The notes under the pieces: model-generated | Told to the model about the DNA's origin: nothing | The model's database searches: none | Seen by the model: only the letters and a program-made list of their open reading frames with translations | Source of the DNA: a virus | Reading direction: 5' to 3' (one strand) | IMG/VR virus record: IMGVR_UViG_3300012205_000174 | Coordinates: 1-22,681 of that record | DNA length: 22,681 nucleotides | Translations under genes and position numbers: made by a program | In this document: positions 1-22,681 of the stretch, in pieces | Position numbering within the stretch: the first letter of the stretch is position 1 | How the letters are laid out: each line of letters starts with the position of its first letter

Positions 1-1201
1 CGGCCCAGCAAAACATCAGGAAGATCAACGGCTGGCCGTTCGGATCGCGAAATATGCCCCAGATCGACAGCGCCGAGGGATCGTTCTCCTCCTTCTCGGT
101 ATAGGCGGGATCGAGCGCTGCGAGAATGTATTCGAAGCCGGGATATTTCTCGGGAACGCAGCCGTTAAGTTCGGCGTTTTTCTTGTCCCATGGTTGCCAC
201 CATTCCTCGCGGATGATGCCGCCGCCGCGCGGGGCCGGCGTCTGTTGATATTGACCGGCATAGGCGTAGGGACCCAGCTCGCGTTCGAGTTTTATAACTT
301 CGCTGGCCGGGAACCGGCCGGGCCACAACAATTCGCCGTCCTCACTCCGCCGGTCGACCCAGAAAATCTGATCGTCATCAATGTCTTCGATGTCCTCGCC
401 GATGAAGGTCTCGATCTTGTCGCCAACCCAGGCGTTGACGTGCTGGCACGGCACATAGGACATCGGCACGCAGAAATGCACGTAGCCGCCCTTTTCGAGG
501 ATGTCGCCGCTTAGATCGCCCTCGTGCACGCGCTGCATCACCACGATCATCGCGCCGGTCTTGCGGTTGTTGAGCCGGCTCGGCATGGTTTCCGACCACC
601 ACCGCACCGTGCCCTCGCGGACATCCTCGGACTCGGCCTCTTTGACGAGGTGAGGATCGTCGGCGACCAGGATGTCGGCACCAAAGCCGGCGGCGCGGGC
701 ATCGACCGACGACGCCATGCGGTAGCCGCCCTTGTCGTTTTCGAAATGCCCCTGTGTCTCCCGGATCAACTTGAACCGGGTGCCCCATCGCGCCTGATAC
801 CAGCGGGACTGGATCAGCCGGATGCATTTAACCGAGTGTTCGAGCGATAGTTTTTCCGCATAGGACGCATAGAAGAACGAGACGTGCGGCCCGAGCAGTG
901 CCCCCTTGTTGCGCTGCGCCCAGACCCATGCGCAGAAGCAGATCGAGATGATGAAGGTCTTGCCGGTGCGCGGCGGTTCGTTAAGCAGCAGCCGCGAGAT
1001 GTGACCGCGCGCCACCGCCTCCATATGATCGCAAATATCTCCAAGGTGCCAATTATCGACGAATTCCGCCGGATCGACCCATTGCCACGCCGCCTTGCAG
1101 AACTCGTAAAAGCTATCCTCCAGCTTTTCGGCTTCGTGGATTTCCTTGAGGCGCTTGGCGGCCTGCAAGGTCCGCACGAGCTGGTGCTGGGTGACCGACA
1201 T
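1..1201 (-). CDS. terL: Phage terminase large subunit (TerL), 3' end beyond left edge
   Basis: This is the motor and nuclease that packages phage DNA into the prohead. The 400 visible codons show the family layout. A Walker A-type P-loop, NEPPRTGKT, lies at residues 74-82. Walker B, ILVADD, is at 177-182. A VVMQR segment at 220-224 fits the coupling-motif region, and YAGQYQQ with a following PAPRGGG at 314-328 is typical of this terminase class. The RNase H-like nuclease opens with ALDPAYTEKE near residue 362, where D364 is the likely first metal ligand. The remaining nuclease acidic residues lie off the window. The start ATG at 1201 overlaps the upstream stop by one base (TGATG), which implies translational coupling. 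Seen: the frame is open to the edge. Known: the motif order is diagnostic of TerL. Confidence 0.95.
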   Translation of the reverse strand, partial: MSVTQHQLVRTLQAAKRLKEIHEAEKLEDSFYEFCKAAWQWVDPAEFVDNWHLGDICDHMEAVARGHISRLLLNEPPRTGKTFIISICFCAWVWAQRNKGALLGPHVSFFYASYAEKLSLEHSVKCIRLIQSRWYQARWGTRFKLIRETQGHFENDKGGYRMASSVDARAAGFGADILVADDPHLVKEAESEDVREGTVRWWSETMPSRLNNRKTGAMIVVMQRVHEGDLSGDILEKGGYVHFCVPMSYVPCQHVNAWVGDKIETFIGEDIEDIDDDQIFWVDRRSEDGELLWPGRFPASEVIKLERELGPYAYAGQYQQTPAPRGGGIIREEWWQPWDKKNAELNGCVPEKYPGFEYILAALDPAYTEKEENDPSALSIWGIFRDPNGQPLIFLMFCWA

Positions 1202-1485
1202 CAGGGGATTTTCCAGATGGTGGTGGTCGCCATGGTGAAGGCGATCTCGATGGTGACGACGTAGGGAGCTGCCGCGCTTCTGAAGAACTGCTGGACCATG
1301 TCGTGGGTCCACTGGATGCTGAGAACGTTCTGCCGCCAGTCCGGATTGTGGGCGAACCTGATATTTTCCGGAACGGCACTCGAACCGTAGATTTCTTCGA
1401 TCACCCGCTGCCAGCGCCGTTCATCCGTAATCTGGTACGGCCGGACTTCTCCGGGGCGCGGGATGATCTGTTGGAGTTCTGCCAT
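1201..1485 (-). CDS. Hypothetical 94-aa protein upstream of terL
   Basis: Not recognised. The frame sits directly before terL and ends in a TGATG overlap with it, so the two are probably translated together. The protein is mixed alpha/beta in character, has a central ERRWQRVIEEIYG segment and an amphipathic C-terminal half, and shows no signal peptide or metal motif. ATG at 1485 is the first possible start after an in-frame stop, although no clear Shine-Dalgarno sequence precedes it. Its position suggests a packaging or head-morphogenesis accessory. It does not resemble a terminase small subunit; the better candidate for that lies at 16.7-17.2 kb. Coding status rests mainly on the overlap and the unbroken frame. 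Confidence 0.7.
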   Translation of the reverse strand: MAELQQIIPRPGEVRPYQITDERRWQRVIEEIYGSSAVPENIRFAHNPDWRQNVLSIQWTHDMVQQFFRSAAAPYVVTIEIAFTMATTTIWKIP

Positions 1486-1526
1486 CGCGGCAGGATCGCA
1501 TACTTTGAGTTAGTCCTCAATTCTTG

Positions 1527-1556
1527 TTGACAGATAATCCAACTCGGCTCAATCAT
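1527..1556 (+). promoter_or_regulatory. Putative sigma70-type promoter for the long plus-strand operon
   Basis: The 76-bp divergent gap between 1485 (minus) and 1562 (plus) contains TTGACA at 1527-1532. It is followed after 18 bp by AATCAT at 1551-1556, which matches four of six -10 positions. The predicted transcription start would fall close to the ATG at 1562, giving a leaderless or nearly leaderless mRNA. The -35 match is perfect but the -10 is weak, so this is only a candidate. Confidence 0.3.
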
Positions 1557-1561
1557 GGGCT

Positions 1562-1714
1562 ATGGTTCAGACGTATTGGCACCTACGCATCACTATTGAA
1601 TCGTCGGCGAAGCAGCGCACCGAGGAACTGGCGCAGGCTGATCGACGGTCGGCGGCGAACTACGTCCGGCTGTTGATCGAAAAAGACATGCGCGAGAAGG
1701 ATGCAATGGCATGA
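1562..1714 (+). CDS. Small ribbon-helix-helix-like protein (50 aa)
   Basis: First gene of the plus-strand operon. A short beta-like start (HLRITIESSA) is followed by two predicted helices, one around KQRTEELAQADRRSAANYVR and a second ending LLIEKDMREK. This order and length are typical of Arc/CopG-type ribbon-helix-helix DNA-binding proteins, so a repressor or autoregulator of the operon is plausible. The assignment rests on pattern only. Its stop overlaps the next start as ATGA at 1711. ATG at 1562 is chosen because an upstream ATG at 1555 is in another frame. Confidence 0.6.
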   Translation: MVQTYWHLRITIESSAKQRTEELAQADRRSAANYVRLLIEKDMREKDAMA

Positions 1715-1893
1715 GCGAAAAGACACTCAACATGGTCCGCCACCATCAAGTCCACGCCTATGAGCGCATCGGATGGGTGCGGCAACCAATCCTAGATGTC
1801 GATTTCCGCCGTGGAGAATGGCTGACGATGGAGTGGAAGGGCGACGGCGAACCCGTCATTCCGTTCCGCATCGCAGCAAGGAGCACGGCATGA
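1711..1893 (+). CDS. Hypothetical 60-aa protein
   Basis: Not recognised. A short soluble protein rich in aromatic and charged residues (WVRQPILDVDF, EWLTMEWKG), with no membrane segment and no cysteines. Coding is supported by ATGA overlaps at both ends, with the ribbon-helix-helix-like gene before it and the lipoprotein gene after it. It belongs to the opening run of small phage-type genes that precedes the sugar enzymes. Confidence 0.65.
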   Translation: MSEKTLNMVRHHQVHAYERIGWVRQPILDVDFRRGEWLTMEWKGDGEPVIPFRIAARSTA

Positions 1894-2162
1894 ATCGTCT
1901 CTACGTTGTCCTCGCCGCGCAGTTGCTCGCTTCCTGCAGCGCAAAGCCGCTCTCATCGGAGAAGACAGATAACCCCGAGGTCCGGGCCGACTATCTCGCA
2001 ACGATTGACGGTTGCCGCCTATGGCGGGTGAACACGGGCGACCGCGATGTCTTTCTCGCGCGGTGCACAAACCGCAACACCACCTCGACGCAATGGGATG
2101 AATCCTGCGGCAAAGCCTGTACCCGGCACGAGTTGGTTTTGACCGAAGGAGACCGTGAATGA
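1890..2162 (+). CDS. Small predicted lipoprotein (90 aa)
   Basis: The N-terminus is a lipoprotein signal: MNRLY, a hydrophobic stretch VVLAAQLLA, and a lipobox LASC with the acylated cysteine at residue 16. The mature part of about 75 aa carries several further cysteines (within DGCRLW, ARCTN and SCGKACT) and an alternating beta pattern, which suggests a compact disulphide-stabilised periplasmic domain. The protein would be anchored to the inner or outer membrane from the periplasmic side. The start ATG at 1890 overlaps the previous stop (ATGA), and this start gives the intact signal peptide. The role is unknown. A spanin (Rz1-like) role is possible from size and lipobox, but no partner Rz gene is visible and the cysteines are atypical. 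Confidence 0.75.
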   Translation: MNRLYVVLAAQLLASCSAKPLSSEKTDNPEVRADYLATIDGCRLWRVNTGDRDVFLARCTNRNTTSTQWDESCGKACTRHELVLTEGDRE

Positions 2163-2398
2163 CGCTCACCGAGGAAGAAGCCAAGAAGACCAAGCGCTGC
2201 CAGGAGAGTTTCGGGCCGCCGGCAACTCCAATGCAGATGTCCTACACGGTGGGTGTCGGCATTGCGGCCCACACTGCGCCGCTCATGTGCCTCGGCTCTG
2301 CCTGCATGGCGTGGCGCTGGGTACAAATTATTGGCGGCGATGGATTTACCCCGATGGATACCGACAAGGGATACTGCGGAAAGGCTGGGAAACCATGA
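2159..2398 (+). CDS. Hypothetical 79-aa protein with hydrophobic centre
   Basis: Not recognised. A charged N-terminus (TEEEAKKTK) is followed by a hydrophobic, glycine/alanine-rich centre at about residues 27-52 (VGVGIAAHTAPLMCLGSACM) and a polar C-terminus. Four cysteines are spread along the chain. The centre could be a membrane segment, but it is broken by polar residues. ATGA overlaps with the lipoprotein gene (2159) and the next gene (2395) support translation. The lipoprotein and this possible membrane protein may work together in the envelope; that is inference from adjacency. Confidence 0.65.
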   Translation: MTLTEEEAKKTKRCQESFGPPATPMQMSYTVGVGIAAHTAPLMCLGSACMAWRWVQIIGGDGFTPMDTDKGYCGKAGKP

Positions 2399-2619
2399 CC
2401 CGCGAAGAAATCGTCGAACTCCGATTGCGCTTGATCCGTGGCGATCCGCCTTATGAGGAACTCGACCTGATGGGCAAGCCGAAGCGTGCCAAAGGCGGCA
2501 TCCCCGGCCTGGACGAGCGCAAAGCCCTCGGCGATTACGATCCCAGCGCCTCGGGTATCAGGCTAACCATGGAGGCGGTGGTGAAGCTGATGGATCACCT
2601 GCTGGAGCGGATGCGATGA
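2395..2619 (+). CDS. Hypothetical 74-aa protein
   Basis: Not recognised. A soluble, strongly charged small protein with predicted helices at both ends (MTREEIVELRLRLIRG and LTMEAVVKLMDHLLERM) and a glycine/proline-rich middle (PKRAKGGIPGLDERKALGD). The frame stays open upstream to 2155, but the start at 2395 is preferred because it forms an ATGA overlap with the preceding stop, matching its neighbours. The stop at 2619 overlaps an ATG at 2616 in the next frame. Confidence 0.65.
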   Translation: MTREEIVELRLRLIRGDPPYEELDLMGKPKRAKGGIPGLDERKALGDYDPSASGIRLTMEAVVKLMDHLLERMR

Positions 2620-2834
2620 GCATGAACGTAGATTTTCCCGCTATGACGACCAGCACCTATGGCTCGAACACAGCCGTTTTTGGACTCGCAACGGCATCGC
2701 CCAAAGGTTTTGGCCAACTCGCAAATCTGCAGGCTCAAGGCGGCTTCGAAAACCAACGCCGCATGATCTTGGCCGCATCGCAAAACATTCCTGAAAACGT
2801 ACATCTTCAGAATCTCAAAAAGGAGAAACCCACT
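2620..2834 (+). other. 215-nt stretch with an open frame but no convincing independent gene
   Basis: The frame of the following gene is open back to an ATGA overlap at 2616. A 73-residue N-terminal extension of that protein is therefore possible, giving 163 aa in total. The extension is low in character (many S, T, G, N and Q) and does not look like the compact domain that follows. A strong Shine-Dalgarno sequence just before 2835 suggests the main start is there. The stretch may be an untranslated spacer, an extension, or the remnant of a gene fused to its neighbour. Confidence 0.4.
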
Positions 2835-3107
2835 ATGACATCACGTCGTCTCGTTCAGGTTTTTATCGCCGATCCAGAAGAGAACGTGCCGTTGGAGCGG
2901 TCGCTGCTCTATAGCGGCGAGCAGAAGCTTACCGACGCCACCGACCAGGAGCTTTTTTTCGAGATCGATATCAAATCGGTCCTCGAAAAACACAACGAGG
3001 TGCGTATCAAGTTCGTCAACAAGAAGGTCAAGGAGCGCACCGAGTACCTGGAGCCGGCGAAAATCCGCGATCTCAAGATGGTCGTGGTGAACGTCGCGAC
3101 GTTTTGA
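2835..3107 (+). CDS. Hypothetical 90-aa alpha/beta protein
   Basis: Not recognised. The chain alternates beta strands and charged segments: RLVQVFIADP, then ELFFEIDIKSVLEKHNEVRIKF, ending in KMVVVNVATF. This suggests a small beta-sheet protein that could pack as an oligomer. The start at 2835 is preferred because AAAAAGGAG lies at the right distance upstream, whereas the alternative in-frame ATG at 2616 has only the overlap with the previous stop. The TGA at 3105-3107 shares a base with the ATG of the acetyltransferase that follows. It is the last gene before the sugar-type enzymes begin. Confidence 0.7.
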   Translation: MTSRRLVQVFIADPEENVPLERSLLYSGEQKLTDATDQELFFEIDIKSVLEKHNEVRIKFVNKKVKERTEYLEPAKIRDLKMVVVNVATF

Positions 3108-3619
3108 TGACCACGATCCCGACCGCGCGGCTCTCGCTGCGCCCGCTCATCCGGCCCTCGTCGCGCAATCTCGGCTGGCTGCGCAATCCCGACGTCGTGC
3201 GCTACTCCGAACAGCGCCACCGAGAGCATACCTTGTCGACCCAGCATAGATACGTCAGTTCGTTCGTCGGCAAGTCGAAGCTATGGGCGATCCATCTGGT
3301 CGAGAGCGGCAACCACATCGGCAACCTGAGCGCCATGCATGACGCGCCGAATAATGTCGCGGATGTCGGGATCATGATCGGTGAGACCGACTTCTGGGGC
3401 CGGGGCTATGCCGGCGAGGCGTGGAAGGCCGCGTGCAACTGGCTGCTCGACAAGGATGGCGGCGGAATCCGCAAACTGGAGGCCGGCTGCGCGCGCAGCA
3501 ACACGGCGATGCTGAAGATCATCCAAGGCAGCGAGTTCAAAGAGGAAGGTGAGCGCAAAAACCACTTCCTGTTCGATGGCAATCCGGTTTCCGCCGTGCT
3601 GTTCGGGAGGATGCGATGA
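3107..3619 (+). CDS. GNAT family N-acetyltransferase (RimJ/RimL-like)
   Basis: A 170-aa acetyl-CoA-dependent acetyltransferase. The N-terminal RLSLRPL strand and the GRGYA acetyl-CoA pyrophosphate loop (within WGRGYAGEAW, about residues 97-106) are GNAT hallmarks. The C-terminal segment with ARSNTAMLKIIQ matches the usual motif B region, where 'N.aS' precedes the final strands. In this operon the likely substrate is an amino group on a nucleotide-linked or free aminosugar, as PseH or LegH acetylate in nonulosonate pathways, but the substrate cannot be read from sequence. The ATG at 3107 overlaps the previous stop; a TTG three bases upstream is also possible. The stop overlaps the next start (ATGA at 3616). 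Confidence 0.88.
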   Translation: MTTIPTARLSLRPLIRPSSRNLGWLRNPDVVRYSEQRHREHTLSTQHRYVSSFVGKSKLWAIHLVESGNHIGNLSAMHDAPNNVADVGIMIGETDFWGRGYAGEAWKAACNWLLDKDGGGIRKLEAGCARSNTAMLKIIQGSEFKEEGERKNHFLFDGNPVSAVLFGRMR

Positions 3620-3837
3620 AGCGCTACCGGATCATGCAACACGGCAGATCGTCCTTCTCGGTTGAATGCTTTATGCCAAATATTATTGGCTTGTTTCCGA
3701 AGTGGCGTTCCCTCAAAACCTCTATCGGTATGGTATCCATGACCGTTTATTTTCCGACCGTCGAGGACGCCGAGCGATACGCCGACGAACATCGAAAGTT
3801 TTCCGACGGACCAAAGCAGGTCAAGGTGATCTCATGA
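3616..3837 (+). CDS. Hypothetical 73-aa protein
   Basis: Not recognised. A small alpha/beta protein with an N-terminal strand pair (KRYRIMQHGRSSFSVECF) and a C-terminal TVEDAERYADEHRKF helix. It reads like a small soluble phage protein rather than part of an enzyme. It is translationally linked on both sides by ATGA overlaps, with the acetyltransferase before it and the next 58-aa gene after it. It is one of several proteins of 58-73 aa set between the sugar-type enzymes. Confidence 0.65.
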   Translation: MKRYRIMQHGRSSFSVECFMPNIIGLFPKWRSLKTSIGMVSMTVYFPTVEDAERYADEHRKFSDGPKQVKVIS

Positions 3838-4010
3838 CCGACAAGACCATCACCGAGATTCGTCAGTTCCGTGGCGTCAACAACATTCTATGGATGCAGG
3901 TGCTGGAGATTGCGCTCAGGCATGCCCCGGCCGAAACCAAGATCATCCTCCGCTCCATCAACGCCAATGACCAGAATATTTCCAATCTGCTCACGGAGCT
4001 GGCTAAATGA
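3834..4010 (+). CDS. Hypothetical 58-aa protein
   Basis: No named family is assigned. The sequence is mostly helical: an N-terminal ITEIRQFRGVNNILWM helix, a second helix VLEIALRHAPAETKIILRSI, and a C-terminal NDQNISNLLTELAK. The NNxxWM...L..AL.HAP pattern looks like a family of small conserved phage or sugar-operon proteins I have met, but I cannot name a function. ATG at 3834 overlaps the previous stop and the TGA overlaps the methyltransferase start at 4007, so it is embedded in the operon. Confidence 0.7.
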   Translation: MTDKTITEIRQFRGVNNILWMQVLEIALRHAPAETKIILRSINANDQNISNLLTELAK

Positions 4011-4615
4011 AACAGGCCGACATCTTTGCCGAATCCGAAGGCGATGCGTGGCTCGAAAGGAATCGCGCCAAGCTCGGCGAACGCGATCCTGTCTCAGAAC
4101 TGATCGAACAGGCCGGAATTAAGCCTACAAGCGTTCTTGAGATCGGCTGCGCCAATGGCTGGCGTCTGGCGCATCTGCGCAAGAAGCATGGCTGCGAAGT
4201 CAACGGCGTTGAGCCGAGCATGCAGGGCTGCATCGAGGCGGCGACCCGCCGCGTGTCGGTCTGGCGCTGCACCGCCGAAAGCCTGCCGGCGGGGAATGAA
4301 GCCTATGATCTCGTGATCTACGGCTTCTGTCTCTACTGCACCGATCCGGCGGACTGGTTCAAAATTGTCGCCGAGGGCGACCGCGTCTTGCGGCCGGACG
4401 GCCATATCGTCATTCACGATTTCAGCATACGCCCTGACGACGAGGCCCATGCTCGCCAATACGAGCACCGTGATGGCGTCTCGTCGTATCATGTCGACTT
4501 CCCTCATTTCTGGCTTGCGAACCCGCTTTACGACCATGTCTGGTGGAGCAAAGTCGGCGATGGGGAGCTAGTCGAGATCATCCATAAGGGTCGCACGCTT
4601 CCGGTGCGCCTATGA
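4007..4615 (+). CDS. Class I SAM-dependent methyltransferase
   Basis: A 202-aa Rossmann methyltransferase. Motif I is VLEIGCANGW at residues 43-52, which binds S-adenosylmethionine. It is followed by NGVEPS (end of strand 2, acidic E contacting the ribose), an AYDLVIYGFCLYC motif IV-like strand, and VLRPDGHIVIHDF, the classic post-I segment of the Methyltransf_11 type. Placed between the small unknown genes and a sugar-type oxidoreductase, it probably methylates a sugar (O- or N-methylation) in the same pathway, although class I sequences alone do not give the substrate. ATGA overlaps at both ends (4007 and 4612) tie it to its neighbours. The length is normal for the family. Confidence 0.88.
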   Translation: MKQADIFAESEGDAWLERNRAKLGERDPVSELIEQAGIKPTSVLEIGCANGWRLAHLRKKHGCEVNGVEPSMQGCIEAATRRVSVWRCTAESLPAGNEAYDLVIYGFCLYCTDPADWFKIVAEGDRVLRPDGHIVIHDFSIRPDDEAHARQYEHRDGVSSYHVDFPHFWLANPLYDHVWWSKVGDGELVEIIHKGRTLPVRL

Positions 4616-5526
4616 AGGTCGGCATCGTCGGATATGGATCGATCGGGCAGCGGCATGCGGCCAACGCGACCTCGCTCGGGCATCAGGTAGTCGTGTACGA
4701 TCCGGCGCAGCGCCGCGACGTCGGGTTCGAACGCATTATCTATGACACCTGCGACGCGGTCGTGATCGCGACACCGACATGGGTCCATATCGCCGGCATT
4801 CGCGCCTGCGCCGAGCGCGGCCGGCATATGCTGGTCGAGAAACCGATCGCGAAGACCACCAAAGACCTGCGCCAGATGCTCGATTGGGCTGCTGCGAAGA
4901 ACCTCACGGTGATGATAGGCAATAATTTGCGCTTTCATCCCTGCGTGCAGAGCGCCAAAACCCGGATCGACGAGGGCCAGCTCGGCGCGCCACTCTGGGC
5001 CTCGTTCACCTGCGCGGCGCTCTCTACAAAGTCGCTCTATCTCTCCGACGGCGTGATCCTCAATACCGGCGCGCACGAGGTCGATCTCGCGCTGCACTTG
5101 CTCGGGCCGGCAAAGGTCGTGAGCGCCAATGCCCATATGGTCTTTGGTGGCGATGAGACCGGATGCGATCTCATCGCCGACTTCGTGCTCGAACATCAGT
5201 CCGGCTGTCGCTCGACCTTCCATCTCGACTACGTCACCAGAACCGAAATTCGCGAGTTTCGCGTCATCGGTGATGAGGGCGATCTCCACGTCGATCTGTC
5301 GGCGCGCACGCTCAAGGCGCGGCTCGCCGATCCGAAGCTGCCAGACGTCACGCACACCGACCTCAAGCTCTACGGCTCCTATGACGCTGATTACCTCGAC
5401 GAGATGACCGCCTTTTTCGATCGCATCGAGGGCCACGACGTTCCTGGCGCGACCGGCGAGGATGGATTCAACACGCTCGACATCCTTCTTGAAGTTCGAA
5501 GCAAAGCCGGAGTAGCGCCGCGATGA
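4612..5526 (+). CDS. Gfo/Idh/MocA family NAD(P)-dependent sugar oxidoreductase
   Basis: A 304-aa oxidoreductase. The N-terminal Rossmann fold starts with VGIVGYGSIGQRH (dinucleotide-binding GxGxxG), and the family EKP signature is at about residues 76-78 (MLVEKPIAKT), where the lysine acts in hydride-transfer catalysis. The C-terminal half has the family segment TGAHEVDLALHLLG, with the conserved histidine expected near the substrate. Members oxidise or reduce hydroxyl groups of sugars and nucleotide sugars. Here it may generate a keto sugar for one of the two aminotransferases downstream; that is inference from context. The length is slightly short for the family (usually 320-370) but both domains are present. 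ATGA overlaps at 4612 and 5523. Confidence 0.9.
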   Translation: MKVGIVGYGSIGQRHAANATSLGHQVVVYDPAQRRDVGFERIIYDTCDAVVIATPTWVHIAGIRACAERGRHMLVEKPIAKTTKDLRQMLDWAAAKNLTVMIGNNLRFHPCVQSAKTRIDEGQLGAPLWASFTCAALSTKSLYLSDGVILNTGAHEVDLALHLLGPAKVVSANAHMVFGGDETGCDLIADFVLEHQSGCRSTFHLDYVTRTEIREFRVIGDEGDLHVDLSARTLKARLADPKLPDVTHTDLKLYGSYDADYLDEMTAFFDRIEGHDVPGATGEDGFNTLDILLEVRSKAGVAPR

Positions 5527-5711
5527 CGCACCGCATTATGATTGATTCGATGCGCAAGCTCATCCAGATCGGAAACCGTGACGAATGGGACAAGTTGCCG
5601 AAGGGCATTCGGGCAACCCCGGTCTATTTCTTCAAGACCGATACCGGCATCGAGCTTTGGCCGATGTGGGCTGATCATGTTGCCTATCCAACCATTCAGG
5701 TATCGCCATGA
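5523..5711 (+). CDS. Hypothetical 62-aa protein
   Basis: Not recognised. A small soluble protein with a short basic N-terminus (THRIMIDSMRKLIQIG), a DEWDKLPKGIRATPVYFF middle and a tryptophan-containing C-terminus (ELWPMWADHV). There is no signal or metal motif. It sits between the oxidoreductase and the fused cytidylyltransferase-aminotransferase, with an ATGA overlap on each side. No enzyme activity is suggested by the sequence. Confidence 0.62.
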   Translation: MTHRIMIDSMRKLIQIGNRDEWDKLPKGIRATPVYFFKTDTGIELWPMWADHVAYPTIQVSP

Positions 5712-7711
5712 AAACCGTTGCAATAATTCAGGCGCGGATGGGCTCTACGCGTTTGCCGGGAAAAGTCCTGATGCCGCTCGGCGGTCATCCGGTGCTCGAA
5801 TGGTGTGTGCGTGCCGCGCGCGCCGCGCCGGGCGTCGACGAGGTCTGGGTCGCCACCACGACGCTTGATGCGGATGACGCTATCGTCAAATGGTGCGACG
5901 AAATTGACGTCAACGTCTGGCGCGGGTCCGAGACCGATGTTCTCGGCCGCTTCTATGATTGCACGATGCCGCTGGTCGGCGAGGATATCATCCTGCGCCT
6001 GACCGGAGACTGCCCGTTCCTTGATCCGCAGGTGATCGGCAGCGTCGTTCGCCTCATCAAACAGACCGGGGCCGACTACTGCAGCAATGTGAGCCCACGT
6101 ACCTATCCGGATGGCCTCGACGTCGAGGCGTTCACGCGCGATGCGCTCTGGCATGCCTATCACGAAGCTCGTCGCCCGATCGACCGCGACTGCGTCACCA
6201 CTTGGATATCGCGCAACCGGTCGCGCTTCCCAGCCGAGACCGTGATCAATCCGATCCCAGGCCTGCAGGAGGAGCGATGGGTGCTCGATACCGCCGAGGA
6301 CTTCGAATTCTGCAAGAACGTCGCGGTCTACTGGCCCTGGCATAAGGGGCCGCCATCACAGTTCGACATCCTCGGCGTGCTCGATGCCAATCCAGACATT
6401 CTGAACGCCAATGCCATCATGAACGAGCGTTACTTCGACGCTCTCGCCGAGGAGCCGATCTATGCCCGGAGTTACGAAAGGTCGCAGGCGCAGTTCAAAA
6501 AAGCCCGCGAAATCATCCCGCTCGCCGCGCAAACCTTCAGCAAAAGCTGGCTCCAGTACCATCAACCTTCGCCCCTGTTCCTCAGCCACGGGCAAGGCGG
6601 TCTCGCTTGGGATATCGACGGCAACGAATATGTGGACCTTGTGTCCGCACTGCTACCGACGATCCTTGGCGCTAGAGACCCTGATGTGGATGCAGCGATC
6701 AGACGGCAGCTTTGTTCCGGGATATCTTTCTCCCTCGCCACCGAACTTGAAGCGCAGCTTGCCGAAACGCTCTGCCGGCTCATCCCGTGTGCGGAAGCGG
6801 TCCGGTTCGGCAAAAGCGGCACGGACGTCACCACGGCAGCGATCCGCCTTGCTCGCGCGTTTACGGGACGCGACAAGGTAATGGTCTGCGGCTATCACGG
6901 GTGGGCGGACTGGAGCATGGCGGTCTCGGAGCGCCGACTCGGCATCCCCGACGCGGTTCAAGCGCTCTCGCTCAAGCAGCCGAAGATCGGACAAGTCCCA
7001 TGGGGTGATCCGAGTGATCCGCCGGCAGCGGTGATCATCGAGCCCGAGGACAATCCCGCTCTCCTGAAATGGCTCCGTGAGATGTGCACGACCGCCGGCA
7101 TCGTCCTCATCTTCGACGAGGTGATCACCGGCTTCCGGTTCGATCTCGGCGGTGCGCAGAAGCTCTATGGCGTCACGCCCGACCTTGCGACCTTCGGCAA
7201 GGCGATGGCCAACGGCATGCCGCTCTCGGCCCTGGTCGGCCGGCACGATATCATGAAGCGCATGGAGCCGCCGGATAACATCTTCTACAGCGGCACCATG
7301 TTCGGCGAAACGCTCTCCTTGGCGGCAGCGATTGCCACGATCAAGAAGCTTGAGCGCGGCAATCTTCTGACTCAAGTCTGTGACTGTGGCGAACTGATTG
7401 CCGCTGAAACAGAGGCGCTTATCATCAAGAATCGCGTCTCCGATCTTATCCGGATCGAGGGCCATCCGTCATTCAAGCGGCTCAAATTCAAGGACGACAA
7501 GATCGCAGCACTATTCCGCAAGGAGATGGTCGCTTCCGGCACGCTGATCGTCGCGAGCCACAATATCTGCGCCGCGCATGGTCCGAGCGAGGTCGCGCGC
7601 ATCTTCCGCTCCTACGACCACACGCTCGGCATCATCCGCGACGCGATCGACAAGAACGACATCGCCGAGCGGCTTGCCGGCGCGACCGTCGGTCCGATGG
7701 TGCGCGCGTGA
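5708..7711 (+). CDS. SpsF-type cytidylyltransferase fused to class-III (GSA-type) aminotransferase
   Basis: A 667-aa two-domain enzyme. Residues 1-240 form a SpsF-like nucleotidyltransferase: IIQARMGSTRLPGKVL binds the nucleotide, followed by RGSETDVLGRFY, the metal-binding LTGDCPFLDP near 98-107 and TYPDGLDVE near 132-140. Residues 255-667 form a fold-type-I PLP aminotransferase of the glutamate-1-semialdehyde aminomutase group: GKSGTDVTTAAIRLAR near 368-383, GYHGWADW near 395-402, IFDEVITGFR at 468-477, and the Schiff-base lysine in ATFGKAMANG, K498. The first domain would activate a sugar acid or sugar with CTP; the second would aminate a keto group. Known: SpsF relatives sit in nonulosonate and surface-glycan operons. 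Inferred: the two steps are coupled on one substrate. ATGA before it, GTGA after it. Confidence 0.9.
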   Translation: MKTVAIIQARMGSTRLPGKVLMPLGGHPVLEWCVRAARAAPGVDEVWVATTTLDADDAIVKWCDEIDVNVWRGSETDVLGRFYDCTMPLVGEDIILRLTGDCPFLDPQVIGSVVRLIKQTGADYCSNVSPRTYPDGLDVEAFTRDALWHAYHEARRPIDRDCVTTWISRNRSRFPAETVINPIPGLQEERWVLDTAEDFEFCKNVAVYWPWHKGPPSQFDILGVLDANPDILNANAIMNERYFDALAEEPIYARSYERSQAQFKKAREIIPLAAQTFSKSWLQYHQPSPLFLSHGQGGLAWDIDGNEYVDLVSALLPTILGARDPDVDAAIRRQLCSGISFSLATELEAQLAETLCRLIPCAEAVRFGKSGTDVTTAAIRLARAFTGRDKVMVCGYHGWADWSMAVSERRLGIPDAVQALSLKQPKIGQVPWGDPSDPPAAVIIEPEDNPALLKWLREMCTTAGIVLIFDEVITGFRFDLGGAQKLYGVTPDLATFGKAMANGMPLSALVGRHDIMKRMEPPDNIFYSGTMFGETLSLAAAIATIKKLERGNLLTQVCDCGELIAAETEALIIKNRVSDLIRIEGHPSFKRLKFKDDKIAALFRKEMVASGTLIVASHNICAAHGPSEVARIFRSYDHTLGIIRDAIDKNDIAERLAGATVGPMVRA

Positions 7712-7890
7712 GCAACCTATCCATAGGGATTATGATCACGGCTGAGCCGTTCGCCGTTACCTTCCTGATCCGCCCGCTCGATTGGCAGATCGGCCTTGGA
7801 AAGATGACCGAACCCGTCGAGTGTGCGTACTGCATGTTCGGACCACTCTTCTTCTCTGTCACCGGTAGATACGAAGGGCCAATCAGGTGA
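7708..7890 (+). CDS. Hypothetical 60-aa protein
   Basis: Not recognised. The protein is hydrophobic and beta-rich (LSIGIMITAEPFAVTFLIRPLDWQ) and contains a CAYC pair near residue 40 followed by an aromatic stretch (MFGPLFFSVTGRY). The start is GTG at 7708, overlapping the preceding stop as GTGA, and the stop overlaps the GTG start of the dehydratase gene at 7887. These paired GTGA junctions are the main support for coding. A single CxxC does not define a metal site. Confidence 0.55.
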   Translation: MSNLSIGIMITAEPFAVTFLIRPLDWQIGLGKMTEPVECAYCMFGPLFFSVTGRYEGPIR

Positions 7891-8741
7891 GATCGGTCCT
7901 CATAACCGGCGGCAGCGGCGCGTTCGGCACAGCATGCGCAAGGCGGATGCTCGTGACGGCTCCTCTGCCGTTCCGCATTGTCATCTTCTCACGCGGCGAG
8001 CACCGGCAGGCAGACATGGCGCGCGAACTCGCGCCTTTGGATGATCCTGATCAGCGGCTGAGATTCTTTGTCGGTGATGTGCGTGATCGGGACAGGCTGC
8101 GACGCGCGATGGAAGGCATCGAGGTGGTGATCCATGCCGCTGCGCTCAAACGCATCGAGGTCGCCGCGTACAATCCCCTTGAGGTCATGAAGACCAACAT
8201 TCTCGGAGCCGCCAATGTTATCGAAGCCGCGACAGACGCTGGCGTTAATAGGGTGGTTGCCCTTTCGACGGACAAGGCATTTCAGCCTATTAGCCCATAC
8301 GGCACAAGTAAGGCATTTGCTGAATCTCTGTTCCAAGCGGCGAACAATACGAAAGGGGCTCACGGGCCGAGATTTTCGGTTTGCCGGTATGGAAACGTCT
8401 GGCGATCTACTGGTTCGGTGGTGCCACTTTGGGAAGAAATCCTCAAGGCATCCGACACGGTACCGGTGACCGATCCGGAATGCACCCGGTTCTTCATGAC
8501 CATGGATGAGGCGGTGAGTCTCGTTTTGGACACCGCCGAGACCATGCGAGGCGGCGAGATTGCGATCCCGGAGTTGCCGGCCTATCGTCTGGGCGATCTG
8601 GCCGAGGCCATGGGCGCAAAGATGGATGTGCGCGGATTGCCCCTGTACGAAAAGAGACACGAGTCCATGGGCGCGGGGAATAGCAGCGATCAGGCACGCC
8701 GGATGTCGGTTGAGGAATTGCGGGAGGCATTGACATGTTGA
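7887..8741 (+). CDS. PseB-like UDP-sugar 4,6-dehydratase (extended SDR)
   Basis: A 284-aa NAD(P)-dependent nucleotide-sugar dehydratase. TGGSGAFG at residues 7-14 is the dinucleotide loop, GDVRDRDRL near 63 the adenine-side loop, and VVIHAAALKRIEVAAYNP is the stretch typical of UDP-GlcNAc inverting 4,6-dehydratases (PseB). The catalytic set is present: STDKAF with D129 and K130, then YGTSK with Y138 and K142. RYGNVWRSTGSVVPLW and DPECTRFFMTMDEAV also follow PseB. In pseudaminic acid synthesis this step makes the 4-keto-6-deoxy sugar. It is shorter than PseB (about 330 aa); the C-terminus is trimmed after the YEKRHESM segment. GTG start at 7887 (GTGA overlap). The sequence supports the family; exact substrate is inferred. 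Confidence 0.87.
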   Translation: MRSVLITGGSGAFGTACARRMLVTAPLPFRIVIFSRGEHRQADMARELAPLDDPDQRLRFFVGDVRDRDRLRRAMEGIEVVIHAAALKRIEVAAYNPLEVMKTNILGAANVIEAATDAGVNRVVALSTDKAFQPISPYGTSKAFAESLFQAANNTKGAHGPRFSVCRYGNVWRSTGSVVPLWEEILKASDTVPVTDPECTRFFMTMDEAVSLVLDTAETMRGGEIAIPELPAYRLGDLAEAMGAKMDVRGLPLYEKRHESMGAGNSSDQARRMSVEELREALTC

Positions 8742-8917
8742 AGGTGCATATTGTGGCATGGGGACATCCGACATTGCCCGACCTCGACTATCAGACGGAC
8801 GATCTCAATGACCTGCGGTACAAGCAGTATCCGATGCAGAGCATTGCCATCCTGACTCCCATATCTAAAGCCTTGATCGAGGCCGGTTTGAAAGAACAAA
8901 AGGATGATCAATCTTAG
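8735..8917 (+). CDS. Hypothetical 60-aa protein
   Basis: Not recognised. It has an N-terminal strand (LKVHIVAWGHPTLPDLDY), an acidic TDDLNDLRYKQYP linker and a helical C-terminus rich in lysine (ISKALIEAGLKEQKDD). It starts inside the end of the dehydratase gene (7-nt overlap) and ends inside the start of the acetyltransferase gene (14-nt overlap). These overlaps are larger than elsewhere, so the frame is probable rather than certain. Confidence 0.55.
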   Translation: MLKVHIVAWGHPTLPDLDYQTDDLNDLRYKQYPMQSIAILTPISKALIEAGLKEQKDDQS

Positions 8918-9359
8918 ACCCGCGACGCTCGCCGATGCCGACCGGCTCTTTGCATGGCGTAACGATCCGGTAACCTGCGCCAACAGCCGGTCAACCGCCG
9001 CCGTGCCGCGCGAGGATCACGACCGGTGGATGAAGTTCAATGTGCTCCTGGGACAGCCCGAGCACGCCGTCATCATCGCCGAAGGCCTCGGTGGCTGCGT
9101 CGGCGTGGTCCGGTTCGATGCGGCAAAGAACGATCTCATGACATATGAGGCCTCGATCACGATCGCGCCCGAGTATCGCGGCAGTGGGTTCGCCCGACCT
9201 ATCTTGGCCGAGGCCTGCGGTTTTTTCTCGGATTTTGCGATCAGCGCGGAAGTGAGGCACGATAACATCGCATCGCGCAAGGTGTTCGAACGCTGCGGCT
9301 TCGACGAGATCGGCCGCGAAGCTGGCTTTCTGCAGTACCGCAAGGAGCCGCAAACATGA
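8904..9359 (+). CDS. GNAT N-acetyltransferase, PseH-like
   Basis: A 151-aa GNAT enzyme. It opens with INLRPATLADADRLFAWRNDP, where the L-x-WRNDP pattern is common in acetyltransferases of nonulosonate and aminosugar operons such as PseH. The acetyl-CoA loop is RGSGFA at about 92-97, after the strand EASITIAPEY. AEVRHDNIASRKVFERCGF is the motif B segment (N.AS.KvfeK.GF). It lies between the PseB-like dehydratase and the DegT aminotransferase, the genes whose product it would acetylate in a Pse-type route (UDP-4-amino sugar to 4-acetamido sugar). The start at 8904 gives a full N-terminus, and the stop overlaps the next start as ATGA. Acceptor specificity is inferred from context. Confidence 0.88.
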   Translation: MINLRPATLADADRLFAWRNDPVTCANSRSTAAVPREDHDRWMKFNVLLGQPEHAVIIAEGLGGCVGVVRFDAAKNDLMTYEASITIAPEYRGSGFARPILAEACGFFSDFAISAEVRHDNIASRKVFERCGFDEIGREAGFLQYRKEPQT

Positions 9360-10474
9360 TCGGGAAGATCAAGCCGTTCAACTCGTTCACCGCGTCGGCG
9401 CTCTATGAAAACGTGCCGCTCTCCGGCTATCTCGCCGGCAAGGAACGCGGCGGGCGCGAGGTCTGCGCACTGGAAGACGCTTGGGCGAAGACGTTCAAGG
9501 TCAAGCACGCCATCGCCTGCAACAGTGCTACGTCAGGTTTGGTCGCAGCATCGTTCGCGGTCGGGCTCAAGGCTGGGGACGAGTTCGTTTGCCCGGCGAT
9601 GACCATGAGCGCCACCTGCGCCGCGCCGATGTTCACCGGGGCGACGCCGACATTCGGCGATGTCGACGAAGATGATTTCGCGCTCGACGTCCCGATCCCG
9701 ATCACCGACAAGCACCGGGCGATCTTCATCACCAATCTGTTCGGCCATCCAGGTCGGCTAAACGTCTGGCGCGAGATCGCGGTCACGAACGGCATTCCGC
9801 TGATCGAGGACAATTCGCAGTCCCCGTTCGCATGGGAGTACGACACCTTCGCCGGCACAGTCGGCCACATCGGCGTGTTCTCCTTGAACGTGCACAAGCC
9901 GATTCAGTGCGGTGAAGGTGGCATGATCGTCACCGATGACGATGATCTCGCCGCCCGCATGCGCGCCTTCATCAATCATGGTGAGCATGTCGGGCCGGAG
10001 ATCGGGCTCAACCTGCGCATGCCCGAGGTCTGCGCGGCCATCGCATTGGTGCAACTGCAGCGCGGTGAGCAGATCATCCAGGGCCGGATCGATCAGGCCA
10101 CGGCCATTTTGGCGGCGATCGGCGATATCCCGGGATTGCGCATGCCGATCGTCCGCAAGGGATGCCGGCATGTCTATTATACGATCCCGTTCCTGGTTGA
10201 CCCGTCCGACCGGCCCGGGCGCGTGTACGAGCCCGAAACGCGATCGTGGTTCTGCAAGCTGCTCCGCGAGGCAGGCATGCCGATCGTCGATGGTTACGTT
10301 GCGCCGCTCTACCGGATGCCGGCGTTCGCGCGCTTCGCGCGGCCCTGCCCGGTTGCCGAGGACCTGCACGATCGCCGGCTGTTCTACTTCGAAAACACCG
10401 CCCATGACGTCACCCTGGCGCAGGCGGAGCAGATCGGGGCGGCGTTCCGGAAGGCGGCGGAGATGGTGCTATGA
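9356..10474 (+). CDS. DegT/DnrJ/EryC1/StrS (PseC-like) aminotransferase
   Basis: A 372-aa PLP-dependent sugar aminotransferase. ACNSATSGL near 54-62 is the family motif that binds the cofactor phosphate. PLIEDNSQSPFAW near 148-160 supplies the aspartate for the pyridine nitrogen, and VFSLNVHKPIQCGEGGM carries the Schiff-base lysine K181, followed by the glycine-rich turn and the RAFINHG segment. Such enzymes transfer an amino group from glutamate to a keto sugar, in Pse-type pathways to C4 of the PseB product. It is placed directly after the PseH-like gene and before the synthase. It could act in the same chain as the PLP domain of the fused protein, which would then use a different keto sugar. 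ATGA at both ends; normal length. Confidence 0.92.
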   Translation: MIGKIKPFNSFTASALYENVPLSGYLAGKERGGREVCALEDAWAKTFKVKHAIACNSATSGLVAASFAVGLKAGDEFVCPAMTMSATCAAPMFTGATPTFGDVDEDDFALDVPIPITDKHRAIFITNLFGHPGRLNVWREIAVTNGIPLIEDNSQSPFAWEYDTFAGTVGHIGVFSLNVHKPIQCGEGGMIVTDDDDLAARMRAFINHGEHVGPEIGLNLRMPEVCAAIALVQLQRGEQIIQGRIDQATAILAAIGDIPGLRMPIVRKGCRHVYYTIPFLVDPSDRPGRVYEPETRSWFCKLLREAGMPIVDGYVAPLYRMPAFARFARPCPVAEDLHDRRLFYFENTAHDVTLAQAEQIGAAFRKAAEMVL

Positions 10475-10659
10475 GCACAATCGACTACAGCATAGGAGGC
10501 CGGTACGACCCGACGCTGTTGAAGGGTGACATCGGCGGCCTTTACGGGCGCATGCCGTCGGAACTGCAAAAACTGGTCAGAAAAATCGCTGATGCACCGA
10601 ACTACGACTACGCAGCGATGGAACTGCTCGACGCGTTTCAGATGGAGTGGCGGAAATGA
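10471..10659 (+). CDS. Hypothetical 62-aa protein
   Basis: Not recognised. A small helical protein: a GGRYDPTLLKGDIGGLYG N-terminal part, then helices RMPSELQKLVRKIADA and AAMELLDAFQMEWRK. No metal or signal motif. ATGA overlaps at 10471 (after the aminotransferase) and 10656 (before the synthase) support translation. It is the last of the proteins of about 60 aa interleaved with the sugar enzymes. Confidence 0.6.
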   Translation: MSTIDYSIGGRYDPTLLKGDIGGLYGRMPSELQKLVRKIADAPNYDYAAMELLDAFQMEWRK

Positions 10660-11285
10660 CCGAAATCGTCGCCGAGATCAGCGGCAACCATGGCGGCTCG
10701 CTCGATAACGCGCTGCGGCTCATCCTGGACGCCAACGAGGCTGGTGCCGATGCGGTGAAGTTCCAATGCTTCGATCCGGAATGTCTTGCCGCTCGGCGCG
10801 CGACACGCGCCGACGTCCTGGCGCTGGCCGGCGGCGTCCCGCTCGTTCGTCTCTATCGCCGAACGCATACGCCACGATGGTGGTTTCCGAAGATGATCTC
10901 TCACGCCGAAACCTACGGCCTCAAATGGTTCTCCTCCGTCTTCGACCCCGACGACGTCGCCTTCCTCGAAACGCTCGGCTGTCCAAGGTACAAGATCAGC
11001 GCGTTCGAAATGCTCGACTGGGATATCATCAAGGCGGTTCGCGAGACCGGCAAGCCGATCGTTATGTCAGTGCGGCCGATGCCGGGCGTGACCATCCTGC
11101 AGGCGACCGATTACAACGGCGAACTGGCATCACTCGGCCTGTCCGCCCATCGCACGATGATGCTGCCGGCTCCGGACGCGCCGATGGTCGAGTGGCACCT
11201 CAAGCTCGAAGACGTCGAGACGCCGGATAGCGAGTTCTCCCTGACGCTGGAACAGATGCGCGCGCACATCATGAGGGTGCGATGA
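10656..11285 (+). CDS. Compact NeuB/PseI-like nonulosonate synthase (209 aa, no SAF domain)
   Basis: The fold is that of N-acetylneuraminate/pseudaminate synthases, which condense phosphoenolpyruvate with a 6-carbon aminosugar. VAEISGNHGGS at 5-15 matches the substrate loop, ADAVKFQCFDPE at 31-42 carries the conserved KFQ, WFSSVFD at 91-97 and RYKISAFE at 111-118 follow the barrel strands, GLSAH at 161-165 corresponds to GLSDH/GYSDH, and H181 to the EKHFT histidine; PDSEFSLT at 190-197 also matches. Family members are about 330-350 aa. This one lacks the roughly 60-residue C-terminal SAF domain and has a shortened segment between residues about 142 and 180. Both expected metal histidines remain, but the Asp of SDH is Ala and the Lys of EKH is Trp. 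Activity is uncertain. ATGA overlap at 10656. Confidence 0.8.
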   Translation: MTEIVAEISGNHGGSLDNALRLILDANEAGADAVKFQCFDPECLAARRATRADVLALAGGVPLVRLYRRTHTPRWWFPKMISHAETYGLKWFSSVFDPDDVAFLETLGCPRYKISAFEMLDWDIIKAVRETGKPIVMSVRPMPGVTILQATDYNGELASLGLSAHRTMMLPAPDAPMVEWHLKLEDVETPDSEFSLTLEQMRAHIMRVR

Positions 11286-11522
11286 ATGCATTTTTACCGA
11301 ACCACCAAAGCACATGTTCCGAGCCCGGAGGATTTGCTCATCCTCAAATGCCGGTGTGGCTGGACGTCGAAGGAGTTGACGGTCCCGGAGCTGAGCCAAC
11401 GCGGCATCCCCTGGTACTGCGACATCTGCGGCAAAAGGAATCTTCGCTTCATCCGATTTGCACCGCACGAGCGCGCCGAGGCCTACTCCGCCTTCGGCAT
11501 CAGGAACGAATCAGAGACATAG
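11286..11522 (+). CDS. Small zinc-ribbon protein (78 aa)
   Basis: The protein has a CRCGW pair and a later CDICGK pair about 20 residues downstream (LILKCRCGWTSKEL and WYCDICGKRNL). This spacing fits a zinc ribbon that could bind DNA, RNA or a protein partner. The C-terminus is basic and then charged (RFIRFAPHERAEAY). ATG at 11286 lies one base after the stop of the synthase gene. Another frame opens four bases earlier but gives no cysteine pattern, so this frame is preferred. It is near the end of the long plus-strand operon. Confidence 0.72.
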   Translation: MHFYRTTKAHVPSPEDLLILKCRCGWTSKELTVPELSQRGIPWYCDICGKRNLRFIRFAPHERAEAYSAFGIRNESET

Positions 11523-11563
11523 CGTGAAAAAGGCCGGCCCGCGCAGCAGTTGAGGAATGCGGA

Positions 11564-11815
11564 ATGACAGCCGACGAGAAACTAACTGCTATCTTGGCGG
11601 AGCACGGCAAAACCGAGTGCCCGAGTTGCGGTAAGAAAATCGATCGCGCAGATGTTGCTTGGAATAATGCGGATACCGAGGCAGGCACGCCCTTTACATG
11701 GGTGGAGATTCAATGTCTCGCGTGCCAAACCGAAATTATCCACTTCAGCTCATGGTATCCGGCAGCGGACGATTTAGACGACCTAATCGAACACGTTTTG
11801 CCAGATTGGCGTTAA
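11564..11815 (+). CDS. Small zinc-ribbon protein (83 aa)
   Basis: Last gene of the plus-strand operon. It has CPSCGKK near residues 19-25 and CLACQ about 30 residues later, each a CxxC, which is the usual zinc-ribbon spacing. The C-terminus is acidic (PAADDLDDLIEHVLPDW). A GAGG Shine-Dalgarno sequence about 10 nt before ATG 11564 supports the start, and there is a 41-nt gap after the previous gene. The gene ends just before the terminator hairpin of the opposing outer-membrane gene, so the two operons converge here. Function unknown. Confidence 0.75.
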   Translation: MTADEKLTAILAEHGKTECPSCGKKIDRADVAWNNADTEAGTPFTWVEIQCLACQTEIIHFSSWYPAADDLDDLIEHVLPDWR

Positions 11816-11824
11816 CAACACAGC

Positions 11825-11854
11825 AAAAAAAGGCCGCCCCTATACGGGACGGCC
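11825..11854 (-). terminator. Rho-independent terminator of the outer-membrane gene
   Basis: On the minus strand a GC-rich hairpin, GGCCGTCCC with GGGGCGGCC and a short TATA-containing loop, is followed directly by a run of seven T. It lies 14 bp after the end of the outer-membrane protein gene. There is one mismatch in the stem. The plus strand has no T-run after the hairpin, so it terminates minus transcription. Confidence 0.8.
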
Positions 11855-11867
11855 AGTCTGGGGGAGG

Positions 11868-12722
11868 TTAGTGCGAGGTGAACCGATAGTTCAACCGAAC
11901 GGTCGCCATATCGATATCCTGGCTGATGCTGTCGTTCCGGGTGGGCATGCCCGGTGCCAGCAGGTTCTTCGGCAGCACACCGGCAGGGATGGCCGGCGTG
12001 GTGCCGAAGCTCGTGAGCTTGAAGCCGTTGTCGTTGCTTCCCATGAAGAGATGGTTGTATTCGACGCCGACCGACCAGCCGTCGGCGAACATCCAGTCGA
12101 GACCGGTACCAACGACGCCGCCGAACTTGACCGCCGAGGCGCTGTCGGTCGCCGAGAGCGAGAACCCACCAGCGTTCACGATCCGAGGCGCAATGGTGAG
12201 ATTGAGCGCACCGTCATACTTATTATCGGTCACCGCCGCACCGCCCTTGACGTACCAGAGCAGCGGACCGAACGAGTAGCCGATCTGCCCGGTGAATAGG
12301 CCGATCGCATCGACCTTGCTCGTGTTGGTGAGCGAAAGCGCGACGCCAGCCGGCAACTTGAGCCCGTTGAACACGTTGCTGGTGTTGCTCCCCTTCAGGT
12401 CGGCCCAGTCGCCCTGCGCCTCGATGCCGAAGACCAAATTACCCGTCTGATAGCGGTAGCCGATCTGGCCGCCGACCACCGCGCCTGTGCCGTTGTTGCA
12501 GCCCTCCGAGATGGCCGGGCTAAAGCCGAAAAGTAGCGCCCCGTTCATGTCCCAACAGTTGCTACTTCTCCCGCCACCGCCGTTGATGCCGAGATAGAGG
12601 CCGGTCCAGTCGTAAATCGGTCGCGCGACGCCCGCGAGCGGGGCCTTCACTGCCATGTCTGCGGCAGCCGCAGGGGCAACGCCAAGAGCGGCAAGGCAGG
12701 CCGCGAATATATGCTTCTTCAT
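11868..12722 (-). CDS. Outer-membrane beta-barrel protein, Omp31/Omp25-like
   Basis: A 284-aa precursor. The signal peptide MKKHIFAACLAALGVAPAAAA ends at about residue 21, followed by the DMAVKAP start common in Bradyrhizobium-type barrels. YDWTGLYLGINGGGG, GGQIGYRYQTGNLVFGIEAQG, GLFTGQIGYSFGPLLWYVKGG, GTGLDWMFADGWSVGVEYNHLFMG and VRLNYRF are the alternating strands of an 8-stranded opacity/Omp25-type barrel. The chain ends YRFTSH, three residues past the usual terminal Phe recognised by the BAM machinery. It sits alone on the minus strand with its own terminator. In a phage it could be a lysogenic-conversion gene (lambda Lom is a precedent) altering the surface or receptors. That role is inferred. 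Confidence 0.9.
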   Translation of the reverse strand: MKKHIFAACLAALGVAPAAAADMAVKAPLAGVARPIYDWTGLYLGINGGGGRSSNCWDMNGALLFGFSPAISEGCNNGTGAVVGGQIGYRYQTGNLVFGIEAQGDWADLKGSNTSNVFNGLKLPAGVALSLTNTSKVDAIGLFTGQIGYSFGPLLWYVKGGAAVTDNKYDGALNLTIAPRIVNAGGFSLSATDSASAVKFGGVVGTGLDWMFADGWSVGVEYNHLFMGSNDNGFKLTSFGTTPAIPAGVLPKNLLAPGMPTRNDSISQDIDMATVRLNYRFTSH

Positions 12723-12729
12723 GATCTAA

Positions 12730-12742
12730 AGTACTCCGTACT
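12730..12742 (-). promoter_or_regulatory. Palindrome overlapping the ribosome-binding site of the barrel gene
   Basis: Eight bases before the barrel start codon, on the minus strand, lies AGTAC-GGA-GTACT, a perfect 5-bp stem with a 3-nt loop. Its GGAG is the only Shine-Dalgarno-like sequence in reach of the ATG at 12722. If the stem forms in the mRNA it would partly hide this sequence. A hairpin this short may be weak, so this is a candidate translational control site only. Confidence 0.35.
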
Positions 12743-12825
12743 GGGTTCGAATGATTCGGAGGATAGACCGAACCCGTCCCGGAGCGCGTCTCTTTGAAGC
12801 CACACTTTAATAAAAATCTCGCCAT

Positions 12826-12872
12826 CCCTGTCTAATTTTGGACGATAGTCGCCTGTCCAAAATTAGACAGGG
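12826..12872. repeat. 18-bp perfect inverted repeat with 11-bp spacer
   Basis: The left arm CCCTGTCTAATTTTGGAC (12826-12843) and the right arm 12855-12872 are exact reverse complements, separated by 11 bp. Inside each arm is a near-palindromic 16-mer of the type TGTCTAATTTTGGACA. The same 16-mer, with one change, recurs at 15427-15442 upstream of the recombinase operon. The repeat lies about 100 bp upstream of the barrel gene and overlaps the end of the 65-aa gene. It could be an operator pair, a recombinase site, or the outer ends of a mobile element. No T-run, so it is not an intrinsic terminator. Confidence 0.8.
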
Positions 12873-13060
12873 CGCTCATTGCGCTTCTTCCCCGGCCTGT
12901 GCAGATCGAGACTCCGGCGACGAAAGCGGATGACCACGACGGGCACCTCCGCCTTTGGCATGCTCGACCGCCGCGCGCGCATATCGGCGGCATGGCAGGC
13001 GCGGCAGACCACCTTCTTCCTTGCCATATCCGATGAGCCACATGCGCAGATGCGGGGCAT
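12863..13060 (-). CDS. Small cysteine-pair, basic protein (65 aa)
   Basis: Last gene of the recombinase operon. CACGSSDM and VCRACHA give two cysteine pairs (CxC and CxxC) about 14 residues apart, consistent with a small zinc finger. The rest is strongly basic (MRARRSSMPK, IRFRRRSLDLHRPGKKRNER), which fits nucleic-acid binding. The start forms a TGATG overlap with the preceding stop at 13060. The stop codon falls inside the right arm of the inverted repeat. Function unknown. Confidence 0.65.
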   Translation of the reverse strand: MPRICACGSSDMARKKVVCRACHAADMRARRSSMPKAEVPVVVIRFRRRSLDLHRPGKKRNERPV

Positions 13061-13233
13061 CAGGCCTGTTCAGTTTGAGACTCTGCATCGCCGATGGCAA
13101 TTCGTTCGAGGCGATCGGCAAGATCGGTCAGGTTGGCGGCGGTGACCGGTACCCTGACCGGCTTGCCATAGGCTGCACCGGCAAACCTACGCAGCTCCCG
13201 CACGATGGAAAGAAGGCTATCCCTGTCGTCCAT
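13060..13233 (-). CDS. Hypothetical 57-aa helical protein
   Basis: Not recognised. A short, mostly helical protein: MDDRDSLLSIVRELRRFAG, then ANLTDLADRLERIAIGD. ATG 13233 is chosen because GGGAG lies about 8 bases upstream; the open frame extends further but is low in character there. The stop overlaps the next start (TGATG). It looks like a small soluble dimer-forming protein, possibly a regulator. Confidence 0.62.
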   Translation of the reverse strand: MDDRDSLLSIVRELRRFAGAAYGKPVRVPVTAANLTDLADRLERIAIGDAESQTEQA

Positions 13234-13327
13234 GTTGACGCTCCCGCACTCTATTGACGGGTGTAATATTAGACTCATTCCTGGAGCCGGAAAGCAAATA
13301 TTGCCCTGGGACGGTAAAGAATTGTGG

Positions 13328-13867
13328 CTAACCGGCCGTCGCCGGATCATCGGGCCAGCCTGCGTCGATCTCCGCTTTTGCTTCGGTCCAAGCTTTAGGA
13401 GGTGCGCATTCAGTCGATGTGAGCGAGGGAGCCTTTGACGTTTCGCGCCAATGCGTGAACGCCTCAAGTGGCCATTCTGTTGTCAGGGTCTTTTCAACCC
13501 ATGCGTTCCGATCTCCCCACGAACGGTAGGCGATCGTCACCGGACACTTCCAAACGCTATGCCATCCATCGACTGGACGATCTTGCGGAATGGTGTCGAT
13601 AGGCTGCCACGGCGCTCGTTGGGCATGACGGCGCAGTTCATCCGGAGCAAACTCCTCCGAATTGATAATCCGTGTGCACTCGGCGAGCGCCGTGCAGACC
13701 CGGCGCAGCTCGCCGACCGTCATCTTGGGTGCAAGGTTGACGTGCTCGGCGGTCCCCTCGAACAAATCCGGCAGATCGACGAAGTCGCCGAGCCCCATCA
13801 GCGCACCCTCGATCATGTCGATCGCGTTGCGCATCTCGGTCGCCTTGCGCAGCAGTTCTTCGCTCAT
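13328..13867 (-). CDS. Hypothetical 179-aa protein with DUF551-like C-terminus
   Basis: The N-terminal half is helical (MSEELLRKATEMRNAIDMIEG and MTVGELRRVCTALAECTRIINS). The C-terminal half starts with WQPIDTIPQDRPVDGWHSVWK, continues with strands and ends with FTHWRETSKAP, which is the pattern of DUF551-type phage proteins (W.PI.t.P at the start, a THW motif near the end). Function of that family is unknown. The start ATG 13867 has GGAG about 7 bases upstream. A 94-bp gap separates it from the next gene. Confidence 0.72.
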   Translation of the reverse strand: MSEELLRKATEMRNAIDMIEGALMGLGDFVDLPDLFEGTAEHVNLAPKMTVGELRRVCTALAECTRIINSEEFAPDELRRHAQRAPWQPIDTIPQDRPVDGWHSVWKCPVTIAYRSWGDRNAWVEKTLTTEWPLEAFTHWRETSKAPSLTSTECAPPKAWTEAKAEIDAGWPDDPATAG

Positions 13868-13890
13868 GTCGCGTCTCCGCACCGTACCAA

Positions 13891-14265
13891 TTACCCTAGA
13901 GGATAGGGCGCATATCGGACACAAATAGCTTTGGCGCGAATGCGCGGCCGAATGGCGGGTAAAGCGAATCGGTTCGCAAAATAGCCAATACGATAAGCCG
14001 TTCCCCACGTATAAAGATCGAAGCCGTCCGTCGGAACGAAATGGAAGTTCAAATAGCCGTAGACGCTCGCGCGGCCGACGGCTTCAAAGCCAGATCGCGT
14101 TCTGGCGTAAACTGCGGCATCAGGCTCGACATAGTCCGGGTCAAGCTCAGTCGCCATGCGACGAAGCAGCTCCTCGGTCATCAGCACATTCTTATAGTTA
14201 CCAGCTAGGTCGGCCGCTTGGCGCAGCGTCTCGGCAACAGCCAATTTCTCCTTCTCATGCGTCAT
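13891..14265 (-). CDS. Hypothetical 124-aa protein
   Basis: Not recognised. An N-terminal helical region (EKEKLAVAETLRQAADLAGNYKNV and MTEELLRRMATEL) is followed by a tyrosine-rich alpha/beta part (GRASVYGYLNFHF, GFDLYTWGTAYRIGYFANRFALP). ATG at 14265 overlaps the preceding stop (ATGA), and this start is preferred over an upstream one in the same frame that overlaps the neighbour by 78 nt. The gap to the next gene is only 23 bp, so both are likely in one transcript. Confidence 0.68.
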   Translation of the reverse strand: MTHEKEKLAVAETLRQAADLAGNYKNVLMTEELLRRMATELDPDYVEPDAAVYARTRSGFEAVGRASVYGYLNFHFVPTDGFDLYTWGTAYRIGYFANRFALPAIRPRIRAKAICVRYAPYPLG

Positions 14266-14465
14266 GTCGCCGCCGATCGCCGTGGGCATGGCGTGCATCG
14301 CGTCTTGTCCGTCGGATACCCGACAGGTGGACAATCCGAACAAAGCAGTTTCACTCCGCGCCTCGCCACCGCGATCTGCGATCGAGCAAGCTTATCGGCG
14401 TGCGCACGATAGAGACGGCGGCCTGCCGTCTCGTCAGGATCGTCCGCGTACCGGTCTGCCATCAT
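14262..14465 (-). CDS. Small zinc-ribbon-like protein (67 aa)
   Basis: An acidic N-terminus (MMADRYADDPDETAGRRLYR) is followed by a helix (AHADKLARSQIAVARRGVK) and a C-terminal pair CSDC...CTPC about 11 residues apart, consistent with a zinc ribbon or knuckle. The start at 14465 or 14462 overlaps the recombinase stop, so the two are translationally linked. It may be a partner or DNA-binding accessory of the recombinase; that is inference from the overlap. Confidence 0.68.
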   Translation of the reverse strand: MMADRYADDPDETAGRRLYRAHADKLARSQIAVARRGVKLLCSDCPPVGYPTDKTRCTPCPRRSAAT

Positions 14466-15166
14466 GTCGCCCTCGATCGCGTCGCGAGCATCGACCGCAC
14501 CGCCATCGCCGCATACGGTCGCCCGCTCGGGGTCAGATGGCCCGCAGCCGCAAGCGCGGCGGACACTGCGCGCAGCGAACGGCCGGAGCAAAGCTCCCGA
14601 GCCGCCTCCACCACCTCCGGCCGCATTTCAAAGTAGTTCTTCCGGCCACCAACCTTCTTCCCGGTCCGCTCCCGCTTCCGATCCCGCGCCGCCTTCAACT
14701 TCGCGACAAGGCTCGCCTTTTCGAACTGCGCGATGGCCCCGAGTACCTGCCGAACGAGCACCGCCGTCGGTGTTTCCTCAGTAAAATAATCCGGTGCCGA
14801 CGCGGGGATGAGGACTACCCCGAGTGTCTTCAGATAATCATGCCCCGTGAGCTGCACCACCAAATCCCGCGCAAACCGGTCCGGACTCTCGACAATAATC
14901 GTCCGAACCCCGTTCTCCGCAATGCGGAGGAGCATCGCCGCAAACCCCGGACGATCCGTGATCGCGTCCTTGCCCTTCACCGCAGGGTCATAGAAGTAGT
15001 CGCCATCGGCGATCTCATATCCCGCCTCCGCCGCGTACCCCGCTATCGCCGCACGCTGCCGGGGCTCGCTATCCTTGCCCTCCCCAACATTCGCCGCAGA
15101 CGACGTCCGCATGTAGCCAACCGCATGGATCATATGGATGCCCTCGGTAATCGTTGGCCTGCTCAT
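14462..15166 (-). CDS. Small serine recombinase (resolvase/invertase family)
   Basis: A 234-aa site-specific recombinase. AVGYMRTSS holds the catalytic serine (S22) after the conserved arginine R20. DRPGFAAML at 71-79 holds the next conserved arginine, and PDRFARDL at 96-102 the two-arginine motif of the active site. The segment LGAIAQFEKASLVAKLKAARDRKR near 142-165 is the E-helix/linker, and the C-terminus carries a helix-turn-helix (GRSLRAVSAALAAAGHL...GRPY). All core residues are present. The size excludes the large serine integrases. Such enzymes resolve, invert or integrate DNA at short inverted-repeat sites; candidate 16-bp sites occur at 12829-12869 and 15427-15442. It starts at TAATG overlapping the membrane-protein stop. 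Confidence 0.9.
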   Translation of the reverse strand: MSRPTITEGIHMIHAVGYMRTSSAANVGEGKDSEPRQRAAIAGYAAEAGYEIADGDYFYDPAVKGKDAITDRPGFAAMLLRIAENGVRTIIVESPDRFARDLVVQLTGHDYLKTLGVVLIPASAPDYFTEETPTAVLVRQVLGAIAQFEKASLVAKLKAARDRKRERTGKKVGGRKNYFEMRPEVVEAARELCSGRSLRAVSAALAAAGHLTPSGRPYAAMAVRSMLATRSRAT

Positions 15167-15360
15167 TATCGCCCCACTACCAGTTTCCAAAGGGTCCATG
15201 GCCAGATCGCGCCAGCAAAAATGCCCGCAACAAGACGAGGAAACGGCGTCGATCGTCCGCTCGGCAAAGTAATGCTGACCTTGTCCATAGAGGAGACAAA
15301 AAGACCAACGATCACACTGCCCACGGCGTAAAAGAGCAAAATGTCCTGAAGCATACTCAC
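15166..15360 (-). CDS. Small membrane protein (64 aa, two predicted TM segments)
   Basis: Two hydrophobic segments, LQDILLFYAVGSVIVGLFV and LVAGIFAGAIWPWTLWKLVVG, flank a polar loop (SSMDKVSITLPSGRSTPFP), so this is a two-span inner-membrane protein. GTG at 15360 is chosen because GGGAGG lies 5-6 bases upstream; an in-frame ATG at 15354 is the alternative. It is the first gene of the recombinase operon, and its stop overlaps the recombinase start (TAATG). Size and topology resemble small phage holins, but the sequence gives no proof and no endolysin is next to it. Confidence 0.75.
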   Translation of the reverse strand: MSMLQDILLFYAVGSVIVGLFVSSMDKVSITLPSGRSTPFPRLVAGIFAGAIWPWTLWKLVVGR

Positions 15361-15426
15361 GGTAACCTCCCAAATCAATTCCGATACACTACATGAGTGC
15401 AGCAGAAAACTCAAAGGTTCAACGAA

Positions 15427-15442
15427 TGTCTAACTTTGGACA
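15427..15442. repeat. 16-bp palindromic element TGTCTAACTTTGGACA
   Basis: TGTCTAACTTTGGACA differs by one base from the 16-mers in the inverted repeat at 12826-12872. It lies 67 bp before the recombinase-operon start, in the 117-bp gap between two minus-strand operons, where an operon promoter is expected. It is an imperfect palindrome, so a dimeric protein could bind it. An operator for an operon repressor or a recombinase half-site pair are both possible. Confidence 0.7.
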
Positions 15443-15477
15443 GCGCAGAGGAGCCGGGCACGCGCGCGTTAAGGCAT

Positions 15478-15741
15478 CTAACCGCGAATCGTATCGGCAG
15501 CGTGATGTAAGCCCCGCGCTGCACGATGTGTATCGTGAACCATCATACTGCTGTCGCCGAAATGCAGAGAATTAGTCATCAGTTCCGCCCTATGTTCCAA
15601 AATTAATGCGCAACGCTCGCGCTCGGCGGCAATCGCTTTCGCGACGCACTCTGCCCACGCATCGTAGCCTTTTAGTCCGTGCAATTGCTGCACGATCGCC
15701 TCGCCATATTTCAAATCTTCTCTGGTAAACGGTTGGATCAC
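15478..15741 (-). CDS. Hypothetical 87-aa protein (GTG start)
   Basis: Not recognised. Mainly helical: TREDLKYGEAIVQQLHG, then DAWAECVAKAIAAERERCALILE and RAELMTNSLHFGDSSMMVHDTHRAARGLHHAADTIR. The start GTG at 15741 forms a GTGA overlap with the preceding stop, so it is preferred over an upstream ATG at 15807 that would overlap the neighbour by 70 nt. It is the last gene of this small minus-strand operon. Confidence 0.6.
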   Translation of the reverse strand: MIQPFTREDLKYGEAIVQQLHGLKGYDAWAECVAKAIAAERERCALILEHRAELMTNSLHFGDSSMMVHDTHRAARGLHHAADTIRG

Positions 15742-16049
15742 TTCCGCTGCTCCCTCTGCCGCCGGTACCACGTCCGCTCCGACATCGGAGGCTCCGCCGT
15801 AAGCCACGGCTTCTCTCGCACCTCCCCTATCCGGGGACGGCCTCGCTTCATCGGCTTGGCTTCTGACGGGCCGGGCGCTACTCCGGCTGTGCGGCTACTG
15901 TACGCGCCGGCCCCAGGCCTTTGCAGGGGTTGGACCGCATTACTCCCCCTCGCTGCGGGTCTGCTTTCCACGCCGCCGCCAGAACTCTCGGTCCGCTGCT
16001 CCCGAAGCGCGCGTACCTGAGCCGCCTTAGATATCGGTTTATTTGCCAT
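15738..16049 (-). CDS. Small AT-hook-like DNA-binding protein (103 aa)
   Basis: The N-terminus is polar and disordered (MANKPISKAAQVRALREQRTES, then a glycine/proline/alanine-rich stretch). The C-terminus has KRGRPRIGEVREKPWL, where RGRPR is the core of an AT-hook, followed by MSERTWYRRQREQRK, which looks like the end of a small helix-turn-helix such as the K-PWL...S..TWYRR pattern seen in small phage DNA-binding proteins. It probably binds DNA, perhaps as a regulator or nucleoid-like factor. Start ATG 16049 lies 7 bases after the previous stop; GTG 16055 is an alternative. Confidence 0.62.
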   Translation of the reverse strand: MANKPISKAAQVRALREQRTESSGGGVESRPAARGSNAVQPLQRPGAGAYSSRTAGVAPGPSEAKPMKRGRPRIGEVREKPWLTAEPPMSERTWYRRQREQRK

Positions 16050-16055
16050 GGGCAC

Positions 16056-16289
16056 CTACTTCTTCTCCCGATCCGTCGAGACCCGAAGCGCCCATATCAT
16101 CCACTCGATCCCGGTAGACCACTGATCGCTCGGTAGTTCGCGGATCGCCCGCCAGATCACCATCGACTGCGGATGATCTATGCCCTTTCGGAACGCCGTG
16201 TGGATCGTCTCCGCCAAGAAGTCGTCCAATTCGTCGAAGCCGATCGCGTCAAGTTCTTTGAGCGCCGCAGCGCGCTTCTTGTCTGCCAT
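16056..16289 (-). CDS. Hypothetical 77-aa protein
   Basis: Not recognised. A helical acidic protein (ALKELDAIGFDELDDFLAETIHTAF) with a tryptophan-rich C-terminal half (MVIWRAIRELPSDQWSTGIEWMIWALR) that could be a protein-protein interface. First gene of a short minus-strand operon. The region just before its ATG holds three GGCAG repeats with 11-bp spacing (16290-16316), which may be an operator, so it could be regulated separately from the terminase gene upstream. Function unknown. Confidence 0.62.
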   Translation of the reverse strand: MADKKRAAALKELDAIGFDELDDFLAETIHTAFRKGIDHPQSMVIWRAIRELPSDQWSTGIEWMIWALRVSTDREKK

Positions 16290-16316
16290 GGCAGTATATT
16301 GGCAGACCTACGGCAG
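16290..16316. promoter_or_regulatory. Three GGCAG repeats at 11-bp phasing before the 77-aa gene
   Basis: GGCAG occurs at 16290, 16301 and 16312, exactly one helical turn apart, with AT-rich spacers (TATATT between the first two). CTGCCATG flanks them at 16283 and 16327. The array starts at the ATG of the minus-strand 77-aa gene, so a protein bound along one face of the DNA could block its expression. Candidate operator; too short to be sure. Confidence 0.4.
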
Positions 16317-16741
16317 AATATCAATCCTGCCATGAGCACAAGCTCAAAACATCGATGGGACCACTTCTGTAAAAGGGGGTCCCTACCAGAAGCGGATCCC
16401 CCTGCAAGAACCAGCCCCGAGTTCCTGCCGCATCACTGCTAGGCAGGCGCTCACCGGTTTTGTGAAACGCACCCAAACCCGGGGCCGGCACATGGCACCC
16501 TATCGCAAAAATGGGGCCCAAAAAATTCCCCCGGAAAATTATGTGGAAATTTTCCCGCCGCAAAAATGGGTCCCTTTGAGACTTGGACCGAAGGTATATT
16601 TTCGACGCCGGGCCGGGAACTCAGCCCCGACCCGGGGGTCAGAGGGTCCGTTAGGAAAGTGGCGCTCGTCGCCTAAGCCGTTGATATCGCTGGCCTACGC
16701 GGCGCGTGTACTCGTTGCTCCGGCAAGCGATACAACGAGAG
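16317..16741. other. 425-bp noncoding stretch after the terminase small subunit gene
   Basis: No convincing gene on either strand. The stretch has a mixed texture: GC-rich runs (CCCGGGGCCGG near 16480, GACCCGGGGGTC near 16630) alternate with A/T-rich tracts that recur (AAAAATGGG at about 16508 and 16563, AAAAAATTCCCCC and AAATTTTCCC). Such a texture, next to TerS, is compatible with a cos or pac packaging site, but no experimentally known site is matched. It also holds the hairpin at 16374-16403. Open frames through it are low in character. Confidence 0.4.
16374..16403 (-). terminator. Possible terminator downstream of terS
   Basis: On the minus strand AGGGGGATCC and GGACCCCCT form a stem with a small bulge and a loop of about 11 nt, followed by TTTTAC. 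It lies 340 bp after the end of terS and before the next minus-strand operon, a sensible place for termination. The T-run is short, so this is only probable. Confidence 0.4.
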
Positions 16742-17209
16742 CTATTGCAGCGTGCTCTCTGCGTCTTCCCTGCGCGCCAGCGCGGCCGACAGTAGCGCTG
16801 CCGTCTCAGGCCCAAGCTCCGTTGCAAGCTGCGCCAGTACATCAGCCGCGCTCTGTAGGCCTGCGAAGTCCCCAGGCTGTCCGCTCTCTTTGCGCTCGAC
16901 CATCAGGCCATGCAGCTTGCCCTTGGCGATGGTTGCCGCCGTCATGGCCGACGGCTGATCCACGCGCGCCGCAAGCTCGCGCGCCTCGTCTAGCTCTTGC
17001 GTGAGACTTTCGATCGTTACGCGTGTTTTCACGGCGATATGCCTCGTTAGCTCCGTTAGCCGGCGCTTTACTCTGATGTTTTCTGACAGCCGATACGGAG
17101 CGCCGCTGTCTGGCTTGTATCCAGCTAAAGGGTATGCACGATAAGGGGGAATGCCTTGCTTCACGAGCTGGCAGAAGCGTTCTTGTCTGGCGTTGGGGAG
17201 CGCTGGCAT
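16742..17209 (-). CDS. terS: Probable phage terminase small subunit (TerS)
   Basis: TerS recognises the packaging site and recruits TerL. The chosen form is 155 aa. It starts MPALPNARQERFCQLVKQGIPPYRAY, a pattern common in terminase small subunits (N-terminal helix-turn-helix with ARQERF...G..... AY..AGY), followed by SENIRVKRRLTELTRH and a long helical oligomerisation part (IESLTQELDEARELAARVDQ, TAATIAKGKLHGLMVERKE). The C-terminus is alanine-rich. The frame stays open to 17314, but upstream starts (ATG 17293, TTG 17314) lack a good Shine-Dalgarno sequence, while ATG 17209 has AGGGTG about 6 bases before it. It lies 15.5 kb from terL on the same strand, not adjacent as in many phages. Confidence 0.75.
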   Translation of the reverse strand: MPALPNARQERFCQLVKQGIPPYRAYPLAGYKPDSGAPYRLSENIRVKRRLTELTRHIAVKTRVTIESLTQELDEARELAARVDQPSAMTAATIAKGKLHGLMVERKESGQPGDFAGLQSAADVLAQLATELGPETAALLSAALARREDAESTLQ

Positions 17210-17314
17210 GTCGCGCACCCTATCGGGCGCGCTGTACTGCGGCAAGCTTTGAGTGTTGGTTCTACGGTGGGAGAGCCGCGCGCGAGACGGCATGATGTTT
17301 GGTGCATCTGTCAA

Positions 17315-17535
17315 TCCCCTTTCTTCTTATTGATATTGCTCATGTTTTGCGCGTGTTTTTACGCTGCACCGCGAGATGTTCCATAATCATCATTTCACTC
17401 GTTGCCATGGCAACTATTATCTTTTGAGCGCGTGCTCAATCTTTAGAACGTCATTCTCCGTTTTGGCGATCTTTGGAAAATCTTTCCCCGCGCCGCTCTT
17501 GCATATGCGCCATATTGGCGTATGGTTTTGGACAT
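17315..17535. other. Divergent intergenic region with operator-like palindromes
   Basis: The space between terS (leftward) and the first cassette gene (rightward) holds no convincing gene. It contains GTTGCCATGGCAAC, a perfect 14-bp palindrome at 17401-17414; TTGAGC-GCGT-GCTCAA at 17424-17439; and a smaller CGCCA-TAT-TGGCG stem at 17508-17520. Their spacing suggests binding sites for dimeric regulators controlling the two transcription directions. No convincing -10/-35 pair could be fixed. Confidence 0.5.
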
Positions 17536-17570
17536 GGGCAGCCGTTGGCGCGGTGCCCGCAACTGAGAGG
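17536..17570 (+). promoter_or_regulatory. Leader element 1: TTGGCG hexaloop hairpin plus AACTGAGAGG box
   Basis: The stem GGGCA-CCG / CGG-TGCCC (17536-17544 and 17551-17558, one bulged G) closes a TTGGCG loop at 17545-17550. Two bases later comes AACTGAGAGG at 17561-17570, 8 nt before the ATG of the first cassette gene. The same loop and box recur before later genes with different stem sequences, so this is a repeated RNA control element. GAGG in the box pairs with the 16S 3' end and serves as Shine-Dalgarno sequence. Confidence 0.75.
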
Positions 17571-17578
17571 ACATCCAA

Positions 17579-17764
17579 ATGACCGAACGCGTTCAAATCC
17601 CCGCCTATACTGACCGCTGGATGATGGGCGATCGATACGGCGAGGTCGTCAAGGTCGTCAAATCCCGCACGAAGGGAACGCGCGGCGACGAGGTCGCGCT
17701 CGTCAAGCTCGACAAGTCAGGCAAGACAATGCGGTTCATTCTGGCTGACTGCACGCCAGTCTAA
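17579..17764 (+). CDS. Hypothetical 61-aa basic protein, first gene of cassette array
   Basis: Not recognised. A small beta-rich basic protein (QIPAYTDRWMMGDRYGEVVKVV, then RGDEVALVKLDKSGKTMRFILADCTPV), resembling a small SH3-like or KOW-like barrel that phages use as DNA- or RNA-binding modules. The barrel guess is weak. The start has the AACTGAGAGG box 8 nt upstream. It opens the plus-strand array of small genes separated by structured spacers. Confidence 0.72.
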   Translation: MTERVQIPAYTDRWMMGDRYGEVVKVVKSRTKGTRGDEVALVKLDKSGKTMRFILADCTPV

Positions 17765-17827
17765 GCCCTTCGCATCATCGCCTCATGCCCGGCGGTCGCA
17801 AGACCTACCGGGCTTAGGGCATTAGGA

Positions 17828-17858
17828 GCGGCGTTGGCGCGCCGCGATAACTGAGAGG
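17828..17858 (+). promoter_or_regulatory. Leader element 2: TTGGCG hexaloop hairpin plus AACTGAGAGG box
   Basis: The perfect 6-bp stem GCGGCG/CGCCGC (17828-17833 and 17840-17845) closes TTGGCG (17834-17839), and AACTGAGAGG follows at 17849-17858, 7 nt before the ATG. Upstream, still in the same 101-nt spacer, is a longer hairpin with a GNRA loop: GCCCGG pairs with CCGGGC around an inner GGTC-GCAA-GACC. No hammerhead core is present in this spacer. Confidence 0.75.
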
Positions 17859-17865
17859 ACATCAC

Positions 17866-18138
17866 ATGACCAATCAAGCCACTCCGTTTTCTGCGGTGAC
17901 GTTTGCCGCCAATCCGCCGGCCGATCCGTTGCGCAAGGCCGCGCGTTCTCTCGAATTCGCGACCGAGCTTTCGCCCTCGCAGTTTCTTTGGGCCTCGCAG
18001 CATGATTGGTTCGTTGCCGGCGTTGCCGGGCGCAAGATCATTGTCCGCGATAGCTTCACATGGAACAGCGCCAGCTATTCCGAACAGCTCATCTGGGGAG
18101 GCACGTTCGCCGAGCTTCGCATTTGGGCGGGATACTAA
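17866..18138 (+). CDS. Hypothetical 90-aa protein
   Basis: Not recognised. N-terminal polar region (TNQATPFSAVTFAANPPADP), then a helix (LRKAARSLEFATEL), then a tryptophan-rich beta part (QFLWASQHDWFVAGVAGRKIIVRDSFTWNSASYSEQLIWGGTF). The fold looks small and globular. The gene is followed directly, with no gap, by the first hammerhead ribozyme (18139), so its stop codon TAA at 18136-18138 abuts ribozyme stem II. Confidence 0.72.
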   Translation: MTNQATPFSAVTFAANPPADPLRKAARSLEFATELSPSQFLWASQHDWFVAGVAGRKIIVRDSFTWNSASYSEQLIWGGTFAELRIWAGY

Positions 18139-18191
18139 GGCCGAAACGGGCGCAAGCCCGTCGCAACGTGATGCGTTGCCCGATGATGGCC
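18139..18191 (+). ncRNA. Type II hammerhead ribozyme 1 (core position 4 is C)
   Basis: Order on the RNA: stem II 5' strand GGCC (18139-18142), GAAA core (18143-18146), stem III ACGGGC/GCCCGT with GCAA loop (18146-18161), C17 at 18162, stem I GCAACG/CGTTGC with loop TGATG (18163-18179), core CCGATGA (18180-18186), one extra T, stem II 3' strand GGCC (18188-18191). Predicted self-cleavage is between 18162 and 18163. Core bases match the hammerhead consensus except position 4, C for U, which is expected to weaken catalysis. The 3' strand of stem II runs directly into ACTGAGAGG, the ribosome-binding box of the next gene. Confidence 0.82.
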
Positions 18192-18200
18192 ACTGAGAGG
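18192..18200 (+). promoter_or_regulatory. ACTGAGAGG ribosome-binding box, leader 3
   Basis: The box ACTGAGAGG lies 9 nt before the ATG at 18210 and immediately follows stem II of ribozyme 1. It is the same box found before the other cassette genes, so it decides the start. The TTGGCG hairpin seen in leaders 1 and 2 is replaced here by the ribozyme. Confidence 0.75.
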
Positions 18201-18209
18201 GATAATCCG

Positions 18210-18479
18210 ATGATGACACCAGACAAAAAAGCCCGCGCGCTCGCCGTGACGTTCTTGAGCATCTGGAATGCATGGGCAGATGAGCACGAAGATTCGCGTG
18301 ACGACGCGTTGCGACTCACCTGCGAGGCGGTTCGCGCCATGGACCTGCATCAGGTTGACGGCACGCTCGCTTCCCCGCTCAACTATTTCACCTGCGCATA
18401 CCTTGACGAATTCAATCCGGAAGATTTGACCTATGATGAAATGATGCAGGGCATGGCGATTTCACTCGCTCTACGATAG
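18210..18479 (+). CDS. Hypothetical 89-aa acidic protein
   Basis: Not recognised. It starts MMTPDKKARALAVTFLSIWNAWADEHEDSRDD and is acidic and helical, then has a beta-prone C-terminal half with LNYFTCAYLDEFNPEDLTYDEMMQG. No metal or nucleotide motif. ATG 18210 is preferred, with the conserved box 9 nt upstream; a second ATG follows at once. Its stop TAG (18477-18479) shares its last G with stem II of ribozyme 2, so the end of translation touches the ribozyme. Confidence 0.72.
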   Translation: MMTPDKKARALAVTFLSIWNAWADEHEDSRDDALRLTCEAVRAMDLHQVDGTLASPLNYFTCAYLDEFNPEDLTYDEMMQGMAISLALR

Positions 18480-18531
18480 GCCGAAACCCGCTCTTGCGGG
18501 TCGACGCGTGACGCGCGTCCTGATGATGGCC
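18479..18531 (+). ncRNA. Type II hammerhead ribozyme 2 (consensus core)
   Basis: Stem II 5' strand GGCC at 18479-18482; GAAA at 18483-18486; stem III ACCCGC/GCGGGT around loop TCTT (18486-18501); C17 at 18502; stem I GACGCG/CGCGTC around TGACG (18503-18519); CTGATGA at 18520-18526; one extra T; GGCC at 18528-18531. All hammerhead core bases match the consensus. Predicted cleavage 18502/18503. Stems I and III differ in sequence from those of copies 1, 3 and 4 yet pair completely. The first G is the last base of the TAG stop of the preceding gene. Confidence 0.95.
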
Positions 18532-18537
18532 ATCACG

Positions 18538-18547
18538 AACTGAGAGG
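18538..18547 (+). promoter_or_regulatory. AACTGAGAGG ribosome-binding box, leader 4
   Basis: AACTGAGAGG with an 8-nt spacer to the ATG at 18556. It follows ribozyme 2 by only six bases. After ribozyme cleavage the downstream RNA would begin at 18503 and carry stem I, the CUGAUGA strand and this box. Confidence 0.75.
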
Positions 18548-18555
18548 ATTAGACC

Positions 18556-18762
18556 ATGCTGCTATCGCAAAACTTCAAAACGCTCGCAGGTGCGCAAAAG
18601 CGCGCGGCTTTCGAAAATGCCCATTGTGGCAAGCGCTATACCTACTTGCCGGTCCGATGTCGCAACGGTCAACCGGACAACGAATCGATCCAGCGCGACC
18701 GGGAATATACTTGGCGGCTTGATCGGGTTGTCCGCATGCCGAATCCATTCGCCAACGCATAG
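18556..18762 (+). CDS. Hypothetical 68-aa basic protein
   Basis: Not recognised. Basic: MLLSQNFKTLAGAQKRAAFENAHCGKRYTYLPVRCRNGQPDN, then SIQRDREYTWRLDRVVRMP. Two cysteines, no clear finger. The box AACTGAGAGG precedes the ATG by 8 nt. The TAG stop at 18760-18762 shares its G with the first base of stem II of ribozyme 3. The length and basic charge suggest a nucleic-acid-binding role, which is a guess. Confidence 0.7.
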   Translation: MLLSQNFKTLAGAQKRAAFENAHCGKRYTYLPVRCRNGQPDNESIQRDREYTWRLDRVVRMPNPFANA

Positions 18763-18816
18763 GCCGAAACGCGGCGCAAGCCGCGTCGCGCGATTGTGTC
18801 GCGCCTGATGATGGCC
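18762..18816 (+). ncRNA. Type II hammerhead ribozyme 3 (consensus core)
   Basis: Stem II 5' strand GGCC at 18762-18765; GAAA at 18766-18769; stem III ACGCGGC/GCCGCGT around loop GCAA (18769-18786, 7 bp); C17 at 18787; stem I GCGCGA/TCGCGC around TTGTG (18788-18804); CTGATGA at 18805-18811; one extra T; GGCC at 18813-18816. Predicted cleavage 18787/18788. Stem III is one pair longer than in the other copies, again with full complementarity. The core is perfect. Confidence 0.95.
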
Positions 18817-18827
18817 ATCAGACATTC

Positions 18828-18837
18828 AACTGAGAGG
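18828..18837 (+). promoter_or_regulatory. AACTGAGAGG ribosome-binding box, leader 5
   Basis: AACTGAGAGG with a 7-nt spacer to the ATG at 18845. It follows ribozyme 3, separated by 11 bases. No TTGGCG hairpin is present in this leader; the ribozyme takes its place. Confidence 0.75.
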
Positions 18838-18844
18838 GCAAAAC

Positions 18845-19309
18845 ATGGCTTGGAAAGTTTATGGATTTATGGAAGGCCAAGACGGTAACCCGCGATTCAA
18901 ATCGCGAGGTGCCACGGTTTACGGCCCATTGCCGCGCAAAATGTGGGTTCGCGTCGCTGGCGAAAAGCGCCCGCGCGCAAAGAAGGTCACCATGGGCAGC
19001 ACGCGCGGGACCTTCGACCGCGACGAGCAAGCGCGCAAGGGGATCGAATACGCGCGCTGGCTCGCCCTGCGCGATGCCATCGCGTTGCCCGATGGGAGCG
19101 CTTGCGCGATCTGGGCAGACGTCACATTGCCAACGGGCAAACGCCAGTCGCGCGTTTCCGCCGTTTCGTTTCATTGGAAGAGCGGCGGACAGATTATCGA
19201 TATTCCCAACTGGGATTGGATACCGGTTGAACCCGTGCTGCAGATCAATGACGACTATTTCCGCGATTTGCTCGCCATTCCCGCCGAGTCTTTGGAGATT
19301 GCCGCTTAA
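18845..19309 (+). CDS. Hypothetical 154-aa basic protein
   Basis: Not recognised. Largest protein between ribozymes. N-terminal beta part with basic residues (WKVYGFMEGQDGNPRFKSRG, RKMWVRVAGEKRPRAKKVTMG), then a helical middle (DEQARKGIEYARWLALRDAIAL) and a second beta part (CAIWADVTLPTGKRQSRVSAVSFHW), ending with acidic residues. The pattern could be a small nucleic-acid-binding or substrate-mimic protein. The stop TAA at 19307-19309 abuts ribozyme 4, which begins at 19310. Confidence 0.72.
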   Translation: MAWKVYGFMEGQDGNPRFKSRGATVYGPLPRKMWVRVAGEKRPRAKKVTMGSTRGTFDRDEQARKGIEYARWLALRDAIALPDGSACAIWADVTLPTGKRQSRVSAVSFHWKSGGQIIDIPNWDWIPVEPVLQINDDYFRDLLAIPAESLEIAA

Positions 19310-19363
19310 GGTCGAAACGGGCATATTGCCCGTCGAGCCGTAACGCGGCTCCTGATGATGACC
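19310..19363 (+). ncRNA. Type II hammerhead ribozyme 4 (consensus core, covarying stem II)
   Basis: Stem II 5' strand GGTC at 19310-19313; GAAA at 19314-19317; stem III ACGGGC/GCCCGT around ATATT (19317-19333); C17 at 19334; stem I GAGCCG/CGGCTC around TAACG (19335-19351); CTGATGA at 19352-19358; one extra T; GACC at 19360-19363. Predicted cleavage 19334/19335. Stem II is GGTC/GACC here and GGCC/GGCC in copies 1-3, a compensatory change that strongly supports the fold. It is followed directly by the ATGGCG hairpin of leader 6. Confidence 0.95.
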
Positions 19364-19389
19364 GGCCCATGGCGGGCCTAACTGAGAGG
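19364..19389 (+). promoter_or_regulatory. Leader element 6: ATGGCG-type hairpin plus AACTGAGAGG box
   Basis: The stem GGCCC/GGGCC (19364-19368 and 19374-19378) with an ATGGC loop, or a shorter stem with loop CATGGCG, lies one base before AACTGAGAGG (19380-19389), which is 8 nt before the ATG at 19398. This is the only leader with both a complete hammerhead and the hairpin. The TTGGCG loop of leaders 1, 2, 9 and 10 appears as ATGGCG. Confidence 0.7.
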
Positions 19390-19397
19390 GACAGACA

Positions 19398-19856
19398 ATG
19401 ACGAAATATAATTGCATCGACACACTAACCAAAGCCGGCATTTCGTATCAGGATGCCACCGCGCTACGCCGCATCTCGATGACGCTGCATCGCTGGCATG
19501 AGTTGGAATGCGGCGACGGCAATAGTTATGGATCATGGGCGATCGTGCGCCGCCACAAAGGACGAACGAAACCTGTTGAAGGCTTCAATGCTACTTTCGA
19601 TCATGACGACCAAGGCAAGCCGTTTTTGGAACACCACCACTATCGGCACGGCAACGGCAAGGACTACACGTCTTACACGCCCATGGCCGACCGCGAGCGC
19701 GGCGCGTTGAAGCGCCTCGCCAAGATCATGGCATGCTATCCGGCTTTCCAAAGCTATGTGCAAGGCGGTGCGCTCTACATCCTGCGGCCCGAAGATGCGG
19801 CTTTCGGGGATGACTTGTCGACCCACTACACGCGCGGAATCGCGGTCTACAAATAG
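19398..19856 (+). CDS. Conserved-looking hypothetical phage protein (152 aa)
   Basis: Function unknown, but the pattern resembles a family of small phage proteins: TLHRWHELECGDGN near the N-terminal third, DHDDQGKPFLEHHHYRHG in the middle, and MADRERGALKRLAKIMACYP with a final QGGALYILRPED. The family members I recall share the LHRW.ELECGDGN and DRE.GALKRL motifs. No catalytic motif is evident. The box AACTGAGAGG precedes the ATG by 8 nt, and ribozyme 4 lies directly upstream, so the mRNA may be released by self-cleavage. Confidence 0.8.
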   Translation: MTKYNCIDTLTKAGISYQDATALRRISMTLHRWHELECGDGNSYGSWAIVRRHKGRTKPVEGFNATFDHDDQGKPFLEHHHYRHGNGKDYTSYTPMADRERGALKRLAKIMACYPAFQSYVQGGALYILRPEDAAFGDDLSTHYTRGIAVYK

Positions 19857-19954
19857 TGTTGCGGCCCATGCCCCCGCGCCAATGCGGGGAGGGGCCTGAA
19901 GATGACCAATTTATCGGCAATAACTGCCCGTATGGCGCGGGCCTAACTGAGAGG
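19857..19954 (+). promoter_or_regulatory. Leader element 7: hairpins, half hammerhead core and AACTGAGAGG box
   Basis: The 103-nt spacer holds a hairpin CCCCGC-GCCAAT-GCGGGG (19872-19889) enclosed by GGCCC/GGGCC, then CTGAAGA at 19896-19902 and T-GACC at 19903-19907, the same arrangement as the 3' half of ribozyme 4 with A in the variable position 7. The matching GAAAC and GGTC strands are missing, so no complete ribozyme is present. A GCCCG/CGGGC hairpin (19926-19942) with loop TATGGCG follows, then AACTGAGAGG at 19945-19954, 5 nt before the ATG. Confidence 0.6.
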
Positions 19955-19959
19955 GACCA

Positions 19960-20448
19960 ATGAAAACAATCGAACAAATGGTGCAGCAAGAGGTGAGTTG
20001 CTGCCTATCGTCGCTTATCTTCACTCTCGCGAATGGTGACGCGCATCCTGGCACCGATCTTTCGTTACTTTGTGATCAGGCTCTTGAACTGATATCGCCC
20101 GTGCCAGATTATGAGGAGGCGGCAAGAGAGGCTGGATGGAAGCATGTTGCCCGCGATCCTAACCCGCTTGAAGACGAAACGTCTTCCATGTGGATACACG
20201 ATGATTTCGAAACTGGTGCCGAGTCCGCTGAAGAGGCCTGCGAAAAGCACGGACTTGAGCCCTATGACTGGGAAGTGTACGAACATTGGGCCGTTTCGCC
20301 GTGGCTCGCGGCAAAGCTGGCCGCGCAGGGCGAGAAGGTCAATATGGATTTTGCAAACCTGAATATTTGGGCACGGACCAACACCGGGCAGCAGATCAGC
20401 AGCGATGACGTGATCAAGCGGATTTATGCCACGATGATGAAGGCCTGA
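19960..20448 (+). CDS. Conserved-looking hypothetical 162-aa protein
   Basis: Function unknown. Segments such as DYEEAAREAGWKHV, the acidic HDDFETGAESAEEACEKHG, and the C-terminal WEVYEHWAVSPWLAAKLAAQGEKV followed by FANLNIWARTNTGQQISSDDVIKRI resemble a protein family I have seen in phages and plasmids of Proteobacteria; the name is not known to me. The chain is acidic overall. The start ATG 19960 has the AACTGAGAGG box only 5 nt upstream, the closest spacing in the array. Confidence 0.78.
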   Translation: MKTIEQMVQQEVSCCLSSLIFTLANGDAHPGTDLSLLCDQALELISPVPDYEEAAREAGWKHVARDPNPLEDETSSMWIHDDFETGAESAEEACEKHGLEPYDWEVYEHWAVSPWLAAKLAAQGEKVNMDFANLNIWARTNTGQQISSDDVIKRIYATMMKA

Positions 20449-20460
20449 AGCGTTGCAGCC

Positions 20461-20511
20461 CATGCCCCTCCTCGCGCGGGGCATGATCGGCAACACTGCC
20501 GAATAGAGAGG
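20461..20511 (+). promoter_or_regulatory. Leader element 8: two hairpins and AATAGAGAGG box
   Basis: The 8-bp stem CATGCCCC/GGGGCATG (20461-20468 and 20478-20485) is followed by CGGCA-ACAC-TGCCG (20488-20501) and then AATAGAGAGG at 20502-20511, a two-base variant of the common box, 9 nt before the ATG at 20521. The upstream part GTTGC-GCCCATGCCCC is shared with leader 7 (G/A at one position). No hammerhead core and no TTGGCG loop. Confidence 0.6.
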
Positions 20512-20520
20512 TAGATCAAA

Positions 20521-20697
20521 ATGAGTGTATTAGCACACAGCATGCGCGCGGCTCGCGGATTGGAGCCCAGAAGGCGTGACCTAGACAAGGAGATTCAATC
20601 CGAAATCGTCGAGGCAAAGCGCATCCAAAAAGAAATCGGGTGCGGTTGGGCGGAATCTTTGCGGCTTGCAGCCCGCATGCCTGCATTATCGGACTAA
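20521..20697 (+). CDS. Hypothetical 58-aa basic helical protein
   Basis: Not recognised. It reads MSVLAHSMRAARGLEPRRRD, then KEIQSEIVEAKRIQKEIG, then ESLRLAARMPALSD. Mostly helical and basic, possibly dimeric. A GAGAGG Shine-Dalgarno box lies 9 nt before the ATG. The spacers on both sides are structured like those of its neighbours, which supports it as a cassette gene. Confidence 0.68.
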   Translation: MSVLAHSMRAARGLEPRRRDLDKEIQSEIVEAKRIQKEIGCGWAESLRLAARMPALSD

Positions 20698-20703
20698 AGC
20701 AAT

Positions 20704-20748
20704 CGGCAACACTGCCGGCGGACCTTGGCGGGTCCGTTAACTGAGAGG
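20704..20748 (+). promoter_or_regulatory. Leader element 9: tandem hairpins (TTGGCG loop) plus AACTGAGAGG box
   Basis: CGGCA-ACAC-TGCCG at 20704-20717 repeats the hairpin of leader 8. Next comes CGGACC-TTGGCG-GGTCCG (20719-20736), a perfect 6-bp stem with exactly the TTGGCG hexaloop of leaders 1 and 2 but a different stem sequence. AACTGAGAGG follows at 20739-20748, 7 nt before the ATG of the 29-aa gene. Confidence 0.75.
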
Positions 20749-20755
20749 GATTATT

Positions 20756-20845
20756 ATGCGAACAACTAGACTCGACCGCCTAGAAGCATGTTTTGTGATT
20801 CTCTGTTTCGTGCTCATCGGCCTTATGGTTGGGAGCGCGCTATGA
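20756..20845 (+). CDS. 29-aa single-span membrane microprotein
   Basis: The peptide starts MRTTRLDRLEA, followed by a hydrophobic span CFVILCFVLIGLMVGSA that crosses the membrane once, with the basic N-terminus expected in the cytoplasm. The AACTGAGAGG box 7 nt upstream and an ATGA overlap with the next gene at 20842 make translation likely despite the short length. Role unknown; a small membrane regulator or holin-like accessory are possibilities. Confidence 0.65.
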   Translation: MRTTRLDRLEACFVILCFVLIGLMVGSAL

Positions 20846-21030
20846 AAATCACCAATCAAAAAGACCTGCGCCGCGCGTTCTGGTGCGATCATCCAGAAGC
20901 GAGCCGCAAACGGCGCAAAGGCACCTATTGCACCGATACACGCGTTACGTTCGTCGACTATATCGACAACCTTTGCCGCAGCGGCATCATTTCCGAGGCT
21001 TTGGCGCTACGCGCGACCTTGGAAGATTAA
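20842..21030 (+). CDS. Hypothetical 62-aa protein
   Basis: Not recognised. A small basic-then-acidic protein (MKITNQKDLRRAFWCDHPEASRKRRKGTYC, then TRVTFVDYIDNLCRSGIISEALALRATLED). Three cysteines and two histidine/tryptophan-type residues near the N-terminus could bind metal, but the spacing is not standard. It has no box of its own; the ATGA overlap with the 29-aa gene suggests coupled translation. ATG 20842 is preferred to an upstream in-frame start inside the microprotein gene. Confidence 0.7.
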   Translation: MKITNQKDLRRAFWCDHPEASRKRRKGTYCTDTRVTFVDYIDNLCRSGIISEALALRATLED

Positions 21031-21037
21031 ACAAAGT

Positions 21038-21100
21038 GGCCGGCGGGGATTGGCGTCTCCGCCGGCCTGTCACCGCAGGCCGGTTTCGGGCCTGAGAGGG
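21038..21100 (+). promoter_or_regulatory. Leader element 10: long TTGGCG hairpin and overlapping alternative stems
   Basis: A 12-bp stem (GGCCGGCGG plus GGA, pairing with TCT plus CCGCCGGCC, one G-U) closes TTGGCG at 21050-21055. Its 3' arm shares GGCC with a second possible stem GGCCTG/CAGGCC (21064-21069 and 21076-21081), so the two stems partly compete. A third, AGGCC/GGCCT (21077-21093), leads into GAGAGG. CCTGAGAGGG at 21091-21100 lies 18 nt before the ATG, with GGAAAGG nearer, so the box may not be the Shine-Dalgarno here. Confidence 0.6.
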
Positions 21101-21118
21101 CACCGGAAAGGCCACACC

Positions 21119-21313
21119 ATGACAAACGCACAATACCGAAAATTGCTCTCCGATCTAGGCCTTAACATCGTCGAGGCAGGCCGCGTGCTGGGCATATCGC
21201 CCCGGCAGGCGCAGCGCTACGCGGCAGGGGACGCCATCCCCGCGCCAATCGCAAAACTGATGCGACTCATGGCGGAAAAGAATATTGATCCCGAATATGT
21301 CGAGACGCTTTAG
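21119..21313 (+). CDS. Small helix-turn-helix (Cro/CI-like) DNA-binding protein (64 aa)
   Basis: The chain is almost only a helix-turn-helix: LLSDLGLNIVEAGRVLGISPRQAQRYAAG, followed by AIPAPIAKLMRLMAEKN, typical of compact XRE/Cro-type regulators in which the second helix (SPRQAQRYA) contacts DNA. It closes the cassette array. ATG at 21119 has GGAAAGG about 9 nt upstream and a more distant CCTGAGAGG. Likely a transcription regulator of the phage early region; the target is unknown. A TetR gene follows 11 bp downstream. Confidence 0.78.
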   Translation: MTNAQYRKLLSDLGLNIVEAGRVLGISPRQAQRYAAGDAIPAPIAKLMRLMAEKNIDPEYVETL

Positions 21314-21324
21314 AAAGGTATTTG

Positions 21325-21918
21325 ATGGCCTACCGCAAAACCGAGAAGGTGCTCGCCAGTTTGGAGGCGCGCCGCAATTCAATTCTGGCCTCCGCCATCG
21401 ACGTCATTGCGCGGTCGGGAATGGAGGGATTGACCACCGATGCGGTGGCCGCACGCGCTGGCATTGCGGCCGGGCTCATGTACAAATATTTTCCCGATAA
21501 AACCGAGCTGATCGCCGCCGTGTTCGCGAAGTTGCTCGCGCGTGATCTCGACTCGATGCGCGCCGTTCCCGACAAAGACCCGCTGCGCGCGCTCGCGGCA
21601 GCAATCGCGGTATTCTATGGCGTGGCCATGTCGCCACTGGCACCGGCCTGCGCCGCGAACCCGATCTATCGCAGGAATGTCAGGGATGAGTTTTCGCGCC
21701 TGATCCGCGCAGCAGTCGACGACCTGGAGCCAGCCGGGGTCAAGCTCGCCGCAGCGGCCACGGTGGGCGCGATCTACGCTTGGGCCGGTAGCAACGCCCG
21801 CCCACAAAAACTCGCGCCTGGGGCTATCCTGTTCGTTCTGAGAGGCCTTGGTGTTTCGGACGCGGCTGCACGGAAGGTCGTGGCCCGGATGTACGGGGCT
21901 GGTCATGCGACTGCCTGA
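21325..21918 (+). CDS. TetR/AcrR family transcription regulator
   Basis: A 197-aa regulator. The N-terminal helix-turn-helix is typical: RRNSILASAIDVIARSGMEGLTTDAVAARAGIAAGLMYKYFPDKTELIAAVF, with MYKYFPDKTEL being the hallmark end of the TetR DNA-binding domain. The C-terminal part is an all-helical ligand domain (PLRALAAAIAVFYGVAM and so on). Normal length. ATG 21325 is preceded by AGAAAGG at about 6 bp; a TTG at 21322 is an alternative. Target and ligand unknown. It is probably co-transcribed with the small helix-turn-helix gene. Confidence 0.9.
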   Translation: MAYRKTEKVLASLEARRNSILASAIDVIARSGMEGLTTDAVAARAGIAAGLMYKYFPDKTELIAAVFAKLLARDLDSMRAVPDKDPLRALAAAIAVFYGVAMSPLAPACAANPIYRRNVRDEFSRLIRAAVDDLEPAGVKLAAAATVGAIYAWAGSNARPQKLAPGAILFVLRGLGVSDAAARKVVARMYGAGHATA

Positions 21919-22036
21919 TTTTTGGTGCCGACTGCTTCACTGGCGGTTTAGGTGGTCCTATCTCCGAAGTGGACCGCGACCGCCATATAAGTGGGAAAAG
22001 GCTACCGCGTGTTCCAGATGCGCCGGGACGGCTTAG
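21905..22036 (+). CDS. Hypothetical 43-aa protein
   Basis: A very short, basic, aromatic protein: MRLPDFWCRLLHWRFRWSYL, a proline-rich middle, then KWEKATACSRCAGTA with a C-terminal CxxC. It starts inside the last codons of the TetR gene (14-nt overlap) and ends convergently against the minus-strand gene at 22033. It could be real (coupled to TetR) but no independent ribosome-binding site is clear. Confidence 0.45.
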   Translation: MRLPDFWCRLLHWRFRWSYLRSGPRPPYKWEKATACSRCAGTA

Positions 22037-22287
22037 CTCGCCGGCAGTTCGCCGGTATCCACAAAATACTGTAGCAACGGGATCAGGTCGGCGACCATTT
22101 GCTGGGTCAGATGCATTCGTGCCCCGCAGGATAGGCCCATGGTGGGGTGCACCGTCTCGTGCTCGCAGCCAAGCCAGATGCAATCCGGATGCACGAGCGA
22201 GCTTTTCTGGATGCTGCAGGCCTCCCCATTGTGATCCTTGAACGATCCCTTCAGGAAGCCACGATCGTTTGCCGGTGCCAGTTCCAT
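22033..22287 (-). CDS. Conserved-looking hypothetical phage protein (84 aa)
   Basis: Function unknown. FLKGSFKDHNGEACSIQKSSLVHPDCIWLG, then CGARMHLTQQMVADLIPLLQYFVDTGEL, fits a protein family I have seen in phages: FKD.NG..CS.QKSS, IWLG, and RMHLT...V..L.P.LQ.FV.TG.L. The start ATG 22287 is supported by GGGAG 6 bp upstream. The frame is open to 22362, but that extension is low in character. It ends against the plus-strand 43-aa gene. Confidence 0.82.
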   Translation of the reverse strand: MELAPANDRGFLKGSFKDHNGEACSIQKSSLVHPDCIWLGCEHETVHPTMGLSCGARMHLTQQMVADLIPLLQYFVDTGELPAS

Positions 22288-22298
22288 GGTTGTCTCCC

Positions 22299-22487
22299 TT
22301 AGCTCGACTTCGCCGTCGCCATATCCGCGCGGCTCAACTCCCACGGCCAGAACATCGGCCAAGACGTCTCGGTGTCGCGGACGAGCATATGACCGGCGGA
22401 TTTGAGTTCCCGGTGATGCGCGATGGTCTCAGGCCCGATCGCGCCTAGGCGCAGCGCCAGATCGCGGGTGCAGCGCAGTTCCGTCAC
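22299..22487 (-). CDS. Hypothetical 62-aa protein (GTG start)
   Basis: Not recognised. A basic, helical N-terminus (VTELRCTRDLALRLGAIGPETIAHHRELKSAGHM) and an aromatic C-terminus (SWPMFWPWELSRADMATAKSS). GTG 22487 forms a GTGA overlap with the preceding stop, like the GTGA junctions at 7708, 7887 and 15738; an upstream ATG at 22535 in the same frame would overlap the neighbour by 52 nt. Confidence 0.6.
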   Translation of the reverse strand: MTELRCTRDLALRLGAIGPETIAHHRELKSAGHMLVRDTETSWPMFWPWELSRADMATAKSS

Positions 22488-22681
22488 CGGAGCAGCTTTC
22501 GGAATGTCTTCTGACCTTCCGCGCTCTTTGCCCATTCGTCGCCTTCCTCACCCGTGGCATCGATTTCGCCGTCGTGGTGGCGTCGGCGCAGCGCCAGCGC
22601 CTCGGGTGTCCCGGCCGCATGCAGATCGGCATCGAGCTGCATTTCCGGTAGGTCGAGCGGCGACAGAAAGTCGTGATACCA
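22484..22681 (-). CDS. Hypothetical phage protein, 5' end beyond right edge (65 codons visible)
   Basis: The visible C-terminal part begins WYHDFLSPLDLPEMQLDADLHAAG and ends GEEGDEWAKSAEGQKTFRKLL. WYHDF.SPL.LP..QL..DL...G and the EWA.S.EGQ..FR ending are familiar from a family of small proteins in phages of Rhizobiales; function unknown. It is acidic and helical. Its stop overlaps the GTG start of the next gene. The start codon is outside the window. Confidence 0.8.
   Translation of the reverse strand, partial: WYHDFLSPLDLPEMQLDADLHAAGTPEALALRRRHHDGEIDATGEEGDEWAKSAEGQKTFRKLLR

Follow-up and report, generated by a model that had tools for sequence, protein, structure and literature searches.

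Four type II hammerhead ribozymes on consecutive gene boundaries of a phage-like element: a probable means of splitting a polycistronic transcript into single-gene messages

Clusters of hammerhead ribozymes that flank single prophage genes have been described in Agrobacterium tumefaciens, Azorhizobium caulinodans and Clostridium scindens; in the text of that report, three clustered arrangements were tested and cleaved in vitro, the A. tumefaciens one also in E. coli, and mRNA processing was proposed for them (Perreault et al., 2011; PMC3088659). Here we analyzed a whole IMG/VR record of 22,681 bases (hereafter the window), in which, as in those clusters, several ribozymes flank single genes. 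Unlike the clusters as that text presents them, the window has four ribozymes in a row, one per gene boundary, and its relatives reach 11 among the matches listed. A preliminary description of the locus had held that type II hammerheads usually occur singly, a statement that the clustered prophage hammerheads contradict, and because these were published in 2011 the window is best regarded, on the text of that report, as a further member of an already known class, in variant form (PMC3088659). With the type II family RF02276, as far as it is covered in the same text, the window copies share closed stems I and III, an open stem II, the conserved core and a phage or prophage setting; they differ in having a 5-nt UNNNG loop I and an extra U after A9, and in having no pseudoknot of four or more pairs between loop I and the 3′ tail (PMC3088659). 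What is new is the number of relatives in IMG/VR (at least about 350), arrays of up to 11 copies and the placement at stop codons, while a core-complementary tail, described below, and the larger arrays look new. Stop-codon abutment, core-complementary tails and arrays this long were not found in the text of the 2011 report (PMC3088659), and a literature search, with most subscription papers and figures outside its coverage, returned no paper matching the abutment, the long arrays or the tail.

The four ribozymes of the window are as follows.
18139-18191, + strand: type II hammerhead copy 1, predicted cut 18162/18163, core CCGAUGA (U4C)
18479-18531, + strand: type II hammerhead copy 2, predicted cut 18502/18503, core CUGANGA exact
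18762-18816, + strand: type II hammerhead copy 3, predicted cut 18787/18788, core CUGANGA exact
19310-19363, + strand: type II hammerhead copy 4, predicted cut 19334/19335, stem II GGUC/GACC, core CUGANGA exact

By sequence and predicted fold, all four are confirmed as type II hammerheads. The exact descriptor used (in order: stem II, GAAA, a closed stem III with an A-U pair, H, a closed stem I, CYGANGA, stem II) found exactly these four copies in the window and had no match in 300 first-order Markov shuffles of it. All stems are paired in every copy, and the GAAA strand with the A15.1-U16.1 pair and the NUH triplet (GUC) is present in 4 of 4. The hammerhead fold is both the minimum-energy and the centroid fold for each copy (z from -2.4 to -3.7), and in both folds stems I and III are closed by loops and stem II is open, which bears out the type II topology claimed in the preliminary description. 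The individual elements it had named were likewise all found where it had placed them, its cut sites are correctly positioned on the sequence, and the fragment lengths it had calculated between them (340, 285 and 547 nt) are right. The single U that it had noticed ahead of stem II, inserted between A9 and the stem, holds in the window copies, in which loop I is a 5-nt UNNNG. A pseudoknot between loop I and the 3′ tail is common, though not universal, within the Hammerhead_II family, and the 5-nt loop I of the window is too short for the published one.

A scan with the Rfam Hammerhead_II model (RF02276), which had been proposed along with the initial claims, gave a mixed outcome: copies 2, 3 and 1 were matched (28.6, 27.4 and 21.3 bits), but all fell below the gathering cutoff of 37 bits, and for copy 4 there was no match at all. 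These low scores are likely due to the UNNNG loop I and the inserted U, as loop I is longer in the Rfam consensus, which also lacks a U ahead of stem II. At the cutoff the model matched none of about 35 further copies in 10 loci; 3 of the 11 copies of contig L422 were matched, and these have no inserted U. Our own covariance model, built from 43 sequences with the four window copies among them, scored those copies at 67-71 bits, with the next-best match in the window at 11.5. Since the Rfam model misses the inserted-U variant in the contigs tested, ribozymes of phages are probably under-annotated.

Relatives were sought in IMG/VR by pattern scans that did not demand pairing in stems I and III, the descriptor filter being applied afterwards. 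This yielded a first set of at least 226 distinct ribozymes, to which a later scan for copies without the inserted U added a second set of at least 130, giving at least about 350 in IMG/VR contigs. In a 43-sequence alignment 99.4% of stem cells are paired, a percentage biased upward by the filtering of this set for pairing, and 11 of 16 pairs covary, a variety of pair types that the filter does not produce. The covariation score was 0.669 vs. 0.145 in shuffled alignments and at most 0.138 in slid versions, and 175 cells were changed on both sides vs. 53.5 in shuffles and at most 50 in slid versions. The alignment of homologues suggested in the preliminary description thus revealed heavy covariation of all three stems among independent relatives. 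Conversely, GAAA, GUC and CUGANGA are conserved across many sequences while the stems differ freely, although the fetching patterns demanded part of these motifs. This constancy of the catalytic elements argues against the explanation that the spacers are transcription terminators or simple mRNA-stabilising hairpins that do not self-cleave, as does the absence of a U-run after the spacer hairpins; each spacer does have two strong G+C hairpins at a gene end, as such elements would, and even so we consider this explanation extremely improbable. In host genomes (pattern scan of genome_contigs) matches were at chance level, and among the matches listed no locus kept agrees with the exact descriptor; in one bacterial class, the covariance model matched 2 of the 385 genomes. 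A weak match in L159, obtained with one mismatch allowed in the descriptor, was discarded.

The reading frames that surround the ribozymes are listed here in order.
17866-18138, + strand: ORF preceding copy 1, 90 aa, without a family match; its TAA directly precedes copy 1
18210-18479, + strand: ORF of 89 aa flanked by copies 1 and 2, without a family match; the last base of its TAG is the first G of copy 2
18556-18762, + strand: ORF of 68 aa flanked by copies 2 and 3, without a family match; the last base of its TAG is the first G of copy 3
18845-19309, + strand: ORF of 154 aa flanked by copies 3 and 4, with weak relatives in L371 and L380 (40%); its TAA directly precedes copy 4
19398-19856, + strand: ORF of 152 aa following copy 4; 32 viral contigs hold relatives, mostly with no hammerhead

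Stop codon-to-ribozyme gaps are 0, -1, -1 and 0 nt for copies 1-4, and 18-34 nt separate the end of each ribozyme from the following start codon, so that every copy sits at the stop of one ORF and ahead of the next start, in agreement with the single-gene spacing first claimed. Among the matches listed, the same placement was observed in the relatives: in the first set, the ribozyme lies at -3 to +3 nt of the stop-codon end in 130 of 216 cases vs. 118 of 4320 (2.7%) random positions, and the abutment was repeated in the second set (94 of 129). Also among the matches listed, the median distance from ribozyme to next ATG is 23 nt, and the base preceding the ribozyme is A in 211 of 222. Stop-codon abutment together with a nearby ATG suggests that each unit cut out would be a complete gene, including its stop codon, ribosome site and start. 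Arrays are frequent; at least 67 strand-wise sets with two or more copies occur among 243 loci (median spacing 477 nt), and other IMG/VR records carry arrays of 3 to 11 copies among the matches listed. They include 8 hammerheads within 7 kb of L235 (759-7814, + strand), a viral contig of 100,794 bases, and 11 type II hammerheads in 5 kb of L422 (174-5156, - strand), a viral contig of 67,627 bases.

Each window copy is followed by a ACTGAGAGG leader with a Shine-Dalgarno-like GAGAGG, at 18192-18200 (+) after copy 1 and at 18539, 18829 and 19381 after copies 2-4. This repeat occurs 8 times upstream of ORF starts (17562, 17850, 18192, 18539, 18829, 19381, 19946 and 20740, all +; 0.07 expected in the window) and exceeds the length needed for a Shine-Dalgarno sequence. 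The spacer 19857-19959 contains CTGAAGATGACC, which matches a ribozyme's 3′ half, with A as N7, and has no GAAA strand; it is possibly a decayed fifth copy, scoring 8.4 bits, which is noise level in our model. A further repeat, AGYGTTGCRGCCCATGCCCC, is common to the spacers at 19855-19874 and 20449-20468, and ATCGGCAACACTGCCG forms a perfect repeat at 20486-20501 and 20702-20717.

The preliminary description had spoken of consecutive phage genes, which is partly upheld. For four of the ORFs downstream, relatives occur in viral contigs or in a cultured phage; most array ORFs lack a family match, however, and the left half of the window is occupied by pseudaminic acid-type sugar genes of bacteria. 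Two of the 32 viral contigs place relatives of ORF 19398-19856 near phage primase-helicase genes, and the 162-aa ORF at 19960-20448, the sole one matched by a cultured phage, has a relative in Rhizobium phage RHph_N65. With the sugar genes and a serine recombinase (14465-15373) in or near the left half, the arrangement fits a provirus edge, and a search for a similar plasmid found none. We therefore describe the carrier of the array as a phage-like, provirus-type element rather than as proven phage genes. The sugar genes at 4612-11282 encode a cytidylyltransferase-aminotransferase fusion, a DegT protein and NeuB, whose ORF covers only half the domain and may be truncated. At 21119-21918 a gene for a small HTH protein is followed by one for a TetR-type regulator, and the same pair (60% and 47% identity) is found at 10705-11686 (-) of L020, a hammerhead-bearing phage contig.

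To our knowledge, the purpose of bacterial and phage hammerheads has been an open question since 2011. With one ribozyme per gene boundary, abutting the stop codon, and arrays of up to 11, mRNA processing is the natural reading and is directly testable: the four hammerheads very probably split a polycistronic transcript into single-gene messages. Once transcribed, each copy would fold and cut on the 3′ side of the C that follows the GU pair, just before stem I starts. The 5′ product would retain its full reading frame and stop codon and have the stem III hairpin, carrying a 2′,3′-cyclic phosphate, at its end, while the 3′ product would begin with the 5′-OH stem I hairpin and keep its own Shine-Dalgarno sequence and start codon. 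From these structured ends on both products we infer a degree of protection, and the likely benefit would be separate stability and dosage for neighboring small genes. With stem II starting at the stop codon, its 5′ strand should be covered by a terminating ribosome, which would delay folding. For one gene such processing appears dispensable, since the ribozyme is absent beside most viral relatives of ORF 19398-19856. Alternatively, cleavage followed by religation may let the array produce RNAs that are circular or spliced rather than linear mRNAs. Hammerheads can ligate, and the idea was weighed in the text of the 2011 report, but such products were sought there and none was detected (Perreault et al., 2011; PMC3088659). 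What lies between the cuts, complete reading frames with their own ribosome sites, fits mRNAs, and we regard circular or spliced products as very unlikely.

How many of the copies are active is a separate matter. U4 of the CUGANGA core is a normally invariant base, and a C at this position is found in a handful of the at least about 350 relatives; U4C could thus make copy 1 dead or slow, in which case only copies 2-4 would be active and the first cut would be lost. Against this, the stems of copy 1 are fully paired, and U4C with intact stems also occurs in two members of the 11-copy L422 array, a recurrence that suggests tolerance. We see the chances as evenly balanced; copy 1 may be weak.

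About a quarter of the relatives (at least 89 cases) carry, directly 3′ of stem II, a tail reverse-complementary to the core (CUGAU...AUCAG or CUGAC...GUCAG). Among the matches listed of the first set, U7 cores were followed by AUCAG in 13 cases and GUCAG in 0, and C7 cores by GUCAG in 40 and AUCAG in 0 (Fisher's test ignoring relatedness, 1.2e-12); when tails were shuffled among these ribozymes, a mean of 20.3 and a maximum of 32 matched, vs. 53 observed. The match was predicted beforehand for ribozymes without the inserted U and was found in 7/7 (U7) and 29/29 (C7) of those listed. Both sets together comprise at least 20 U7/AUCAG and at least 69 C7/GUCAG cases, plus 3 and 6, respectively, with the tail one base further on, and no crossed combination at these two tail positions is among the matches listed. 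At 75% similarity, the first-set tail sequences listed group into 18 clusters (C7 in 14, U7 in 7), and the ribozymes L030:10743 and L236:2896 differ by one base in stems and loops, yet both N7 and the tail have changed. Because N7 is the only free base of the core, covariation of the tail is confined to the N7-tail pair; the remaining evidence is that UCAG, complementary to the fixed CUGA, keeps recurring. A pseudoknot between loop I and the tail was ruled out, as in the relatives the tail tracks N7 and not loop I.

Pairing of core and tail forms an alternative hairpin of 6 bp, including a pair between G8 and the last C of stem II; this hairpin and stem II are mutually exclusive. The energy difference between the active and the alternative fold ranges from -1.4 to +0.7 kcal/mol in 53 cases, a closeness that arises partly from the constrained sequences. 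Two window copies have such a hairpin.
18805-18821, + strand: copy 3 alternative hairpin, 6 bp, CUGAUG-AUGGC-CAUCAG, tail AUCAG; alternative fold -31.7, active fold -31.2 kcal/mol
18521-18535, + strand: copy 2 alternative hairpin, 5 bp, UGAUG-AUGGC-CAUCA; core-tail pairing near-complete

We slightly favor the reading that the tail is a lock acting after cleavage. Stem II would be transcribed ahead of the tail, so that the active fold has the chance to form before the alternative; following cleavage, the products would be held by just the 4 bp of stem II, and once they separate, the freed core strand would pair with the tail, stack on stem I and block religation. In viroid and satellite RNA hammerheads, an alternative fold can sequester the core after processing; there, the core's complement belongs to the opposite arm of a circular RNA of rod-like shape, whereas here it is a 5-6 nt mRNA tail beside stem II. 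That the tail is instead an off-switch acting on uncut RNA seems to us rather doubtful. More tentatively, a widespread class of phage hammerheads may be a built-in two-state switch in which ribosome termination helps decide cutting and the tail also locks the cut ends; the near-equal fold energies and the start of stem II at the stop codon would suit such a part for terminating ribosomes. In either form, the core-complementary tail predicts a natural, ligand-independent ribozyme switch or lock.

Another possibility, which applies to a subset, is that the tail is the outer half of stem II, pairing with CUGAC just upstream around the stop codon. An upstream partner (CUGAC or CUGAU) was found in 20 of 51 first-set tail-bearing ribozymes vs. 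4% of the others among the matches listed; on the other hand, it is missing in 31 of the 51 and in 36 of 36 second-set tail ribozymes listed, as well as in window copies 2 and 3, and the tail base always matches N7 among the matches listed, even where the partner is missing. We consider this possibility unlikely. A general extension of stem II by both flanks was rejected, complementary 4-mers not being in excess outside the CUGAC subset. Within that subset (L242, L268, L271, L298, L317, L343 and others), CUGAC lies 9-10 nt upstream of stem II, complementary to GUCAG, and is possibly the third strand of a translation-sensitive switch; it often contains a UGA stop codon or stays beside one.
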